Of a stretch of DNA of 64,000 nucleotides, positions 1 to 64,000 are shown piece after piece. The stretch lies in the NCBI RefSeq assembly GCF_014635665.1, contig NZ_BMDG01000001.1, positions 1-64,000 on the forward strand, written 5' to 3'. A program made the position numbers and the translations under genes. The first letter of the stretch is position 1; each line of letters starts with the position of its first letter. Origin of the DNA: Isoptericola cucumis. Lineage in GTDB: Bacteria; Actinomycetota; Actinomycetes; Actinomycetales; Cellulomonadaceae. The notes under the pieces were generated by a model, which worked only from the letters and a program-made list of their open reading frames with translations, had not been told where the DNA came from and made no database searches.

Positions 1-27
1 GGGACCTCGACCCATCTCCCGACCCGG

Positions 28-546
28 TCACGGCACCGCTGCTACACCCTCAGATCGGATGAGCCCCGTTGATCCGAGCCCTCCGGTCCCTGCCTCGTCG
101 ACGAGGCAGTCGAACACCTCCTCGCCGTCGGTGCGCAGGAGGAAGCGGAAGACGCCGCGTCGCTCGGCCAGCATCGTGGTCGCCCCCGGAGCCGACGTGC
201 TGTCGCACTCGGCTTCGGCCTCGGCGAGAGCCGTACCCGTCAGCACTGCAGGAGTGGAGGTCCACGACGCGAAGGCGTCCTGGTGATCCAGCCATGGGGT
301 CGTGAGCCCGGCTCCCGCAATGAGCAGTCCACCGACGGCCGCCCCGGCGAAGACCCGGCGGCGCACGACAGAGTGCCCCTGACGGTGCACCCGAGCAGGG
401 CGCCAGGCATCCCGACCGTCCTGGGCCCCACTGCTCATGACCCATTCCCGCGCGCTCCTCAGCTCCGCGGGAGGTTCGAACGAGGGTGCGTACGCAGCGA
501 CGGCCTCGAGGGGGTCCGCGCGGCGTGCTGGGGTCGTGCGGTTCAT
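28..546 (-). CDS. One-TM membrane protein, probable ECF sigma partner (anti-sigma-like)
   Basis: A 172-residue protein with a charged cytoplasmic N-terminus, one hydrophobic segment at about residues 66-84 (VFAGAAVGGLLIAGAGL), then an outward-facing tail with two cysteines (about residues 113 and 147). Its ATG overlaps the stop of the upstream sigma gene by 4 bp, so the two are translationally coupled. ECF sigma genes are commonly followed by a membrane-bound anti-sigma factor or sigma-associated membrane protein of this topology, and that is the inferred role. I see no zinc-binding HxxxCxxC anti-sigma motif, so it is not a canonical ZAS-type anti-sigma factor. The two external cysteines could form a disulfide or act in sensing. 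Confidence 0.6.
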   Translation of the reverse strand: MNRTTPARRADPLEAVAAYAPSFEPPAELRSAREWVMSSGAQDGRDAWRPARVHRQGHSVVRRRVFAGAAVGGLLIAGAGLTTPWLDHQDAFASWTSTPAVLTGTALAEAEAECDSTSAPGATTMLAERRGVFRFLLRTDGEEVFDCLVDEAGTGGLGSTGLIRSEGVAAVP

Positions 547-1175
547 CGTGCGCTCCTCGGAGTCGCGGGGCCCTCGGCAATGGCAGGGACGGCGGTGGCG
601 GTCGGCGGCGTGCGCCGCGCACGGTCCGTCGAGGTCTCGTCGTCGAGCTCACGACGGAGCTGACGCCGCGCCCTGGAGAGCCGCATCTTGAACGCGGCGG
701 GGCTTGTACCGAGGACGTGGGCGGCGCCGGCGGCGTCCAGTCCGTCCCAGGCGACGAGCAGCACCGCCTCGCGGTGCTGCGGCGACAGCCGCCCGAGCGC
801 TGCGAGGACGTGGTCGCGCTCGGGGACCACGTTCCCTGGCGCTGGTGACGCAGCCGCGAGGTGCCCGACGCGGGCCAGCTGGCTCTCCATCGCCCGGCGC
901 CGGCTCGTCGCACGCCGCGTGTTCGAGATCGTGTTCCGGGCTACGACGAGAAGCCACGGCAGCGCCTCGTCGGGCACCTCGTCGATGCGCCGCCACGCGA
1001 CGAGGAACGTCTCGGACACGACGTCGTGCGCGGTGTGCGCGTCGACGTGCCGGCACACATACCGGTGCACCCGGCCGAGGTACTCGTCCCACAGCGCGAC
1101 GAAGCGTGGGACGCCGCCGCGGCGTCGGACAAGCTCTCGCCGGGACCTTCCTGGATGCTCTCCACACCCCTTCAT
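543..1175 (-). CDS. RNA polymerase sigma factor, ECF (sigma-70 family)
   Basis: A 210-residue protein with the two-domain ECF layout. Sigma region 2 contains WDEYLGRVHRYVCRHV and DVVSETFLVAWRRIDEVP; region 4 contains LGRLSPQHREAVLLVAWDGL and the helix-turn-helix AAGAAHVLGTSPAAFKMRLSRAR. It recruits RNA polymerase to alternative promoters. The ATG at 1175 was chosen because region 2 begins shortly after it; the longer upstream reading frame is arginine-rich and shows no homology. The short tail after region 4 is basic and proline-rich. The downstream membrane protein (4-bp overlap) is the likely sensor or antagonist. The target regulon cannot be read from this window. Confidence 0.9.
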   Translation of the reverse strand: MKGCGEHPGRSRRELVRRRGGVPRFVALWDEYLGRVHRYVCRHVDAHTAHDVVSETFLVAWRRIDEVPDEALPWLLVVARNTISNTRRATSRRRAMESQLARVGHLAAASPAPGNVVPERDHVLAALGRLSPQHREAVLLVAWDGLDAAGAAHVLGTSPAAFKMRLSRARRQLRRELDDETSTDRARRTPPTATAVPAIAEGPATPRSAR

Positions 1176-1263
1176 GTCCGCGGAGCGCCGAAGGTAACCG
1201 ATTCGACGACCCCGATGCCCGCACGCGTGCCGCGCGATCGGCGCGCAGCAGACCCGCCGCCCG

Positions 1264-1986
1264 TCAGGCGGTGCGGCGGCGCAGCGTCGCGACACCCAGC
1301 ACGACGGCGCCGACGATGAACAGCGCGATGACGCCGACGGCGCCAGCGACCTCGGACCACCCGCCCCCGGCCGCCAGCTCCTGCATGGCCTCGACGGCGT
1401 AGGTCAGCGGGAAGACGCGCGAGAGCCACTCGAGGACCTCGGGCATCTGGTCGCGGGGCATGAGGAGCCCGCAGGTGATGAGCTGCGGGAAGATGATCGC
1501 CGGCATCATCTGCACCGCCTGGAACTCGCTGCGGGCCAGGGCGGAGGCCGCCAGCCCGAGGCAGCAGCCCAGCACGGCGTCGAGCATCGCCACCACCACG
1601 ACGAGCCACAGCGGCCCGAGCACGTCCATCCCGACGGCGAGGGCGAAGCCCACCACGACCACCGACTGCAGCAGGGCGAGGGCCGCGAACGCCAGGGCGT
1701 AGCCGGCCACGAAGTCGCCCTTGCCCAGCGGGGTGGTCATGAGCCGCTCGAGGGTGCCGGACTGCCGCTCGCGCAGCGTCGCGACGCTCGTCACGAGGAA
1801 CATGACGATCAGCGGGAACAGCCCCACGAGCATCGGCCCGAACTGGTCGAGCACGGGCGTGCCGTCGAACATCCACGCGATGAGCCCGAGCAGCAGGCAC
1901 GGCAGCACGAGGATCAGGGCCACGGTGCGGCGGTCGAAGCGCAGCTGCGCGACCACCCGGCTCGCGGTGGTGGTGGTGAGCGTCAT
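1264..1986 (-). CDS. ABC-2 type transporter permease
   Basis: A 240-residue membrane protein with about six hydrophobic segments and the ABC-2 permease layout: a TM near residues 22-40, a long cytoplasmic loop with TLRERQSGTLERLMTTPL typical of ABC-2 permeases, then five more TMs ending in a short RRRTA tail. It forms the membrane channel for the ATPase encoded just upstream (4-bp ATGA overlap at 1983-1986). Together with the TetR regulator at the head of the operon, this looks like a drug or lipid exporter; the substrate is unknown. The start ATG was set by the overlap; the longer frame upstream is a shadow of the ATPase gene. Confidence 0.88.
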   Translation of the reverse strand: MTLTTTTASRVVAQLRFDRRTVALILVLPCLLLGLIAWMFDGTPVLDQFGPMLVGLFPLIVMFLVTSVATLRERQSGTLERLMTTPLGKGDFVAGYALAFAALALLQSVVVVGFALAVGMDVLGPLWLVVVVAMLDAVLGCCLGLAASALARSEFQAVQMMPAIIFPQLITCGLLMPRDQMPEVLEWLSRVFPLTYAVEAMQELAAGGGWSEVAGAVGVIALFIVGAVVLGVATLRRRTA

Positions 1987-2777
1987 CGCGAGCCCTCCGG
2001 CGTCTGGGTGTCGGGCTGGGTGTCGGGCTGGGCGTCGGGCTGGGCGTCGGGCTGCCGCTCGACGAGCGCGAGGAACGCGCGCTCGGCGTCGAGCGCACCG
2101 GTGGTCTCCAGGAGCTCGGCGGGCGTCGTGTCGGCCACCAGCACGCCCTCGCGGAGCAGGAGCAGCCGGTCGCACTGGACGGCCTCGTCCATGACGTGGC
2201 TGGAGACCAGCAGGGTGCGCCCCTCGCCGGCGAGGCGGCGGAACATCGCCCACAGGTCGCGTCGCAGCACGGGATCGAGGCCGACGGTGGGCTCGTCGAG
2301 CACCAGCAGCTCGGGGTCGCCCACGAGCGCGGCCGCCAGCGACACCCGGGAGCGTTCGCCGCCCGAGAGGGTCGCGACGCGCTGCTTCTCGTGACCGCCG
2401 AGGTCGACGGCGGCGACGGCGCGCCGGACGGCCGCCTCGGCCCCCGCCCCGGGGAGCCCGGCGAGGCGGGCGAAGTACCGCAGGTTCTGCACGACGGTGA
2501 GGTCGGTGTACACCGACGCGGCCTGGGTCACGTAGCCCACGCGGCGGCGCAGCGAGGGCGTGCCGGCGGGCTCGCCGAGCACGGTGAGCTCGCCGGTCAC
2601 CCGGGCCTGGACACCGACGACGGCGCGCAGCAGCGTCGTCTTGCCGGAGCCGGAGGGCCCGAGCAGGCCGACCACCTGGCCCGTGGGCACCGCGACGTCC
2701 ATTCCGTCGATGATCGTGCGGCCGCCGCGCTCGACGCGCAGCCGGCGTGCCCGCACCGCGTCACCGTTATTCACCAT
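1983..2777 (-). CDS. ABC transporter ATP-binding protein (exporter type)
   Basis: A 264-residue nucleotide-binding subunit. Visible motifs are Walker A GPSGSGKTT, a Q-loop region (YVTQAASVYTDLTV), signature LSGGERSRVSL, Walker B ELLVLDEPTVGLDP and the H-loop SSHVMDE. The PTVGLDP form and CcmA/DrrA-like order fit ABC-2 exporters. It starts at ATG 2777. The C-terminal tail carries an in-frame four-copy tandem repeat, QPDA QPDA QPDT QPDT, encoded by a 12-bp DNA repeat; this acidic tail lies outside the ATPase core. The permease gene overlaps its stop codon. The upstream TetR gene is on the same strand, 53 bp away. Confidence 0.9.
   Translation of the reverse strand: MVNNGDAVRARRLRVERGGRTIIDGMDVAVPTGQVVGLLGPSGSGKTTLLRAVVGVQARVTGELTVLGEPAGTPSLRRRVGYVTQAASVYTDLTVVQNLRYFARLAGLPGAGAEAAVRRAVAAVDLGGHEKQRVATLSGGERSRVSLAAALVGDPELLVLDEPTVGLDPVLRRDLWAMFRRLAGEGRTLLVSSHVMDEAVQCDRLLLLREGVLVADTTPAELLETTGALDAERAFLALVERQPDAQPDAQPDTQPDTQTPEGSR
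2004..2051. repeat. 12-bp tandem repeat, four copies
   Basis: Unit CTGGGYGTCGGG repeated four times without gaps. The last two copies are identical and differ from the first two by one transition. It is a coding repeat: in the minus-strand ABC ATPase it gives the QPDA/QPDT tail. Because the unit is a multiple of three, copy-number change would alter tail length without frameshift. Confidence 0.85.
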
Positions 2778-2796
2778 GTGAGGAATACTGCTCCTC

Positions 2797-2830
2797 CCGG
2801 CCGCCGCACGCAAGGCCTCGAGGCGGCCGG
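2797..2830. terminator. 9-bp stem hairpin between tetR and the ABC operon
   Basis: Arms CCGGCCGCC (2797-2805) and GGCGGCCGG (2822-2830) are perfectly complementary with a 16-nt loop, directly after the tetR stop codon and about 20 bp before the ATPase start. No T-run follows. It may act as a partial terminator or attenuator separating tetR expression from the transporter genes. Confidence 0.4.
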
Positions 2831-3454
2831 TCAGCCGGGCAGCTCGCCGACGAGGTAGCGCTGCAGCGTGGGGCCGACGAGCGCGGCGACCCGCGCGGGC
2901 TCCTGCGACGCCAGCGGCTCCACCGGCACGAGGTAGCGCGTCATCAGCACGCCCGCCATCTGCGACGCGACCAGCGACGACCGCAGGCGCGCGTCCGCGA
3001 CGTCGAGCCGCCGCACGATCGGCCCGAGGACCGCCGCGCCGAGGAACTGCGGCAGCAGGGCGCGCAGGCCCGGGTCGGAGATCACGGCGGGGACGACAAG
3101 GCGGACGGTGTCCCCGGCGTCGGCGTCCCACGCCTCGACGACGGCCCGCACCAGCCGCTCCCCCAGCCGGTCCACCGGGCCGTCGACGACCGCCCGCACG
3201 ACCACCGACGGGTCGACGTCCGCCATCCCGAGCGACGCGGTGAAGAGCCGTGACTTGTCGGCGAACCAGTGCCGCACCGTGCCCGGGTCGACGCCGGCGC
3301 GGCGCGCCACCCCGCGCACCGACGTCGCCTCGTAACCGCGCTCCACGAACTCCGCGCGCGCCGCGTCGAGCACCGCCGCCCGCGTGTCCTGGCCCGCCGG
3401 GCGACGGCCGCGGCGGCCGGACGGGGCGGTCGTACTGCGCGCGGCGTCAGGCAC
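2831..3454 (-). CDS. TetR-family transcriptional regulator
   Basis: A 207-residue regulator if translation starts at the GTG at 3454. The N-terminal helix-turn-helix reads RAAVLDAARAEFVERGYEATSVRGVARRAGVDPGTVRHWFADK, spelled here in parts: helix 1 RAAVLDAARAEF, turn GYEATSVRGVARRAG, recognition helix VDPGTVRHWFADK. The C-terminal ligand domain (LVGPTLQRYLVGELPG end) resembles the TetR C-terminal domain common beside actinobacterial ABC-2 exporters. It heads the exporter operon and is divergent from the sugar transporter gene at 3580, so it probably represses the exporter and itself. The start is uncertain, as no strong ribosome-binding site is seen; an upstream ATG at 3595 would add low-complexity sequence. 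Confidence 0.82.
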   Translation of the reverse strand: MPDAARSTTAPSGRRGRRPAGQDTRAAVLDAARAEFVERGYEATSVRGVARRAGVDPGTVRHWFADKSRLFTASLGMADVDPSVVVRAVVDGPVDRLGERLVRAVVEAWDADAGDTVRLVVPAVISDPGLRALLPQFLGAAVLGPIVRRLDVADARLRSSLVASQMAGVLMTRYLVPVEPLASQEPARVAALVGPTLQRYLVGELPG

Positions 3455-3579
3455 AGGGACATCGTGCCAGCACGCCGCCGCCCCCGTGCCCCGCGGCACG
3501 ACGACGGCACGACGACGGCACGACGACGAGGCGGCTACTGTGTGGCCTGGCACACACGCAGGCGGCCCGCGGAGGCGAC

Positions 3580-4971
3580 GTGAGCACCGAGGCACGAACC
3601 CCTCCCTGGCGGTATGCGATCGGCATGCTCGGCACGTCGATCCCCATCAACCTCGTCCGCGGGTCGGTGATTCTCTACTACGTCGACATCCTCGGCCTCG
3701 ACGTGCGCGCCTACGGCATCGTCATGACCGTCTACGCCGTGATCGACGCGATCGACAACCCCGTCCTCGGCTACCTGTCGGACCGCACGCGCACGCGGTT
3801 CGGGCGCCGGCGGCCGTGGCTCGTGGTCGCCGCGCCGCTGCTGGCAGCCAGCATGATCGCGCTGTTCTCCGTGCCCACCGGGCTGGACGGCGTCGGCCTC
3901 GTGCTGTGGTTCGCCGTCTTCGCGATCCTGTGCGAGGCGTTCGACTCCGTCCTCAACGCGAACTACGGCGCCCTCCTGCCCGAGCTGTTCCCGGTGGAGA
4001 AGAAGCGCGCCGTGGCGAACGGACTGCGGCAGGGGTTCCAGCTCGTCGCGCTCGTGCTCTCCCTCGCGGTCACACCGGTGCTGACGACGAGCGTCTTCGG
4101 CACGGAGGAGACGACCGACGGGTTCACGACGACGGCGGCGCTGTACGGGGTCCTCGCGTGCGCGGTCATCCTCTTCATGGCCCTGGGCGTGCGCGAGAAC
4201 CCGCAGTACGCGACGGACCGGCGGCCGGCCCTGTGGTCCGGGATCCTCGCCATCCTGCGCAACCCGCTGTTCTGGAAGGTCGGCCTCGTCGGCGCCTGCT
4301 ACGCGGTCGCGATGGGGCTGGTGCTGTCGGGCGTGCAGCTGTACGTGCGGTACTCGCTCGGGCTGCCGGTGGCGAACGCGCTGTTCCTGCAGGCCGTCGT
4401 CATCCTCGTCTCGGCCGGCGGGCTCGTGCTGTGGACGCGGGTCGTCGCGCGCCGCGGCGCCCTGTGGACGTGGCGCGTCGCCTACGCCGTGCTCGCGGTG
4501 AGCTTCGTCGGGCTGTTCTTCGCGAACGACCTGGTCACGGCCATGGTCGCGGGCGCCGTCGTCGGCCTCGGCTGGTCCGGGATGCTCGCCACCAACGACC
4601 TCGTCGTGGCCCGCGTGCTCGACGCCGACGCCGCCGCGCACGGCGAGCACCGCGAGGGGCTGTTCCTGTCCGCGTTCGGGTTCTTCGGGCGCCTCAACGG
4701 GGTGCTGATCGGCCTCGCGCTCACCTCGCTCGGCGTGTTCTTCGGCTACAACTCCGGCGCCGACCCGGGCACCGACCCCGGCCTCGCGTTCCGCGTGTAC
4801 CTGTGCGCCTACCCCTTCGTGCTCACCACCGTCGGGGCGGTGGCGTCGCGGTTCGTCCACGTACCCGCGCCCGAGACCAGCCTCGCCGCCGTGATCGGCG
4901 ACGACACCCCCGACGACACGACCGACGACGCGGCCGACGACGCGGCCGACGACCAGGGGGCACCGACGTGA
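3580..4971 (+). CDS. MFS transporter of the GPH (glycoside-pentoside-hexuronide) cation symporter type
   Basis: A 463-residue inner-membrane transporter with about 12 TM segments. The N-terminal half has the MFS/GPH loop DNPVLGYLSDRTRTRFGRRRPW, i.e. the D-x-G-x-x-S-D-R-T-x-x-R-x-G-R-R pattern between TM2 and TM3. The GTG start at 3580 is preceded by GGAGG at 3571-3575. The C-terminus ends in a very acidic repeat tail (DDTPDDTTDDAADDAADD). Its stop overlaps the GTG of the deacetylase gene by 4 bp, so transporter, deacetylase and PHP hydrolase are co-translated. The substrate is probably a glycoside or amino-sugar conjugate, judged only from the partners. Confidence 0.85.
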   Translation: MSTEARTPPWRYAIGMLGTSIPINLVRGSVILYYVDILGLDVRAYGIVMTVYAVIDAIDNPVLGYLSDRTRTRFGRRRPWLVVAAPLLAASMIALFSVPTGLDGVGLVLWFAVFAILCEAFDSVLNANYGALLPELFPVEKKRAVANGLRQGFQLVALVLSLAVTPVLTTSVFGTEETTDGFTTTAALYGVLACAVILFMALGVRENPQYATDRRPALWSGILAILRNPLFWKVGLVGACYAVAMGLVLSGVQLYVRYSLGLPVANALFLQAVVILVSAGGLVLWTRVVARRGALWTWRVAYAVLAVSFVGLFFANDLVTAMVAGAVVGLGWSGMLATNDLVVARVLDADAAAHGEHREGLFLSAFGFFGRLNGVLIGLALTSLGVFFGYNSGADPGTDPGLAFRVYLCAYPFVLTTVGAVASRFVHVPAPETSLAAVIGDDTPDDTTDDAADDAADDQGAPT

Positions 4972-5801
4972 GGCGCCTGGTCGTCACCGCCGACGACCTC
5001 GGTCGCGACCCCGCCTCGACCGACATCGTCCTCGACCTGGCGGCCGCCGGGCACGTCACGGCGACCACGCTGATCCCCGTCGCCCCGGGAGCGCGCGACG
5101 CCGCGCGCCGGGCCCGCGCGGCCGGCGTCGAGCCGCACCTGCACCTCACGCTCACCGGCGAGCGCGGCCTGCCGCCGTGGCGCCCGCTGTCCGGCGGCGC
5201 CAGCCTGGCCGGACCGGACGGCGCGCTCCCCGCCGACCCGCACGCGGTGGGCTCCCGCGCGGAGCCCGGCGACGTCGTGGCCGAGCTGGACGCCCAGCTC
5301 GCGTGGGCGCACGAGGCGGGCCTGCGCCCCGCCGTCGCCGACTCGCACGCCGGCACGCTGTACGGGCTGCACGGACGGTCGTTCCTCGCCGAGACCCTCG
5401 CCTGGTGCGCCCGCCACGGCCTCGCGTTCCGCCTTCCGGCGGACCCCGCCCCGTACCTCGGCGGCCCGCCGCCCGCCCCGCTGGCCGAGGCGCACGCCCG
5501 CGCGGTGGCGCTCGCCGGCTCGCTCGGCGTCGCGCTGCCCGCGACCGTCTGGACCAACCGGCGCAGCGCGGCCGACCTCGGGTCGTACGAGACGCTGCGC
5601 GCCGACCTCGTCGCCCGCCTGGACGACCTGCCCGAAGGAGTGAGCGAGCTGTTCCTGCACCCCTCGACCACCGGCGCCCCCGGGCTCGACGACGACGCCG
5701 GCACCGTCCGCGCCTGGGAGGCGCGGCTGCTGCGCGACCCGGCCTGGCACGCCGCCCTCGACCGGGCGGGCGTCGGGCTCGCGCGGGGGTGGGCGTCGTG
5801 A
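4968..5801 (+). CDS. YdjC/ChbG-family carbohydrate deacetylase
   Basis: A 277-residue protein of the YdjC/ChbG family, metal-dependent deacetylases that remove the N-acetyl group from small chito-oligosaccharides (ChbG acts on diacetylchitobiose). The N-terminal metal motif is VTADDLGRD (family NADDxG). Other metal-site candidates are HLHLTL (about residue 46), DSHAGTLYGLH (about 122) and LHPST (about 227). It starts at a GTG overlapping the transporter stop and ends overlapping the PHP gene start. Context suggests it trims an imported N-acetylated sugar. Actinobacterial members are sometimes annotated as hopanoid-associated or simply ChbG-like, so the exact substrate stays open. Confidence 0.8.
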   Translation: MRRLVVTADDLGRDPASTDIVLDLAAAGHVTATTLIPVAPGARDAARRARAAGVEPHLHLTLTGERGLPPWRPLSGGASLAGPDGALPADPHAVGSRAEPGDVVAELDAQLAWAHEAGLRPAVADSHAGTLYGLHGRSFLAETLAWCARHGLAFRLPADPAPYLGGPPPAPLAEAHARAVALAGSLGVALPATVWTNRRSAADLGSYETLRADLVARLDDLPEGVSELFLHPSTTGAPGLDDDAGTVRAWEARLLRDPAWHAALDRAGVGLARGWAS

Positions 5802-7021
5802 CGCGGCTGGTCCGCACGCTGCGCCTCGGCCTCGAGGACCTGCTCGAGTCCGAGCTGCGCACCGTCGCGTTCGAGGTGGCCGGCGAGCCGAGCGTCGAGG
5901 TGACCCTCGAGCACGAGCCCGGGGCCGTCGTCGACCTGGGGTTCGAGGGGCCGGCCGGGTGGCGCGGGTGGTCGGGCGGCGCCCGGCGGACCTTCGTCGT
6001 CGGCCCCGGCGCCGCGACGCCGGGCTACGTGCCCGGTGCGCTGGAGCGGGGCGAGTGGCACGTCCAGCTCGGCCTGTACCGGCTGCCCGCGGAGCCGATC
6101 GAGGTCCGCGTGACGATCGAGCTGCCCGCGTCGTCGGCCGTCCCGCCGGAGCCGCCGGGCGACCCGCGGCCGTCGGCGCCCCGGGCGAGCGCGCGCGGCC
6201 TGCCCGCCCGCGACGGCCTCACCTGGTTCGCCGGCGACCTGCACGCGCACTCCACCCACTCGGACGGCGAGCAGTCGCTCGGCGAGCTGGCGGCCCTGGC
6301 CGTGGGGAACGGGCTGGACTTCCTCGCGGTCACGGAGCACAACACGGTGTCGCACCACCCGCTGCTCGCCGGCGTGGGGGCGGCGCACGGCATCACGCTG
6401 CTGCCAGGCCAGGAGGTCACGACGGCGCGCGGCCACGCCAACGCGTTCGGCGACATCGGCTGGGTGGACTTCCGCGAGCCCCCGGACCGCTGGGTGGCCG
6501 GCGTCGCGGAGCGCGGCGGCGTGCTCAGCATCAACCACCCCCTGCAGGAGGAGTGGGCGTGGCAGCACCCGCTGGCCGCGCTGCCGGACGCGCTCGAGCT
6601 GTGGCACGTGTCCTGGTTCCAGCAGCCGCGGGCGACGGCGCCCTGGACGCTGCTGTCCCGGTGGCGCGACGACGTGACGCTGCTCGGCGGCAGCGACTAC
6701 CACCACCCCCGCCACGGGTACCTGCCCGGGGCGCCCGTCACCTGGGTCGCGGCCGAGGAGAACAGCCCCGAGGGGATCCTCGACGGCATCCGTGCCGGCC
6801 GGACGACGATCACGCGGCTGCCCACCCCGGACGCGCCCGCGCTGGTGCGCCTCGGCGACGACCTGGCCGCCCTCGCCGCCGACGGGACGGTGCTCGCCGA
6901 CACCTGCGGCAGGCGGCGGATGATCCACGGCGACCGCGTGGTGCTTCCGGCCGAGCGTGCGGGCCACGGCCCCTACCGCCTGGAGTCCCCCGCCGGCGAG
7001 GTGCTGGCCATCACCCGCTGA
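5798..7021 (+). CDS. PHP-domain metal-dependent phosphoesterase (CehA/McbA-like)
   Basis: A 407-residue protein. The first ~135 residues form a beta-rich domain with no motif I recognise. A PHP domain follows from about residue 140, with GDLHAHSTHSDGE (the HxHxxxSDG metal motif), VTEHNT, LLPGQEVTT, SINHPL and GGSDYHHPRHG. The architecture matches the CehA/McbA family of metallohydrolases, which hydrolyse phosphoesters or carbamate-type bonds. The GTG start overlaps the deacetylase stop (GTGA). The sugar-transporter context points to cleavage of a modified, perhaps phosphorylated or acylated, glycan. Convergent proC follows after 25 bp. Confidence 0.78.
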   Translation: MTRLVRTLRLGLEDLLESELRTVAFEVAGEPSVEVTLEHEPGAVVDLGFEGPAGWRGWSGGARRTFVVGPGAATPGYVPGALERGEWHVQLGLYRLPAEPIEVRVTIELPASSAVPPEPPGDPRPSAPRASARGLPARDGLTWFAGDLHAHSTHSDGEQSLGELAALAVGNGLDFLAVTEHNTVSHHPLLAGVGAAHGITLLPGQEVTTARGHANAFGDIGWVDFREPPDRWVAGVAERGGVLSINHPLQEEWAWQHPLAALPDALELWHVSWFQQPRATAPWTLLSRWRDDVTLLGGSDYHHPRHGYLPGAPVTWVAAEENSPEGILDGIRAGRTTITRLPTPDAPALVRLGDDLAALAADGTVLADTCGRRRMIHGDRVVLPAERAGHGPYRLESPAGEVLAITR

Positions 7022-7046
7022 CCCCCGGCCCCAACGAGCGGTGCGG

Positions 7047-7898
7047 TCAGGCGTGCTCGGAGGCCAGCTCCCGGGAGCGGTCGCGCGCGGCGGCGAGCGC
7101 GTCGAGGAACGCGGCGCGCACCCCGCCGTCGTCCAGCTTGCGCAGGGCCGCGACGGTGGTGCCGCCGGGCGACGACACCTTCTCGCGCAGCAGCACGGGG
7201 TGCTCGCCCGTCTCGTCGAGCAGCTTCGCCGAGCCGAGCACCGTCTCGACGGCGAGCCGGCGCGCGACGTCACGCGTGAGCCCGAGCAGCACCCCCGCCT
7301 CCGCCATCGCGTCGACGACGTAGAAGACGTACGCCGGCCCCGAGCCGGCGAGCGCGCCGAACGCGTCCATGTCCTTCTCCGCGACGCGGAACACGTGCCC
7401 GGAGCCGGACAGCACCCGCTCCACCAGGGCGACGTCGTCCTCGCTCGCGGCCGCGCCGCCGACGACGGCGGTGACGCCCGCACCGACGAGCGCCGGCGTG
7501 TTCGGCATGGCCCGCACCACCGGCGTCCCGGCCGGCAGCCGCTGCTCGAAGAAGGACAGCGGGAGGCCCGCGGCCACGCTCACCACGACCGCGCCCGGCG
7601 CGAGCGCGGTAGCGACCCGGTCCAGCATGGCGCCCACGTCCTTCGGCTTCACGCCGACCACCACGACGTGCGCCCCCGCCACGGCCGCGACGTTGTCGGA
7701 CGTCGTGCGGACGCCGTAGCGCTCGGCGAGGTGCGCGACACGCTCGTCGCGGCGGGCCGTGGCCACGACGTCCCCGGGCTGGACGCCGGCGGCCAGTGCG
7801 CCCGCCAGCACCGCCTCGCCCATGTTCCCCGTGCCGAGGAACGCCATCGTGGTGCCGCTCGTCCGGGCACGGTCCTGCTGGTCAGTCTGCTCGCTCAC
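7047..7898 (-). CDS. proC: Pyrroline-5-carboxylate reductase
   Basis: A 283-residue cytosolic enzyme performing the last step of proline synthesis, NAD(P)H-dependent reduction of 1-pyrroline-5-carboxylate. It has the N-terminal Rossmann motif FLGTGNMGEAVLAGAL, the middle motif VVGVKPKDV, RAMPNTPALVGAG, and the C-terminal dimer and active-site segment ALAGSGPAYVFYVVDAMAEAGV ending KVSSPGGTT. Length matches the family (about 270). The GTG at 7898 gives a short N-terminal extension before the Rossmann strand. It stands alone, convergent with the PHP gene and 61 bp from the next minus-strand gene. Confidence 0.95.
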   Translation of the reverse strand: MSEQTDQQDRARTSGTTMAFLGTGNMGEAVLAGALAAGVQPGDVVATARRDERVAHLAERYGVRTTSDNVAAVAGAHVVVVGVKPKDVGAMLDRVATALAPGAVVVSVAAGLPLSFFEQRLPAGTPVVRAMPNTPALVGAGVTAVVGGAAASEDDVALVERVLSGSGHVFRVAEKDMDAFGALAGSGPAYVFYVVDAMAEAGVLLGLTRDVARRLAVETVLGSAKLLDETGEHPVLLREKVSSPGGTTVAALRKLDDGGVRAAFLDALAAARDRSRELASEHA

Positions 7899-7959
7899 GG
7901 GGACCACGGTACGTCCCCCGCGGCGGGCCCTGGCCACCGCGGGGGACCGAGCGCGGCCG

Positions 7960-8613
7960 CTACAGGGGGTAGGCGGAGTAGAAGTCGCGCACGAGGTCGG
8001 CGGGGCCGGTGGCCTGGACGACGGCGGTGGCGTTGCGCCAGGTGACGACGGCGGTGCCCTCGGCCGAGCCGGGCGTCACGACGTACTCCCCGACGGTCTC
8101 CTCCTGCACGGCGACCCCGCCCTCGTCCGTGGGCTCGCCGGCGGCCTTGACCAGGGCGCCGTAGGCCTCGGTCGCGTCGTCGTCGTCCTCCCACTGGCCG
8201 GCGTGCACGTCGACGGTCGTGGCGCCCTCGCCCTCGGCGTCCGCGTAGGTGAGGGTCCAGGCCTCGATCGCCCCCGCGTCGTCGACCCAGGCCTTGTCCG
8301 GCGCCGCGTCGCTCAGCGCGAGCTGGAGCACCGTGTCGGGCTGCGCCATGAGGAAGGCGGTCTGCTCCTTCGGCCGGCCGCTGGGCTCGATGGTCGGTGT
8401 GGGCGGCTCGGCGGTCACGGTGGTCGCGGGCTCCGGCTCCGACCTGGCGAAACCCGGCCAGACGAACGCCGTCAGGAGCACGACCAGCAGGACGAGCAGG
8501 CCCGCACCGGACCCCACCACGATGCGGCGGCGCCGGATCACCGCCGCCGACGGGCGGCTCGGGCCGCCGCCGGGGCGGCCCCCGCCGGGTCGCGGGCTGC
8601 GCGCGTCGCTCAT
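7960..8613 (-). CDS. Membrane-anchored extracellular protein of unknown function
   Basis: A 217-residue protein with a Gly/Pro/Arg-rich cytoplasmic head (SPRPGGGRPGGGPSRP), one TM at about residues 32-50 (IVVGSGAGLLVLLVVLLTAFVW) and an external domain of about 150 residues with acidic patches (GQWEDDDDATEAYGALV). The ATG at 8613 has a strong ribosome-binding site (AGGAGG at about -12). It is divergent from radA. No family is recognised; the pattern of a TM followed by a small alpha/beta external domain is common among actinobacterial surface proteins. No lipobox is seen. Confidence 0.75.
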   Translation of the reverse strand: MSDARSPRPGGGRPGGGPSRPSAAVIRRRRIVVGSGAGLLVLLVVLLTAFVWPGFARSEPEPATTVTAEPPTPTIEPSGRPKEQTAFLMAQPDTVLQLALSDAAPDKAWVDDAGAIEAWTLTYADAEGEGATTVDVHAGQWEDDDDATEAYGALVKAAGEPTDEGGVAVQEETVGEYVVTPGSAEGTAVVTWRNATAVVQATGPADLVRDFYSAYPL

Positions 8614-8701
8614 CCGGGTCCTCCTCGTGGTGCGGTCGGCTCCCGGGCAGCCTAGAGGCCCGGCGGCCCGCTGTCGGTGGCGCGCCCTAGCGTGTCTCGA
8701 C

Positions 8702-10150
8702 GTGAGCACCTCGACGGCGTCCCGCACGCGCAACCGCCCGGCCTACCGCTGCACCGAGTGCGGGTGGACCACCCCCAAGTGGGTGGGGCGCTGCGGCGAG
8801 TGCCAGGCCTGGGGCACCGTGACCGACGAGGGGCCTGCGTCGTCGGGCCCCCGCACGGTGGCGGCGAGCCCCGCGCGCACGCCCGCCCGGCCCATCTCCG
8901 AGATCGACGTGCACTCGGCGCAGGCCGCGCCCACGCAGGTCGACGAGCTCGACCGGGTGCTCGGCGGCGGGCTGGTCCCCGGCGCGGTGGTGCTGCTCGC
9001 CGGGGAGCCCGGCGTCGGCAAGTCCACGCTGCTGCTGGAGGTCGCCTCGACGTACGCGCGGGGTGCCGACGGCCGCGACGACCGCACCGTGCTCTACGTG
9101 ACGGGCGAGGAGTCGGCCGGGCAGGTGCGGCTGCGCGCCGAGCGGGTCGGGGCGCTCGCGCCCACCCTGCTGCTCGCCGCCGAGACCGACCTCGCCACCG
9201 TGCTCGGCCACGTCGAGGCCACGGAGCCCGACCTGCTCGTCGTCGACTCGGTGCAGACGATCGCGTCCGGGGAGGTCGACGGCGCGCCCGGCGGGGTGAG
9301 CCAGGTGCGCGAGGTCGCCGCAGCGCTCATCAAGGTCGCCAAGGAGCGGCAGGTCCCCGTGCTGCTCGTCGGCCACGTCACCAAGGACGGCACGGTCGCC
9401 GGGCCGCGCACCCTGGAGCACCTGGTCGACGTCGTCTGCCAGTTCGAGGGCGACCGCCACTCGCGCCTGCGCATGGTGCGGGCGGTGAAGAACCGGTTCG
9501 GGCCGACGGACGAGGTCGGCTGCTTCGAGCTGTCCGAGGCGGGGATCGTCGGCCTGAGCGACCCCAGCGGCCTCTTCCTCTCCCACCTGGGCGCGGGCGT
9601 GCCCGGCACCTGCGTGACCGTCACCCTGGAGGGCCGGCGGCCGCTCGCCCTCGAGATCCAGTCGCTCGTCGCGCCGTCGCCGCTGGCCAACCCCCGCCGC
9701 ACCACCAGCGGGCTCGAGTCCTCCCGGCTGGCGATGATCCTCGCCGTGCTGCACCGGCACGGCGGCCTGCGCCTCGCCGACCAGGACGTGTACGTCTCCA
9801 CGATCGGCGGCGCGCGGGTCACCGAGCCCGCCGCCGACCTCGCCACCGCGCTCGCTATCGTCTCGGCGCGCACAGGCGAGCCCATGCCCACGGGCACGGT
9901 CGCCCTCGGCGAGGTCGGCCTCGCCGGCGACATCCGGCCGGTGACGGGCCTCGACCGGCGCGTCGGCGAGGCCGCGCGGCTGGGATTCGTGCGCGCCGTC
10001 GTCCCCGCGGGCGCGGCGGTCAAGGCGCCCGCCGGCATGCAGCTGCTGGAGGCCCGCCACCTCGCCGAGGCGGTCGAGCTGGCCGGTGTCGCCGACCCGC
10101 CGGGCCGCGATCATGGACGCTCCCAGGGCGAACGCAGCCGGTCGTCGTAG
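8702..10150 (+). CDS. radA: DNA repair protein RadA
   Basis: A 482-residue RecA-like ATPase that helps process branched recombination intermediates. It has an N-terminal zinc finger with C17, C20, C31 and C34 ([18 protein letters not shown]), Walker [10 protein letters not shown] at about residues 101-109, Walker [10 protein letters not shown], the RadA-specific KNRFG at about 263-267, and a C-terminal Lon-like domain ([11 protein letters not shown]). The GTG start at 8702 is the first that precedes the zinc finger. The gene sits 10 bp upstream of disA, the widespread radA-disA arrangement; RadA is reported to interact with DisA in Bacillus. Confidence 0.97.
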
Positions 10151-10160
10151 GATTCGGGTC

Positions 10161-11243
10161 GTGGCTCCCTCCTCGCACCCCGACGCCCTGCTCCGGGAGA
10201 CGCTCGCGGCCGTGGCGCCCGGGACCGAGCTCCGCGACGGCCTCGAGCGGATCCTGCGCGGCCGCACCGGCGCCCTCATCGTCCTCGGGCTCGACGACGT
10301 GGTCGAGGAGATGTGCTCCGGCGGCTTCGTCCTCGACGTCGAGTTCTCGGCCACCCGGCTGCGCGAGCTGTCCAAGATGGACGGCGCCGTCGTGCTGGAC
10401 CACGACGCGACCCGCGTGCGGCGCGCCGCCGTCCAGCTCCTGCCCGACCCGACCATCGAGACCAGCGAGTCCGGCACCCGGCACCGCACCGCCGAGCGGG
10501 TCGCGAAGCAGACGGGCCTGCCCGTCATCTCCGTGAGCCAGTCCATGCGGATCATCGCGATCTACGTGGGCGCCGGGCGGCACGTGCTCGAGGACCCCGA
10601 CACGATCCTGGGGCGCGCCAACCAGGCCCTCGCGACGCTCGAGCGCTACCGCTCCCGGCTCGACGAGGTGTCCGGCACGCTTTCCGCCCTCGAGATCGAG
10701 GACCTCGTCACCGTGCGCGACGTGTGCTCCGTCGTCCAGCGCCTGGAGATGGTGCGGCGGATCTCCGAGGAGATCGACGGGTACGTGGTGGAGCTCGGCG
10801 CCGACGGGCGGCTCCTGGCCCTCCAGCTCGACGAGCTCATCGGCGGCATCGGCGCCGACCGCGACTTCGTGGTGCGCGACTACGTGGAGCTCGAGCGGGC
10901 GGGCCGCTCCCTGGGCGGCGTGCAGACCGACCTCGCCTCCCTCGACTCGGCCCAGCTGCTGGACCTCGGCCAGATCGGCCGCGTGCTCGAGCTGCCCGGC
11001 GGCGGAGTCGCGCTCGACGCCGCGGTCGCCCCGCACGGCTACCGGCTGCTGGCCAAGGTGCCGCGCCTGCCGGCGGCCATCATCGACCGGCTCGTCGGCC
11101 ACTTCGGCGGCCTGCAGAAGCTGCTCGCCGCCAGCGTCGACGACCTCATGTCCGTCGACGGCGTCGGCGAGCAGCGGGCGCGCGCCGTCCGCGAGGGCCT
11201 GTCCCGGCTGGCGGAGTCCAGCATCCTCGAGCGTTACGTCTGA
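10161..11243 (+). CDS. disA: DNA integrity scanning diadenylate cyclase DisA
   Basis: A 360-residue enzyme that makes cyclic di-AMP from two ATP and scans DNA for branched structures. The DAC domain carries D74-G75-A76 (MDGAVVLD) and R107-H108-R109 ([10 protein letters not shown]), both required for cyclisation. A helical linker follows (about residues 150-290), then the C-terminal helix-hairpin-helix DNA-binding domain (about 300-360, [16 protein letters not shown]). The GTG at 10161 gives a length and N-terminus matching mycobacterial DisA (about 358 residues). In-frame upstream ATGs at 10086 and 10113 would overlap radA and are less likely. Confidence 0.97.
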
Positions 11244-11321
11244 CCCGCACCGTCCCGGCCCTCCGGGCCCGGTCGGTCGCGAACGCGAGCGCCGCGAGCC
11301 TGCTCCCTGCCCGTGCGCGGC

Positions 11322-12554
11322 CTATGCGCCGTCGCCCCCGTCGGTCGTGGCATCGGTCGTAGCCGCGTCGCTCTTCGCAGCGCCGTCCTTCTCGGCGGTG
11401 TCCTTCTCGGCGCCGCCCGCCTTTCCGTCGTCGCCCTTCTCCGCGTCCGCCGTGCCCTCAGGACCGTCGCCCTCGGGGCTCGCCGCAGGGTCGGGCTCGG
11501 GCTCGGCGACCGTGAAGGTGACGGGCGCGGTCCGGGAGCCGGGCACGTCGGCGAGCTCGGCGCGGGCCTGGTAGGTCCCCGGCTCGAGCGCAGGCTGCTC
11601 GCCCTTGCACCCGGGCGCGGACCGCTCCGTGCCCCACCGCACGTCGTGCGGGGCGACGTCCTCCGGCCCCAGCAGCAGCATGGTCTCGCCCTCGGCGCAG
11701 TCCGCCGACGACCACACCCGCTCCTTGCCCGACGGGTCGGTGACGGTGACGGTGCGGCTCGCCTCGGACCCGTCGATGAGACACGGGACGCGGCCGGTGT
11801 TGGTCACCCGCACCGAGAAGACCTGGGGGTCGCCGAGCGTGACCGCGGGGCTGGCGACGGACAGCCCGACGTCGACGCCGTCGGCGCCGCAGGCCGTGGC
11901 GGGCCCGGTGAGGTCGATCGGGTCGGGCGGCGCGGCCTTGTCCGCCGGCAGCCCGGGGTCGGACCCCGGCAGGATCCCCCGGACGGCGTCGACGCCCAGC
12001 CCGAGGCCGTACCCGCCCAGCACGCCGACGCCGCACAGCAGCACGACGGTCGCGAGCATGCCGACCAGTCGGCGACGCGCGCGGTCCGTGTCAGCCTGCT
12101 GCCGCTTCGTCGGGCGGCGCGGCGCCCGCGCTCCCGACGGAGCGCTGCGCGGTGCGCGGCGCGCCGTACCCGGGGCGACGAGCCCGTTCGTGGTGACCTT
12201 CGCGCGCCCGCCGGCGCCGCGGCCGCCCGAGGACGAACGGGCGGATGCCGGACGCGACGCGCCCGACCGTGGAGCGGCCGAACGGGCCGACGTCGCGCGC
12301 GACGCAGCCGACTTCGAGGCGCCGGACTTCGAGGCGCCCGACGTCGAACTGGTCTTGCCGCGCGTCGTGCCCGACCGCGGCGCCGGCGAGCCCGCCCTGG
12401 ACGAGGTCTTCCGTGCGGGCTGGGACGCACCGGATCGCGGCGTCCCGGAACGCGGCTGGCGCGACGACCCGCCACGCGAGGTCCCGGAACCCCGACGCCT
12501 GTCGTCCGCAGGTGCCACAGGCCACTCCTCCGTCTCGAACCGTGCCGGCGCCAC
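11322..12554 (-). CDS. Membrane-anchored protein with Ser/Arg-rich cytoplasmic head and Ala/Lys/Asp tail
   Basis: A 410-residue protein. Residues 1-155 are a disordered basic Ser/Arg/Ala-rich region with repeated SGAS, KSGASKS and PRSG units. One TM lies at about residues 164-186 (MLATVVLLCGVGVLGGYGLGLG). An external domain (about 205-355) holds three or four cysteines (TACGADG, VPCLID, SADCAEG, PGCKGE) and reads as a beta-sandwich. The tail is low-complexity (EKDGAAKSDAATTDATTDGG). No enzyme motif is seen. It is convergent with disA and divergent from mutY, with a 152-bp gap. Function unknown; a cell-envelope role is plausible. Confidence 0.7.
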   Translation of the reverse strand: MAPARFETEEWPVAPADDRRRGSGTSRGGSSRQPRSGTPRSGASQPARKTSSRAGSPAPRSGTTRGKTSSTSGASKSGASKSAASRATSARSAAPRSGASRPASARSSSGGRGAGGRAKVTTNGLVAPGTARRAPRSAPSGARAPRRPTKRQQADTDRARRRLVGMLATVVLLCGVGVLGGYGLGLGVDAVRGILPGSDPGLPADKAAPPDPIDLTGPATACGADGVDVGLSVASPAVTLGDPQVFSVRVTNTGRVPCLIDGSEASRTVTVTDPSGKERVWSSADCAEGETMLLLGPEDVAPHDVRWGTERSAPGCKGEQPALEPGTYQARAELADVPGSRTAPVTFTVAEPEPDPAASPEGDGPEGTADAEKGDDGKAGGAEKDTAEKDGAAKSDAATTDATTDGGDGA

Positions 12555-12706
12555 CGTACGACGCGGGTCGGCGCACGTCGGGGAGCCGCGCCGCCGTCCT
12601 CCGCAACGTCGGAGCAGCGTCCCGGCCCGGTCGCCGGTGCCGCACCGCTCCGTCCCTTCTCCCGGTGCTGACGACTCCCGGGCGGGGTGGGCCAGAATGG
12701 GGCATC

Positions 12707-13621
12707 GTGTCGCCCGTCTCCTCCTCCCGTCAGCTCCTGCGCGAGCCCGCCCCGGGCCTCGTCCCGCGCGTGGTCGCGTGGTTCGAGGACGCCGCGCGCG
12801 ACCTGCCGTGGCGGCACGCGGACCGGACGCCGTGGGGCGTGCTCGTCAGCGAGGTGATGCTGCAGCAGACGCCGGTGGTGCGGGTGGAGCCGGTGTGGCG
12901 CGAGTGGCTGCGCCGCTGGCCCGCGCCGGCCGACCTGGCCGCCGCACCGACCGCCGACGTGCTGCGCGCCTGGGGCCGCCTCGGCTACCCGCGCCGTGCG
13001 CTGCGCCTGCAGGACTGCGCCCGCGCGATCGTCGAGCGGCACGACGGCACGGTCCCGGACGACGAGGGCGCGCTGCTCGCCCTGCCCGGGATCGGGGAGT
13101 ACACCGCGGCGGCGGTGCGGGCGTTCGCGTTCGGGCGGCGTTCCGTCGTCGTCGACACCAACGTGCGCCGGGTGCTGGCGCGGACGCTGGGCGGCACCGC
13201 GCTCGGCGCGCCCTCCCCCACCGCCGCCGAGCGGTCGCTCGCCGCGGACACCGCGCCCCTCGACGACGCGACGGCCGCCCGGTGGGCCGCCGCGTCGATG
13301 GAGCTGGGTGCCGTCGTCTGCACGGCCCGCGCCCCGCGCTGCCACGCCTGCCCGGTGGCGGACCTGTGCGCGTGGCGCGCCGCCGGCCACCCGCCCGACG
13401 AGCACGCGCACCGGAGACGCACCCAGGCCTGGCACGGCACCGACCGGCAGGTCCGGGGCCGCGTGATGGCGGCCCTGCGCGCGGCCGACGCGCCCGTGCC
13501 CCGCGCGCTGCTCGCCGACTCCGGCCCGGACCCCGTACAGGTGGACCGGTGCCTCGGCGGGCTGGTCGAGGACGGCCTGATCGAGCAGGACGAGGCGGGC
13601 CGCTTCCACTTCCCGGCCTGA
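12707..13621 (+). CDS. mutY: A/G-specific adenine DNA glycosylase
   Basis: A 304-residue base-excision repair enzyme that removes adenine mispaired with 8-oxoguanine. The catalytic Glu is in SEVMLQQT (about E49), the helix-hairpin-helix is LPGIGEYTAAAV, the catalytic Asp is in VVDTNVRRVL (about D150), and a [4Fe-4S] cluster C-x6-C-x2-C-x5-C lies in CTARAPRCHACPVADLC. After the cluster only a short winged-helix-like tail remains, so the C-terminal NUDIX-like 8-oxoG reader of E. coli MutY appears reduced, as is usual for actinobacterial MutY of about 300 residues. GTG start at 12707. Confidence 0.94.
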   Translation: MSPVSSSRQLLREPAPGLVPRVVAWFEDAARDLPWRHADRTPWGVLVSEVMLQQTPVVRVEPVWREWLRRWPAPADLAAAPTADVLRAWGRLGYPRRALRLQDCARAIVERHDGTVPDDEGALLALPGIGEYTAAAVRAFAFGRRSVVVDTNVRRVLARTLGGTALGAPSPTAAERSLAADTAPLDDATAARWAAASMELGAVVCTARAPRCHACPVADLCAWRAAGHPPDEHAHRRRTQAWHGTDRQVRGRVMAALRAADAPVPRALLADSGPDPVQVDRCLGGLVEDGLIEQDEAGRFHFPA

Positions 13622-13631
13622 TCCCGCCGAT

Positions 13632-13650
13632 GCCGGCCGTCACGGCCGGC
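13632..13650. terminator. Bidirectional hairpin between mutY and the acetyltransferase gene
   Basis: Arms GCCGGCCG and CGGCCGGC with a 3-nt loop (TCA), placed 10 bp after mutY and 9 bp before the end of the convergent gene. It is a strong GC stem without a U-run, as is common in high-GC genomes. Confidence 0.6.
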
Positions 13651-13659
13651 CGGCCTGCG

Positions 13660-14241
13660 TCAGAGCTCGAGGAGCATGCGCGCGTTGCCCAGCGTGTTGG
13701 GCTTCACCCGCGCGAGGTCGAGGAACTCCGCCACGCCGTCGTCGTGCGAGCGCAGCAGCTCGGCGTACACCTCGGCGGTGACGGGCGTCCCGTCGATCTC
13801 GCGGAAGCCGTGGGCGGCGAAGAACTCGACCTCGAACGTGAGGCAGAAGACGCGCCGCAGGCCGAGGCCCCGCGCCCGCTCGATCAGCGCGTCGAGCAGG
13901 GCGTGCCCCACCCGCCGTCCGCGCCACGCGGGGTCGACGGCGAGCGTGCGCACCTCGGCGAGGTCGTCCCACATCACGTGCAGGGCGCCGCAGCCCACGA
14001 CCGCGGAGTCGGAGTCTGAGTTGGCGTCGGCGTGGGCGTGGGCGTGGGCGTCGGAGTCGAGCTGCGACCCGGGCGCGGGGCCGGTCGCGACCAGGAATTC
14101 CTGCACCGCCTCGTAGTAGCCGACCATCTCCTTGGCCAGCAGGATGCGGCCGCGGGCGTACGGCTCGACCAGCCCGCGCACCGCGCGCATGTCGACGGGC
14201 AGGGCGGGGCGGACGGCGAAGGCACCGGGTTCCTCGGGCAC
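13660..14241 (-). CDS. argA: Amino-acid N-acetyltransferase (ArgA-like GNAT, N-acetylglutamate synthase)
   Basis: A 193-residue single-domain GNAT enzyme matching the short actinobacterial NAGS type: LVEPYARGRILLAKEMVGYYE near the start, VGCGALHVMWDDLAEVRTLAVDP, acetyl-CoA loop WRGRRVGHALLDAL, FFAAHGFREIDGTPV and the end KPNTLGNARMLLEL. It would acetylate glutamate to start arginine synthesis. Between YYEAVQEFLVATGP and VVGCGAL lies an extra stretch of about 20 residues, DSDAHAHAHADANSDSDS, not found in the usual family sequence and encoded by simple hexameric DNA repeats around 14000-14060. The core residues around it are intact, so the enzyme is probably functional. Confidence 0.87.
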   Translation of the reverse strand: MPEEPGAFAVRPALPVDMRAVRGLVEPYARGRILLAKEMVGYYEAVQEFLVATGPAPGSQLDSDAHAHAHADANSDSDSAVVGCGALHVMWDDLAEVRTLAVDPAWRGRRVGHALLDALIERARGLGLRRVFCLTFEVEFFAAHGFREIDGTPVTAEVYAELLRSHDDGVAEFLDLARVKPNTLGNARMLLEL

Positions 14242-14300
14242 GTCGTCACTCTACGAGCGCGCGCAGCGCCGGGCCCGGCCGTCTCGCGACGGTCCACGCC

Positions 14301-14316
14301 GTGCACGGACGTTCAC
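14301..14316. promoter_or_regulatory. Second candidate SorC-type operator
   Basis: GTGCACG-GA-CGTTCAC is a 16-bp inverted repeat with one mismatch, resembling the palindrome in front of glpD. It lies between the stop of the regulator gene (14324) and the start of the acetyltransferase gene (14241). Resemblance is by eye only. Confidence 0.3.
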
Positions 14317-14323
14317 ACGGCCC

Positions 14324-15277
14324 TCACCGTCCCGCCACGAGCCGCGCGGCCGTGATCTCGTCGATGACGAGGTCCGTGACGACCCCGGCCGCGAGCGCCG
14401 CGCGCAGCGGGCCCGTCTTGTTGTCCCCGGCGACGGCGCACAGCCGGCGCGGGATGCGACGCAGCTCGGCGGGCGACGGGCCGGTGGCCCGGGCGTTGAG
14501 CGGGATGTCGCGGTAGGTGCCGTCGGGTCGCAGGAAGACCGTGCACACGTCGCCGGCGACGCCCTCGGCGTCCAGGACGGCCACGTCGTCGGGCTCGAGA
14601 TAGCCGGCGGCGTACACGTGGGACGGCAGCCCGCCGGACAGCGCCCCGACCGAGAAGAGCGCGATGTCGACGCGGGCCTGGACGTCGAGGACGCGGCGGA
14701 CGGAGCGTTCGCGCCACATGGCCTCGCGGGTTTCGGCGAAGTCGAAGAAGGCCGGCACCGGGAAGTGGTGCACGTGCGCGTCGAACGCCTCCCCGAACCC
14801 TGCGATCAGGTCACCTGCATAGCTGATCCCCGAGGTCCGGGTGTTGGCGGCCCCGTTGAGCTGGACGACGGCGGAGCCCCGGGTGGGCTTGTGCGGCAGG
14901 TGGTGGGAGATGGCGGCGAGGGTGGTGCCCCAGGCGATGCCGAGCACCATCTCGGAGTCGAACCACCGCGCGAGCAGCCGGGCGGTGGTGAGGGCGACCT
15001 GGTCGAGCCGCTCGGCGTCGCCGGCGGAGTCCGGCACGGGCACCACGTAGGCGTCGATGCCGTACCGCTGGGTGATCTCGTGGCCGAGCCCCGGCGATCG
15101 GGAGTGCCCGGGCCGGAGCGTGATCTCGACGATGCCGGTGTCCCGGGCCCGCTTGATGAGGCGCGACACGGTGGAGCGGGACGTGCGCAGGTGTCGCGCG
15201 ATCGTCTCCATCTTCATGTCCTGCAGGTAGTACATGGTCGCGGCCATCACCACGTCGCGTTCCCGGTCGGTCGTCAC
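14324..15277 (-). CDS. SorC/DeoR-family sugar-sensing transcriptional regulator (glycerol regulon)
   Basis: A 317-residue regulator. The N-terminal helix-turn-helix is YYLQDMKMETIARHLRTSRS followed by TVSRLIKRARDTGIVEI. The C-terminal sugar-binding domain (about residues 60-317) carries LGIAWGTTLAAISHHLP, VVQLNGAAN, FSVGALSGG and GVAGDVCTVFL, characteristic of the SorC family, which sense sugar phosphates. It is divergent from glpD across a 102-bp gap containing a palindrome, so it most likely controls glpD-glpF-glpK in response to glycerol-3-phosphate or a relative. The GTG at 15277 was chosen because the HTH begins soon after. Confidence 0.85.
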   Translation of the reverse strand: MTTDRERDVVMAATMYYLQDMKMETIARHLRTSRSTVSRLIKRARDTGIVEITLRPGHSRSPGLGHEITQRYGIDAYVVPVPDSAGDAERLDQVALTTARLLARWFDSEMVLGIAWGTTLAAISHHLPHKPTRGSAVVQLNGAANTRTSGISYAGDLIAGFGEAFDAHVHHFPVPAFFDFAETREAMWRERSVRRVLDVQARVDIALFSVGALSGGLPSHVYAAGYLEPDDVAVLDAEGVAGDVCTVFLRPDGTYRDIPLNARATGPSPAELRRIPRRLCAVAGDNKTGPLRAALAAGVVTDLVIDEITAARLVAGR

Positions 15278-15298
15278 CGCCCCAGGGTGCCACCGTTC

Positions 15299-15312
15299 TG
15301 CACGTTCGTGCA
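15299..15312. promoter_or_regulatory. Candidate operator between SorC regulator and glpD
   Basis: TGCACG-TT-CGTGCA, a 14-bp inverted repeat with perfect 6-bp arms, lies 22 bp upstream of the regulator start and 67 bp upstream of glpD. A partial half-site (GCGCACACGTT) follows at about 15320-15332. Position and symmetry suit autoregulation plus control of glpD. Confidence 0.5.
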
Positions 15313-15379
15313 CCTGGCTTGCGCACACGTTCCCCCGATGGTGACCTGGGAGCGTCGTCGTCGAACGGAAGGAACACCG

Positions 15380-17125
15380 ATGGCCTCCACCCGGCTCACG
15401 GCCACCGCGCGGGACCAGGCTCTGGCCGCGCTCGAGGGATCCCAGACCGCCAGCTCCGAGCTGGACGTGCTCGTCATCGGTGGTGGCGTCACCGGCGCCG
15501 GCATCGCGCTCGACGCCGCCACCCGCGGTCTGTCGACGGCGATCGTGGAGGCGCAGGACTGGGCCTCCGGCACCTCCAGCCGGTCCAGCAAGCTGGTCCA
15601 CGGCGGGCTGCGCTACCTCCAGATGCTCGACTTCCACCTGGTGCACGAGGCGCTCACCGAGCGCGACCTGCTGCTGAAGAACATCGCGCCGCACCTGGTC
15701 AAGCCCGTGCCGTTCCTCTACCCGCTCGAGCACCGGATCTGGGAGCGCGCCTACGTCGGGGCCGGCATCGCCCTGTACGACACGCTCGCCGCGCTCGCCC
15801 CCGGCCGCCGCGCGATGCCCCTGCACCGGCACCTGTCGCGCCGGCAGATGAAGACCAAGTTCCCCGACCTCGCGCACGACGCCGCGATCGGCGCCGTGCA
15901 GTACTGGGACGCGTCCGTCGACGACGCCCGGCTGGTGACGACCCTCGTGCGCACCGCCGCGAGCTACGGCGCCCACGCCGCGTCGCGCACCCAGGTCGTA
16001 GGCCTGACCAAGAGCGCCACCGGCGCCGTCAACGGCGCCGTCGTCGTCGACCTGGAGACCGGGCGCGAGATCACCGTGCGCGCCCGGCACGTCATCAACG
16101 CGACCGGCGTGTGGACCGAGGACACCGAGGCGCTCGCCGGCGACGAGGGCGGGCTGCGGGTGCTCGCCTCCAAGGGCATCCACATCGTGGTGCCGCGTGA
16201 GCGCATCAAGGGCACGGTCGGCCTGATCCTGCAGACCGAGAAGTCCGTGCTGTTCGTCATCCCGTGGTCGCGGTACTGGATCGTCGGCACCACCGACACG
16301 CCCTGGGAGCAGGACCTCACGCACCCGGTCGCGACGTCGGCGGACATCGACTACGTGCTCGACCACGCCAACGCGGTGCTGGCGCACCCGCTGTCGCGGG
16401 ACGACGTCGTCGGCACGTACGCCGGCCTGCGCCCGCTGCTGCAGCCCGGCACCAAGGAGGGCACCAGCTCGGCGAAGGTCTCGCGCGAGCACACCGTCGC
16501 GAGCCCCGCGCCCGGCCTGACCGTCATCGCCGGCGGCAAGCTCACCACCTACCGCGTGATGGCGAAGGACGCGGTCGACTTCGCGATCGGCCAGCGCGCC
16601 GCCGCCCTGCCCTCGATCACGGACCAGATCCCCCTGCTCGGCGCGGTCGGCCTCACCGCCGCGCGCCGCCAGGCCCGCGCCTGGGCGCAGCGCTTCGGCT
16701 GGACCCCGCCGATGGTGGACCACCTGCTGCACCGGTACGGGTCGTCCCTGCGCGACCTGGTCGAGCTTTGCGAGCAGGACCCGTCCCTCGCCCGCCCGCT
16801 GGAGCACGCGCCCGCCTACCTGCGCGCCGAGATCCACTTCGGCGTGAGTCACGAGGGTGCCCTGCACCTCGAGGACCTGCTGCTGCACCGGACGCGGCTC
16901 GTCTACGAGGTCTCCGACCGGGGTCGCGCGGCCCTGCCCGAGATCGCCGACGTCGTCGCCCCGCTGCTCGGCTGGGACGACGCCACCCGCCAGGCCGAGA
17001 TCGACGCCTACGTCGCCCGTGCCGACGCGGAGGACGACGCCGAGCTCCAGACCGACGACGCGACGGCGGAGGCGGCACGCCAGCGTGCCGCCGACGTCGC
17101 CGCCATGCAGCCCTTGCGGGGCTGA
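15380..17125 (+). CDS. glpD: Glycerol-3-phosphate dehydrogenase, aerobic FAD type
   Basis: A 581-residue membrane-associated flavoenzyme oxidising glycerol-3-phosphate to dihydroxyacetone phosphate and passing electrons to quinone. The FAD motif is VLVIGGGVTGAGIALDAA (about residues 30-47); next come SSRSSKLVHGGLRYL, YWDASVDDARLV, INATGVW and WIVGTTDTPW, and a C-terminal alpha-helical domain (about 400-560). The ATG at 15380 follows GGAAGGAA at 15367-15374. First gene of the glycerol cluster. The tail (DAEDDAELQTDDATAEAARQ) is acidic. Downstream glpF is 124 bp away behind a small hairpin. Confidence 0.97.
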   Translation: MASTRLTATARDQALAALEGSQTASSELDVLVIGGGVTGAGIALDAATRGLSTAIVEAQDWASGTSSRSSKLVHGGLRYLQMLDFHLVHEALTERDLLLKNIAPHLVKPVPFLYPLEHRIWERAYVGAGIALYDTLAALAPGRRAMPLHRHLSRRQMKTKFPDLAHDAAIGAVQYWDASVDDARLVTTLVRTAASYGAHAASRTQVVGLTKSATGAVNGAVVVDLETGREITVRARHVINATGVWTEDTEALAGDEGGLRVLASKGIHIVVPRERIKGTVGLILQTEKSVLFVIPWSRYWIVGTTDTPWEQDLTHPVATSADIDYVLDHANAVLAHPLSRDDVVGTYAGLRPLLQPGTKEGTSSAKVSREHTVASPAPGLTVIAGGKLTTYRVMAKDAVDFAIGQRAAALPSITDQIPLLGAVGLTAARRQARAWAQRFGWTPPMVDHLLHRYGSSLRDLVELCEQDPSLARPLEHAPAYLRAEIHFGVSHEGALHLEDLLLHRTRLVYEVSDRGRAALPEIADVVAPLLGWDDATRQAEIDAYVARADAEDDAELQTDDATAEAARQRAADVAAMQPLRG

Positions 17126-17193
17126 CGCACGGCCGGCTCGGCGCGCTGCCGGGCCGGTAGCCCACCCCCGCCGGGCATCCCGCCCGTCGCGGT

Positions 17194-17212
17194 CTCTCCG
17201 GTTCCCGGAGAG
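17194..17212 (+). promoter_or_regulatory. Hairpin in the glpD-glpF gap
   Basis: CTCTCCGG-TTC-CCGGAGAG, a perfect 8-bp stem with a 3-nt loop, 37 bp before glpF and within the 124-bp glpD-glpF gap. It could be a transcription attenuator or an mRNA-processing or stability stem allowing different levels of GlpD and GlpFK. The following purine-rich AGAAGAGAAAGAGAAA supplies the ribosome-binding region. Confidence 0.4.
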
Positions 17213-17249
17213 GACAACGAGGTCCTGAGAAGAGAAAGAGAAACCGACG

Positions 17250-18011
17250 ATGGACACATTGCTCATGAATGCGTTCTGGTCCGAGATCATCGGCACCGCG
17301 ACGCTGATCCTGCTGGGTGCGGGCGTGGTCGCCAACGTGATCCTGCCCAAGACCAAGGGCTTCGACGGCGGCTGGCTCCTGATCAACTTCGGCTGGGGCC
17401 TCGGCGTGTTCGCCGGTGTCTTCGCCGCGTACAAGTCCGGGGCGCACCTCAACCCTGCCGTGACGATCGGGCTGTTCTCCGCCGACATGCCGTTCTACTC
17501 GGTGACCGGGCCGGGCGGCGCGGTCACCGCCACGATCGAGCCCACGGTCGGCAACATGTTCATGTACTTCGCGGCCGAGATGATCGGCGCGTTCATCGGT
17601 GCCGTCCTCGCCTTCCTCGCGTACAAGAAGCACTTCGACCTGGAGGCGCCGGGCGCCACCAAGCTCGCCGTGTTCTCCACCGGCCCGGAGGTGCGCTCGT
17701 ACACCTGGAACTTCATCACCGAGGTCCTCGCGACCTTCGTCCTGGTGTTCTTCGTCGTGGTCTCCGGCAAGACGCCGTCCGGTCTGGGGCCGCTCGGCGT
17801 CGCCCTCATCGTGGTCGCGATCGGCGCCAGCCTCGGTGGCCCCACCGGGTACGCCATCAACCCGGCGCGTGACCTCGGCCCCCGCATCGCCCACGCCATC
17901 CTGCCGATCAAGGGCAAGGGCTCCAGCGACTGGTCGTACTCGTGGGTCCCGGTCGCCGGCCCGCTGGTCGGTGGCGTGATCGCCGGCCTCGTCGGCGCCG
18001 CCTACTCCTGA
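17250..18011 (+). CDS. glpF: Glycerol uptake facilitator (MIP/aquaglyceroporin)
   Basis: A 253-residue six-TM channel. The two half-helix motifs are HLNPAVTIG (N68) and INPARDLGPR (N204). The Asp after the second NPAR is the aquaglyceroporin signature, so glycerol rather than water is expected to pass. The ATG at 17250 gives MDTLLMNAFW; the second ATG at 17265 (MNAFWSEIIG) is an alternative start nearer to the family N-terminus. It lies 42 bp ahead of glpK, the usual pairing that traps glycerol as its phosphate. Confidence 0.96.
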   Translation: MDTLLMNAFWSEIIGTATLILLGAGVVANVILPKTKGFDGGWLLINFGWGLGVFAGVFAAYKSGAHLNPAVTIGLFSADMPFYSVTGPGGAVTATIEPTVGNMFMYFAAEMIGAFIGAVLAFLAYKKHFDLEAPGATKLAVFSTGPEVRSYTWNFITEVLATFVLVFFVVVSGKTPSGLGPLGVALIVVAIGASLGGPTGYAINPARDLGPRIAHAILPIKGKGSSDWSYSWVPVAGPLVGGVIAGLVGAAYS

Positions 18012-18053
18012 CCGACACCCCCACCACCCACACCGACGTGAAGGGCAATCCCC

Positions 18054-19568
18054 ATGGCTGACTACGTCCTCGCCATCGACCAGGGCACGACCAGCTCGCG
18101 TGCCATCGTCTTCGACCACTCCGGCCGCATCGTCTCGACCGGCCAGCTCGAGCACGAGCAGATCTTCCCCCGGGCCGGGTGGGTCGAGCACAACGCCGAG
18201 CAGATCTGGACCAACGTGCGCGAGGTCGTGGGCCTCGCGCTGACCCGCGGAAACCTCTCCCACGAGGACCTCGCCGCGATCGGCATCACCAACCAGCGCG
18301 AGACCGCGGTGGTGTGGGACAAGAACACCGGCAAGCCCGTGTACAACGCGATCGTCTGGCAGGACACGCGTACGCAGGCCATCGCCGACGAGCTCGGCGG
18401 CTCCGAGGGCCCGGACAAGTACAAGTCGATCGTCGGCCTGCCGCTGGCCACGTACTTCTCCGGTCCCAAGGTGAAGTGGATCCTCGACAACGTCGACGGG
18501 GCACGTGAGGCCGCCGAGCGCGGCGACCTCCTCTTCGGCAACACCGACACCTGGGTGCTGTGGAACATGACCGGCGGGCCCGACGGGGGCGTGCACGTCA
18601 CCGACGTCACCAACGCGTCGCGCACCATGCTCATGGACCTCGACACCCTGAGCTGGCGCGAGGACATCGCCGCCGACATGGGCATCCCGATGTCGATGCT
18701 GCCCGAGATCCGCTCATCGTCCGAGGTGTACGGGCAGGGCCGCCCCCGCGGCCTGGTCCCCGGCGTCCCGATCGCCGGCATCCTCGGCGACCAGCAGGCC
18801 GCGACGTTCGGCCAGGCCTGCTTCGAGGTCGGCACCGCGAAGAACACCTACGGCACGGGCAACTTCATGCTGCTCAACACGGGCACGGAGAAGGTGGCGA
18901 GCAAGAACGGTCTGTTGACGACGGTCTGCTACAAGATCGGCGACCAGGAGGCCCGCTACGCGCTCGAGGGGTCGATCGCCGTCACCGGGTCGCTCATCCA
19001 GTGGCTGCGCGACAACCTCGGCATGTTCGAGGACGCCCCCGACGTCGAGTGGCTGGCCCGCAAGGTGGAGGACAACGGCGGCGCCTACTTCGTGCCCGCG
19101 TTCTCCGGCCTGTTCGCCCCGTACTGGCGGCCCGACGCACGCGGCGCGCTCGTGGGGCTCACGCGGTACGTCAACCGCAACCACATCGCCCGTGCCTCGC
19201 TCGAGGCGGTCGCGTACCAGTCCCGAGAGGTCGCCGACGCCATGCGCCTCGACTCGGGCGTCGAGCTCACCGAGCTCAAGGTGGACGGCGGCATGGTGCA
19301 GAACGAGCTGCTCATGCAGTTCCAGGCCGACCAGCTCGGCGTCGACGTCGTCCGCCCCAAGGTCGCGGAGACGACCGCGCTGGGCGCCGCGTACGCCGCC
19401 GGCATCGCCGTCGGCTTCTGGAAGGGCGAGGAGGACGTCGTCGCCAACTGGGCCGAGGACAAGCGCTGGACCCCGGTCGTGGCCGAGGACGAGCGCGAGC
19501 GGCTCTACCGGTCCTGGAAGAAGGCCGTCACGAAGACCTTCGACTGGGTGGATGCTGACGTGCAGTAG
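18054..19568 (+). CDS. glpK: Glycerol kinase
   Basis: A 504-residue FGGY-family kinase converting glycerol to glycerol-3-phosphate with ATP. It has the N-terminal phosphate loop [15 protein letters not shown], the substrate motif [14 protein letters not shown] and [23 protein letters not shown], the [12 protein letters not shown] adenine region, and the C-terminal FGGY signature region [19 protein letters not shown]. Length equals the family norm (about 500). The ribosome-binding site is GAAGGG about 10 bp before the ATG. It ends the glp unit and is followed by a long inverted repeat. Confidence 0.97.
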
Positions 19569-19585
19569 TCCGCTCGCTTGAGCCC

Positions 19586-19688
19586 GCGGCGGGGAAGGAC
19601 CTCGTGCGGGCGGCCGCGTTCACGGGCGCCAGGGCGCCCTCCACTTCGGGAAAGATACGGCCGCCCGCACGAGGTCCTTCCCCGCCGC
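19586..19688. terminator. Long bidirectional hairpin with 31-bp perfect arms
   Basis: The left arm (19586-19616) and right arm (19658-19688) are exact reverse complements over 31 bp, starting GCGGCGGGGAAGGACC and ending CCTTCCCCGCCGC. The 41-nt loop contains its own palindrome AGGGCGCCCT. It sits between convergent glpK and the EamA permease gene. Its position fits a two-way terminator, though the arms are much longer than termination requires. Confidence 0.75.
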
Positions 19689-19764
19689 TCTGCGTCCGGC
19701 CGACTGCGTGGGTGGGGGGCGGGCGCGACGGCGGCGCCGTGGACCGTTGGTGCGGGCCGGGCGG

Positions 19765-20631
19765 CTACGCGGCGACGATCAGAGCCGAGGCGGCGAGGGC
19801 CAGGGCCAGGCCGAGCACCTGGAGCCGGCCGATCCGTTCGCGCAGGAGGGTGAGGCCCACCAGGACCGGGACCACCGGGTAGAGGGCCGACAGCGTGACA
19901 GCGACGGCGACGAGCTCGGTGCGGGCGGCCAGCAGGTAGCAGACCAGGGCGCCCGCCGCGAGGACACCCGACCCGGCCGCGGCGAGCCGCAGGGCCGGCG
20001 TCGCGGATGTCGCCAGCGTCGCCGGCGTCGCCTTCACCGTCGCGCGGCGCGCCCCGAGGAGCGCGAGCCCCGCGACGCACACGACCGCCATGACCCGGCC
20101 GGCGGCCACCGGCCAGATGCCCGCACCCGGGCCGGCCTGCGCCAGCGCGAGGTACTGGACGCCGATGCCGACGCTCGCGGCCAGACCGTCACGCACCGCG
20201 CGCGCGTCCGGCGACGACCCCGACCTCCCCCGGCCCACCAGCCAGAGCGCGGGCAGCGCGAGCAGCACCCCTGCCCAGGTCCACGGCCCCGGCCTCTCGT
20301 GGAAGAGGACGGCTGCGGCGACGACGGGCAGGGCGAGGCCGCCGACCGCGCTCACCGGGACCACCAGCGACATCGCACCCCGGCTCATCCCCCGGAACAG
20401 CGCGACCATCGCGACGCCGGTGCCGACGCCGGAGAGGCCACCCCACAGCAGGTCGGGCGCCGACGGCGAAGCGCCCGCCACGAACGGCGCGGCGGCGGCC
20501 GTGACGACGAGCCCGCCGGCCTGGCCCAGCAGCGCGACGCGGACGAAAGGCATCCGCCGCGAGACGACGCCGCCCACGACGTCCGACACCCCGTACAGGA
20601 GCGCCGAGGCGAGCGCGAGCAGGGCGCCCAC
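19765..20631 (-). CDS. EamA-family (DMT superfamily) permease
   Basis: A 288-residue inner-membrane protein with about ten TM segments in two homologous EamA halves. The first half ends GAMSLVVPVSAVGGLALPVVAAAVLFHERPGP, seen here as VPVSAVGGLALPVVAA followed by LFHERPGPW; the second half has VAVTLSALYPVVPVLVGLTL then LRERIGRLQVLGLALALA. The paired ALYPV/E-R signature is typical of metabolite exporters such as YdcZ/RhtA-like carriers. GTG start at 20631; no strong ribosome-binding site. A TetR gene lies 56 bp upstream on the same strand. Substrate unknown. Confidence 0.83.
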   Translation of the reverse strand: MGALLALASALLYGVSDVVGGVVSRRMPFVRVALLGQAGGLVVTAAAAPFVAGASPSAPDLLWGGLSGVGTGVAMVALFRGMSRGAMSLVVPVSAVGGLALPVVAAAVLFHERPGPWTWAGVLLALPALWLVGRGRSGSSPDARAVRDGLAASVGIGVQYLALAQAGPGAGIWPVAAGRVMAVVCVAGLALLGARRATVKATPATLATSATPALRLAAAGSGVLAAGALVCYLLAARTELVAVAVTLSALYPVVPVLVGLTLLRERIGRLQVLGLALALAASALIVAA

Positions 20632-20687
20632 GATCAGCGGGCGGGCGCCGGGTGGGGACGACGGTCGACGTCGGGCACCACACCTGC

Positions 20688-21320
20688 CTAGCGGCGGGTC
20701 CCGGTGGTCGCATCCGCAGCGGACCCGTGACCGAGGAGGAACACCCGCGCCGTGGCCACCAGGAGGTCGCGTTCCGTGTCGACGGTGAAGGCGTCGTCGA
20801 CGGAGACGCGCTCGAGGAAGCCCCCGGAGAGCAGGGCGAGCCAGGAGGCGATGCGGGCCGGCGGGAGGTCGGTGCGGACCTCGCCCGTCGCCTGCCCGCG
20901 CTCGATCCACGGCAGGAGCAGGTCGCGCTGCGCGCGGTCGTCTGCGGCGAGCGCCGCGGCGACCGTCGGCAGGTGCATGACGCCGGCGACGGCGCGGACG
21001 AAGCCCGGGATGCGGGGGTCCGCGGCGTCGTCGGCCCACGAGCCCAGGAGGTCGAGCAGGACGCCGAGCGGGTCGGTGCGGCCCTCCAGGGCCGCCGCCT
21101 TCTCCACCGTCTCGGCCGTGCCGAGCTCGAGGATCGCCAGGACGAGCTCCGTCTTGGTGGCGAAGTAGTGGAAGAACGTGCCCGAGCCGATCCCCGCCTC
21201 CCGGCAGATCGCGGCCGTCGTCGCGCCCTCGTACCCGCGCTCGGCGAGCACCGTCAGGCCGGCACCGATGATCTGCAGCCGCCGCGCCTCGTGGCGCTCC
21301 GGGTCAACCCTGCGTGCCAC
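20688..21320 (-). CDS. TetR-family transcriptional regulator
   Basis: A 210-residue regulator. The HTH is in RRLQIIGAGLTVLAERGYEG and TTAAICREAGIGSGTFFHYF, followed by ATKTELVLAILELG. The remaining ~150 residues are the helical ligand domain, with tryptophans at WADDAADP and WIERGQATG. The GTG start at 21320 lies inside the end of the upstream membrane-protein gene (17-bp overlap), so the two are probably co-transcribed and coupled. Likely targets are the divergent promoter region at about 22051-22106 or the EamA permease downstream. Confidence 0.84.
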   Translation of the reverse strand: MARRVDPERHEARRLQIIGAGLTVLAERGYEGATTAAICREAGIGSGTFFHYFATKTELVLAILELGTAETVEKAAALEGRTDPLGVLLDLLGSWADDAADPRIPGFVRAVAGVMHLPTVAAALAADDRAQRDLLLPWIERGQATGEVRTDLPPARIASWLALLSGGFLERVSVDDAFTVDTERDLLVATARVFLLGHGSAADATTGTRR

Positions 21321-22050
21321 GGGCGCCCTCCGCGGCACCACCGGTCGCCGGGTCCGGACCGCCCGCGCCGACCCGCCGCACCTGGAGCCGGTCCTCGCGG
21401 ACGCGCGCGGCGAGGCCGTGCGTCGCGAGCGCGTCGTCGACCTCGGCGACCGCCGCGGCGTCCTTGCGCTCGGCGAGCCGGCGGCGCAGCAGCCCGTGCT
21501 CGGCCGCCGAGAACCCCGGCCGCCCGTCCATCCACCGCTCGTAGGCGCCCTCGTGGGGGTCGGCGTCCCGCCACGGCCACCCGTGCGCCTCGAAGGCGGC
21601 CCGGATCTCGGCCCGGCGCAGCGTGTCCGCGTCGAGCCGGGCCCACGGTGCCCCGGTCGAGCCGAGGAGCACCAGGTGGCGGCCGTCCCGGAAGACGTCG
21701 GTGACGTCGGACCGCTCGATCCACCCCTCATGGTCGTCCGTGCGGTGCTCAAGGTGGTCGTCGGCGACGGTCAGCCGCAGCGACTCCCCGATCGTGGTCA
21801 GCGCCAGGAGGACGCCGCCCACCACGCCCAGCCCGCCGAGGATCGGCACGGACCACGCGAGGGGCAGGCCCGCGAGCAGCTCGACCGGTCCGATGCTCGG
21901 CAGGGGGCTCCGCTGGAGCAGCCCGTGCAGCCAGCGGGCGAGCGGCGGGAGCAGGTAGCCCAGCCCGACGCCGAGGGCGGCGGTCGCGAGCAGCAGGAGG
22001 AGCGGCACCCAGCGGGGCTGGCGCACCTCGGAGGGGGTGAGGGTCGACAC
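21304..22050 (-). CDS. Two-TM membrane protein with cytoplasmic PH-like region (YqeB-like, tentative)
   Basis: A 248-residue protein with TM segments at about residues 15-37 (VPLLLLLATAALGVGLGYLLP) and 66-88 (SVPILGGLGVVGGVLLALTT), then a soluble domain with ESLRLTVADDHLEHRTDD, IERSDVTDVFRDGRHLVLLG and a stretch of charged helices. The layout resembles the poorly studied YqeB-type membrane proteins, but I am not certain. It is divergent from the alpha/beta hydrolase gene over a 56-bp AT-richer gap and overlaps the TetR gene. Function unknown. Confidence 0.65.
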   Translation of the reverse strand: MSTLTPSEVRQPRWVPLLLLLATAALGVGLGYLLPPLARWLHGLLQRSPLPSIGPVELLAGLPLAWSVPILGGLGVVGGVLLALTTIGESLRLTVADDHLEHRTDDHEGWIERSDVTDVFRDGRHLVLLGSTGAPWARLDADTLRRAEIRAAFEAHGWPWRDADPHEGAYERWMDGRPGFSAAEHGLLRRRLAERKDAAAVAEVDDALATHGLAARVREDRLQVRRVGAGGPDPATGGAAEGARGTQG

Positions 22051-22062
22051 GAGGACAATTGT

Positions 22063-22078
22063 TGGAGCAGATACTCCA
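22063..22078. promoter_or_regulatory. Inverted repeat in a divergent promoter
   Basis: TGGAG-CAGATA-CTCCA (5-bp arms, 6-nt spacer) lies next to an ACAATTGT palindrome at about 22053-22060, in the only AT-rich stretch between the YqeB-like gene and the hydrolase. It is a candidate site for the TetR regulator encoded two genes away. Confidence 0.3.
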
Positions 22079-22106
22079 CTAATGCAACCCGGCCTAGGCT
22101 GGGCCG

Positions 22107-23435
22107 GTGAGCAACGGAACCGTCACCGCGACGCGCGAGTACACGATCCCCGGCGTCCATGTCACCGACCGCACCGTGCAGGTGCCGCTGGACTGGAGCC
22201 GGCCCGACGACGGCCGCACCCTGTCGGTGTTCGTGCGCGAGGTCGTCGACCCGACGAAGCGGCGCGAGGACCTGCCGCTCCTCGTCTTCCTGCAGGGCGG
22301 CCCGGGCGGCAAGGGGCCCCGGCCCACCGGCCCGGACGGCTGGCTCGGCACCGCGCTGGAGCGGTTCCGCGTGGTGCTGCTGGACCAGCGCGGCACCGGC
22401 CGGTCGACGGCGGTGCGCGCGGGCGCGCTGACGGCGCTCGGCGACGGCGCCGCCCAGGCCGACTACCTCGCCCACTTCCGCGCCGACTCGATCGTCGCCG
22501 ACGCCGAGCACGTGCGGAAGGCCGTCTACGGCGGGCGGCGCTGGTCGACGCTCGGGCAGTCGTACGGCGGTTTCCTCACGCTGACGTACCTCTCCCGGGC
22601 TCCCGAGGGCGTGGCGGCGTCGTACGTCACCGGTGGGCTCGTGGGCCTCACCGCGAGCGCCGAGGACGTGTACCGGCGCACCCAGCCGCGCGTCGTCGCC
22701 AAGAACGCGCTCTACCGGGAGCGGTACCCGGACGACGTCGAGCAGGTGGCGCGCATCGCCGACCGCATCGCCGCAGGCGACGTGCGGCTGCCGGGCGGCG
22801 ACCAGCTCACCGTGGAGCGGTTCCAGACCCTCGGCACGGCGTTCGGCATGGGCCCCGGCTTCGAGCGCGTGCACTGGGTCGTCGACGAGGCGTTCGACGA
22901 CGCGCCCGGCCACGAGGACGAGCTCACCGACACGTTCCTCGCCGAGGTGGAGGCCGCGACCGGTTTCGCCACCAACCCGATGTACGCGGTGCTGCACGAG
23001 TCGATCTACGGCCAGTCCGCGTCCGGCGCGACGGCATGGGCCGCGCAGCGGGTGCGCGACGACGCGCCGGCCTTCGCGACGTCGGCCCGCCCGCTGCTCT
23101 TCACCGGCGAGATGATCTACCCCTGGATGTTCGAGCAGATCGCCGCGCTGCGCCCGTTCCGCGACGCGGCCGAGGCGCTGGCCGCGCGCACCGACTGGGG
23201 CGACCTGTACGACCTCGACGTCCTCGCCGGCAGCGAGGTGCCGATGGAAGCGGCCGTGTACTTCGACGACATGTTCGTCGACGCCGGCGCCTCCCTGGAG
23301 ACCGCCTCGCACGTCGGCAACGCCCGCGCGTGGGTCACCAACGAGTTCGAGCACGACGGGCTGCGCCTGGGCGACATCTTCCCGCGCCTGCTGGCCCGGA
23401 TGGACTCCCGCGGCGGCGCCCTCCCCGCGAGGTAG
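22107..23435 (+). CDS. pip: Alpha/beta-hydrolase, proline iminopeptidase-like
   Basis: A 442-residue cytosolic serine peptidase-like protein. Oxyanion region LLVFLQGGPGGKG, then VVLLDQRGTGRST (the family DQRGxGxS motif), nucleophile elbow STLGQSYGGFLTLTYL (Ser in GQSYGG), and a C-terminal catalytic His region DMFVDAGASLETASHVGNAR. Proline iminopeptidases release N-terminal proline; at about 440 residues this belongs to the longer actinobacterial type. GTG start at 22107, close to the divergent promoter, possibly leaderless. The gene symbol is by family only. Confidence 0.85.
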   Translation: MSNGTVTATREYTIPGVHVTDRTVQVPLDWSRPDDGRTLSVFVREVVDPTKRREDLPLLVFLQGGPGGKGPRPTGPDGWLGTALERFRVVLLDQRGTGRSTAVRAGALTALGDGAAQADYLAHFRADSIVADAEHVRKAVYGGRRWSTLGQSYGGFLTLTYLSRAPEGVAASYVTGGLVGLTASAEDVYRRTQPRVVAKNALYRERYPDDVEQVARIADRIAAGDVRLPGGDQLTVERFQTLGTAFGMGPGFERVHWVVDEAFDDAPGHEDELTDTFLAEVEAATGFATNPMYAVLHESIYGQSASGATAWAAQRVRDDAPAFATSARPLLFTGEMIYPWMFEQIAALRPFRDAAEALAARTDWGDLYDLDVLAGSEVPMEAAVYFDDMFVDAGASLETASHVGNARAWVTNEFEHDGLRLGDIFPRLLARMDSRGGALPAR

Positions 23436-23526
23436 CACCACCGCCCTCCGAGGTGGTGCACGGCCACCGCGATCGAGCGCGAGCCGGCCGGCGACGTGAC
23501 GGCACAGGCGTGCGACGCTGTCCGCC

Positions 23527-23934
23527 ATGGGGACGAACGACGACCGCGGCAACTACGGCTGGTACGCCTGTGCGCCGCGGACCGGCGAAGTGTTCGTGCC
23601 GCGGCGGTCCACGGGCGACGCACCCAGCCCACCGCCACTTGACCGGCACCTCGTGAAGCTGATGAACGACTACAACGCCGACTGGCCGATATGGACGCTC
23701 GACCCCGCGGCCGAAGCCGCGGGGGACGCGGCAGTGGACGACGACCTCGCCGCACGGTTGCGGGCATGGGCGGGGGCGTTCAACGAGCACTTCCACCACG
23801 AGCACGGCTGGGACGACCCCCGGGTGGCCGCCGCGCACCGCGCGGAGGCCGAGGCGCTGCGCGACGCGCTGGCAGCCGCACTCCCCCGGCCCTGGAAGGT
23901 CGAGCTGGACTACTGGGAGTCGGACGGCGCGTGA
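23527..23934 (+). CDS. Hypothetical protein
   Basis: A 135-residue soluble protein starting MGTNDDRGNYGWYACAP. The middle contains LVKLMNDYNADWPIWTLDPAAE and a helix with several histidines and tryptophans (WAGAFNEHFHHEHGWDDP). No family is recognised. Codon use is like its neighbours, with third positions strongly G/C, and the ATG is the first after a 91-bp gap, which supports a real gene. It ends 2 bp before the convergent SnoaL-like gene. It may be an actinobacteria-specific small protein. Confidence 0.65.
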   Translation: MGTNDDRGNYGWYACAPRTGEVFVPRRSTGDAPSPPPLDRHLVKLMNDYNADWPIWTLDPAAEAAGDAAVDDDLAARLRAWAGAFNEHFHHEHGWDDPRVAAAHRAEAEALRDALAAALPRPWKVELDYWESDGA

Positions 23935-23935
23935 G

Positions 23936-24316
23936 TCAGGAAGCCGTCCAGGCCTTGCCGGGCCAGTACGCCCACTCCTCGAAGTCGGCCACGCGCCCGT
24001 CGGGGGCGAAGCGCAGCACCCACAGGTCGCGGTACTCCTGCGCCTCGGGCTCGAGGTAGCGCACCTCGAGCCGGACGACGGCGACGTCGCCCTCGACGGC
24101 CAGCGGCTCGGCCGTCACGGCGAACGTGGCGCCCTCGTCGACGAGCCAGAACCCGCGGATCGCCGCGTGCCCGTGCAGCTCGTCGGGGTCGTAGGGCGAG
24201 CGGGCGTACCGCGCGTCCGGCGTGAACAGGCGCTCGACGGCGCCGTCGTCACCGCTGCGCCACGCGTCCTCGTACGCCGCCACCCACTGCTGCACCGACT
24301 CCCGGTCCACCGCCAT
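23936..24316 (-). CDS. SnoaL-like / nuclear transport factor 2-fold protein
   Basis: A 126-residue protein with the NTF2-like cone fold pattern: VQQWVAAYEDAWRSGDDGAVERLF, then TPDARYARSPYDP, LHGHAAIRGFW, and beta strands ending LWVLRFAPDGRVADFEEWAYWP. This polyketide-cyclase or SnoaL-like family covers small-molecule isomerases and many stress proteins of unknown role. The ATG at 24316 precedes the first helix directly. A 170-bp gap separates it from the divergent ABC ATPase gene. No specific substrate can be inferred. Confidence 0.8.
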   Translation of the reverse strand: MAVDRESVQQWVAAYEDAWRSGDDGAVERLFTPDARYARSPYDPDELHGHAAIRGFWLVDEGATFAVTAEPLAVEGDVAVVRLEVRYLEPEAQEYRDLWVLRFAPDGRVADFEEWAYWPGKAWTAS

Positions 24317-24486
24317 CCGAGCAGTATGGCGCGCGCCGGGCCGGCACGGCAGGCCGGACGCGGCCTCCGGCTGGGCGGTCGGGAGTCCCGTGTGCCGGAC
24401 GGTCGGGAACCAGCGGGTACCGTCGTTCGTCGGACGTACCGGCCGCTCCCGCGCGGCCCGCACCACTCGAGCCAGAAGGTGACCAC

Positions 24487-25278
24487 ATGAGCGCGACCTC
24501 CCCCACCCCGATCCTGCGCGCCACGGAGCTGGTCGCCGGCTACGGGGGGCCGGCGGTCCTGCGCGGCGTCGGCCTCGAGCTGACGCCGGGCGCCGCGCCG
24601 GTCGGGATCCTCGGCGAGTCGGGGGTGGGCAAGTCCACGCTGGTGCAGGCGCTGGTCGGTCAGGTGCGCCCGACGGGCGGCCAGGTGACGTTCGAGGGGC
24701 GCACGGTCTCCAGGCTCGGCCGGCGCGACAAGAAGCGCTTCCGCGGCGCCGTGCGGACGGTGGCCCAGAACGGCCTCGACATCGACCTGCGCTGGACCGT
24801 GGACCGGGCACTCACCGGCGCGCTGACCGACGCGCGCAAGGCCGGCCGCGCCAACGGGCGCTCGGTCGCGGACCTGCTGGAGGACGTCGCGCTGGAGCCG
24901 CGCCTCGCCTCGCGCACCGTGCACTCGCTCTCAGGCGGCGAGAAGCAGCGGCTCGCCCTCGGGCTGGCCCTCACGACCCGTCCGGACGTGCTGCTGCTCG
25001 ACGAGCCCCTCACCGCCGTCGACCCGTCGATGCGGGGCGAGATCGCGCGCCGCCTCGCGGACACGGCCCGCGAGCAGTCGACCGCCGTGCTGCTGGTGTC
25101 GCACGACGTCGAGCTCGTGGGCCGCCTGTGCCCCACCGTGCACGTCCTCGCGGACGGCGTCTTCGTCGCGTCCGGTCCGCTGCCGCAGATCCTCGCCGCC
25201 GCCGGCGACGACGACGCGCACGTCGCCGTCCGCGACCTGGCCACGGCCGCGCCGCTGGCGGCGCAGCGCTTCCGCTGA
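24487..25278 (+). CDS. Orphan ABC ATPase, DppD/DppF-like
   Basis: A 263-residue nucleotide-binding protein resembling peptide/nickel importer ATPases: Walker A GESGVGKST, Q-loop TVAQNGLDIDLRW, signature LSGGEKQRLALG, Walker B DVLLLDEPLTAVDPS and H-loop VSHDVELVGRLCP. The C-terminus lacks the zinc-binding or oligopeptide tail usual in DppD/OppD. No permease or binding-protein gene lies nearby on either strand, so it is an orphan here. It may serve a transporter encoded elsewhere, or duplicate a DppF-like subunit. The ribosome-binding site AGAAGG is 7-12 bp before the ATG. Confidence 0.85.
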   Translation: MSATSPTPILRATELVAGYGGPAVLRGVGLELTPGAAPVGILGESGVGKSTLVQALVGQVRPTGGQVTFEGRTVSRLGRRDKKRFRGAVRTVAQNGLDIDLRWTVDRALTGALTDARKAGRANGRSVADLLEDVALEPRLASRTVHSLSGGEKQRLALGLALTTRPDVLLLDEPLTAVDPSMRGEIARRLADTAREQSTAVLLVSHDVELVGRLCPTVHVLADGVFVASGPLPQILAAAGDDDAHVAVRDLATAAPLAAQRFR

Positions 25279-25300
25279 CGCATGCGCTCTGCGACCGCGG

Positions 25301-25687
25301 TCACGCTCCGCGGCCTGCTCGGTCCGGGTGGTGGACGCGACGCCGTAGCTGCGTGATGCGGACGGTGCCGATGACCAGCGCGACGACGCCGACGCCGACG
25401 CCCGCGATGAGCAGCGCGACGGCGAGCGGGACGGAGCCCTCCATCCCCAGGAACGAGACCAGGACCTCCTGGGTGTTCTGCAGCATGAAGACGATCAGGG
25501 CGACGAGGACGACCGCTGCGATGCAGATGCCGACCCAGACGGCGCCGGCGCGGCTGCGTGGGGTCTTCCCGGTCCGGGAGCTCGCGGGGGCGACCCGGCG
25601 CGACCCGGACGATCCGGACACCGGCCTGCTGGGGTTGCCGTTGGTCGCCGACGCCAGGGGCGGGACAGGGTTGGGGGCGGTGGCCAT
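25301..25687 (-). CDS. LapA-domain (DUF1049) membrane protein
   Basis: A 128-residue protein. A Ser/Pro/Arg-rich head of about 45 residues is followed by two TMs: VWVGICIAAVVLVALIVFML, then QNTQEVLVSFLG and VPLAVALLIAGVGVGVVALV. The sequence F-x-x-QNTQ-x-V-x-x-x-F between the TMs is the LapA/DUF1049 signature (E. coli LapA helps control lipopolysaccharide levels; in Gram-positives the role is unknown). It ends with a basic cytoplasmic tail. It is convergent with the orphan ABC ATPase gene, 22 bp away. Confidence 0.85.
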   Translation of the reverse strand: MATAPNPVPPLASATNGNPSRPVSGSSGSRRVAPASSRTGKTPRSRAGAVWVGICIAAVVLVALIVFMLQNTQEVLVSFLGMEGSVPLAVALLIAGVGVGVVALVIGTVRITQLRRRVHHPDRAGRGA

Positions 25688-25789
25688 GACGGCCTCCTCG
25701 CATCTCCGGGCCCAAGCACCTCAGGTGGGGGGCCTTCGTCCCGGATGTTCCGACCGTACGCCCCTTTCGTCCCGCTCGGGGAACGACAG

Positions 25790-26929
25790 CTAGCGGCCCA
25801 GCTGGGCCGCCAGCGGGCACGAGAAGGGGTCGCGCGCCTGGTGCCCGACGTCGTTGAGGTAGCTGACGACGATCCGGTAGGACGTGAAGAACCCGACCTC
25901 GGTGTACGTCACGCCGAGCGTGGAGCAGTACTCCCGGACGATGGGCTGGACGTACCTGAGGTTGGGGCGCGGCATGCTCGGGAAGAGGTGGTGCTCGATC
26001 TGCCGGTTGAGCCCGCCCATGAAGAAGACGACGACGACGCTCCCCCGGATGTTGCGGCTCATGAGCACCTGCCGGCGCAGGAAGTCGACGTCGGCGTCCG
26101 CCGGGACGATGGGCATGCCCTTGTGGTTCGGGGCGAACGCGCCGCCGAGGAGCACCCCGAACAGGCCGAGCTGCACCGCGAGGAACGCGCCGGCGATCGC
26201 CGGCGGCAGCAGGAGCACGATCGCCCCGACGTACAGGACGAGGCGCGCCAGGAGCAGCGGGGCCTCCACCCGACGGTGCGGCACGACGCCGCGGCCGAGG
26301 ACGGTGCGCACGCTCGCCACGTGCAGGTTCAGCCCTTCGAGCGTCAGCAGGGGGAAGAAGAACCACCCCTGCCGGTGGGCGAACCAGCCCCGCCAGCCCT
26401 GGCGGCTGGCCAGGACCGCCGGGGTGAACGCGATGACCCCCGGGGAGACGTCCGGGTCGCTGCCCTCCTTGTTCGGCGCGGCGTGGTGGGCGTCATGCTT
26501 CGTGGTCCACCACGCGTGGCTCAGGCCGACGAAGACGTTGGCCAGGATGCGGGCGGTCCAGTCGTTCCAGGCCCGCGACCGGAAGACCTGCCGGTGCGCG
26601 CTGTCGTGCCCGAGGAACGCCAGCTGGACCAGCACGACGGCCAGCGCCACCGCGAGCAGGAGCTGCCACCACGTGTCGCCGAGGAGGACGATCCCTGCCC
26701 AGACCGCTCCTAGCGCGATCACGGTGAGGATGAGCCGCGCCCAGTAGTACGCGTAGCGCCGCCGGAGCAGGCCCGACTGGCGGACGATCTTCGCCAGCAC
26801 GGAGTAGTCGCGCGTCACCTGTCGGGCGGCGGGTGTCCGGGGCGCCGTCGTGGGCGCCGTCGCCCCGGGGGCAGTCGTCCCCGGGGCCGCACTCACCGGT
26901 GCGGTCGTATGGTGGCTCGAATCTGACAC
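25790..26929 (-). CDS. Membrane fatty-acid desaturase (acyl-CoA/acyl-lipid type)
   Basis: A 379-residue integral membrane di-iron desaturase. The three histidine boxes are HDSAH (about residue 106), HDAHH (about 143) and QIEHH (about 310). The Q-x-x-HH third box is typical of front-end or linoleoyl-CoA-type desaturases in actinobacteria. There are about four to six TMs. The N-terminal 40 residues are an Ala/Thr/Pro-rich, probably disordered region. The GTG at 26929 (VSDSSHH) was preferred because GAGG sits about 10 bp upstream; an ATG 33 bp further upstream is also possible. No electron donor gene lies adjacent. Confidence 0.9.
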   Translation of the reverse strand: MSDSSHHTTAPVSAAPGTTAPGATAPTTAPRTPAARQVTRDYSVLAKIVRQSGLLRRRYAYYWARLILTVIALGAVWAGIVLLGDTWWQLLLAVALAVVLVQLAFLGHDSAHRQVFRSRAWNDWTARILANVFVGLSHAWWTTKHDAHHAAPNKEGSDPDVSPGVIAFTPAVLASRQGWRGWFAHRQGWFFFPLLTLEGLNLHVASVRTVLGRGVVPHRRVEAPLLLARLVLYVGAIVLLLPPAIAGAFLAVQLGLFGVLLGGAFAPNHKGMPIVPADADVDFLRRQVLMSRNIRGSVVVVFFMGGLNRQIEHHLFPSMPRPNLRYVQPIVREYCSTLGVTYTEVGFFTSYRIVVSYLNDVGHQARDPFSCPLAAQLGR

Positions 26930-27035
26930 GGTGCTGCCTCTGCTCCTGCCGCGCGAACGCACCTCCGCCGGAGGGGCGCTCAGCGCCTGCTGACATGCAC
27001 CGCCGTGATCTCGACGGCGCCTCTCGGCCGGCCTC

Positions 27036-27221
27036 TCAGCGGGCCTCGCCGGCTTCGTTCGTGTCGGGGTCGGGGTCGGCGCCGGTCACCACGTCGGGGA
27101 CCATGCCACCGTCGTCCTTCCACCGCGCGACGGCGGCTTCCTTCTCACGACGGGAGCTCTGCGCTTCCGTCGACGACTCTCTGCGAGCGGCCTCGTGCGG
27201 GCCGACCTGTCGATCACCCAC
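27036..27221 (-). CDS. Small hypothetical protein
   Basis: A 61-residue hydrophilic protein (GTG start) with a charged helix SSRREKEAAVARWKDDGG and an acidic tail DVVTGADPDPDTNEAGEAR. It fills the gap between the RamB-like gene and the desaturase gene on the same strand. GC-rich third positions support coding, but no family is recognised and no good ribosome-binding site is visible, so it could be spurious. Confidence 0.4.
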   Translation of the reverse strand: MGDRQVGPHEAARRESSTEAQSSRREKEAAVARWKDDGGMVPDVVTGADPDPDTNEAGEAR

Positions 27222-27282
27222 GTCTCGACGCTACACCGGACCTGTCGGCCTCGCAGCAACGCACCCGGCGGGGCGGAGGGCG

Positions 27283-28782
27283 TCAGGAGGCGCCGTCGTC
27301 CGGCGGCGCGTGCTGCTGGAGGAATGCGAAGACGTCGGTGTCGTCGACGCCCGGGAACGCGCCGCGCGGCAGCGCGGCCAGCACCTGCTGGTGCATGCGC
27401 GCGCTGGGCCACGCGACGCCCTCCCACCGGTCGGCGAGGTCGGCCGGCGGGCGCTGACAGCAGGCGGGATCGGGGCAGGTGGAGCTGCGCCGCACGTGGG
27501 TGTCCCGGCCGCGGAACCACTTGGCGTGCGCGTACGGCACGCCGACCGTGATGGAGAACTGCCGGCCGTCCGCGGCGGTGCCCGTCTGCACCGAGTCCCA
27601 GAACGTCCCCGCCGGGGTGTCGGTGTACTGGTAGGACTCGGTGGCCCGGTCGCGGCGGGTGAACGCCTCGCGCCCGGCCCACCACCGGCACACGAGCTGC
27701 CCCTCGATCGCGCCGGTGACGTCGCGGGGCAGCGGCAGCCCGTCGTTCGCGTACCCGCGGAACAGCGCACCGTCGTCGCCCACGCGCAGGAAGTGCAGCG
27801 GGATGCCGAGGTGGACCGTCGCCAGGTTGGTCATGCGCATCGCGGCCGCCTCGTGCGTGACGCCGAAGGCGTCCCGGAAGTCCTCGACCGCGAGGTCCTT
27901 CTCCCGCTTGCGCCGCGTGAGGAACTCGACGGCGACGGACTGCGGGATGAGGCAGCTCGCGGCGAAGTAGGTGATCTCGACGCGCTGGCGCAGGAACTCG
28001 GCGTAGGAGCGCGGACGCTCGTGGCCCAGCACCCGGTGCGCGATCGCCTGCAGGGCCAGCGACCGCAGGCCGTGTCCGCCGGGGATGGAGGCCGGCGGCA
28101 GGTAGATGCGCCCGTTCTTGAGGTCAGTGACCGACCGGGCCGAGCGCGGCAGGTCGTCCACGTGCAGGATCGTGAAGCCCATCTGCTCGGCCATGCGCGC
28201 CACCGTGCGGTGGGTCAGGGCCCCGGCCCCGGCGTACCCGGCCTTGACGGTCAGCTCCTCGGCGACCGCCTCCAGCTGCGGCAGGTAGTTGTCCCGGTCC
28301 TCGCGCTCGCGGCGCAGCTCGGTGTTGGCGCGCCGCGCCTCCTCGGGGGTGGCGATCGCCTCCTCCTCGCGCCGCGCGAGCTCCGCGTGCAGTCCGACGA
28401 GGTGCTCCAGGACCGGCATCGACAGGCGCTGGCTCGGCTTGATCCCGGGCAGCCGCAGCGACGCGAAGATCGGCCCCCGCTGCGCGCGCTCGAGCGCGAT
28501 CTCGAGCTCGGCACGGCGCGACGGCGGCTCCTCCGCGAGCAGGTCGGGCACGGGGACGCCGACCGCCTCGGCGATGGCGCGCAGCAGGGACAGCCGCGGC
28601 TCCCGCCGCCCGTTCTCGACCAGCGAGAGCAGGCTCGGCGCCGAGCCGACACGCTCCCCGAGCGCCTCCAGCGTCAGCCCTCGCGACGTGCGCGCGTGGC
28701 GGATGCGGCGCCCGAGCGTGATGAGGTCCGGCGCCTCCCCCGCGGCGCCGTCGGCAGGGGCGGAGGTGTCTCGTGCGGCCAT
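27283..28782 (-). CDS. RamB-like XRE/short-chain-fatty-acid regulator (HTH plus IrrE/DUF2083)
   Basis: A 499-residue regulator. The N-terminal Cro/C1 HTH (about residues 22-80) reads LGRRIRHARTSRGLTLEALG then SLLSLVENGRREPRLSLLRAIA. A middle IrrE-like domain (about 190-320) has an atypical zinc site, LALQAIAHRVLGHERP instead of HExxH. The C-terminal domain carries CPDPACCQRPPADL. This is the architecture of RamB, which in Corynebacterium represses glyoxylate-cycle and acetate genes. It is divergent from pckG across a gap with three overlapping inverted repeats, so regulation of PEPCK and itself is likely. Confidence 0.87.
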   Translation of the reverse strand: MAARDTSAPADGAAGEAPDLITLGRRIRHARTSRGLTLEALGERVGSAPSLLSLVENGRREPRLSLLRAIAEAVGVPVPDLLAEEPPSRRAELEIALERAQRGPIFASLRLPGIKPSQRLSMPVLEHLVGLHAELARREEEAIATPEEARRANTELRREREDRDNYLPQLEAVAEELTVKAGYAGAGALTHRTVARMAEQMGFTILHVDDLPRSARSVTDLKNGRIYLPPASIPGGHGLRSLALQAIAHRVLGHERPRSYAEFLRQRVEITYFAASCLIPQSVAVEFLTRRKREKDLAVEDFRDAFGVTHEAAAMRMTNLATVHLGIPLHFLRVGDDGALFRGYANDGLPLPRDVTGAIEGQLVCRWWAGREAFTRRDRATESYQYTDTPAGTFWDSVQTGTAADGRQFSITVGVPYAHAKWFRGRDTHVRRSSTCPDPACCQRPPADLADRWEGVAWPSARMHQQVLAALPRGAFPGVDDTDVFAFLQQHAPPDDGAS

Positions 28783-28786
28783 GGGT

Positions 28787-28825
28787 TTCACGGTACGTGA
28801 AGATCGTCGAATCTTCACGGGTGAA
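28787..28825. promoter_or_regulatory. Stacked inverted repeats between the RamB-like gene and pckG
   Basis: Three overlapping palindromes built from one half-site: TTCACG-GTA-CGTGAA (28787-28801), CGTGAAGAT-N6-ATCTTCACG (28796-28819, perfect 9-bp arms) and TTCAC-GG-GTGAA (28814-28825). They begin within a few bp of the regulator start codon and lie about 90 bp before pckG. They look like an operator array for the adjacent regulator, but differ from the TTTGC-type RamB site known in Corynebacterium. Confidence 0.55.
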
Positions 28826-28911
28826 CCGTTGGAAAGTTGTGCTGCCGGACCGGGAGGCTGGATGCAGGGCCCCGGCACGCACCGTGGGTCACGCCGACGG
28901 ACGGAGCAGTC

Positions 28912-30846
28912 ATGACCTTCACCGCGAACCCGCGCCGGACGCGACTCGCCATCGCCGAGCTCGCCCCCGACACCGTGCTGCGCGAGACGGCCGGCGCACC
29001 GGCCACCGGTGCAGCGACCGGCGCGACCGGCGCCGCGGCGAGGCGCCCGCAGGACGCCCGTGCCTGGGTCGCGGAGATCGCCGCGCTCACGCAGCCGGAC
29101 GAGGTCGTGTGGTGCGACGGTTCCCCCGCGGAGAAGCAGCGGCTCCTCGACGAGATGGTCGAGGCGGGGACGCTCCTCAAGCTCGACGAGGTCAAGCGCC
29201 CGAACTCCTACCTCGCCCGGTCCGACCCGTCCGACGTCGCCCGCGTCGAGTCGCGCACCTTCATCTGCTCCGAGCGCGAGGAGGACGCCGGGCCGACCAG
29301 CAACTGGCGCGCCCCGGCCGCGATGCGCGCCGAGCTGCGCGACGTCTTCGCCGGGTCGATGCGCGGCCGGACCATGTACGTGGTGCCGTTCTCCATGGGC
29401 CCGGTCGGCGGGCCGATCTCCCAGGTCGGCATCGAGGTCACCGACTCGCCGTACGTCGTCGTCTCGATGCACGTCATGACGCGTGTGTCGGCGCAGGTGA
29501 TGGAGCTGATCGACGCGGGCCGCCAGTGGGTGCCGGCCGTGCACTCGGTGGGCGCACCGCTGGCCCGCGGCGAGCAGGACGTCCCGTGGCCCTGCAACGA
29601 CACCAAGTACATCGTCCACTACCCCGAGACGCGCGAGATCTGGTCGTACGGCTCCGGGTACGGCGGCAACGCCCTCCTGGGCAAGAAGTGCTTCGCCCTG
29701 CGCATCGCGTCGGCCATCGCCCGCGACGAGGGCTGGCTGGCGGAGCACATGCTGCTGATCCGCGCGACGTCGCCCGAGGGGCGCCGCTACCACCTGGCGG
29801 CCGCGTTCCCCAGCGCCTGCGGCAAGACGAACCTCGCGATGCTGCGGCCCACCATCCCCGGCTGGACCGTCGAGACGCTCGGCGACGACATCGTGTGGAT
29901 GCGCCCCGGCCCCGACGGGCGCCTGCGGGCCATCAACCCGGAGGCCGGCTTCTTCGGCGTCGCGCCCGGCACCGGCGCCGAGACCAACCCCACCGCCGTC
30001 GAGACGTTCACGCACGACGCGATCTTCACCAACGTCGCGCTCACCGACGACGGCGACGTGTGGTGGGAGGGTCTGACGCCCGAGCCGCCGGCGCACCTCG
30101 TCGACTGGCGGGGCAACGACTGGACGCCGGACTCCGAGACGCCCGCCGCGCACCCGAACTCACGGTTCACCGTGGCCGCCGCGCAGTGCCCGTCGATCGC
30201 GGACTCCTGGGAGGACCCGGACGGCGTGCCCCTGGACGCCATCGTCTTCGGCGGCCGCCGGGCCACCAACGTGCCCCTGGTGACGCAGGCGCTGAGCTGG
30301 GACCACGGCGTCTTCATGGGCGCCACCATCAGCTCCGAGCGCACCGCCGCGGCCGAGGGGGCCGTCGGCGAGCTGCGTCGCGACCCGTTCGCGATGCTGC
30401 CCTTCTGCGGCTACAACATGGCCGACCACTGGGCCCACTGGCTGCGGGTCGGCGAGGCCCTCGAGGCCGACAAGCGCCCCAAGGTCTTCCAGGTCAACTG
30501 GTTCCGCAAGGGCGACGACGGCTCTTTCCTGTGGCCCGGGTTCGGCGAGAACTCGCGCGTGATCGAGTGGATCGTCACCCAGGTCGACCGGTCGCGCGGC
30601 CTGCGCACCGACGCCGGCGCCGTGCACTCCCCCGTCGGGCTGCTGCCCGCGCCGGGCGCGCTGCGCACGGACGGTCTCGAGCTGTCGGACGACGACCTCG
30701 CCGCACTGTTCGACGTCCCGGCCGCCCCGTGGCGGGCGGAGGCCGAGCTGACCGCCGAGTTCTTCGAGACCTTCGGCGGCAAGGTGCCGGTCCAGCTGTG
30801 GGCGCAGCTCGCCCGCCTCACCGAACGGCTCGACGGCGCGTCCTGA
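28912..30846 (+). CDS. pckG: Phosphoenolpyruvate carboxykinase (GTP)
   Basis: A 644-residue GTP-dependent PEPCK that converts oxaloacetate to PEP for gluconeogenesis. It has [15 protein letters not shown] and [20 protein letters not shown] at the substrate site, the P-loop with the hyper-reactive cysteine in [14 protein letters not shown] (about C303), the metal ligand region [10 protein letters not shown], and [12 protein letters not shown]. Length is a little above the family norm (about 610) because of an Ala/Gly/Thr-rich N-terminal stretch ([16 protein letters not shown]). The ATG at 28912 follows GGAG. It is divergent from the RamB-like regulator and closed by two hairpins. Confidence 0.97.
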
Positions 30847-30867
30847 CGCGCGTCGGCCCTCCACGAC

Positions 30868-30929
30868 TCGGGTCCGCCGGGATTGAGGCACCGGCGGACC
30901 CGAACCTCCCCGCCCCGCGTCCGGGGCGG
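30868..30929. terminator. Tandem hairpins after pckG
   Basis: The first stem is TCGGGTCCGCCGG (30868-30880) with CCGGCGGACCCGA (30891-30903), a perfect 13-bp match with a 10-nt loop. The second stem is CCGCCCCG (30910-30917) with CGGGGCGG (30922-30929), loop CGTC. They lie between convergent pckG and a VOC gene, so one can serve each direction. Confidence 0.7.
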
Positions 30930-30935
30930 CGCTCC

Positions 30936-31370
30936 TCAGTCGAGGTCGAACTCGTTGCCCTCGACGTCCTGCATCACGATGCAGGACTCCTCCACGCCGT
31001 CGGCGAGCATCGTGCGCACGTGCGTCGCGCCCAGCGCGACGAGACGGTCACGCTCCGCCTCCAGCGTGGCCAGCCGCTCGTCGCCCACGAGACCCGTGCC
31101 GACCCGCACGTCGAGGTGCACGCGGTTCTTGACGACCTTGCCCTCGGGCACGCGCTGGAAGAACAGCCGCGGTCCCACCCCGGTCGGGTCGACGCAGGCG
31201 AACGCGGACCCCTGGTCCTCGGGCGGGAGGGAGCGGTCGAAGTCGCCCCACGACGCGAACCCCTCGGGCGGCGGCGGGACGACGTAACCCAGCACCTCGC
31301 ACCAGAAGCGGGCGACCCGCTCGGGCTCGGCGCAGTCGAAGGTGACCTGGACCTGTCTGACCGACGTCAT
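30936..31370 (-). CDS. VOC/glyoxalase-superfamily protein
   Basis: A 144-residue protein with two beta-alpha-beta-beta-beta units of the vicinal oxygen chelate fold: VRQVQVTFDCAEPERVARFW then CEVLGYVVPPPPEGF, and the second unit VHLDVRVG ... RLVALGATHVRT ending CIVMQDVEGNEFDLD. This glyoxalase_6-like group is common in actinobacteria and often unassigned; the metal residues expected at the strand ends appear only partly kept (H in VHLDV, E in GNEF). Enzymatic role not inferable. Confidence 0.8.
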   Translation of the reverse strand: MTSVRQVQVTFDCAEPERVARFWCEVLGYVVPPPPEGFASWGDFDRSLPPEDQGSAFACVDPTGVGPRLFFQRVPEGKVVKNRVHLDVRVGTGLVGDERLATLEAERDRLVALGATHVRTMLADGVEESCIVMQDVEGNEFDLD

Positions 31371-31395
31371 CGACCCACCGTAACGGCGACGGCCG

Positions 31396-31884
31396 TCACC
31401 CGTCGGTCGTCCAGCCGTCGGGCAGCCGGAGCGCGTCCACGGTCCGCGGCGACGCGGTGAGCTCCCGCCCGACCACCGCCATCGCCCGCACGACGGCGGT
31501 CCGGTGGACGACGCCGACCCACGTCTGCGTGTCGTCCGGCTTGCGGGACGCGTCGACGACCACCCACACCTCGTCGGGCTCCAGCCGCGGGAGGATCGCG
31601 GTCGCGACCTCGCCGTCCGGCCCCGTCCCGACGGCGAGGACCGCGGACGTGCCGGCCCGGACCGCCATGGCCCGCGCCTCGACGGCGTCGCGACGGCTGT
31701 CGAGGCGCAGGAGGCCGTCCCCCCCGGCGAGGCCCGCGCAGCCGGGCAGCACCCCCAGCCGGGCCGCCATGTCCCGCACGACCTCGACGGCGTCGTCCCC
31801 GAGCCCCACGAGCGCGACGAGGTCGCCCGGCCTCGTCGACGGTCCGTCCACCTCGGCGACCGCCTGGTCTGCTTGGGTCGTCAC
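31396..31884 (-). CDS. Hypothetical protein
   Basis: A 162-residue protein (GTG start at 31884) with alternating hydrophobic strands and helices: LVALVGLGDDAVEVVRDMAA, TSAVLAVGTGPDGEVATAIL, EVWVVVDASRKPDDTQTW and VRAMAVVGRELTASPRTVDA. The pattern resembles the second half of a P-loop or SRP-GTPase-like Rossmann fold, but no Walker A motif is present. It may be a degenerate relative of the actinobacterial FlhF/pilus-associated hypothetical proteins. Convergence of codon use and clean ends support a real gene; function unknown. Confidence 0.6.
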   Translation of the reverse strand: MTTQADQAVAEVDGPSTRPGDLVALVGLGDDAVEVVRDMAARLGVLPGCAGLAGGDGLLRLDSRRDAVEARAMAVRAGTSAVLAVGTGPDGEVATAILPRLEPDEVWVVVDASRKPDDTQTWVGVVHRTAVVRAMAVVGRELTASPRTVDALRLPDGWTTDG

Positions 31885-31941
31885 GCGCACATCCTGCCGT
31901 GCCCGCGCCGGTCCTGCACGCTCCGGCACGCTCGGCCCGGC

Positions 31942-32493
31942 CTACGCCGGCCCGGAGGGCCGGTCGAGCCGGTACACGTGGTGGCGACCGTCGTCGACCG
32001 GGTTGTCCGGGGTCAGGTACCCGGTGGCGACCCACCCGAACCCGGCAGAGCGCAGCGCCCGCCACGACGCGACGTTCCCCGCCGCCACGGGCACGACGAT
32101 CGCCGGCGCCCGGGGGTGGTCGCGCCAGCACAGCGCGACGAACTCCCTGATCAGGTGGGTGCCGAGGCCCTGCCCGACGCGGTCCGGCTCGCCGACGAAG
32201 TAGTCGATCGTCAGGGCGCCGGCGGGCACGTCCACCAGCTCGATCAGCTCGCGCTCCTCGTCGGCGTAGTCGTGGATGCGGCACCGCTGGACGAAGCCCA
32301 CCGGGACGCCGTCGGCGGACACCACGAAGTCCTCGGAGGGCTCGGTGCCGAGGAAGCTGCCCGCGAAGTCGCGCTCCACCGCCGCGTCGCTCGTGTCGTG
32401 CGCCCAGTAGCGCGCCACGTGCGGCCGGCGCAGCCACGCCTGGAGGCGCGGCAGGTCGTCGCGACGCGTGCGGCGGAACGCCAGGGTGCTCAT
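31942..32493 (-). CDS. GNAT acetyltransferase, AAC(6')/RimI-like
   Basis: A 183-residue GNAT of the Acetyltransf_8/AAC(6')-like group: LAFRRTRRDDLPRLQAWLRR, HVARYWAHD, GFVQRCRIHDYAD, the acetyl-CoA loop DRVGQGLGTHLIREFVALCW and NVASWRALRSAGFGWVATGY. Relatives include aminoglycoside 6'-N-acetyltransferases and siderophore-lysine acetyltransferases, so the substrate is not fixed by sequence. Its start overlaps the trpS stop by 4 bp (ATGA), so its expression follows trpS and the tryptophan attenuator. It should not be called a resistance gene on this evidence. Confidence 0.82.
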   Translation of the reverse strand: MSTLAFRRTRRDDLPRLQAWLRRPHVARYWAHDTSDAAVERDFAGSFLGTEPSEDFVVSADGVPVGFVQRCRIHDYADEERELIELVDVPAGALTIDYFVGEPDRVGQGLGTHLIREFVALCWRDHPRAPAIVVPVAAGNVASWRALRSAGFGWVATGYLTPDNPVDDGRHHVYRLDRPSGPA

Positions 32494-33629
32494 GAGTACA
32501 TGGTGCCCATGAGCTCGCGCACGTCCGCCAGGGTGCGGTCGGCGATCTCGTTCGCCCGCGCGTTGCCCCGTGCCAGGACGTCGCGCACGACGGCGGGGCC
32601 GTCCGCGGCCAGCGCCGCCCGGCGCTCGCGCAGCGGCCGCAGCCCCTCGACGACCGCCTCCGTCACGACCGTCTTGAGCCGCCCGGCCCCCGCCGCGCCC
32701 ACCGCGTCGGCCAGCTCGCCCGGCGTGGTGCCCGCCAGGTGCGCGCCGATGCGCAGCAGGTTCGCCACCTCGGGCCGGCGCTCCGGCTCGTACGTGATGT
32801 GGCGCTCGGAGTCGGTCCGGGCGCGGCGGAAGAAGCGCACGGTCTCGTCCTCGGACGCGCGCAGCTCCAGGGCGTTGCCGCGCGACTTGCTCATCTTGGC
32901 GCCGTCGTCGCCCAGCACCGTCAGCGACGGGGTGAGCAGGGCCTCGGGCTCGGGGAAGTAGCCCGTCGTGGGCGCGTAGCGCTGGTTGAACCGCCGCGCC
33001 ACGGTCCGGGTGGTCTCCAGGTGCGGGAGCTGGTCCTGACCCACCGGCACGAGGTTCGCGCGGCAGAACAGGATGTCCGCGGCCTGGTGCACGGGGTAGG
33101 TGAACAGCAGCCCCGACATGCCGCGGCCCTGGCGCCGCTCGGCGTCCACCGCCTCCGCCTTGACGGTGGGGTTGCGCTCCAGCTCGGCCACGCTCACCAG
33201 CGACAGGAACGGCAGCAGCAGCTGGTTCAGCGCGGGCACCGCCGAGTGCGTGAAGACCGTGCTCCGGGCCGGGTCGATGCCGGCCGCGAGGTAGTCCAGC
33301 ACCACCTCGCGCACGACGGCGGGCAGGTCGCCGGCGTCGTCCCGGTCGGTGATGACCTGGTAGTCCGCGACGACGAGGACGACGTCGACGCCGGCGTCCT
33401 GCAGCCGCACACGGTTGTCGAGTGTGGCGAGCAGGTGCCCGAGGTGCAGGGCGCCCGTCGGGCGGTCGCCGGTCAGGACGCGAAAGCGGCCGGGGTCGCG
33501 GGCGAGCTGCTCCTCGACCTCGGTGGAGCGCGCCTGCGCGACGGCGGTGCTTGCCGAGACGGACGGGGCGGTGTCGGCGGGAGAGCCGGCGGGGGCGGCG
33601 GGAGTGCCGGCGGCGGTGGGGACGAGCAT
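32490..33629 (-). CDS. trpS: Tryptophanyl-tRNA synthetase, auxiliary/inducible type
   Basis: A 379-residue class I aminoacyl-tRNA synthetase charging tRNA-Trp. It has the HIGH-equivalent TGDRPTGALHLGHLLATL (about residues 53-70), VADYQVITDR, GRGMSGLLFTYPVHQAADIL, and the KMSKS loop GAKMSKSRGN. A disordered 40-residue Ala/Pro/Ser N-terminal extension precedes the core. The TGDRPTGALHLGH form differs from the usual housekeeping type (TGxQPSGxxHIGN) and recalls the auxiliary TrpRS of Streptomyces that confers indolmycin tolerance. AGGAG stands before ATG 33629. It is preceded by a leader peptide with three Trp codons and a strong hairpin. Confidence 0.94.
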   Translation of the reverse strand: MLVPTAAGTPAAPAGSPADTAPSVSASTAVAQARSTEVEEQLARDPGRFRVLTGDRPTGALHLGHLLATLDNRVRLQDAGVDVVLVVADYQVITDRDDAGDLPAVVREVVLDYLAAGIDPARSTVFTHSAVPALNQLLLPFLSLVSVAELERNPTVKAEAVDAERRQGRGMSGLLFTYPVHQAADILFCRANLVPVGQDQLPHLETTRTVARRFNQRYAPTTGYFPEPEALLTPSLTVLGDDGAKMSKSRGNALELRASEDETVRFFRRARTDSERHITYEPERRPEVANLLRIGAHLAGTTPGELADAVGAAGAGRLKTVVTEAVVEGLRPLRERRAALAADGPAVVRDVLARGNARANEIADRTLADVRELMGTMYS

Positions 33630-33675
33630 GGTGGGCTCCTTCTGCGGGCGCCGCCCGCCGGGCCCGGACACGACG

Positions 33676-33707
33676 ACGTCCCGGCTGCGACGGGCAGCTC
33701 GGGACGT
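33676..33707 (-). terminator. Attenuator hairpin in the trpS leader
   Basis: In the trpS transcript the stem is ACGTCCCG + A + GCTGC, loop CCGTC, GCAGC + CGGGACGT, i.e. 13 paired bases with one bulge. It begins 20 nt after the leader-peptide stop and ends 46 nt before the trpS ATG. No long U-run follows. A GCAGCC segment upstream (33732-33737) can pair with GCTGC here, offering a 5-bp alternative. Confidence 0.65.
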
Positions 33708-33727
33708 GGGCGTGGGGGCGCGACAGG

Positions 33728-33772
33728 TCAGGGCTGCGGGTGCAGCCACCACCAGTCGTTGCGCTTCAGCAC
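33728..33772 (-). CDS. Tryptophan leader peptide of trpS (14 residues)
   Basis: Reading frame GTG to TGA encoding VLKRNDWWWLHPQP, with three consecutive Trp codons at 33746-33754. Trp is rare, so three in a row within a 14-codon frame immediately ahead of trpS is the hallmark of ribosome-mediated attenuation. The last Trp codon overlaps the hairpin GGCTGC-ACCC-GCAGCC (33732-33747). When charged tRNA-Trp is short, a ribosome stalled there would block this stem. A -10-like TATCCT lies 6 bp before the GTG, so translation is probably leaderless. Confidence 0.8.
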   Translation of the reverse strand: MLKRNDWWWLHPQP

Positions 33773-33778
33773 AGGCCG

Positions 33779-33784
33779 AGGATA
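33779..33784 (-). promoter_or_regulatory. Candidate -10 box for the leaderless trpS leader transcript
   Basis: TATCCT on the minus strand, 6 bp before the leader GTG, which places transcription start at or next to the initiation codon. No clear -35 element is seen 17 bp upstream. It lies 31 bp past the stop of the upstream racemase-like gene. Confidence 0.4.
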
Positions 33785-33814
33785 CGCCGCCGTGCGGCCC
33801 GGCGACGTCGGACG

Positions 33815-34876
33815 TCAGGCCGACGTCAGGCCGGCGTCGGACTGCACGGACAGCACGTGCTCCAGGTCGGAGCCGTCCACCAGCGGGTCGTCCAGGTCGA
33901 CGGTGAGGTGCGAGTGTGCGATCAGGCGGGCGGTGCCCGTGATGGTCGAGTGCAGCGCGGGGAACGCCCCGACCCGCGCCTCCTGCAGCACGGTGCCGAC
34001 GAACCGGCTGCCGCGCGGCGAGACGGTCTCCAGCGTGTCGCCCTCGCCGATCTCGCCGCGGCGGGCCATCAGCGCCATGCGGGCCGACGTGCCCGTGCCG
34101 GTCGGGCTGCGGCACAGCACGCCGGGGTGGACGTAGGTGGCCGACGGCGACTCGTACGCGCCGTCGCCGGACGTGCGCAGCGGCCCCATGAAGTGCGCGA
34201 ACGGCAGGGGCCCGACGTCGCCCAGCTCGGGATGCTCGTGCCGCAGACCCGGGCGCGCGGCCCGCACGAAGGCGTCGCCGAACGCGGTCAGGGCGATCTG
34301 CTCGGCCGCGCCGAGGGTGAACCCGTGCTCGGTCGCGTCGACCATCGCGTAGTAGGCGCCGCTCCAGACGAGGTCGAAGCGCACCGTGCCGTAGTGCGGC
34401 ACCTCGACGGACAGCCCTTCCTCGGCGACGAACGCCGGTTCGCCCTGCGTGGTGATCGACACGACCCGCCCGTCCGTGACCCGCGCGGAGATGCGCGCCA
34501 GCCCCGCCGGCGACTCCAGCACGACGTCCTGCAGGCCCTCCGTCATCGGGATCGCGCCGCTGGCCAGCAAGGCCGTGGCGGTGCAGATCGTGTTGGAGCC
34601 CGAGTACAGGGGGTACCCCATCGCCTCCATGATGATGTAGCCGGCCTGCGCCTCCGGGTGCGCCGGCTCCACGATCAGGTCGACGGACATCGCGGGGTCG
34701 CCGTACGGCTCGGACAGCAGCAGCCGGCGCAGCCCGTCGCCCTCGTTCTGCAGCCAACGGGCCTTCTCGAGCACGGTGGCGCCCGGCAGCGGCTCGACGC
34801 CGGACGTGACGATGCGGCTGACGTCGCCTCCCGACTGGGTGTCGATCAGCTGCAGGGTGCGCTCACGGTGCCGCAT
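33815..34876 (-). CDS. Proline racemase-family protein with Ser/Thr in place of the catalytic cysteines
   Basis: A 353-residue member of the proline racemase / hydroxyproline epimerase / trans-3-hydroxyproline dehydratase superfamily, two mirror-image domains. The first active-site motif (usually MCGHG) is YSGSNTIC, so S92 replaces Cys and S94 replaces His. The second (usually SPCGTGTSA) is SPTGTGTSA, so T259 replaces Cys. Family members with Cys-Thr are dehydratases and Ser-Cys members are epimerases; Ser-Thr is less well described, so a two-base racemisation is doubtful and a dehydratase or other reaction is possible. It overlaps the upstream dehydrogenase gene by 14 bp. Confidence 0.85.
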   Translation of the reverse strand: MRHRERTLQLIDTQSGGDVSRIVTSGVEPLPGATVLEKARWLQNEGDGLRRLLLSEPYGDPAMSVDLIVEPAHPEAQAGYIIMEAMGYPLYSGSNTICTATALLASGAIPMTEGLQDVVLESPAGLARISARVTDGRVVSITTQGEPAFVAEEGLSVEVPHYGTVRFDLVWSGAYYAMVDATEHGFTLGAAEQIALTAFGDAFVRAARPGLRHEHPELGDVGPLPFAHFMGPLRTSGDGAYESPSATYVHPGVLCRSPTGTGTSARMALMARRGEIGEGDTLETVSPRGSRFVGTVLQEARVGAFPALHSTITGTARLIAHSHLTVDLDDPLVDGSDLEHVLSVQSDAGLTSA

Positions 34877-35975
34877 GGTGCGCCCCGACCTGCTCCCAGT
34901 GCCGGTCCGGGACCACCACCAGCTTGCCGACGTAGGACTTGGACATGAACGCGCGCTGCGCGTCGTGGAACTCCGAGAGCCGGAACGTGCGGTCGAGCAG
35001 CGGCCGGACCTCGCCGCCTGCGATGTAGCGCACCAGCCGCCGGAACGCCGTGCGCGTGCCCTGCGAGGAGCCGTGCAGCTCCAGCTGTTTGAGGTACATC
35101 GTGCGCAGGTCGAGCTGCACCACCGGGCCGCCGATGGCGCCCGCCGTCGTGTACCGCCCCTCGGGCCGCAGGACGCGCAGCAGGTCGTTGAACATCGGCC
35201 CGGCCACCAGGTCCGCGACGACGTCGACCGGGCCGCCTGCGACGCGCTCGACCTCGGCCACGAGGTCGTCCACGTCGCGCAGGACGACGTCCTGCGCCCC
35301 GATCTCCCGCAGCGCCGCCTCCTTGCCCGCGCTGGTCACCGCGTACGGGACGGCGCCGCGCACCCGGGCGAGCTGGACGATCGCGGAACCGACCCCGCCG
35401 GAGGCGCCGGTCACCAGCACCCGCTCGCCCGCCGCGAGCCGGGCGCGCACGAGCATCTGCTCCGCCGTGAGGTACGCGCAGCAGAACGTGGCCAGCTCCG
35501 CGTCGGTGATGTCGGCGGTGATCTCGTACGCGTTCTCCGCCGGCACGGCCTGGTACTCGGCGTACCCGCCGTCGCGCCCGTGGCCCATGTAGTCGATGTC
35601 GGCCAGGCTGTCGTCGCCCTCGGGGCGGTGGTAGATGCTGAAGTCGACCATCACCCGCTGGCCGACCCGCTCCGCAGGCACGCCCTCGCCGACCGCCGCG
35701 ATGACGCCGACGGTGTCCGCGCCCTGGATGCGGGGAAACGTGAGCGTGGACCGGCCGCGTCTCCAGGTGGAGACCTCCGCCGCGTCGGTCTCGGTGCCGT
35801 AGGCGCCCTCGCGCACCCACACGTCGGTGTTGTTCATGCCGCACGCATGGACGTCGACCAGCACCTCGCCCGGCGCGGGCTCCGGCGTGGGCACGTCGTC
35901 GCGGTAGAGCAGCTGGTCGAGGCCACCGTGGCCGACGAGCTGGACCGCCTTCATCACCTCTGGGACAGCCGTCAT
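34863..35975 (-). CDS. MDR-superfamily NAD(P)-dependent alcohol dehydrogenase / quinone-reductase-like
   Basis: A 370-residue medium-chain dehydrogenase. The GroES-like N-terminal domain holds VHACGMNNTDVWVREG and FPRIQGADTVGVIAAVGEGV; the Rossmann motif is VLVTGASGGVGSAIVQLARV. The C at VHACG is present, but the usual GHE metal ligand reads QGAD, so catalytic zinc is probably absent and a zinc-independent reductase is likely. An unusual insert, TETDAAEVSTWRRGRST, precedes the FPRIQG strand. The stop overlaps the racemase-like gene, so both act in one pathway, perhaps catabolism of a hydroxyproline or related cyclic acid. Confidence 0.85.
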   Translation of the reverse strand: MTAVPEVMKAVQLVGHGGLDQLLYRDDVPTPEPAPGEVLVDVHACGMNNTDVWVREGAYGTETDAAEVSTWRRGRSTLTFPRIQGADTVGVIAAVGEGVPAERVGQRVMVDFSIYHRPEGDDSLADIDYMGHGRDGGYAEYQAVPAENAYEITADITDAELATFCCAYLTAEQMLVRARLAAGERVLVTGASGGVGSAIVQLARVRGAVPYAVTSAGKEAALREIGAQDVVLRDVDDLVAEVERVAGGPVDVVADLVAGPMFNDLLRVLRPEGRYTTAGAIGGPVVQLDLRTMYLKQLELHGSSQGTRTAFRRLVRYIAGGEVRPLLDRTFRLSEFHDAQRAFMSKSYVGKLVVVPDRHWEQVGAHHAAP

Positions 35976-36052
35976 CGAACGAGACTAGGGGCCACCGGGC
36001 CGATCCGTCATCGGCTGCGGGGGGCAAGTCACCCGGGTGGGAGAATCGGGCC

Positions 36053-36556
36053 GTGCCCGCCGACGCCCCCTCGCCCGCCCCGCCGTCCGCACCGTTCGCG
36101 CACGTCGTCTACTTCGAGCCCCGGATCCCCGGGAACACGGGCTCCGCGATCCGGCTGGCCGCCGTGACCGGGGCGCGCCTGCACCTGGTGGAGCCCCTGG
36201 GCTTCGACCTGTCGGAGGCCAAGCTCCGCCGGGCCGGGCTGGACTACCACGACCTCGCCGTCATGGACGTGCACCCGACGTTCGACGCCGCGCTCGACGC
36301 CCTGCCGGGCGCGCGCGTCTTCGCCTTCACCGCCCACGCGGCGACGACGCACACGGACGTCGCGTACGAGCCGGGCGACGTGCTCCTCTTCGGCCCGGAG
36401 CCGACGGGCCTGCCAGACGACGTGCTCGCCCACCCCCGCGTCACGGACCGCGTGAAGATCCCGATGCTGCCCGGGCGCCGGTCGCTCAACCTCACCAACG
36501 CCGCGTCCGTCGCGGTCTACGAGGCGTGGCGGCAGACGGGGTTCGCCGGCGCCTGA
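36053..36556 (+). CDS. trmL: tRNA (cytidine/uridine-34-2'-O)-methyltransferase TrmL
   Basis: A 167-residue SPOUT-class methyltransferase that methylates the ribose of the wobble base in tRNA-Leu isoacceptors. Motifs are VVYFEPRIPGNTGSAIRLAA (motif 1), LLFGPEPTGLPDDVL (motif 2) and the knot motif PMLPGRRSLNLTNAASVAVY (motif 3), which binds AdoMet. Length matches TrmL (about 160). GTG start at 36053, with an Ala/Pro-rich leader of 12 residues before the first strand. Divergent from the dehydrogenase gene. Confidence 0.94.
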   Translation: MPADAPSPAPPSAPFAHVVYFEPRIPGNTGSAIRLAAVTGARLHLVEPLGFDLSEAKLRRAGLDYHDLAVMDVHPTFDAALDALPGARVFAFTAHAATTHTDVAYEPGDVLLFGPEPTGLPDDVLAHPRVTDRVKIPMLPGRRSLNLTNAASVAVYEAWRQTGFAGA

Positions 36557-36683
36557 CCTCCGGCGCCGCTCCCCGCGCCCCTCCCGCACGCCTGGCGCGC
36601 CCTTGCCGGACCGGGGCATTCGCGGGAGAGTCGTCAGTGACGTGCCTCACACCGTGGTGGGCACGACGCCGAGGAGGTGGCGT

Positions 36684-36971
36684 GTGACCAGCCCTGAGAT
36701 TGCGACGCTCCAGCACTCGATCGAGCAGTTGCGGCACGGCATCGCCGAGGTGCACCGGGCCTTCGGCGACGCGCCGGCGGTCCGCCGCCTCGCGAACGAC
36801 CTCGAGCGGCTGGAGATCGACGCCGGCGACCTCGCGTCGTCGCCGCCGGTGCGGCAGCCGGGAGCCGAGGTGCCGGAGCACGTCGTCGTCCCCGACACCC
36901 CGCTCGACGAGACCATGTGGAGCGACGCCGACGACGAGGGTGTCGGCGGCTACCACGGCGACCGCACGTGA
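36684..36971 (+). CDS. Small conserved-context protein at the head of the sdh operon
   Basis: A 95-residue hydrophilic protein with one long amphipathic helix (SPEIATLQHSIEQLRHGIAE, VRRLANDLERLEIDAGDL) followed by an acidic, probably disordered tail. The GTG at 36684 follows GAGGAGG. Its stop overlaps the sdhC start by 4 bp. In mycobacteria the Sdh1 operon also begins with a small uncharacterised gene of about this size, so a shared role in assembly or as an accessory subunit is plausible. No known motif is visible. Confidence 0.75.
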   Translation: MTSPEIATLQHSIEQLRHGIAEVHRAFGDAPAVRRLANDLERLEIDAGDLASSPPVRQPGAEVPEHVVVPDTPLDETMWSDADDEGVGGYHGDRT

Positions 36972-37789
36972 CGACCGCGCGCGGCGTCGACGCGCGCGGG
37001 GTGCACTCCCCCGGGCGCGCCGCCGTCGGGTCGGGGACGCTGCGCGCGGACCGCTGGTGGCTGGCACCCGCGGCGACCACCGCGGGCCTGCTGGCCTTCC
37101 TCGTGTACGGCGGGGTGCGGGCGTTCCAGCAGCAGTACTTCTTCGCGGACGAGCGCTACCTGACGCCGTTCTACTCGCCGTGCGTCTCGCTCGGCTGCGC
37201 GTCCGAGCCGGGCGCCGCGCACTTCGGCATGTTCCTGCCGGACAGCCCGCTCATCCCGTACGCGGCGCTGAGCCTGCCGTTCCTGCTCGGCTTCCGGCTG
37301 ACCTGCTACTACTACCGCAAGGCGTACTACCGCTCGATCTGGCTGTCGCCGCCGGCGTGCGCCGTGCCGGAGCCGCACGCGACGTACACGGGCGAGACGC
37401 GGTTCCCGCTGGTCCTGCAGAACGTCCACCGGTACTTCTTCTACGTCGCGCTGCTCGTGTCGCTGATCAACACCTACGACGCGGTCGTGGCGTTCCGCCA
37501 TCCCACGGACGGGTTCGTCGTCGGCGTCGGGAACCTCGTGCTGCTGGTGAACGTGGCGCTGCTGTGGTGCTACACGGTGTCGTGCCACTCGTGCCGGCAC
37601 GTGATGGGCGGGCGCCTCACGCACTTCTCGAAGCACCCCGTGCGGTACCGGCTGTGGACCTGGGTGTCGGCGCTGAACACGCGGCACATGCTCTTCGCGT
37701 GGGTCACGCTCGGCACGCTCGTGCTCACCGACCTCTACGTGGCGCTCGTGGCGGCGGGGACCATCACCGACCTGCGGCTCGTCGGCTGA
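36968..37789 (+). CDS. sdhC: Succinate dehydrogenase membrane anchor subunit (Sdh1-type SdhC)
   Basis: A 273-residue integral membrane protein with five TMs (about residues 30-50, 95-112, 148-172, 185-205, 235-262). Histidines that may ligate haem or line the quinone site are in LQNVHRYFFYVALL, SCHSCRHVMGGRLTHFSKH and NTRHMLFAWVTLG. Length equals the mycobacterial Sdh1 anchor, a fused single-chain anchor unlike the two-chain SdhC/SdhD of E. coli. GTG start overlapping the small gene before it. Electrons from succinate pass through this subunit to menaquinone. Confidence 0.88.
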   Translation: MTTARGVDARGVHSPGRAAVGSGTLRADRWWLAPAATTAGLLAFLVYGGVRAFQQQYFFADERYLTPFYSPCVSLGCASEPGAAHFGMFLPDSPLIPYAALSLPFLLGFRLTCYYYRKAYYRSIWLSPPACAVPEPHATYTGETRFPLVLQNVHRYFFYVALLVSLINTYDAVVAFRHPTDGFVVGVGNLVLLVNVALLWCYTVSCHSCRHVMGGRLTHFSKHPVRYRLWTWVSALNTRHMLFAWVTLGTLVLTDLYVALVAAGTITDLRLVG

Positions 37790-37820
37790 GCGCCGGACCG
37801 GACGGGACAGGAGACGAGAG

Positions 37821-39797
37821 TTGACGGAGACCGAACGCCACGACTACGACGTCCTGGTCATCGGCGCGGGCGGCGCCGGCCTGCGCGCGGCGATCGAGGC
37901 GCGCGAGCGCGGGCTGCGGGTGGCGATCGTCTGCAAGTCGCTGTTCGGCAAGGCGCACACCGTGATGGCCGAGGGCGGGTGCGCGGCGGCGATGGGCAAC
38001 GTCGCGGAGAACGACTCGTGGCAGGTGCACTTCCGCGACACCATGCGTGGCGGGAAGTTCCTCAACAGCTGGCGGATGGCGGAGCTGCACGCGAAGGAGG
38101 CCCCCGACCGCGTCTGGGAGCTCGAGACGTGGGGCGCGCTCTTCGACCGCACGGCCGACGGCCGGATCCACCAGCGCAACTTCGGCGGGCACACCTATCC
38201 GCGCCTCGCGCACGTCGGCGACCGGACCGGGCTCGAGCTCATCCGCACCCTGCAGCAGCGCATCGTGGCGCTGCAGCAGGCCGACCACGCCGAGACCGGT
38301 GACTTCGAGGCGCGGCTGCGCGTGTTCGCCGAGTGCACCGTCACGGAGCTCCTGCGCGACGACGACGGCGCGGTCGCGGGCGCGTTCGGGTACTGGCGCG
38401 AGTCGGGGCGGTTCGTGGTGTTCTCCGCGCCCGCCGTGGTGCTCGCCACGGGCGGGATCGGCAAGTCGTTCCAGGTGACGTCCAACTCGTGGGAGTACAC
38501 GGGCGACGGCCAGGCGCTGGCGCTGCGCGCGGGCGCGGACCTCGTCGACATGGAGTTCGTCCAGTTCCACCCCACCGGCATGGTGTGGCCGCCCAGCGTC
38601 AAGGGCATCCTCGTGACCGAGGGGGTGCGCGGCGACGGGGGCGTGCTGCGGAACGCCGACGGCGAGCGCTTCATGTTCCGGTACGTGCCGGACGTGTTCA
38701 AGGGCCAGTACGCGCAGACGGAGGACGAGGCCGACCGCTGGTACGACGACCAGGAGAACAACCGCCGCACCCCCGACCTGCTGCCGCGCGACGAGGTGGC
38801 CCGCGCGATCAACACGGAGGTCAAGGAGGGCCGGGGGTCGCCGCACGGCGGCGTCTACCTCGACATCGCGAGCCGCATGGCGCCCGAGGAGATCCAGCGG
38901 CGCCTGCCGTCGATGTACCACCAGTTCAGGGAGCTGGCGGACGTCGACATCACGGCGGAGTCGATGGAGGTCGGCCCCACGTGCCACTACGTCATGGGCG
39001 GGATCGACGTCGACCCGGACACGGGTGCCACGAGCGTGCCGGGGCTGTTCGCCGCCGGCGAGTGCGCGGGCGGGATGCACGGCTCGAACCGGCTCGGGGG
39101 CAACTCGCTGTCCGACCTGCTCGTGTTCGGGCGCCGCGCGGGGATCGGCGCGGCCGAGCACGTCGCCGGCCTGGCGGGCCGGGACGCGGGACGTGGCGCC
39201 GGGCGGCCCGCCGTCCGCGACGAGGACGTCGACGCCGCCGCGGCGCTGGCCGTGGCGCCGTTCGCGGGGGCCGGGACCGACGCCGGGTCCGGCGAGAACC
39301 CGTACACCCTGCACGCCGACCTGCAGCGGACCATGAACGACCTCGTCGGCATCATCCGCACCGAGGCGGAGATGAGGGCCGCCCTCGACCGGCTCGGCGA
39401 GCTGCGCGCCCGGCTGCGCGACGTCGTCGTCTCCGGGCACCGGCAGTACAACCCGGGCTGGCACCTGGCGCTCGACCTGCGCAACATGCTCATGGTCGGC
39501 GAGGCGGTGGCGGCGTCGGCGCTGCGCCGCACCGAGAGCCGTGGCGGGCACACCCGCGACGACCACCCGGCGCTCGATGCGCAGTGGCGCCACCGGGTGC
39601 TGGTCACCCGTTGTGTGCCCGGCACCCCGGGTGGCCGCGACGGCGTGGTGCCGCGCGTCGAGGTCGAGGCGGCCGAGCGGGACCCGATGCGCGGCGACCT
39701 GCTCGCGCTCTTCGAGATCGACGAGCTCGGCAAGTACTACACGCCGGCCGAGCTGACCGCCCACCCGCAGGGCTCAGGCGAGAGGGGCACGACATGA
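37821..39797 (+). CDS. sdhA: Succinate dehydrogenase flavoprotein subunit
   Basis: A 658-residue FAD enzyme oxidising succinate to fumarate. The FAD Rossmann motif is DVLVIGAGGAGLRAAIEARE (about residues 9-28), the covalent FAD site is KAHTVMAEGGCAAAMGN (His in HTVMAEGG), substrate motifs are FVQFHPTGMVWPP and EGVRGDGGVLRN, and the C-terminal site HGSNRLGGNSLSDLLVFG. Initiates at TTG 37821 with AGGAGACGAG just upstream, a rare start in this window. The C-terminal ~60 residues bear an extra VVPRVEVEAAERDPMRGDLL segment typical of the actinobacterial type. ATGA overlap with sdhB. Confidence 0.96.
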   Translation: MTETERHDYDVLVIGAGGAGLRAAIEARERGLRVAIVCKSLFGKAHTVMAEGGCAAAMGNVAENDSWQVHFRDTMRGGKFLNSWRMAELHAKEAPDRVWELETWGALFDRTADGRIHQRNFGGHTYPRLAHVGDRTGLELIRTLQQRIVALQQADHAETGDFEARLRVFAECTVTELLRDDDGAVAGAFGYWRESGRFVVFSAPAVVLATGGIGKSFQVTSNSWEYTGDGQALALRAGADLVDMEFVQFHPTGMVWPPSVKGILVTEGVRGDGGVLRNADGERFMFRYVPDVFKGQYAQTEDEADRWYDDQENNRRTPDLLPRDEVARAINTEVKEGRGSPHGGVYLDIASRMAPEEIQRRLPSMYHQFRELADVDITAESMEVGPTCHYVMGGIDVDPDTGATSVPGLFAAGECAGGMHGSNRLGGNSLSDLLVFGRRAGIGAAEHVAGLAGRDAGRGAGRPAVRDEDVDAAAALAVAPFAGAGTDAGSGENPYTLHADLQRTMNDLVGIIRTEAEMRAALDRLGELRARLRDVVVSGHRQYNPGWHLALDLRNMLMVGEAVAASALRRTESRGGHTRDDHPALDAQWRHRVLVTRCVPGTPGGRDGVVPRVEVEAAERDPMRGDLLALFEIDELGKYYTPAELTAHPQGSGERGTT

Positions 39798-40549
39798 GCG
39801 ACACGCGACTCGTCCGCGTCTGGCGCGGCGACGCCGACGACGGGGAGCTCGTGGACTTCCGGGTGGAGGTCAACGAGGGCGAGGTGATGCTCGACGTCCT
39901 GCACCGGATCCAGGCCACCCAGGCACCGGACCTCGCCGTGCGCTGGAACTGCAAGGCGGGCAAGTGCGGGTCGTGCTCGGCGGAGATCAACGGCCGGCCG
40001 CGGCTGCTGTGCATGACGCGGATGTCCGTGTTCACCGAATACGACGAGCTCGTCGTGACGCCCCTGCGCACGTTCCCGGTGATCCGCGACCTCGTCACCG
40101 ACGTGTCGTTCAACTACGCGAAGGCGCGCGAGATCCCGTCGTTCACGCCGCCGGCCGACCTGGCCCCGGGCGAGTACCGGATGGCGCAGGTCGACGTCGA
40201 GCGGTCCCAGGAGTTCCGCAAGTGCATCGAGTGCTTCCTGTGCCAGGACGTGTGCCACGTGGTCCGCGACCACGAGGAGAACAAGGAGGCGTTCGCCGGG
40301 CCCCGCTTCCTCATGCGGGTCGCGGAGCTCGAGATGCACCCGCTCGACGTCGCCGACCGGGTGCCGGCGGCGCAGGACGAGCACGGCCTCGGCCGGTGCA
40401 ACATCACCAAGTGCTGCACGGACGTGTGCCCCGAGGGCATCAAGATCACCGACAACGCGCTCATCCCCATGAAGGAGCGCGTCGCCGACCGTCGCTACGA
40501 CCCCCTGGTCTGGCTCGGTCGCACCATCTCGCGCCGCCGCGGCGCCTGA
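39794..40549 (+). CDS. sdhB: Succinate dehydrogenase iron-sulfur subunit
   Basis: A 251-residue subunit with three Fe-S clusters: [2Fe-2S] ligands in CKAGKCGSCSAEI plus a Cys in RLLCMTR; then CIECFLCQDVC and CNITKCCTDVCPEG, which hold the [4Fe-4S] and [3Fe-4S] centres. It carries electrons from FAD to the membrane anchor. Start ATG overlaps the sdhA stop (ATGA), so subunits are made stoichiometrically. The C-terminal helix is basic (TISRRRGA). Last gene of the operon. Confidence 0.96.
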   Translation: MSDTRLVRVWRGDADDGELVDFRVEVNEGEVMLDVLHRIQATQAPDLAVRWNCKAGKCGSCSAEINGRPRLLCMTRMSVFTEYDELVVTPLRTFPVIRDLVTDVSFNYAKAREIPSFTPPADLAPGEYRMAQVDVERSQEFRKCIECFLCQDVCHVVRDHEENKEAFAGPRFLMRVAELEMHPLDVADRVPAAQDEHGLGRCNITKCCTDVCPEGIKITDNALIPMKERVADRRYDPLVWLGRTISRRRGA

Positions 40550-40581
40550 GCAGCGTCGGGCACTCATGGGATGCTCTGCCC

Positions 40582-41301
40582 GTGAGCTCCCCACGCGAGT
40601 GGCCCCGGGTGGGCGACGTCAGTGTCGACCCGGCCGCCCTGACCGCGCCCGGCCGCGAGCTTCGTGAGCTGCTCGCCGAGCTGGGCGCGCCGGACCCCGC
40701 GACGACGTCGGGCGGCCTTCCGCCGGACGGGTGGCGCGAGCTGAGCAGCACGGCACCTGGCACGGTGGTGCTGGGGTCGCCCGTGGACGACGGCGCGACC
40801 CGCTGGTGGATCGGCCTGGTGTCGCGCCGGGCGGGGGGCGCGCCACCCGTGTGGCGCGCCCGCGACGACGCCGTCCCGCTGCGCCCGAGCCGGGCGGAGC
40901 GGGGTCAGGGGCTGCGTTTGCGGTGGGCCGGGCCGACGAGATCGACACCCGACCTCGACGTCCTGGCGGTCGACGTCGTCAACGAAGGCCCCGATCGCTG
41001 GTCACCGCAGCAGGGGGAGAACTTCGTCGCACTGGGCTTTCTGCGACCGGTCGACGAGGGCCGCGGGGCCGTCTCCTTCGGTTACCACGCGGGCCAGCGC
41101 ACGGCCGTGCCGTTGGACCCGGGCGAGTACGCGCGCGAGGCTGTCACGATCAGCGCCGCCGAATGGGCCCGTGTCGCCCCCGGCCGGCACCACGTCCATG
41201 CGCTGATCCCGGCGCTCGACCTCGGGTCGGACTCGCCGCTCGAAATCGAGCTGACCGAGGAGGCCATCGCCCGTCGTCACCCGGCTGGCCGCGACGGCTG
41301 A
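40582..41301 (+). CDS. Hypothetical protein
   Basis: A 239-residue soluble protein (GTG start at 40582, 32 bp after sdhB). The N-terminal half is helical (ALTAPGRELRELLAELGAPD), the C-terminal half beta-rich with LDVLAVDVVNEGPDRWSPQQ, ENFVALGFLRP and VSFGYHAGQRTAVPLDPGEY. The phrase V-x-N-E-G-x-D-x-W-x-P suggests an immunoglobulin-like or carbohydrate-binding beta-sandwich. No signal peptide. No family recognised. Confidence 0.6.
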   Translation: MSSPREWPRVGDVSVDPAALTAPGRELRELLAELGAPDPATTSGGLPPDGWRELSSTAPGTVVLGSPVDDGATRWWIGLVSRRAGGAPPVWRARDDAVPLRPSRAERGQGLRLRWAGPTRSTPDLDVLAVDVVNEGPDRWSPQQGENFVALGFLRPVDEGRGAVSFGYHAGQRTAVPLDPGEYAREAVTISAAEWARVAPGRHHVHALIPALDLGSDSPLEIELTEEAIARRHPAGRDG

Positions 41302-41382
41302 GGCCACGGTCGCCCCTCCGGCCGACCCCTTGGATACTTTCGACGGATACCGCGAGCTGCGTGCACGCGGCAGGATGGGGCC

Positions 41383-42054
41383 ATGCGCAGCAGCCTCTTC
41401 CACCACACGGAGCCCGAGGGCGAGCCCGGCAGCTTCGTCCTCGCCAACGGCAAGATGCTCAAGGTCGACCTCGCCGGCAGCGGCGGGTTCTTCTACGCCA
41501 AGCAGGGGTCGATGGTCGCCTACCAGGGTGACGTCGACTTCGCCTACGAGGGCAGCGGCGGCATGTCGAAGTTCCTGAAGAAGGCGTTCACCGGCGAGGG
41601 CATGTCGCTGATGAAGGTCTCGGGCAGCGGCGACGTCTTCCTCGCCCAGGACGCCGACGAGGTGTTCGTGCTGTACCTGGAGGGCGAGAGCGTCACCGTC
41701 AGCGGCTCGAGCATCCTCGCGTTCGAGAGCTCGCTCACGTGGGACATCAACCGCGTCGAGGGCGCGTCGATGATGACGGGCGGGCTGTTCAACACGACAT
41801 TCACGGGCACCGGGGCGCTCGCGGTCACCGCCTACGGCACCCCGGTGGTGCTGAACGTCGACGAGCCGACGTTCGTCGACATGCAGAGCGCGGTGCTCTG
41901 GTCCACGTCCCTCACCAGCTCGGTGCGCAAGACGGCGAAGCTCGGCGCCGCGATCGGGCGCGGGTCCGGCGAGGCGTACCAGCTCGGGCTCACGGGCAAC
42001 GGCTTCGTCGTCGTCCAGGCCTCCGAAGGGCACCCGCTGCCGACCAAGCAGTGA
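41383..42054 (+). CDS. AIM24-family protein
   Basis: A 223-residue protein of the AIM24/TIGR00266-like family: repeated beta-hairpin units such as VLANGKMLKVDLAGSGGFFY, GSMVAYQGDVDFAYEG, GEGMSLMKVSGSGDVFLAQD and VTAYGTPVVLNVDEPTFVDM. The fold is a TRAP-like beta prism. Bacterial members have no settled function. Starts MRSSLFHHTEPEG at ATG 41383. Monocistronic by spacing (81 bp upstream, 97 bp downstream). Confidence 0.88.
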   Translation: MRSSLFHHTEPEGEPGSFVLANGKMLKVDLAGSGGFFYAKQGSMVAYQGDVDFAYEGSGGMSKFLKKAFTGEGMSLMKVSGSGDVFLAQDADEVFVLYLEGESVTVSGSSILAFESSLTWDINRVEGASMMTGGLFNTTFTGTGALAVTAYGTPVVLNVDEPTFVDMQSAVLWSTSLTSSVRKTAKLGAAIGRGSGEAYQLGLTGNGFVVVQASEGHPLPTKQ

Positions 42055-42100
42055 CCGGCGGGGCCCGGCCCCTTCCTGTTGTCGCCCCGGGCGATCTGTG

Positions 42101-42115
42101 GTGCGGTATCCGCAC
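42101..42115. promoter_or_regulatory. Inverted repeat upstream of the GH2 gene
   Basis: GTGCGG-TAT-CCGCAC, perfect 6-bp arms with a 3-nt spacer, about 37 bp before the GH2 start and 47 bp after the AIM24 stop. It may be an operator or the AIM24 terminator stem; the sequence alone cannot decide. Confidence 0.35.
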
Positions 42116-42151
42116 GTGAAGCACGTCGACCGAGAGACAAGGATGTCTGTG

Positions 42152-44752
42152 ATGTCAGCGCTGTCACCATCGCGACCACGCGCCCTCTGCGCCGCCCTGG
42201 CGGCCACGGCCACGGCGCTCGCGGGGCTCGCCGCCGCCCCGCTCGCCCAGGCAGACGGGGACGAGATCGTGGTCCACGGCCTCAAGGGCGAGTACTTCTC
42301 CGCGTCCGCGCCCGAGGCCCGCGACTTCGCCGAGCTCGGGGGCGTCGCCCTCGACCCGAACATCGACCTGCCCAACCTGGTGCCGACCTTCGAGTCGCTC
42401 ACCGGGCAGGCCGAGCACACCACTGCGAGGTGGACCGGGAACGTCACGGCGCCGACCACCGGCGACTACACCTTCTACGCGACCGGCGACAACGGGTTCC
42501 GACTCTTCATCGACGACGAGCTCGTCATCGACCACTGGAACCCCGACGTCTGGGACGTCGAGCAGACCAGCGAGAAGGTGGCCCTCGAGGCCGGTGAGCA
42601 CACGATCCGCATGGAGCACTTCCAGGACGTCGGCGGCGCCAACCTGTTCCTGCGCTGGTCCGGGCCCGGCATCGACAAGGAGATCGTGCCGAGCTCGATG
42701 TTCACCCCGCCGGACGACTACGAGGTCTACCCCGTCGAGCTGACCGCCGGCGAGCGGCAGGTCGTCGCCCGGTTCGCCGAACCGGTCACCGACCTGGGCG
42801 AGCTCGCCGACCACCTCGCCGTCGAGGTGGACACCGTCCCGTTCCCCGTCTCGGACGTGCGCGTCGACCCGGCCGACGACACCCGCGTGGTCGTCGACCT
42901 CGACGCGCCCGTCCAGCAGGACCAGCGCGTGCGGTTCTCCTACGACGGCGACGGCGGGCTCGCGGTGGGCGGCGAGCCGGTGCCGCAGCTCCTGCGCGAC
43001 GCGACCAACAGCTCCACGCACCGGCTGCTGACCCCCTGGGGCGAGAAGCTCGACCGCGAGCACCCGCTGCCCGAGTACCCGCGCCCCCAGCAGGTGCGCG
43101 ACCGGTGGCTCAACCTCAACGGCCCGTGGCAGTTCGCCGGGGTCCGCGAAGGCGAGCGGCCCACGTTCGGCCAGGACCTCGACGAGGAGATCGTCGTGCC
43201 GTTCCCGGTCGAGTCGCAGCTGTCGGGGATCGAGCGCCACGAGCCGCACATGGTGTACCGCAAGGAGGTCCAGGTGCCGCGGTCGTGGCGCGCGGGCGAC
43301 CAGCGGGTCCGGCTGAACTTCGGCGCCGTGGACTACGAGGCGGCCGTCTACGTCAACGGCGAGCAGGTGGCCGAGCACACCGGCGGCTACACCGCGTTCA
43401 GCGCCGACATCACCGACGCCCTCGAGCGCGGCGGCACGCAGGAGATCGTGGTCACGGCCACCGACCTCACCGGCGACGACCAGCCGAAGGGCAAGCAGAC
43501 CCTCAACCCCGGCGCGATCACGTACACCCCGTCGTCCGGCATCTGGCAGACGGTATGGATGGAGCCGGTGCCGGCGGCCGCCATCGACGACGTGCGCACC
43601 ACCCCCGACGTCGCCGGCGACAGCCTCGAGGTCGAGGTGGCGTCCGCGTCCGCGTCCCACGACGCCGTCGTCACGGCGGTCGCGCGGGACGACGACGGCC
43701 GCCGCGTGGGGAGCGTCACGGGACCTGCCGACGAGCCGCTCACGCTGCAGCTCGACGACTCCGCGGGCACGCGCCTGTGGAGCCCCGACGACCCGTACCT
43801 GTACGACCTCGACGTGCGGCTGCGCGACGGCGGCCGCACCGACAAGGTGTCGAGCTACTTCGCCATGCGGTCCGTCGGCGTCGAGGACGTCGGCGGCGTG
43901 CCCAAGATGGTGCTCAACGGGGAGCCGATCTTCTCCCTCGCGATGCTCGACCAGGGGTTCTACCCCGACGGCCTGTACACCCAGCCGAGCGACGAGGCGC
44001 TGGTCTTCGACCTGAAGGGGCAGAAGGACCTCGGCTTCAACTCGGTGCGCAAGCACATCAAGGTCGAGCCGATGCGGTGGTACTACCACGCCGACCGGAT
44101 GGGCCTGCTGGTGTGGCAGGACTTCGTCTCCGGCGACCTGCCGACCGAGGCGGGCCAGACGGCCTGGTTCGACGAGGCGAAGGAGATGATGGACCAGCTG
44201 CACAGCTCGCCCTCGGTGATCGGCTGGGTCAACTTCAACGAGGGCTGGGGCGAGTGGGACCGCGAGGTCACCGGCCAGATCGCGGACGAGGTCGCCGAGC
44301 TCGACCCGAGCCGCATCGTCAACGCGCACAGCGGCGTCAACTGCTGCGACTCGCTCGGCGACTCGGGCAGGGGCGACGTGGTCGACCACCACGACTACAC
44401 CAACACCGACCCGCCGTTCCCGGACGAGGCCCGCATGGCGATGGACGGCGAGCACGGCGGGTTCACGCTGCGCACGCCCGGTCACCAGTGGCCCGGCGCA
44501 CCCGCCGCCATCTACAGCGGCGTGGAGGACAAGGCCGCGCTCACGCAGAAGTACGTCGACAACACGCGCGAGTTCTACCTGCAGCGCGCCGGCGACGACC
44601 TCTCCGGCTCGGTCTACACCCAGGTCACCGACCTGGAGACCGAGCTCAACGGGTTCTGGACCTACGACCGCAAGGACCTCAAGGTCGACCCGGGCCCGGT
44701 CCGCGAGATCAACGAGCAGGTGATCGAGGCCGGAGCCAACGCGGGCAGCTGA
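42152..44752 (+). CDS. Secreted PA14-containing GH2 family glycoside hydrolase
   Basis: An 866-residue secreted enzyme. Signal peptide at residues 1-34 (ALCAALAATATALAGLAAAP, cleavage near AQA). A PA14 domain follows (about 35-185) with LKGEYFSAS, TTGDYTFYATGDNGFRLFID and GEHTIRMEHFQDVGGANLFL. GH2 sugar-binding and immunoglobulin domains span about 295-560, then a TIM barrel to the end. The acid/base Glu is in NFNEGWGEWD (E697); the nucleophile is probably E767 in DGEHGGF. GH2 covers beta-galactosidase, beta-mannosidase and beta-glucuronidase activities; the substrate is open. ATG 42152 has AAGGA 8 bp upstream; ATG 42143 is the alternative. Confidence 0.87.
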   Translation: MSALSPSRPRALCAALAATATALAGLAAAPLAQADGDEIVVHGLKGEYFSASAPEARDFAELGGVALDPNIDLPNLVPTFESLTGQAEHTTARWTGNVTAPTTGDYTFYATGDNGFRLFIDDELVIDHWNPDVWDVEQTSEKVALEAGEHTIRMEHFQDVGGANLFLRWSGPGIDKEIVPSSMFTPPDDYEVYPVELTAGERQVVARFAEPVTDLGELADHLAVEVDTVPFPVSDVRVDPADDTRVVVDLDAPVQQDQRVRFSYDGDGGLAVGGEPVPQLLRDATNSSTHRLLTPWGEKLDREHPLPEYPRPQQVRDRWLNLNGPWQFAGVREGERPTFGQDLDEEIVVPFPVESQLSGIERHEPHMVYRKEVQVPRSWRAGDQRVRLNFGAVDYEAAVYVNGEQVAEHTGGYTAFSADITDALERGGTQEIVVTATDLTGDDQPKGKQTLNPGAITYTPSSGIWQTVWMEPVPAAAIDDVRTTPDVAGDSLEVEVASASASHDAVVTAVARDDDGRRVGSVTGPADEPLTLQLDDSAGTRLWSPDDPYLYDLDVRLRDGGRTDKVSSYFAMRSVGVEDVGGVPKMVLNGEPIFSLAMLDQGFYPDGLYTQPSDEALVFDLKGQKDLGFNSVRKHIKVEPMRWYYHADRMGLLVWQDFVSGDLPTEAGQTAWFDEAKEMMDQLHSSPSVIGWVNFNEGWGEWDREVTGQIADEVAELDPSRIVNAHSGVNCCDSLGDSGRGDVVDHHDYTNTDPPFPDEARMAMDGEHGGFTLRTPGHQWPGAPAAIYSGVEDKAALTQKYVDNTREFYLQRAGDDLSGSVYTQVTDLETELNGFWTYDRKDLKVDPGPVREINEQVIEAGANAGS

Positions 44753-44771
44753 TCCTCGGCGTCATCGGCCG

Positions 44772-44807
44772 CGAGGGGCGGCCGGGCACCAGCCCGGCCG
44801 CCCCTCG
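44772..44807. terminator. 16-bp stem terminator after the GH2 gene
   Basis: CGAGGGGCGGCCGGGC (44772-44787), loop ACCA, GCCCGGCCGCCCCTCG (44792-44807): perfect 16-bp arms. It lies between convergent GH2 and VOC genes and touches the VOC stop codon, so it probably serves both directions. Confidence 0.85.
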
Positions 44808-45212
44808 TCATGCGCCGCCGTTTCCCGGGCGCGGAGCCATCACCTCGACCCGGTTGCCCGCGCCGTCACGGGTGTGGAACCGCAGGAAGCCGGTGAACGA
44901 CTCTCGCTCGGTCCGGTCGACGGCGAAGCCCGCTGCCTCGAGCCGGTCGGCCGTCGCGTCCAGGGCGGCGACGTCGTCCGTCACCAGCGCCGGGTGCGCC
45001 TTGCGTGCCGGAGCGAACGGTTCCTCGACGCCGACGTGGATCTCGGCGACCACCTCGCCGGCGGCGTCGTAGCCTCGGAACCAGCAGCCACCCCGACCGG
45101 CGAGCTCCGGCGGCTTCGCCACCTCGGTCAGCCCGAGCCCCGCGCCGTAGAACACGCGGGCCGCGTCCTCGCCGCCGGTCGGACATGCCACCTGCACGTG
45201 ATGAAGTCGCAC
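44808..45212 (-). CDS. VOC/glyoxalase-superfamily protein
   Basis: A 134-residue VOC-fold protein: MRLHHVQVACPTGGEDAARV then FYGAGLGLTEVAKPPEL, strand VVAEIHVGVEE, and the second unit HPALVTDDVAALDATADRLE ... VEVMAP. The metal-ligand pattern H (HHVQV), H (HPALV) and E (VEVMAP) is partly preserved. It is 3 bp downstream of the ThuA-like gene on the same strand, so the two form a small operon. Role unknown; probably a dioxygenase- or isomerase-like enzyme. Confidence 0.82.
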   Translation of the reverse strand: MRLHHVQVACPTGGEDAARVFYGAGLGLTEVAKPPELAGRGGCWFRGYDAAGEVVAEIHVGVEEPFAPARKAHPALVTDDVAALDATADRLEAAGFAVDRTERESFTGFLRFHTRDGAGNRVEVMAPRPGNGGA

Positions 45213-45215
45213 GGT

Positions 45216-45917
45216 TCAGCCCTCCAGCAGCCAGGTGGCGGAGCGCAGCAGCAGCTCGGCGTGCGACGGCGAGTCGTACGCGCGCACGTCGTGCCCCAGC
45301 GCGCTGTAGACGGTGCGACCGCCGTGCCCGTCCGCGACCCAGAGGGCCGGGTGCCGTTCGCCGTCGTCGTCGGTGACCCAGCCGAGCACCTGGGACGTGG
45401 GCGCGACCCGCAGCCGGCAGTACCGCTCGTCGACCACGTCGACGGCGGCGAGGCCCTCGGTGATCGGGTGCGCACCGACGGCGAGGGGCACGGTGGTCGC
45501 GCCGAGCGGCGGGTGCATGGACTCCCCCGGCACCCAGCGCCCGCCGAGCACCTCCTCCCACTCCGGCCGGTCGCCGAACGCGTTGGCCGCCTGGTGCACG
45601 GCGAGGATGCGGCCGCCGTCGCGCGCCCAGGCGTCGAGCCGTGCGTGGAACGGCGCCCACGCCTCGTCGTCGGGCCCGATGCCGGCCTCCCGCAGCCCGG
45701 GCCACGAGGTCCCCGCGTTGACGACGAGCAGGTCGACGTCGTCGAGGTCGTCGAGCGCGTCGGGGAACGTGGAGCGCACGGCGAGGTCCGCCGTCCGCCC
45801 CCCGACGTCGAGGCCGGCGAGCAGCAGGGCCAGCCGGTGGGAGGTGGCGGCGTGGTCGTGCCAGGGGTCTTCGTGCCGGCCGCGGCCGGCCAGGACAAGG
45901 ATGCGCGTCGTCGTCAC
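45216..45917 (-). CDS. ThuA-like (trehalose utilisation) domain protein
   Basis: A 233-residue protein with the ThuA/glutamine-amidotransferase-like Rossmann fold: ILVLAGRGRHEDPWHDHAAT, DVDLLVVNAGTSWPGL, DGGRILAVHQAANAFGDRPE, VGAHPITEGLAAVDVVDE and VYSALGHDVRAYDSP (family GHD-x-x-x-Y-x-x-P). ThuA-like proteins are found with sugar oxidation genes. The cysteine nucleophile of amidotransferases is replaced by His (VHQAAN), normal for ThuA. GTG start at 45917 behind GGATGGGGGC. It faces the GH92-GH76 gene across the LacI-type palindrome and may share its control. Confidence 0.83.
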   Translation of the reverse strand: MTTTRILVLAGRGRHEDPWHDHAATSHRLALLLAGLDVGGRTADLAVRSTFPDALDDLDDVDLLVVNAGTSWPGLREAGIGPDDEAWAPFHARLDAWARDGGRILAVHQAANAFGDRPEWEEVLGGRWVPGESMHPPLGATTVPLAVGAHPITEGLAAVDVVDERYCRLRVAPTSQVLGWVTDDDGERHPALWVADGHGGRTVYSALGHDVRAYDSPSHAELLLRSATWLLEG

Positions 45918-45985
45918 GCCCCCATCCTGCACGCTCCGCGGTCGCTCCCTCTTGACCGCCCCCGGGCCGACTGGCAGGCTGAACG

Positions 45986-46003
45986 CTTGACAGCGCTGTC
46001 AAG
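45986..46003. promoter_or_regulatory. LacI-family operator upstream of the GH92-GH76 gene
   Basis: CTTGACAGCGCTGTCAAG is an exact 18-bp palindrome with the central CG step expected for LacI/GalR-family sites. It lies 41 bp before the mannosidase ATG and 68 bp before the divergent ThuA-like gene. No lacI-type gene is in the window, so the repressor is encoded elsewhere. Confidence 0.7.
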
Positions 46004-46044
46004 CCGTGGCGGGGACGGACCCGCCCCCGAGCACGAGGTCACCG

Positions 46045-49000
46045 ATGCCTTCTCGCCCGACCCAGCAGCACAGCAGCCCGCAGCTCGCCCCGCCCCGGGG
46101 GCTCCCGCCTGCGCTCCGCCGCACGGTCTCCTCCGCCCTCGCCCTCGCCCTCGGCGTCACCGGCGTGGGGGTCGCGACCACGGCGCTCGCCCCCGCCGCC
46201 ACGGCGGCCGCCGGGGACTACGCGACGTCGCTCGAGCCCGACGACCCGCAGCCCGACTGGCTCAGCGAGCCCGAGCAGACCACGAGCGGCCCCAAGGTCT
46301 CCGGGGTGGTCGGCACGACGATCCTCGACCGCTCCCCGAGCACCCCTGCCGGGGACGACCTGCTGGGTGCCCCGACGTCCGAGCTCGGCTGGGAGGGCCC
46401 GTTCCAGAACGGCGTCGGGTCCGTGCCGGGCACCGTCGAGCCGACGGACGGCGACCCGGCCGCGGTCCGCTGGACGATGACGTCCGCCGGCGAGACGTGG
46501 ATCCAGGTGCCGATGCCCGACCTGGAGCGGGCCACCCCGCTGCGCGGCGAGGTCACGCTGACCGGCCGCGGCAAGGTATTCCTGAACGTGTACAGCGGCA
46601 GCCGCGACGTCGGCGGCGAGGAGGTCACCCTGTCCGACGACCCGCAGACCCTCACGGTCGACTTCACGCGGCCCGCGGACGGCGGCGGCAGGCCCCAGTT
46701 CCAGGTCCGCACGCACGCCGCCGGCGAGATCGGCGCCGTCGTGTCCGGGACGTCCGTCCGCCGGCTCGTGCCGGGCGACGTCGAGTTCCCCGGCGACGTC
46801 ACCGGCACGGTCGCGGGCGTCACCGCCTCCGCGGAGAACCCGCCGGCCGAGGGGGCGGCGAACCTGGCCGACGGCGACGTCGGCACCAAGTGGTTCGCCG
46901 GCTCGCCCACGGCCCACGCCACCTACGAGCTCGCCGAGCCGGCCGCGATCGCCACCTACGCGCTCGCCTCCGCGAACGACGCCGCCGACCGCGACCCGCG
47001 CGCCTGGCGGCTGCAGGGCTCGGACGACGGCGAGGAGTGGACCACGCTCGACGAGCGCGCCAACCAGACCTTCACCGACCGGTTCGAGACCCGCCAGTTC
47101 ACGGTGGCGGAGCCGCGGCCCTTCCGGTTCTACCGTCTCGACGTGACCGAGAACTCCGGCAGCCAGGCCACCCAGCTCGCCGAATGGCTGATCTCCACCG
47201 AGGCGGCCGCCGACTCGAACATGACGACCACCGTCGGCTCGGGCCCGGCCAGCGCCCCCACCGCGAAGACCGAGGCCGGCTGGACCGGGCTGCACGCGCT
47301 GCACTACGCCGGCAGCCACGCCGTCGACGGCCGCGGGTACGCGTACAACCGCGTGCTCGACGTCGACGTCCCCGTCGGCGAGGCCTCCGAGCTGTCGTAC
47401 GTGATCTTCCCGGAGGCGTCGGACGCCGACCGGACGTGGGCCAGCACCCACGTCGCCGTCGACCTCGCCTTCACCGACGGCACCTACCTCAGCGAGCTCG
47501 GCGCCGTCGACCAGCACGGCTTCGGCCTGAGCCCTCAGGGGCAGGGCGCCTCGAAGGTGCTGCACACCAACCAGTGGAACGCGGTGCGCGCGCGCCTCGG
47601 CGAGGTGGCCGCGGGCAAGACGGTCGACCGGGTCCTCGTCGGCTACGACAAGGACACCGGCCCCGCAGACTTCAGCGGCTGGATCGACGACATCGCCATC
47701 ACCGCAGGGTCCGGGGCCGCCGAGGACGACGCCGCGACGCGGCCGTCCGACCACGTCGTGACGACGCGCGGCACCAACTCCAGCGGCGACTTCTCCCGCG
47801 GCAACAACTTCCCCGCCACGGCCGTGCCGCACGGCTTCAACTTCTGGACGCCGACCACCGACGCCGGCACCTACCGCTGGCTGTACGAGTACCAGCGGCG
47901 CAACGACGCGCAGAACCGGCCCACGCTGGAGGCGTTCTCGCTCAGCCACGAGCCGAGCCCGTGGATCGGTGACCGGCAGACGTTCCAGGTCATGCCGTCG
48001 CCGCAGGCGGGCGTGCCGGACGCGAACCGCGACGCCCGCCGGCTGCCCTTCGACCACGCGAACGAGACCGCCCGCGCGCACTATTACGGCGTCACGTTCG
48101 ACGACGGCCTGAAGACCGAGATCACGCCGACCGACCACGCGGCGATGTTCCGCTTCACGTTCACCGGCGACGAGTCGAACCTCATCTTCGACAACGTCAA
48201 CAACTCCGGCGGGCTTACGCTCGACCCGCAGGCAGGCACGCTCACCGGGTACACCGACGTCATCAGCGGCGACCAGGCCGCGGGCTCCACGCGCATGTTC
48301 GTCTACGCGACGGTCGACGGCGCGGTCACCGGCGGCGGGAAGCTCGCCCCGGGCGGGCGCGACAAGGTCGCCGGCCACCTGACGCTCGACACGTCGTCCG
48401 ACAAGGTCGTCGAGATGCGGATCGCGACGTCGCTCATGAGCGTCGAGCAGGCGCAGCGCAACCTCGAGCTCGAGATCTCCGGCGACGACACGTTCGAGTC
48501 GGTCATGGAGCGCGCGCAGACGCAGTGGGACGCCAAGCTCGGCGTGATCGAGGTCGAGGGCGCCAGTGCCGACCAGCTCACCACGCTCTACTCGGACCTG
48601 TACCGCCTCAACCTGTACCCGAACTCGGCGCACGAGAACGTCGGCACCGCGGCGGCGCCGGAGTGGAAGCACGTCAACCAGTCCTCGACGTCCACCGACA
48701 CCGCCCGCGGCGGCGCCACCGCGACCGAGACCGGCGCCGAGATCGTGGACGGCAAGGTCTACGTCAACAACGGCTTCTGGGACACGTACCGCACCGCCTG
48801 GCCCGCCTACTCCCTCCTCTACCCGGAGCAGGCGGCCGAGCTGGTGGACGGCTTCACCCAGCAGTACGACGACGGCGGCTGGGTCGCCCGCTGGTCGGCG
48901 CCGGGCTACGCCAACTCGATGACCGGCACCAGCTCCGACGTGGCGTTCGCCGACGCCTACCTCAAGGGCGTCGAGGACATCGACGTGCAGCGGGCGTACG

Positions 49001-51996
49001 ACGCCGCGCTGAAGAACGCGTCGGTGGCGCCCCCGAACGAGAACGTGGGCCGCAAGGGTCACGACCGGGCCGTCTTCCTCGGGTACACGCCGGCGTCCAC
49101 GCACGAGAGCGCGTCCTGGTCGCTGGAGGACTACCTCAACGACTACGGCATCGCGCTGATGTCGCAGAAGCTCCTGGACGAGACGGACGAGTCCGACCCG
49201 CGGTACCAGGAGTACGCGGACAACCACGAGTACTACCTCAACCGGGCGCAGAACTACGTGCACCTGTTCGACCCGGCCACCGGCTTCTTCCGCGCCAAGG
49301 ACGCCGACGGCGGCTGGCACCAGCCGGCCGCGGAGTTCGACCCCGAGGTGTGGGGCCACGAGTTCACCGAGACGAACGGCTGGAACTTCGCGTTCCACGC
49401 CGTCCAGGACGGCCAGGGGCTCGCCAACCTCTACGGGGGTCGTGACGGCCTCGCCGACAAGCTCGACGAGTTCTTCGCGACGCCGGAGGACGCGGACAAG
49501 CCCGGGTCGTACGGCGGCGTCATCCACGAGATGCGCGAGGCCAAGGCCGTGCGGATGGGCCAGTGGGGCCTGAGCAACCAGGTCTCGCACCACGTCCCGT
49601 TCCTGTACAACCACGCCGGCCAGCCGTACAAGACGCAGGCGATCGTCCGCGAGGCGCTCGCCCGCGGGTTCGTCGGCAGCGAGATCGGGCAGGGCTACCC
49701 CGGCGACGAGGACAACGGCGAGATGTCGGCGTGGCAGGTGTTCAACGCGCTCGGCTTCTACCCGCTGCAGGTGGGCAGCCCGCACTACTCGATCGGCTCG
49801 CCGCTGTTCACCAAGGCGACGATCCACCTCGCCGGGGGCAAGGACCTCGTCATCAGCGCGCCGGAGAACAGCGCTGAGAACGTCTACGTGCAGGGCGTCA
49901 CGGTGAACGGCGAGCCGCAGACCACGTCGTCCTTCACCCACGACCAGCTCGCCGGCGGCGGCGAGATCGTCTTCGACATGGGCCCCGAGCCCTCCGACTG
50001 GGGCACCGGCGACGACGACGTGCCGCCGTCGATCACCTCCGGCGACAAGGTCCCCGACCCGCTCGCCGACGTGACCGGCGCGGCGAAGGGCACGGCGAGC
50101 ACCGACGACGAGCAGGCGGACGCCGCGGTGCTGTTCGACGACACGTCGGCCACGCAGGCCACGTTCTCGTCGGCAACGCCCACCGTCTCGTTCGCGCTGG
50201 ACGGGCCGACGGCGCGGGCGAGGATGTACACGCTCACGTCGGCGAAGGACGCGGGCGCGGACCCGACGGCCTGGGAGCTGCAGGGCTCTCGCGACGGGAA
50301 GCGGTGGCGCACGCTCGACACCCGCACCGGCGAGACGTTCGCCGAGCGCCGGTACACGCGGGCGTTCTCGATCGACCGGCCCGGGATCTACCGGCACTAC
50401 CGGCTCGTGGTCACCGCGGCCGAGGGCCCGGTGGCGCTGTCCGAGCTCGAGGTGCTCGCCCACCGCCCCCAGGTCGGCGAGCTCGCCGAGGTGGTCGACG
50501 ACGCGCGTCGTGACCACGACATCTCCGGCCGCACCGCCCGGGAGCTCGGCGACCTCGTGGCCGCCGCGCAGGAGGCCGAGGACGCGGGCGACGCCGACGG
50601 GGTCCGCACCCAGGTGCGCGCCCTCAAGGCGGCGATCGACACGATGACCGCCCGCGAGCTCGGCGACGACGTCCGCGAGGACCTCGAGCTGGTGATCTCC
50701 CAGTGGCTGGCGCCGGGCGCCGGGCTGGACCAGCTCCGCGCGCAGGTGGGCGAGCTGACCCGCAGCGGCGACGTCGCCAAGCGGGTCTCGCGGGACCTGG
50801 TCGGGCTGATCTCCCGGGCGCAGGAGCAGGTCGACGGGAGCCACGCGGTCGACCTGGCCGCGACGCTCACCCGGCTGCGCTCGACCGTCGCCGACGCCAA
50901 GCCGCAGCACGTCAGCCGGCAGGCCAAGGACGCGCTCCTGCCGCTCGTCGACGCGCTGATCGCCTCCCCGCCGTCGGTGGAGCGGGCGACCCGTGCGGCC
51001 GCGGTGCTGATGGCCGACCGGGACGACGAGAAGGCCTGGTGGCCCTCGAGCTGGTGGAACTCCGCCGTCGCGACGGAGACCGTCATCGAGTACATGCAGC
51101 GCACCGGCGACGAGAGCTACCTGCCGCAGGTGGACCGCACGTTCGAGCGCAACAAGGGCACGTTCCCCGCGGGCGAGCTGTCCGGCGACGAGCTGTGGGG
51201 CAACTTCACCAGCCGCGCCATCGACGACGCGGAGTGGTGGGGCCTCGCCTGGGTGCAGGCCTACGACCTCACCGGCGACCAGAAGTACCTGGACATGGCC
51301 GAGACGATCGGCGAGTTCGTGCACGGGTACTGGGACACCGGCACCTGCGGCGGCGGCGTGTGGTGGGACCACGAGCGCACCTACAAGAACGCCGTCACGA
51401 ACGGGCTGTGGGTGCGGCTGTCGGCGGAGCTCCACCAGCGCATCCCGGGCGACACGCAGTGGCTGGAGCGCTCGCAGGCCGGCTGGGACTGGATCACCTC
51501 CAGCGGCATGATCAACGCGGACGGGCTGGTCAACGACGGCCTCACCGACGACTGCGAGAACAACGGCGGCACGGTCTGGACGTACAACCAGGGGGTCTTC
51601 CTCGGCGGCGGGCTCGAGCTGTACCGGGCCACGGGCGACGAGGCCGTGCTGGAGACGGTCCGCGAGCTGGCCGACGCCGGCACGACGGACCCGGAGCTGG
51701 TCACGGACGGGATCCTCACCGAGGAGTGCGACCCGGCCGGCACCTGCGACGACAACGCCAAGCAGTTCAAGGGCATCTTCGTCCGGTACGTCGACGACCT
51801 GAACCGCTCGCTCTCGGGCGCCCCGTACACGGAGTTCCTCGACCGTCAGGCGGCCTCGATCTGGGCCGAGGACCGCAACGGCGACGACCGTCTCGGCCTG
51901 CGCTGGGCCGGCGGCGACGGGTCGGAGAAGGGCAACGTGTTCGACTGGCGCACCCAGGCGAGCGCGCTGAGCGCGCTGCTGGCGAACATCCAGTAG
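46045..51996 (+). CDS. Secreted GH92 alpha-mannosidase fused to GH76 alpha-1,6-mannanase
   Basis: A 1983-residue exported protein. Signal peptide about 1-55 (SALALALGVTGVGVATTALA). Residues about 60-245 are a beta-rich region; 255-390 a first F5/8-type-C-like module (ANLADGDVGTKWFAGSPTAH). The GH92 domain spans about 555-1310, with FNFWTPTTDAGTYRWLYEYQ, VNNGFWDTYRTAWPAYSLLY and the catalytic region GYPGDEDNGEMSAWQVFNAL. A second discoidin-like module (1335-1472) and a helical linker (1476-1648) lead to a C-terminal GH76 domain (1650-1983) with the DD catalytic pair in IDDAEWWGLAWVQ and NGLWVRLSAELHQR. GH92 trims alpha-1,2-mannose side chains; GH76 cuts the alpha-1,6 backbone of yeast mannan. 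ATG 46045 has GAGG 6 bp upstream. Confidence 0.92.
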   Translation: MPSRPTQQHSSPQLAPPRGLPPALRRTVSSALALALGVTGVGVATTALAPAATAAAGDYATSLEPDDPQPDWLSEPEQTTSGPKVSGVVGTTILDRSPSTPAGDDLLGAPTSELGWEGPFQNGVGSVPGTVEPTDGDPAAVRWTMTSAGETWIQVPMPDLERATPLRGEVTLTGRGKVFLNVYSGSRDVGGEEVTLSDDPQTLTVDFTRPADGGGRPQFQVRTHAAGEIGAVVSGTSVRRLVPGDVEFPGDVTGTVAGVTASAENPPAEGAANLADGDVGTKWFAGSPTAHATYELAEPAAIATYALASANDAADRDPRAWRLQGSDDGEEWTTLDERANQTFTDRFETRQFTVAEPRPFRFYRLDVTENSGSQATQLAEWLISTEAAADSNMTTTVGSGPASAPTAKTEAGWTGLHALHYAGSHAVDGRGYAYNRVLDVDVPVGEASELSYVIFPEASDADRTWASTHVAVDLAFTDGTYLSELGAVDQHGFGLSPQGQGASKVLHTNQWNAVRARLGEVAAGKTVDRVLVGYDKDTGPADFSGWIDDIAITAGSGAAEDDAATRPSDHVVTTRGTNSSGDFSRGNNFPATAVPHGFNFWTPTTDAGTYRWLYEYQRRNDAQNRPTLEAFSLSHEPSPWIGDRQTFQVMPSPQAGVPDANRDARRLPFDHANETARAHYYGVTFDDGLKTEITPTDHAAMFRFTFTGDESNLIFDNVNNSGGLTLDPQAGTLTGYTDVISGDQAAGSTRMFVYATVDGAVTGGGKLAPGGRDKVAGHLTLDTSSDKVVEMRIATSLMSVEQAQRNLELEISGDDTFESVMERAQTQWDAKLGVIEVEGASADQLTTLYSDLYRLNLYPNSAHENVGTAAAPEWKHVNQSSTSTDTARGGATATETGAEIVDGKVYVNNGFWDTYRTAWPAYSLLYPEQAAELVDGFTQQYDDGGWVARWSAPGYANSMTGTSSDVAFADAYLKGVEDIDVQRAYDAALKNASVAPPNENVGRKGHDRAVFLGYTPASTHESASWSLEDYLNDYGIALMSQKLLDETDESDPRYQEYADNHEYYLNRAQNYVHLFDPATGFFRAKDADGGWHQPAAEFDPEVWGHEFTETNGWNFAFHAVQDGQGLANLYGGRDGLADKLDEFFATPEDADKPGSYGGVIHEMREAKAVRMGQWGLSNQVSHHVPFLYNHAGQPYKTQAIVREALARGFVGSEIGQGYPGDEDNGEMSAWQVFNALGFYPLQVGSPHYSIGSPLFTKATIHLAGGKDLVISAPENSAENVYVQGVTVNGEPQTTSSFTHDQLAGGGEIVFDMGPEPSDWGTGDDDVPPSITSGDKVPDPLADVTGAAKGTASTDDEQADAAVLFDDTSATQATFSSATPTVSFALDGPTARARMYTLTSAKDAGADPTAWELQGSRDGKRWRTLDTRTGETFAERRYTRAFSIDRPGIYRHYRLVVTAAEGPVALSELEVLAHRPQVGELAEVVDDARRDHDISGRTARELGDLVAAAQEAEDAGDADGVRTQVRALKAAIDTMTARELGDDVREDLELVISQWLAPGAGLDQLRAQVGELTRSGDVAKRVSRDLVGLISRAQEQVDGSHAVDLAATLTRLRSTVADAKPQHVSRQAKDALLPLVDALIASPPSVERATRAAAVLMADRDDEKAWWPSSWWNSAVATETVIEYMQRTGDESYLPQVDRTFERNKGTFPAGELSGDELWGNFTSRAIDDAEWWGLAWVQAYDLTGDQKYLDMAETIGEFVHGYWDTGTCGGGVWWDHERTYKNAVTNGLWVRLSAELHQRIPGDTQWLERSQAGWDWITSSGMINADGLVNDGLTDDCENNGGTVWTYNQGVFLGGGLELYRATGDEAVLETVRELADAGTTDPELVTDGILTEECDPAGTCDDNAKQFKGIFVRYVDDLNRSLSGAPYTEFLDRQAASIWAEDRNGDDRLGLRWAGGDGSEKGNVFDWRTQASALSALLANIQ

Positions 51997-52011
51997 CCCG
52001 GCCCCGCGGGG

Positions 52012-52085
52012 CATCCCCTTCGAGAACGCCCTCGTGGACGAAACCCGGGCGGGTTTCGTCCACGAGGGCGTTCTCGAAGGGGATG
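52012..52085. terminator. Long hairpin with 35-bp perfect arms (copy 1 of a related pair)
   Basis: Arms 52012-52046 and 52051-52085 are exact reverse complements; loop GGGC. Arm core GAGAACGCCCTCGTGGACGA. It sits between convergent GH92-GH76 and tetR genes, 15 bp after the former and 10 bp from the end of the latter. It shares about 24 bp of arm sequence with the hairpin at 53232-53316. Confidence 0.85.
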
Positions 52086-52095
52086 GGGACGCAGG

Positions 52096-52683
52096 TCAGC
52101 CGGTGACGAGGCGCACGAGCGTGTCGACCCGGCGGTCCCCGTTCTCGACTGAGAGGCGGCCGGCCCGGTGCAGCGCGACGAGGCCGTGCACGGCGCCCCA
52201 GAGCACCTCCGCGGTGGTCTCGACGTCCGCGGGCGGGTCGTCGAGGCGGCGCAGCGTGCCCGCGATGGCCTCGAAGCCCTCGCGCAGGACCGCCGGAGTC
52301 TCCCGGGACGCGAACGGGACGAGCACCGGGAGCAGGAACATCGCGTCGTAGGTCGCCGGGTGCCGCGCGGCGAAGTCGAGATAGGCGCCCACCAGAGCAC
52401 GGATCCGCCCGTCGTCGCTCCCTGCGTCGCCGAGCGTCGACGGCGCGAGCGCGGCCGCCAGCTCCTCGAACCCGGCGAGGGCGACGGCGGTGACGATCTC
52501 CGTCCGGCCCTGCGGGAAGTGCCCGTAGAGCACGGGCTGGCTGTACTCGATGGCCTCCGCGAGCCGCCGGGTCGTCACGGCCTCCCACCCCTGCTCCTCG
52601 GCGAGAGCACGCGCCGCGGCGACGATCCGCTCCCGTCGCTCCTCGGTCCGCCGTGCTCGTCGTGCTGCGGCGGGGGTCGTCAT
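52096..52683 (-). CDS. TetR-family transcriptional regulator
   Basis: A 195-residue regulator. The HTH lies in RRERIVAAARALAEEQGWEA and TTRRLAEAIEYSQPVLYGHF, then PQGRTEIVTAVALAGF. The C-terminal domain is of the WHG/TetR_C type (LVGAYLDFAARHPATYDAMF). ATG at 52683. It is divergent from the DUF1772 gene, and two identical 13-bp palindromes lie between, so it very likely represses both itself and that gene. This pairing of TetR and DUF1772 protein recurs in actinobacteria. Confidence 0.88.
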   Translation of the reverse strand: MTTPAAARRARRTEERRERIVAAARALAEEQGWEAVTTRRLAEAIEYSQPVLYGHFPQGRTEIVTAVALAGFEELAAALAPSTLGDAGSDDGRIRALVGAYLDFAARHPATYDAMFLLPVLVPFASRETPAVLREGFEAIAGTLRRLDDPPADVETTAEVLWGAVHGLVALHRAGRLSVENGDRRVDTLVRLVTG

Positions 52684-52693
52684 GACGCCGACT

Positions 52694-52738
52694 CTAGCAC
52701 TGCTAGGGAATCGCTGATAGGTTCCCTAGCACTGCTAG
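52694..52738. promoter_or_regulatory. Two identical TetR operator candidates
   Basis: CTAGCA-C-TGCTAG occurs at 52694-52706 and again at 52726-52738, 32 bp apart (about three helical turns), inside the 80-bp divergent gap. The flanking GGGAA and TTCCC are themselves inverted around the centre, so the whole block is symmetric. Confidence 0.75.
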
Positions 52739-52763
52739 ATCCCGTCCTGAGGAAGAGGCCGTC

Positions 52764-53204
52764 ATGGAGTGGTTGCCGATCGTCGCCGTCGTGGTCGTCG
52801 GGCTGATGGTGGGGGTGGAGCTGTCGGTCGCGTTCGTGATCAACCCGATCACCGACGCCCTGCCCGAGGACGCCAGGGTGCTCGCCCGCGCCCACGGGGG
52901 CCGGATGCTCGGGCGCCTCATGCCGTTCTGGTACATCGGCTCGACCCTGCTCGTCGCGGGCACGGCGCTCGTGGTCCCCGCCGGTGCGGCGGCAGCCTGG
53001 ACCGCGGTCGGGCTGCTCGTCGCCAGCGTGGTCCTGTCCGTCACGCTGCTGGTGCCGATCAACGACCGTTCGAAGACCTGGACCCCCGAGACCGCGCCCG
53101 CCGACCACCGCGAGCAGTCGACCCGGTGGGACCGCCTCCACCTGGTGCGGCTCGCCCTCATCGTCGCCGGGTTCGTGCTCGTGACGGTCGCCGCCGCGCG
53201 CTGA
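52764..53204 (+). CDS. DUF1772-domain membrane protein
   Basis: A 146-residue four-TM protein: TM1 WLPIVAVVVVGLMVGVELSV, TM2 MPFWYIGSTLLVAGTALVV, TM3 AAWTAVGLLVASVVLSVTLL, then the conserved loop VPINDRSKTW and REQSTRWDRLHLVRLALIVA in TM4. The N(D)-x-x-x-x-W and W-x-x-x-H-x-x-R motifs define DUF1772, which includes anthrone-oxygenase-like proteins. It likely modifies or detoxifies a small hydrophobic molecule sensed by the divergent TetR. Ribosome-binding site GAGGAAGAGG before ATG 52764. Confidence 0.88.
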   Translation: MEWLPIVAVVVVGLMVGVELSVAFVINPITDALPEDARVLARAHGGRMLGRLMPFWYIGSTLLVAGTALVVPAGAAAAWTAVGLLVASVVLSVTLLVPINDRSKTWTPETAPADHREQSTRWDRLHLVRLALIVAGFVLVTVAAAR

Positions 53205-53231
53205 CGGACATCGAGGGCAGCCCCCGCTCCG

Positions 53232-53316
53232 CCCGGATCTCCCCTTGAGAACGCCCTCGTGGACGAAACCAGCCCGGGTTTCGTCCACAAGGGCGTTCTC
53301 AAAGGGAAGATCCGGG
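53232..53316. terminator. Long hairpin with ~39-bp near-perfect arms (copy 2 of a related pair)
   Basis: Left arm 53232-53270 and right arm 53277-53316 pair throughout except for a one-base indel and one or two mismatches; loop AGCCCG. Arm core TTGAGAACGCCCTCGTGGAC, closely matching the hairpin at 52012-52085. It ends exactly at the thiolase stop codon, between convergent DUF1772 and thiolase genes. Confidence 0.85.
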
Positions 53317-54492
53317 TCACACCTCCAGGACGACCGCCGAGCCCTGGCCCCCGCCTCCGCACAGGGCGGCGGCGCCGACGGAGCCCGGCCCGAGCTCGCG
53401 CAGCCGGCGGGCCAGGTGCCCCACGAGCCGCGCTCCGGAGGCCCCGATCGGGTGGCCGAGCGCGATCGCCCCGCCGTTGGCGTTCACGATGTCCGCGTTC
53501 AGACCCAGCGCGTCGACCGACGCGAGGACGACGGCGGCGAACGCCTCGTTGATCTCGACGGCGGCCAGGTCGGCCGGCACGATCCCCGCCCGGCCGCAGG
53601 CCGCGACGATCGCGTTGGCCGGCTGGGCGTGCAGGCCCGCGTCCGGCCCGGACACCAGCCCGTGGGACCGGATGCGCGCACCGGTCAGCCCTCGCTCGGC
53701 GGCGAGGTCGTCCGCGACGAGCACGAGCGCCGCCGCGCCGTCGGAGATCTGCGACGCGTTGCCCGCCGTGATCGTGCCGTCCGGACGGAACGCCGGGCGC
53801 AGCCGCGCCAGGCCGTCGGTCGTGGCGTCGGGCCGCACGCCGTCGTCGGCGTCGACCGTGACCGTGCCGCGGCGGCCCGGCACCTCGTACGGCGTGATCT
53901 CGTCCTTGAGCAGGGGCGCGGCGGCCGCGGCGCGCTCGTGCGACGAGACCGCGAACGCGTCCTGCGCCTCGCGGGTGGCCCACGCCTTCCCGGCGAAGGG
54001 CTCCCCGTGCCGCTCGGTGCTCAGCCCCATGGAGTCGCCCTCGAAGGCGTCGGTCAGGCCGTCGTGCGCCATCGTGTCCACGAGCTCCACCGGCCCGAAC
54101 TTCTTCCCGGCGCGCGAGCCGACCCAGGCGTGCGGCGCGAGCGTCATCGACTCCATCCCCACGGCCACCACGACGCGCGCCTCCCCCGCCGCGATCAGCC
54201 GGTGCCCCTGGACGACGGCCTCCGCGCCGGAGAGGCAGACGGCGTTCAGGGTGACGGCGGGCGACGTCATCGGCACCCCCGCACCGACGGCGGCCTGCCG
54301 GGCCGGGTTCTGACCGGCGCCGCCCTGCAGCACCTGCCCGCCGACGGTGACGTCCACCTCGCCGGGCTCGAAGCCCGCGTCGGCGAGCGCCGCCGCGACG
54401 GCGTGCGCCCCCAGCGCCGTCGCGGGCACGTTCGCGAACGCCCCGTTGGACCGCACGAACGGCGTGCGGCGATACCCCACGATCACGGTCAT
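53317..54492 (-). CDS. Acetyl-CoA C-acyltransferase (thiolase)
   Basis: A 391-residue thiolase cleaving acetoacetyl-CoA to two acetyl-CoA. Nucleophile C86 in [13 protein letters not shown], loop [22 protein letters not shown], catalytic His in [13 protein letters not shown], and the C-terminal Cys in [16 protein letters not shown]. Length matches the biosynthetic/degradative thiolase II family. It ends the leucine-degradation operon and its ATG overlaps the CoA-transferase B stop, placing it directly after acetoacetate activation. The long hairpin follows immediately. Confidence 0.95.
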
Positions 54493-55148
54493 GACGACAG
54501 CTCCTCGGTCTCGTCCAGCCTCACGGTGACGTCCGCCTCGGTGGCCTCGAGCACCTCGTCGACGGTGACGCCCGGCGCGAGCCGGCGCAGCACCAGGCCG
54601 TCCGGCCCGACGTCCAGCACGGCCCGGTCGGTGACGACGCGGTCGACGACGCCCTCGCCGGTGAGCGGCAGGGTGCAGCCGGTGCGCAGCTTGGGCGTGC
54701 CGTCGCGGGCCACGTGGTCCATGAGCACGACGATGCGACGCGCCCCGACCACGAGGTCCATCGCGCCGCCCATGCCCTTGACGAGCTTGCCCGGCACGGT
54801 CCAGCTCGCGAGGTCGCCCCGCGCCGAGACCTGCAGCGCGCCGAGGATCGCGATGTCCACCTTGCCGCCGCGGATCATCGCGAACGACTCGGCGGCGTCG
54901 AAGAAGCTCGCCCCCGGCAGCGCCGTGACGGTCTGCTTGCCGGCGTTGATGAGGTCGGCGTCCTCCGTGCCCTCGACCGGGAACGGCCCGATGCCGAGCA
55001 GCCCGTTCTCGCTCTGCAGGGTGATGGAGACGCCGGGGGGCAGGTGGTTGGCCACCAGGGTCGGGATGCCGATGCCGAGGTTGACGTAGTCGCCGTCGTG
55101 CAGCTCGGTGGCCGCCACGGCCGCCATCTCGTCGCGCGTCCAGCTCAT
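54489..55148 (-). CDS. scoB: 3-oxoacid CoA-transferase subunit B
   Basis: A 219-residue beta subunit of succinyl-CoA:3-ketoacid CoA-transferase. The catalytic Glu forms the CoA thioester in [17 protein letters not shown] (E47). Other motifs: [19 protein letters not shown] and [20 protein letters not shown]. With subunit A it moves CoA from succinyl-CoA to acetoacetate, feeding the thiolase. ATG overlaps the stop of subunit A, and its own stop overlaps the thiolase ATG. Confidence 0.95.
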
Positions 55149-55897
55149 CGCACGCCTCCCGTCGTCGCCGTCGTCGAGCCCGTGCCGACCGCCGCGTCGG
55201 CGGCCGCCGGGCGCACCGTGCGCTGCTCGATGTCCTTGACGCGCTCGCGCGCCCGCACCAGCCGCTTCGTGTAGATCCCGGGCGTGACCACAACGTCCGG
55301 GTCGATGGGCTCGTCGCTGATCTCCTCCGCCTCGACCACCGTGACCCGCCCGGCCGTCGCGACGACCGGGTTGAAGTTGCGGGCCGTGTACCGGTAGACG
55401 AGGTTGCCGAACCGGTCGGCGCGGCGGGCGTGCACGAGCGACAGGTCCGCGACGATCGCGCGCTCCAGCACGTACCGCCGGCCGTCGATCTCGTCGACCG
55501 GCTTGCCCTCGGCGACCGGGGTGCCGACGCCCGTCGGCGTGTAGAAGGCGGGGATGCCGGCGCCGCCGGCGCGCAGCCGCTCGGCGAGCGTGCCCTGCGG
55601 CACGAACTCCACCTCGAGGTCGCCGTCCAGGTACCGCTGGGCGAACAGCTTGTTCTCCCCGACGTACGACGACAGGACACGCCGGACCTGGTCGTTCTCC
55701 AGCAGGATCCCGAGGCCCTTGCCGTCCACGCCCATGTTGTTGGACACGACGGTGAGGTCCTTCACGCCGGAGTCCCGCACCGCCTCGATGAGGTCGTTCG
55801 GGTTGCCGCTCAGGCCGAACCCCCCGACCGCCAGGGTCATGCCGTCGTGCAGCAGGCCGTCCAGCGCGTCGTGCGCGTCGGGATGCAGAGCTGTCAT
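55145..55897 (-). CDS. scoA: 3-oxoacid CoA-transferase subunit A
   Basis: A 250-residue alpha subunit. CoA-binding glycine motif [20 protein letters not shown], then [60 protein letters not shown] and [15 protein letters not shown]. Pairs with subunit B next to it (4-bp overlap). The C-terminal 20 residues are Ala/Thr/Gly-rich and probably disordered. Its ATG at 55897 overlaps the end of the CitE-like gene. Confidence 0.95.
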
Positions 55898-56784
55898 CGT
55901 CGTTCTCCGTCCTCTTCCACGATAGGCCCACCGAGAGTGTCCCCGGCGCGCCGCAGCACGGCGTGCGCGTGGCGCAGCACCGGGCCGTCCACCATCCGCC
56001 CGTCGTGCGTGAACACCCCGCCGGACACGCCGGTGGTGTCGGCGGCCTCGACCAGCCGGCGTGCCTCCGCGACCTCGCCGGCCGACGGCGCATAGGCCTC
56101 CCGCACCGCCGGGACGTGCGCCGGGTGCACGCACATGGTCGCCGCGAACCCCGACGCCGCGGCGTCCCGCGCCTCGGCCGCGAGCCCGTCGTGGTCGGCC
56201 AGGTCGAGGTGCACGGCGTCGATCGCGGGCTTGCCGGCCGCGGCCGCCGCCAGCAGCACCGCCGACCGGGCGTGCCGCGCCACGTCCCGGTACCGGCCGT
56301 CGTCGCCGCGGCTCGACGTCCCGCCGATCGACGCGACCAGGTCCTCCGCGCCCCAGGCCAGCGCGACCACCTCGGGCCGCGCGGCGAGCGCCGGCGCGGC
56401 CAGGACCCCGGCCGCCGTCTCGCACAGCGCGACGACGGCGTACGGGCGCCCGTGGCGGTCCAGGAGCGGGCCGACGAAGTGCCCGTCCGCCTTCGGCAGC
56501 ATCACCGTGCGGTACGGGGTGCTCGCCAGCGCGGCCAGGTCGGCCTCGTGGTCGGGCGTGCCGACCGCGTTGACGCGCACGATCACGCGGGCCAGGTCGG
56601 CGGGGTCGTCGAGCGGGCGGTCGACCAGCGCGCGGCGCGCGGCGTCCTTCGCCCCCGGCGCGACGGCGTCCTCCAGGTCGAGGATCACCGCGTCGGCACG
56701 GGACGCGGCCTTGGCGTACCGGTCCGGGCGGTCGGCGGGGCAGAACAGCAGCGTCGGCCCGAGGGTGAAGGGGTCGGGGTTCAC
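55894..56784 (-). CDS. CitE/HpcH-family lyase (probable HMG-CoA / citramalyl-CoA lyase)
   Basis: A 296-residue TIM-barrel lyase. Motifs: [36 protein letters not shown] (metal Asp/Glu), [17 protein letters not shown] (Arg binding CoA ester), [11 protein letters not shown] (metal Glu) and [14 protein letters not shown]. Its place between the MaoC hydratase and CoA-transferase genes matches the mycobacterial cluster, where the CitE homologue has been reported to cleave (R)-HMG-CoA and citramalyl-CoA. No classical HMG-CoA lyase gene is seen here, so this protein most likely fills that step. GTG start overlapping the MaoC stop. Confidence 0.88.
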
Positions 56785-57302
56785 AGCACTCCCCCACCCC
56801 GTTCGGCGTCGCGGCGGTGCTCGTGCTGGTCGTGCCCCTCGCGCGTCCACAGCAGCGTGGTGCGCACGGCGCGCGCCACGACGTCGTCGTCCTGGTTGTG
56901 GCCCACGTGCTCGAACGTCACGACGCCGGTGCCCGGGCGCGAGCGGGACAGGCGCCGGGCCTGCACCGTCGTGGAGCCGTAGAGCGTGTCCCCGTGGAAC
57001 ATCGGGAGCGGGAACGACACCTCCGTGAAGCCCAGGTTGGCGACGATCGTGTTGCGCGTCAGGTGCGCCACCGAGAGCCCGACCAGCGTGGCGAGCGTGA
57101 GCATCGAGTTCACCAGCGGCCGGCCGAACGGCTGGGTCGCCGCCCACGCCGCGTCCAGGTGCAGGGCCTGCGGGTTCATCGTCACGGACGTGAACAGCAC
57201 GTCGTCGGCCTCCGTCATCGTGCGGCCGGGCCGGTGCACGTACCGCACGTCCTCCTCCAGCTCGTCGTAGTACAGCCCGCGCTGGACCTCGTCGCGGGTC
57301 AT
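56781..57302 (-). CDS. MaoC-like hydratase
   Basis: A 173-residue hot-dog-fold enoyl-CoA hydratase-like protein. Features: GLYYDELEEDVRYVHRPGRT, MTEADDVLFTSVTMNPQALH with the D-x-x-x-x-x-x-x-x-x-N-x-x-x-x-H catalytic pattern, PFGRPLVNSMLTLATLVGL and MFHGDTLYGSTTVQARR. In this operon it is the candidate for hydrating 3-methylglutaconyl-CoA to HMG-CoA, giving the (R)-type product expected by the CitE-like lyase. The C-terminus is polar (HDQHEHRRDAERGG). ATG overlaps the acyl-CoA dehydrogenase stop. Confidence 0.9.
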   Translation of the reverse strand: MTRDEVQRGLYYDELEEDVRYVHRPGRTMTEADDVLFTSVTMNPQALHLDAAWAATQPFGRPLVNSMLTLATLVGLSVAHLTRNTIVANLGFTEVSFPLPMFHGDTLYGSTTVQARRLSRSRPGTGVVTFEHVGHNQDDDVVARAVRTTLLWTREGHDQHEHRRDAERGGGVL

Positions 57303-58513
57303 GACGCCAGCCCGGTCGTCAGGCCGAGGTCGCGGGCGATGATCATGAGCTGCACCTCCGTGGTGCCCTCGCCGACCTCGAGGATCTTGGAGTCGCGGTA
57401 GTGCCGCGCCACCGGGTTGGCGTTGAGGAACCCGTACCCGCCGAAGATCTGGGAGGCGTCGCGCGCGTTCGCCATCGCCGCCTCCCCGCCGACGAGCTTG
57501 GCCACCGACGCCTCCGCCTTGAACGGCAGGCCGCGGGTCTGCTTGAGGGCCGCGTCCAGCCAGCACAGCCGCGCCGAGTGCACGCGCGCCTGCATCCGCG
57601 CCAGCATGAAGGCGATGTGCTGGTTCGACCCGATCGCGTGGCCGAAGACCTCCCGCTCCTTCGCGTACCGCAGCGCCTCCTCCAGGCAGCCCTGCGCCGC
57701 CCCCGTGGCGAGCGCGGCGAACGCGATGCGGCCCTCGTCCAGGGCGCGCAGGAAGTTGGCGTACCCCCGGCCGCGCTCGCCGAGCAGGTTCGACGCCGGC
57801 ACGCGCACGCCGTCGAGCGTCAGCGGGTGCGTGTCCGAGGTGTGCCACCCGACCTTGTCGTAGCTGGGCTCGACCGTGAACCCCGGCGTGCCCGACGGGA
57901 CGAGGAACGACGACAGCTCCTTGCGGGTGACGCCGCCTGCGTCCGTGCGCTCGCCCGTCACGGCGGTGACGGTCACGACGCTGGTGATGGGGGTGCCCGA
58001 GTTGGTGATGAACTGCTTGGACCCGTCGATCACCCACTCGCCCGCGCCGTCGGGGCCCGCGCCCGGCTCCAGCCGCGCCGTCGTGCGCGTCGCCCCGGCG
58101 TCCGACCCGGCGTCCGCCTCCGTCAGGCCGAAGGCCGCCAGCGCCCGCCCCGCCAGGAGGTCGGGCAGCCAGCGCCGCTTCTGCTCCTCGGTGCCGTGCC
58201 GGAAGATCGGCATGATGCCGAGGCCGACGCCGGCCTCGAGGGTCACCGCGATCGACTGGTCCACGCGGGCCAGCGCCTCCACCGCCAGGCACAGCGACAC
58301 GTAGTCCTTGCCCTGGCCGCCGACGTCGGTCGGGAACGGCAGGCCGAAGAGGCCCAGCTCGCCCATCTGGGCGATGATCTCCAGCGGCAGCCGCCGCTCG
58401 GTGTCGTACCGGTACGCGGCGGGCGCGACCACCTGGTCCGCGAACTCGCGCACCACGGCGCTGAGCTTGCGCTGCTCGTCGGTGAGCACGGTCGACTGGG
58501 TCTCGCTGATCAT
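57299..58513 (-). CDS. Acyl-CoA dehydrogenase (probable isovaleryl-CoA dehydrogenase)
   Basis: A 404-residue FAD enzyme introducing the alpha-beta double bond. Motifs: AFGLTEADAGSDAGATRTTA (FAD/substrate), QFITNSGTPITSVVTVTAV, DKVGWHTSDTHPLTLDGVRV, QIFGGYGFLNANPVARHYRD and ILEVGEGTTEVQLMIIAR. The Glu in GEGTTE occupies the usual catalytic base region near the C-terminus. In this operon the substrate is inferred to be isovaleryl-CoA or another branched acyl-CoA, upstream of methylcrotonyl-CoA carboxylase. ATG start overlapping the carboxylase alpha gene. Confidence 0.92.
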   Translation of the reverse strand: MISETQSTVLTDEQRKLSAVVREFADQVVAPAAYRYDTERRLPLEIIAQMGELGLFGLPFPTDVGGQGKDYVSLCLAVEALARVDQSIAVTLEAGVGLGIMPIFRHGTEEQKRRWLPDLLAGRALAAFGLTEADAGSDAGATRTTARLEPGAGPDGAGEWVIDGSKQFITNSGTPITSVVTVTAVTGERTDAGGVTRKELSSFLVPSGTPGFTVEPSYDKVGWHTSDTHPLTLDGVRVPASNLLGERGRGYANFLRALDEGRIAFAALATGAAQGCLEEALRYAKEREVFGHAIGSNQHIAFMLARMQARVHSARLCWLDAALKQTRGLPFKAEASVAKLVGGEAAMANARDASQIFGGYGFLNANPVARHYRDSKILEVGEGTTEVQLMIIARDLGLTTGLAS

Positions 58514-60774
58514 GACGCTCCTCGGGTGGCGGGGTCGGCCTGGGGATGCCCGTCCGTCGCGGCGGGGTCTGCCGCACCGGGCGTGGGGGTGCCGTCCGGC
58601 GGGGTCGCCGGCAGGTTCTGGGGGGTCTCGGCGGTGACGGCGGGCCGCTCCACGACGGCGGCCACCTGGTCGAGCCGCACCTGGTCGCCCGGCCGCACGC
58701 GGGGGCGGGCGATCCCGTCTGCGGGCGCCACCAGCGCGTGCTCCATCTTCATCGCCTCGACGACGACGAGCGTGCGGCCCGCGGCGACGTGCTCGCCGTC
58801 GGAGACCGGCACCGCCGTCACCGTGCCGGGCATGTCGACGCGGACCGTCACGCTCGCGGCGCCGCCGGCCGTAGGGGCGGCCTCGCGGGCCTCCCGCGAG
58901 CGCGCCGCCAGGGCCGTGCGGTCGAGCACGGTGAACCCGGCCGCCCGCCCCGCGACGTGCACCCACACCGCACCCGGGGCAGCGGACGCGCCCACCACCC
59001 CGGCGGTGGTGGCGCCGACGGTGAGGAGCCGGCGGCCCGGGCCGCCGGAAGCCGGACGCAGGGAGGCGCGGACCGGCTCGTCGCCACCCGCGGTGACGAC
59101 GGCGTCGTCGCGCGTCCCGGCCACGGTCACGGCGTGCTCCGCGCCGGCCGCGTCGACGAGCGTCACCGCGCGCGGCGCGCGGGGGGCGTTGAGCCGCCAC
59201 CCGTCGGGCGCCCACGGGCCGCGGACCTCGCCGGCGGCGTCGGTATCGGTGTCGGTGTCGGTGTCGGCATCGGTGTCGAGGGTCAGCAGCGCTGCGGCGA
59301 CGAGCGCCCACGAGCTGTCAGCACCACGGGCCACCGAACCGTCGCCTGGCTCTGACAGCTCGGCGAGGAAGCGGTCGACGAGGCCCGTGTCGAGACGGCC
59401 GGCGCGGACGTCGCCGTCGGCCAGCAGGTCGCGCAGGAACCCGGTGTTGGTCTCGACGCCCAGCACGACGAGGTCGGCGAGCAGGCCGTCGAGCCGGGCC
59501 AGCGCCTCCTCCCGGTCCGCGCCGTGCGCCACCGCCTTGGCGAGCATCGGGTCGTAGTCGCCCGTCACGACGCTCCCCGCGTCGATCCCGCTGTCCAGCC
59601 GCAGGGGCACCGCCCCCGGTCCGGCCGCGGCACCCGCGTCGTCGTAGACCAGGACGCGGCCCGCGGCCGGCAGGAACCCGCGCGCCGGCGACTCCGCGTA
59701 CACCCGCGCCTCGACCGCGTGCCCGGTGATCCGCACGTCGTCCTGCGCGAACGCGAGCGGCTCGCCCGCCGCGACCCGCAGCTGCTGGGCGACCAGGTCG
59801 ACGCCCGTCACGAGCTCGGTCACGGGGTGCTCCACCTGCAGGCGGGTGTTCATCTCGATGAACGCGAACGCCGCCGGGTCGTCGGCAGGCACGAGCATCT
59901 CCACGGTGCCGGCGCCCACGTACCCGACCGACCGGGCGACCTCGCAGGCCGCCTCGCCCATCCGCGCCCGGGTGGCCTCGTCCACGACCGGCGACGGCGC
60001 CTCCTCCACCACCTTCTGGTGGCGGCGCTGCAACGTGCACTCGCGCTCGCCCAGGTGCAGCACCGTGCCGTGGGTGTCCGCCAGCACCTGCACCTCGACG
60101 TGCCGGGGCCGGTCCACGAGGCGCTCCAGCAGCAGCCCGTCGTCGCCGAACGACGACGCCGCGACCCGCCGCGCGGAGGCCAGCGCGTCCGGCAGCTCGG
60201 CGGCGGAGCGCACCACGACCATCCCCTTGCCGCCGCCGCCCGCGACGGGCTTGACCAGCAGCGGGAAGCCGACGTCGGCGGCCGCGGCCACCAGGTCCGC
60301 GTCCGAGAGCCCGTCGTCGAGCGTGCCCGGCAGCACCGGCACGCCGCGTGTGGCGACGAGCCGCTTCGCGGCGACCTTGTCCGCCATCGTCGTCATCGCC
60401 TCGACGGACGGGCCGACGAACACGATCCCGGCCCGCTCGCAGGCCCGGGCCAGCGCGGGGTTCTCCGCGAGGAAGCCGTAGCCGGGGTGCACCGCCTCGG
60501 CCCCGGTGGCGACGGCGGCCGCGACGACCGCCTCGACGTCGAGGTAGCTCGCCGCCGCGGCCGCGGGACCGATCCGCACGGCGACGTCGGCCTCGCGCAC
60601 GTGCCGGGCCCCCGCGTCGGCGTCCGAGTACACCGCCACGGAGCGGATGCCGAGCCCGCGCAGCGTGCCGATGACGCGGCAGGCGATCTCGCCGCGGTTG
60701 GCGACGAGCACGGTGCCGAACGGCCGCGCGGAACCCGCGGACCGCGAGGTCGCGGACGGAGAGGTCACGCTCAT
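58510..60774 (-). CDS. accA: Acyl-CoA carboxylase alpha subunit (biotin carboxylase + BCCP; methylcrotonyl-CoA carboxylase type)
   Basis: A 754-residue subunit with biotin carboxylase, linker and biotin carrier domains. Motifs: LVANRGEIACRVIGTLRGLG, HPGYGFLAENP, ATP-grasp loop VKPVAGGGGKGMVVV, ERECTLQRRHQKVVEE, FIEMNTRLQVEHPVTE, and the biotin site VVEAMKMEHALVAP (K676). Between the two catalytic regions, residues 472-488 are a 17-residue insert encoded by a 50-bp palindrome, followed by a D/T repeat (DTDADTDTDTDTDA). ATG 60774 is preferred because GAGGG is 8 bp upstream; ATG 60780 is the alternative. Pairs with the beta subunit next to it. Confidence 0.93.
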   Translation of the reverse strand: MSVTSPSATSRSAGSARPFGTVLVANRGEIACRVIGTLRGLGIRSVAVYSDADAGARHVREADVAVRIGPAAAAASYLDVEAVVAAAVATGAEAVHPGYGFLAENPALARACERAGIVFVGPSVEAMTTMADKVAAKRLVATRGVPVLPGTLDDGLSDADLVAAAADVGFPLLVKPVAGGGGKGMVVVRSAAELPDALASARRVAASSFGDDGLLLERLVDRPRHVEVQVLADTHGTVLHLGERECTLQRRHQKVVEEAPSPVVDEATRARMGEAACEVARSVGYVGAGTVEMLVPADDPAAFAFIEMNTRLQVEHPVTELVTGVDLVAQQLRVAAGEPLAFAQDDVRITGHAVEARVYAESPARGFLPAAGRVLVYDDAGAAAGPGAVPLRLDSGIDAGSVVTGDYDPMLAKAVAHGADREEALARLDGLLADLVVLGVETNTGFLRDLLADGDVRAGRLDTGLVDRFLAELSEPGDGSVARGADSSWALVAAALLTLDTDADTDTDTDTDAAGEVRGPWAPDGWRLNAPRAPRAVTLVDAAGAEHAVTVAGTRDDAVVTAGGDEPVRASLRPASGGPGRRLLTVGATTAGVVGASAAPGAVWVHVAGRAAGFTVLDRTALAARSREAREAAPTAGGAASVTVRVDMPGTVTAVPVSDGEHVAAGRTLVVVEAMKMEHALVAPADGIARPRVRPGDQVRLDQVAAVVERPAVTAETPQNLPATPPDGTPTPGAADPAATDGHPQADPATRGAS
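59239..59280. repeat. Hexameric GTCGGT-type repeat in the biotin carboxylase linker
   Basis: Seven near-perfect hexamers GTCGGT / ATCGGT / GTCGGC run over 42 bp. On the coding (minus) strand they give an alternating Asp-Thr tract after residue 495 or so. The tract lies just beyond the palindromic element in the same linker, so this region tolerates insertions. Confidence 0.75.
59312..59361. repeat. 50-bp palindromic coding element, copy A
   Basis: Begins GAGCTGTCAG and ends CTGACAGCTC (perfect 10-bp outer arms), with CACCA / TGGCT continuing the inverted repeat imperfectly. On the minus strand it encodes ELSEPGDGSVARGADSS in the carboxylase linker. Two more copies of the same length, outer arms and reading frame occur at 63456-63505 and 63516-63565 in the E2 gene. 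Confidence 0.85.
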
Positions 60775-60785
60775 GGACATCGCCC

Positions 60786-62420
60786 TCACATCCGGAAGAG
60801 CCCGAAGCCGGGCGTCGTAGGTACCGCCGAGACGGCCGGGCCGCCCAGGGGCGTGCGCCCGCACACCGCGAGCGCCATGCCGAGCACCCGGCGGGTGTCG
60901 AGCGGGTCGACGATGCCGTCGTCCCAGAGCCGGGCGGTGGCGTGGTACGGGTCGCCGGCGGCCTCGTAGGAGTCCCGGATGGAGGCCCGGAACGCGGCCT
61001 CCTCCTCGCCGTCCCACTCCTCGCCGCGCCGTGCGAGCTGGTCGCGCTTGACCGTGGCCAGCACCGACGACGCCTGCGCCCCGCCCATCACGGAGATCCG
61101 CGAGCCCGGCCACGACCAGAGGAACCGCGGGCCGTACGCCCGCCCGCACATCGCGTAGTTGCCGGCCCCGAACGACCCGCCCACGATGACGGTCAGCTTG
61201 GGCACCCGCGTGGTCGCGACGGCGGTGACCATCTTGGCGCCGTCCTTCGCGATGCCGCCCGCCTCGGCGTCCGAGCCCACCATGAACCCGGAGATGTTCT
61301 GCAGGAACAGCAGGGGGATCCCGCGCTGGTCGGCCAGCTCGACGAAGTGCGCCCCCTTGAGGGCCGACTCGCGGAACAGCACGCCCGCGTTGGCCAGGAT
61401 GCCGACGGGGTGGCCGTGGATGCGCGCGAACCCGGTGACGAGCGTCGTGCCGTACTCGGCCTTGAACTCGTGCAGCTCGCTGCCGTCGACCAGGCGCGAG
61501 ATCACCTCACGCGGGTCGTACGGCTGCTGCACGTCCACCGGCACGGCGGCGTACAGGCCGGCGGGGTCGACGGCGGGCTCGCGCGCCGGCGCGACGTCCC
61601 ACGCGGGCTCCGGGTCGGGCGGCAGCGTGGCGACGATGTCGCGCACGATGTCGAGCGCGTGCTCGTCGTCGTCGGCCAGGTGGTCGACGACGCCCGAGCG
61701 GCGGGCGTGCAGCTCGCCCCCGCCCAGCTCCTCGGCCGTGACCTCCTCGCCGATGGCGGCCTTCACCAGCGGCGGGCCGCCGAGGAAGATCGTGCCCTGG
61801 CCGGCCACGATGACGGTCTCGTCGCTCATCGCCGGCACGTACGCCCCGCCGGCGGTGCACGACCCCAGCACCGCGGAGATCTGCGGGATGCGCTCCGCCG
61901 ACAGCCGCGCCTGGTGGTAGAAGATCCGCCCGAAGTGGTCGCGGTCGGGGAACACCTCGTCCTGGCGCGGCAGGAACGCGCCACCCGAGTCCACGAGGTA
62001 GACGCACGGCAGCCGGTTCTCCAGCGCGATCTCCTGCGCCCGCAGGTGCTTCTTCACGGTGAGCGGGTGGTAGGTGCCGCCCTTGACCGTGGGGTCGTTG
62101 CACACGACCATCACCTGCCGGCCGCGCACCACCCCGACGCCGGCGATCACCCCGGCGCCGGGCCACGCCCCGTCGTCCAGCCCGTGCGCCGCCAGCGGCG
62201 CGACCTCGAGGAACGGGCTGCCGGCGTCCAGCAGCCGCGCGACGCGGTCGCGGGGCAGCAGCTTGCCGCGCGACGTGTGCTGGTCGCGGGCCCGCTGCGT
62301 GCCGCCGGCGGCGGCCGTGGCGGTGCGCTCACGGAGCCGGTCCGCCAGCCCGCGCTGGGCCGCGTCGTTGGCGCGGGCGGCGTCCGCCCGTAGGTCGACG
62401 GCGCTGGTCAGGACGCTCAC
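60786..62420 (-). CDS. accD: Acyl-CoA carboxylase beta subunit (methylcrotonyl-CoA carboxylase carboxyltransferase)
   Basis: A 544-residue carboxyltransferase. It has two crotonase-like halves: N-terminal with [40 protein letters not shown] and [19 protein letters not shown]-terminal with [40 protein letters not shown] and [20 protein letters not shown]. The [10 protein letters not shown] and FMVG-x-x-x-E patterns match methylcrotonyl-CoA rather than propionyl-CoA carboxylases, agreeing with the leucine operon. GTG start 62420 behind GGAGGGGG, overlapping the E2 stop (GTGA). Transfers CO2 from biotin to 3-methylcrotonyl-CoA. Confidence 0.93.
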
Positions 62421-63808
62421 GCGGCACCCCCTCCGTCGCCGGTCGGGCCGGCCGGGCCCGCGGCCAGCAGCGCGAGGCCCGGGTCGGCGAGCAGCGCACC
62501 CAGGTCCGCGAGGAACCGCGCCCCCTGCTCGCCGTCGACCACCCGGTGGTCGAACGTGAGGCTGAGCGTCATGACCTGGCGCAGCGCCACCTGGCCGTCG
62601 TGCTCCCACGGCCGCCGCGCCACCTGCCCGACGCCGAGGATCGCCGACTCCCCCGGGTTGAGGATCGGCGTGCCGGCGTCCACGCCGAAGACGCCCACGT
62701 TGGTGATCGTCATCGTGCCGCCGGTGAGCCGCTCGGGCGTGGTGCGCCCCGCGCGGGCGGTCTCGGTCAGCTCGGTCAGCGCCCCCGCGAGGTCGACCAG
62801 GGAGAGCGTGTCCGCAGCCGGCACGTGCGGCACGACCAGCCCCCGGTCTGTGGCGACGGCGATGCCGAGGTTCACGTGGGCCGGCCGCACGATCTCCGCG
62901 CCGCCGTCCGGCAGGGCCACCCACCGGTCGGTGAGCGTCGGGTGCGCGGGCAGCAGCCCGAGCACCGCGCGGGCGACCAGCGCGAGCACCGTGATCCGCG
63001 TCCCGCGGGTGTCCCGGCGGGTGCGCAGCCGGGCGAGCAGCTCCGTGCTCGCCGTGACGTCGACCGTGAGGAAGACCGTGGCCTGCGGGACCGCCACGCT
63101 CGCGACCATCGCCGCCGCCGTGTGCTTGCGCACGCCGCGCACCGGGGTGCGCGTCTCGCCGGCCGGCCGGGCGCGCCCGTTCAGCCCGCCCGTAGTGCCG
63201 TGCCGAGCCTGCTCGACGTCCTCGCGGGTGATGCGCCCGTGCGGCCCGGTGCCGGGGACGGCGGCGAGGTCGAGGCCGTGCTCGCGGGCGAGCGCCCGCA
63301 CGACCGGCGTCGACCGGGGACGGTCGCCCGCCTGCGTCGTCGTCGCGACCCCGACCGCGCCGACCTCCGCGTACCGGCGCGGACGACGACGGGGCCGCCC
63401 GGCCCGCTCCGGCCGCGCGCCGTAGCCCACGAGGTTGGGCTCGGGCGACTCCTGCGAGCTGTCAGAACCAGGTGACGCCATACCCACGTGTGGCTCTGAC
63501 AACTCCGGCGCCGCAGAGTTGTCAGAACCAGGTGCGGCCATACCCTCGTGTGGCTCTGACAACTCGCCGGAGAGGTCGAAGGTAATGAGCGGCTCGCCGA
63601 CCTGCACGACCTCGCCGGGCTCGGCGTGCAGCGACCGCACCACGCCCGCCACGGGAGACGGCAGCTCCACCAGCGCCTTGGCGGTCTCGACCTCGGCGAT
63701 CACCTGGTTGAGCTCGACGGTGTCGCCGACGCCGACGCGCCACTCGACGACCTCGGACTCCGTCAGCCCCTCGCCCAGGTCCGGGAGGCGGAACTCGCGC
63801 GTCGTCAT
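62417..63808 (-). CDS. bkdC: Branched-chain 2-oxoacid dehydrogenase E2 (dihydrolipoamide acyltransferase)
   Basis: A 463-residue E2. The lipoyl domain (about 1-78) has the attachment Lys in [11 protein letters not shown] (K44). Then an Ala/Pro-poor linker holds two 17-residue inserts, residues 82-98 and 102-118, each starting ELSEPH and coming from 50-bp palindromes. The E1/E3-binding domain lies near 165-200 ([33 protein letters not shown]). The catalytic domain (about 225-463) ends with [20 protein letters not shown] (HxxxDG). It transfers acyl groups to CoA. ATG 63808 follows GGAGGTGAGG. Overlaps the E1 beta stop and the carboxylase start. Confidence 0.92.
63456..63505. repeat. 50-bp palindromic coding element, copy B1
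   Basis: Begins GAGCTGTCAGAACCA and ends TGGCTCTGACAACTC. Reverse-strand reading [17 protein letters not shown] (residues 102-118 of E2). It starts exactly 60 bp before copy B2 and differs from it at a few positions, so the pair looks like a tandem insertion or duplication separated by 10 bp. Confidence 0.85.
63516..63565. repeat. 50-bp palindromic coding element, copy B2
   Basis: Begins GAGTTGTCAGAACCA and ends TGGCTCTGACAACTC; outer 10 bp perfectly inverted (GAGTTGTCAG / CTGACAACTC). Encodes [17 protein letters not shown] (residues 82-98 of E2). Here the outer arms are the most symmetric of the three copies. Confidence 0.85.
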
Positions 63809-64000
63809 GCCCTCACCTCCGTCCGGGCAGCGCCGGCAGGCCCGGCGGCCGCGAGCGGCACCCGCCCCAGCACGCGGTCCACGCCGTCGAGGATCCGGTC
63901 GAGGTCGGGCACCTGGTGCGTCTCCAGCCGTGCCGGCGGGTAGGGCACGTCGTGGCCGGTCACGCGGACGGGCGGGGCCTCGAGGAAGTCGAAGCACCGT
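63805..64000 (-). CDS. bkdB: 2-oxoacid dehydrogenase E1 beta subunit, C-terminal fragment (cut by window edge)
   Basis: Only the last ~64 codons are inside the window; the gene continues past 64000. The fragment reads CFDFLEAPPVRVTGHDVPYP then PARLETHQVPDLDRILDGVD, the typical E1 beta C-terminal end (FD-x-L-x-A-P-x-x-R-V-T-G-x-D-x-P-x-P) of branched-chain oxoacid dehydrogenases. The stop overlaps the E2 ATG by 4 bp. It should be the second gene of the bkd operon, with E1 alpha just outside the window. Confidence 0.88.
   Translation of the reverse strand, partial: RCFDFLEAPPVRVTGHDVPYPPARLETHQVPDLDRILDGVDRVLGRVPLAAAGPAGAARTEVRA

Follow-up and report, generated by a model that had tools for sequence, protein, structure and literature searches.

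The three palindromes and their host genes

The window analysed here, a stretch of 64,000 nucleotides of Isoptericola cucumis DNA, contains two genes whose products were assigned from their Pfam domains: an acyl-CoA carboxylase subunit with biotin-carboxylase N and C, ATP-grasp and biotinyl domains, and an E2 dihydrolipoamide acyltransferase with lipoyl, E3-binding and 2-oxoacid acyltransferase domains. Three palindromes lie within these genes, one in the former and two in the latter (Table 1), and the analysis confirmed what an initial annotation had reported for them, namely their positions, their length of exactly 50 bp, their translation in a single reading frame into 17 residues each, and the 60-bp period of the E2 pair. 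The further remark on a shared orientation of all three is uninformative, because the element is palindromic. The carboxylase palindrome is preceded by 473 residues and lies directly past the Biotin_carb_C match (residues 357-469), and the E2 palindromes, preceded by 81 and 101 residues, lie between the lipoyl (5-76) and E3-binding (165-199) matches; the start-to-start distance of 60 bp allows both members of this doublet to stay in frame.

Table 1. Palindromes and host genes in the window
Feature	Coordinates	Strand	Remarks
Host gene, acyl-CoA carboxylase biotin-carboxylase/biotinyl subunit	58510..60780	-	Assigned by Pfam
50-bp palindrome	59312..59361	-	Read in frame with the biotin-carboxylase subunit; encodes ELSEPGDGSVARGADSS; covariance model E 8.9e-13
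Host gene, E2 dihydrolipoamide acyltransferase	62417..63808	-	Assigned by Pfam
50-bp palindrome	63456..63505	-	In frame in the E2 linker; doublet member read second; E 1.8e-16
10-bp linker separating both E2 copies	63506..63515	.	Spacer between palindromes
50-bp palindrome	63516..63565	-	In frame in the E2 linker; doublet member read first; E 5.2e-18

The three palindromes are not a chance occurrence. The pattern GAGYTGTCAG-N15..45-CTGACARCTC was found at five sites in the 4.46-Mb genome and its reversed-pattern control at none, and a covariance model, whose training copies include the window's own three palindromes, identified seven copies in that genome, those three included (E-values from the best strand); the genome-wide search that the initial annotation had called for thus yielded further copies. 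Exact half-sites occur six times in the window, all within the three palindromes, and a looser half-site pattern with two mismatches was not enriched there over shuffles. A tRNA scan returned nothing.

A dispersed family of variable copy number

Within the genus, matches at E<=0.01 were present in 10 of 18 genomes, the other eight (sister species without copies) giving no match, and across the family matches at E<=1e-4 were present in 45 of 150 genomes, spanning 12 of 25 genera. Copy number ranged from one to at least 57 match pairs per genome, the latter in the genome designated G017. Among the 175 matches listed, 165 had a length of exactly 50 bp, and removal of the ten others and of nine duplicates left 156 distinct copies, which were divided into 57 wholly intragenic, 87 intergenic and 12 overlapping a gene end. 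Comparisons of coding with intergenic copies leave out the last group; the pairing, consensus, spectrum and flank tests leave out five copies with a TGGTGGG core, and the flank tests also leave out copies having a neighbour within 90 bp. Viral contigs contained no strict elements.

All wholly intragenic copies were read in phase 0 (37 of 37 and 24 of 24 in two sets, and 57 of 57 distinct copies), yet a second phase, unused by these 57, is usually open in the palindromes. Doublet spacing was a multiple of three in all seven coding doublets, versus 4 of 19 other doublets, for which the commonest spacing was 61. Corresponding linkers or loops hold copies in several species, and the comparison of homologues revealed many orthologues that lack the insert. 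The earlier proposal of a family of coding palindromes residing in linkers was upheld: the family is dispersed, its intragenic copies keep to one phase and many of them occupy variable linkers or loops, with the qualification that more than half of the copies (87 of 156) lie between genes.

Taken as a whole, these 50-bp elements probably form a family of palindromes dispersed in Actinomycetota and behaving like the palindromic elements of Rickettsia, and we hold this explanation with reasonable confidence. A copy landing in a gene would be retained only when read in the single phase that yields a hydrophilic loop of 17 residues, rich in Pro, Gly and Ser, within a tolerant linker, and the remaining copies would be intergenic, with a preference for positions shortly after stop codons. 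New copies would arise by transposition, or by copying from a palindromic source, with a trans-acting protein presumably reading the paired TGTCAG arms.

Alternative explanations

The most serious alternative, which we nevertheless consider rather unlikely, is that the palindromes are under selection as binding sites of a sequence-specific host protein, chromosome-organising or otherwise, composed of two inverted TGTCAG half-sites at fixed spacing and tolerated within genes in one harmless frame. The occupation of corresponding linkers in several species is consistent with such sites, as is the constancy of the arms: 144 of the 156 copies have TGTCAG without mismatch in both arms, and in G017 base changes affected 262 of 1290 inner positions, 51 of 344 outer positions and none of 516 arm positions. 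That conservation is in part selected for, because the copies from which the covariance model was built had been picked by patterns holding TGTCAG; in the arm-change comparison, moreover, inspection for TGTCAG covered all but 2 of 29 direct-window matches, and a third region, with an identity of 0.498, represented a strand mis-pairing and was dropped, its element being identical (0 of 50 positions changed). The near-invariant arms, together with inner differences between copies that are mostly exchanges of C and G, are unlike the neutral decay of dead copies and count against a Rickettsia-like family.

Binding by a chromosome-organising protein would also agree with the absence of copies from 780 kb around the presumed terminus of G017, although that gap was singled out after the fact and most of its 420-kb control had been selected around known copies. 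A Rickettsia-like family does not predict this gap. Selected sites are harder to reconcile with the eight genus genomes that gave no match and with the wide range of copy number elsewhere, and the inner sequence is genome-specific and not conserved among copies at the same site: inner identity was 0.668 within genomes (219 pairs), 0.442 at the same site across genomes (51 pairs) and 0.480 between unrelated copies (1322 pairs). Noc and SlmA sites are dispersed palindromic protein-binding sites that are selectively kept; the actinomycete elements resemble them in being palindromic, scattered and, in G017, absent from a region close to the presumed terminus, and differ in being longer, in their variable copy number and in having no copies in sister species.

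It is still less likely that the elements are RNA hairpins, acting as terminators or as stabilisers of mRNA 3' ends and sometimes ending up in genes. Intergenic copies do lie near 3' gene ends (distances of at most 30 bp in 60 of 91 cases, median 18, versus 20 of 83 and a median of 84 for 5' ends; second members of doublets are included), and one intergenic position that is occupied by the element in G007 carries another palindrome in G012. Against such a role, 57 of the 156 copies are wholly intragenic, 16 of the 87 intergenic copies lie between divergent genes (as predicted by the gene finder), and Rfam gave no match above the gathering score at window positions 59000-64000. The arms of a copy, furthermore, pair hardly better with each other than with arms swapped within the genome (0.780 vs 0.748 in coding and 0.787 vs 0.785 in intergenic copies), such that little or no compensatory covariation of a hairpin was detected at the level of individual copies.

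That the 17 residues serve the enzymes as a functional peptide, conserved or convergent, is very improbable: copies do occupy corresponding linkers in several species, but the same DNA occurs between genes in 87 of 156 copies, many orthologues lack the insert, and coding copies show no synonymous excess over intergenic ones. Synonymous/nonsynonymous differences were 63/167 in coding and 151/441 in intergenic copies (both strands, p=0.62), a comparison that detected no extra protein-level constraint on the peptide; the per-genome consensus from that analysis, palindromic by construction, is not taken as evidence. Copies that share a linker position in different species resemble one another no more closely than unrelated copies do, and the 17 residues are therefore not an anciently conserved portion of these proteins; the conservation across distant genera that the initial annotation had named as evidence against a mobile element was not found.

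Evidence bearing on mobility

While the initial annotation described the family as spreading, that description is an inference, because the corresponding sites of close relatives are shortened, replaced or decayed-looking and lack a clean insertion. Net length differences between close relatives were 102 bp (two copies), about 15 bp and 45 bp, and one oxidoreductase loop contains the palindrome in G086, G073 and G058 and not in G039. From such patterns we infer that copies are mobile; loss may account for part of the presence and absence, as some sites without a copy resemble decayed ones. Neither a clean empty site nor a duplicated target nor an unambiguous gain of 50 bp was seen at the sites compared between close relatives, an observation that weighs against a family of the Rickettsia kind. 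Insertion into the centre of older inverted repeats was considered and rejected, flank pairing giving z values of 0.1, -1.4 and 0.3 in genes and 0.8 and 0.7 between genes, where local alignment gave 2.0 and 4 of 200 shuffles reached that value.

Relation to known palindromic elements

According to passages of two publications, Rickettsia palindromic elements are dispersed, occurring in intergenic DNA and also as in-frame fusions within conserved protein-coding genes (PMC2229807, PMC3733652), with lengths of 105-146 bp (PMC2229807), and titles in the reference lists of these papers attribute coding palindromes to Wolbachia and Methanocaldococcus jannaschii as well (PMC2229807, PMC3733652). The actinomycete palindromes, likened to them by described features, are similarly dispersed, intergenic as well as in frame in genes, and confined to one tolerated frame; they differ in their length of 50 bp, their actinomycete hosts, their frequent doublets 60-63 bp apart and their near-invariant TGTCAG arms. 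Miniature inverted-repeat elements (MITEs) are likewise small and multicopy with terminal inverted repeats, but in the present family the palindrome is the whole element, no target duplication was seen at the sites compared, and no parent insertion sequence turned up in the loci inspected. To our knowledge, neither the mover nor the function of the Rickettsia elements has been established.

No recognisable description of such elements in Actinomycetota was found among open-licence full texts. Because the family resides in high-GC actinomycetes and reaches at least 57 copies in one genome, whereas sister species yielded none, it opens insertion, the tolerance of enzymes and the mover to direct study.

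A small gene bordered by palindromes

A candidate for what spreads or maintains the palindromes is a small AbiEi-like gene, which is bordered by palindromes at each of the four places, in two genera, where it occurs in 2.89 Mb of fetched DNA; it was noticed since its locus is dense in copies, and all four places stem from that DNA, in which it was found once per genome. Its product is a candidate for the protein that would read the paired TGTCAG arms, and provides a concrete protein to test. The gene contains what we take to be nuclease-like motifs, from which it was labelled DUF559/PD-(D/E)XK-like; Pfam, NCBIfam and PHROGs named no nuclease domain in it, and the PDB gave no match for its product (P0002), two profile matches at E 1.5 being taken as noise.

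REP elements are described, in part of one publication, as short palindromes that often form doublets, with a gene in their immediate proximity in the REPtron arrangement (PMC8266576). The present family is comparable to REP/BIME elements and REPtrons (TnpA-REP, RAYT) in its short multicopy palindromes, often in doublets, and perhaps also in the gene beside them, found once per genome in fetched DNA, and differs in that the bordered gene is AbiEi-like and a third of the copies examined lie in genes. The listed flanks and base composition, furthermore, revealed no GTAG or CGTC tag of the REP kind at the palindrome edges, which are C-rich on the left and G-rich on the right. A RAYT/Y1 transposase was rejected as the mover, the Y1 (HuH) family PF01797 being detected in none of the 18 genus genomes at E<=1e-4 (the control gave a signal in 5 of 14). 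It is conceivable, though on balance doubtful, that the palindromes and the gene together form a REPtron-like system that lacks a HuH transposase, in which a protein with an AbiEi domain and a nuclease-like C-terminus, its gene lying between palindromes or doublets of them, would recognise the paired TGTCAG arms and spread the palindromes across the chromosome, also in frame into proteins, with loss of the gene leading to loss of palindromes in individual lineages. Plasmids yielded no relative of the bordered gene and viral contigs no confirmed one; phages yielded one match, at 32.5%, in an unannotated record.

Coding palindromes in the window and in the genome

The initial annotation described three palindromes in carboxylase and E2 genes and likened them to the coding palindromes of Rickettsia (RPEs), and both the observation and the comparison hold. 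In phase 0, that is, read from the first base, each window copy supplies 17 residues, the last of which is a serine (TCN) whose codon is completed by the next base. A dispersed, RPE-like family of coding palindromes, whose mobility we infer, is probably the best explanation of these elements; relative to the RPEs, the new features are the phylum, the element size, arms that hardly vary, doublets that keep the reading frame, and a bordered AbiEi-like gene.

A strict pattern found five copies in the organism's own genome (reversed control, none), and a covariance model made from 15 copies, each taken in both orientations, found seven: the three in the window and four others, located in an XdhC-family gene, in an AMP-binding (MenE-like) gene and at two intergenic sites, one of them degenerate. 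Near the carboxylase copy, at window positions 59240-59275, GTGTCG-like hexamers form a short tandem array that is translated as repeated Asp-Thr.

Positions of palindromes, host genes and bordered genes (G, genomes of relatives; L, DNA loci from them)
Feature	Location	Strand	Remark
Near-palindrome, 50 bp	window 59312-59361		in acyl-CoA carboxylase subunit gene
Near-palindrome, 50 bp	window 63456-63505		in E2 acyltransferase gene
Near-palindrome, 50 bp	window 63516-63565		in E2 acyltransferase gene
Acyl-CoA carboxylase subunit gene	window 58510-60780	minus	host gene
E2 acyltransferase gene	window 62417-63808	minus	host gene
Second-class palindrome	L302:17519-17568		G017
Second-class palindrome	L305:6489-6538		G017
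Second-class palindrome	L312:5140-5189		G017
Second-class palindrome	L313:3522-3571		G017
AbiEi-like gene	L065:3139-4140		G017
AbiEi-like gene	L325:12950-13813		G086, second genus, different neighbours
AbiEi-like gene	L086:2552-3130		G003
AbiEi-like gene	L169:2790-3413		G007

Reading frame and doublets

With gene limits taken from a home-made codon-usage finder, not from annotation, a first set of 99 copies comprised 37 wholly within genes, 55 intergenic and 7 across a gene end, and a second set of 76 comprised 24, 46 and 6, respectively; every wholly intragenic copy (37/37 and 24/24) was read in phase 0. After removal of other lengths and duplicates, 57 copies within genes, 87 intergenic ones and 12 overlapping a gene end remained, 156 in the pooled set. 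Among the coding copies a stop codon closes phase 2 in 55 of 57 and phase 1 in 7; among the intergenic copies it closes phase 2 in 86 of 87 and phase 1 in 16. Since the 57 coding copies represent about 24 different genes (by our own grouping, only part of them having been run against Pfam), the use of one phase by chance among two open ones would have a probability of about 2^-24 even if each gene counts only once.

Spacing is a multiple of three in all seven coding doublets (60, 63 and 72 bp) and in 4 of 19 others, 12 of which are spaced by 61. Some copies classed as start-overlapping are likewise in frame: at L190, by eye, a NirB-like gene reads in frame from an upstream ATG through such a copy.

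Distribution and chromosomal placement

Within the genus, 10 of 18 genomes gave matches (E<=0.01), with copy counts that are lower bounds because 150 candidates were scored per genome; one relative, G017, gave at least 114 matches at about 57 places, both strands being hit. Across the family, stricter filters (E<=1e-4) gave 45 matching genomes among 150, spread over 12 of 25 genera. Among named genomes, a strict scan yielded 14 stretches in all, including three in Luteimicrobium album, three in Krasilnikoviella flava and four in one actinobacterial MAG, with further stretches in Microlunatus speluncae, Oerskovia turbata and MAGs of Propionicimonas and Frankiaceae; IMG/VR contained no strict match to the palindrome.

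The findings on placement along the chromosome are suggestive and post hoc. No copy lies in 780 kb of G017 (C1:1195001-1975000; L257-L295). With an origin near base 1, this stretch would fall close to the terminus; DnaA boxes occur at 67 and 87, a DnaA-like motif is present in the first 2 kb, and GC skew has a weak peak near 1.5 Mb. A 420-kb control contained 19 copies, but 400 kb of it had been picked around known copies, and the 20 kb at the origin lacked any. When 42 copy-bearing loci from other genomes of the genus were compared with the fetched DNA of G017, of which the part outside the gap had itself been chosen for its copies, matches above 400 bits numbered 23 outside the gap and one inside, with two weak matches (one each side) and 16 loci without any. 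In G086, 20 segments of 20 kb were sampled at even intervals, and the ten copies in them all fall in two segments.

Arm conservation and selection

Synonymous and nonsynonymous differences from the genome consensus stand in like proportion in coding copies (63 and 167) and in intergenic copies read on both strands (151 and 441; p=0.62). The two classes do not differ by codon position either. Arms pair hardly better with their own partners than with partners swapped within a genome (coding, 0.780 versus 0.748; intergenic, 0.787 versus 0.785).

TGTCAG/CTGACA is exact in both arms of 144 of 156 copies; among 43 copies in G017, changes affect 0 of 516 arm bases, 262 of 1290 inner bases and 51 of 344 outer bases, and in G003 they affect 8 of 216 arm bases, although selection of the model copies by TGTCAG-holding patterns favours exact arms. 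In directly scanned windows, both arms were present in all 27 inspected hits (of 29), two of them after a one-base slip. Most inner differences are C<->G transversions (G017, 154 of 262; G003, 64 of 122), which would not result from ordinary decay. G017 also carries palindromes of a second class, which share the arms and spacing but have a CTGGTGGG-like core.

Shared linkers, gain and loss

Corresponding linkers are occupied in at least two species in AccA, HrpA and MenE (by alignment), in a molybdopterin oxidoreductase (by loop comparison), and in a CopA-like ATPase, a LUD protein and E2 (by flanking residues alone). Inner-base identity between same-linker copies of different species is 0.442 (51 pairs), as against 0.480 for unrelated copies (1322 pairs) and 0.668 within one genome (219 pairs), and 25 of 26 copies tested are closer to their own genome's copies; such copies reflect either repeated hits on permissive linkers or within-genome homogenisation. 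The exception is the close pair G073/G086, with a same-site identity of 0.97 at one site and 0, 1 and 3 differences per 50 bases in three shared copies.

Gain and loss were compared between G007 and G012 (85-91% identical DNA; no match in G012 in the genus scan) and between G086/G073/G058 and G039. In net length, the sites differ by 102 bp in accA (two copies), by about 15 bp in the CopA-like gene and by 45 bp in the oxidoreductase; lengths were about equal at a second accA site, G012 carried a different palindrome at one intergenic site, and certain copy-free sites resemble decayed copies. A midpoint-rooted HrpA and MenE tree placed nine of ten matching genomes in one clade, alongside match-free G015, and placed G007, which has matches, among match-free genomes. 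Repeated loss of copies is plausible, and transposition of the palindromes is indirectly inferred.

The bordered AbiEi-like gene

The densest palindrome clusters led to one gene at four loci, at all of which the stop codon is overlapped by an element or has one no more than 7 bp away; elements also occur on the opposite side at three, and in G086 the gene sits between two doublets. The locus drew attention by its copy density and so does not test the association independently; stronger evidence comes from its recurrence in a second genus. Searching 2.89 Mb of fetched DNA (overlapping stretches included) with a profile of three of the proteins gave no further homologue.

The C-terminal part of the protein contains D-x-EW ... 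VEIDG..H, motifs which we take to resemble those of DUF559/Vsr-like nucleases, a likeness confirmed by none of the libraries searched. Residues 43-210 of the G017 protein match AbiEi (PADLOC profiles, E 1.5e-18); AbiEi proteins are HTH regulators, one of which autoregulates its own operon (PMC7725324). By alignment the gene is full-length in G017 and G086; it is shortened in G003 (match starting at residue 102), and in G007, which has eight copies, one above 40 bits, the protein is damaged and lacks the C-terminal core. G016 lacks the gene at that locus and retains one relic element there. Five genomes do not suffice to correlate gene state with copy number.

Flanks and neighbouring genes

Over 12-18 bp, the flanks are rich in pyrimidines on the left and in purines on the right, both in and between genes, which may reflect a target preference or a longer unit. 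Intergenic copies lie within 30 bp of 3' gene ends in 60 of 91 distances (median 18) and of 5' ends in 20 of 83 (median 84). The first two bases of copies in L028, L059, L081, L086, L208, L214 and L215 overlap the stop codon of the neighbouring predicted gene.
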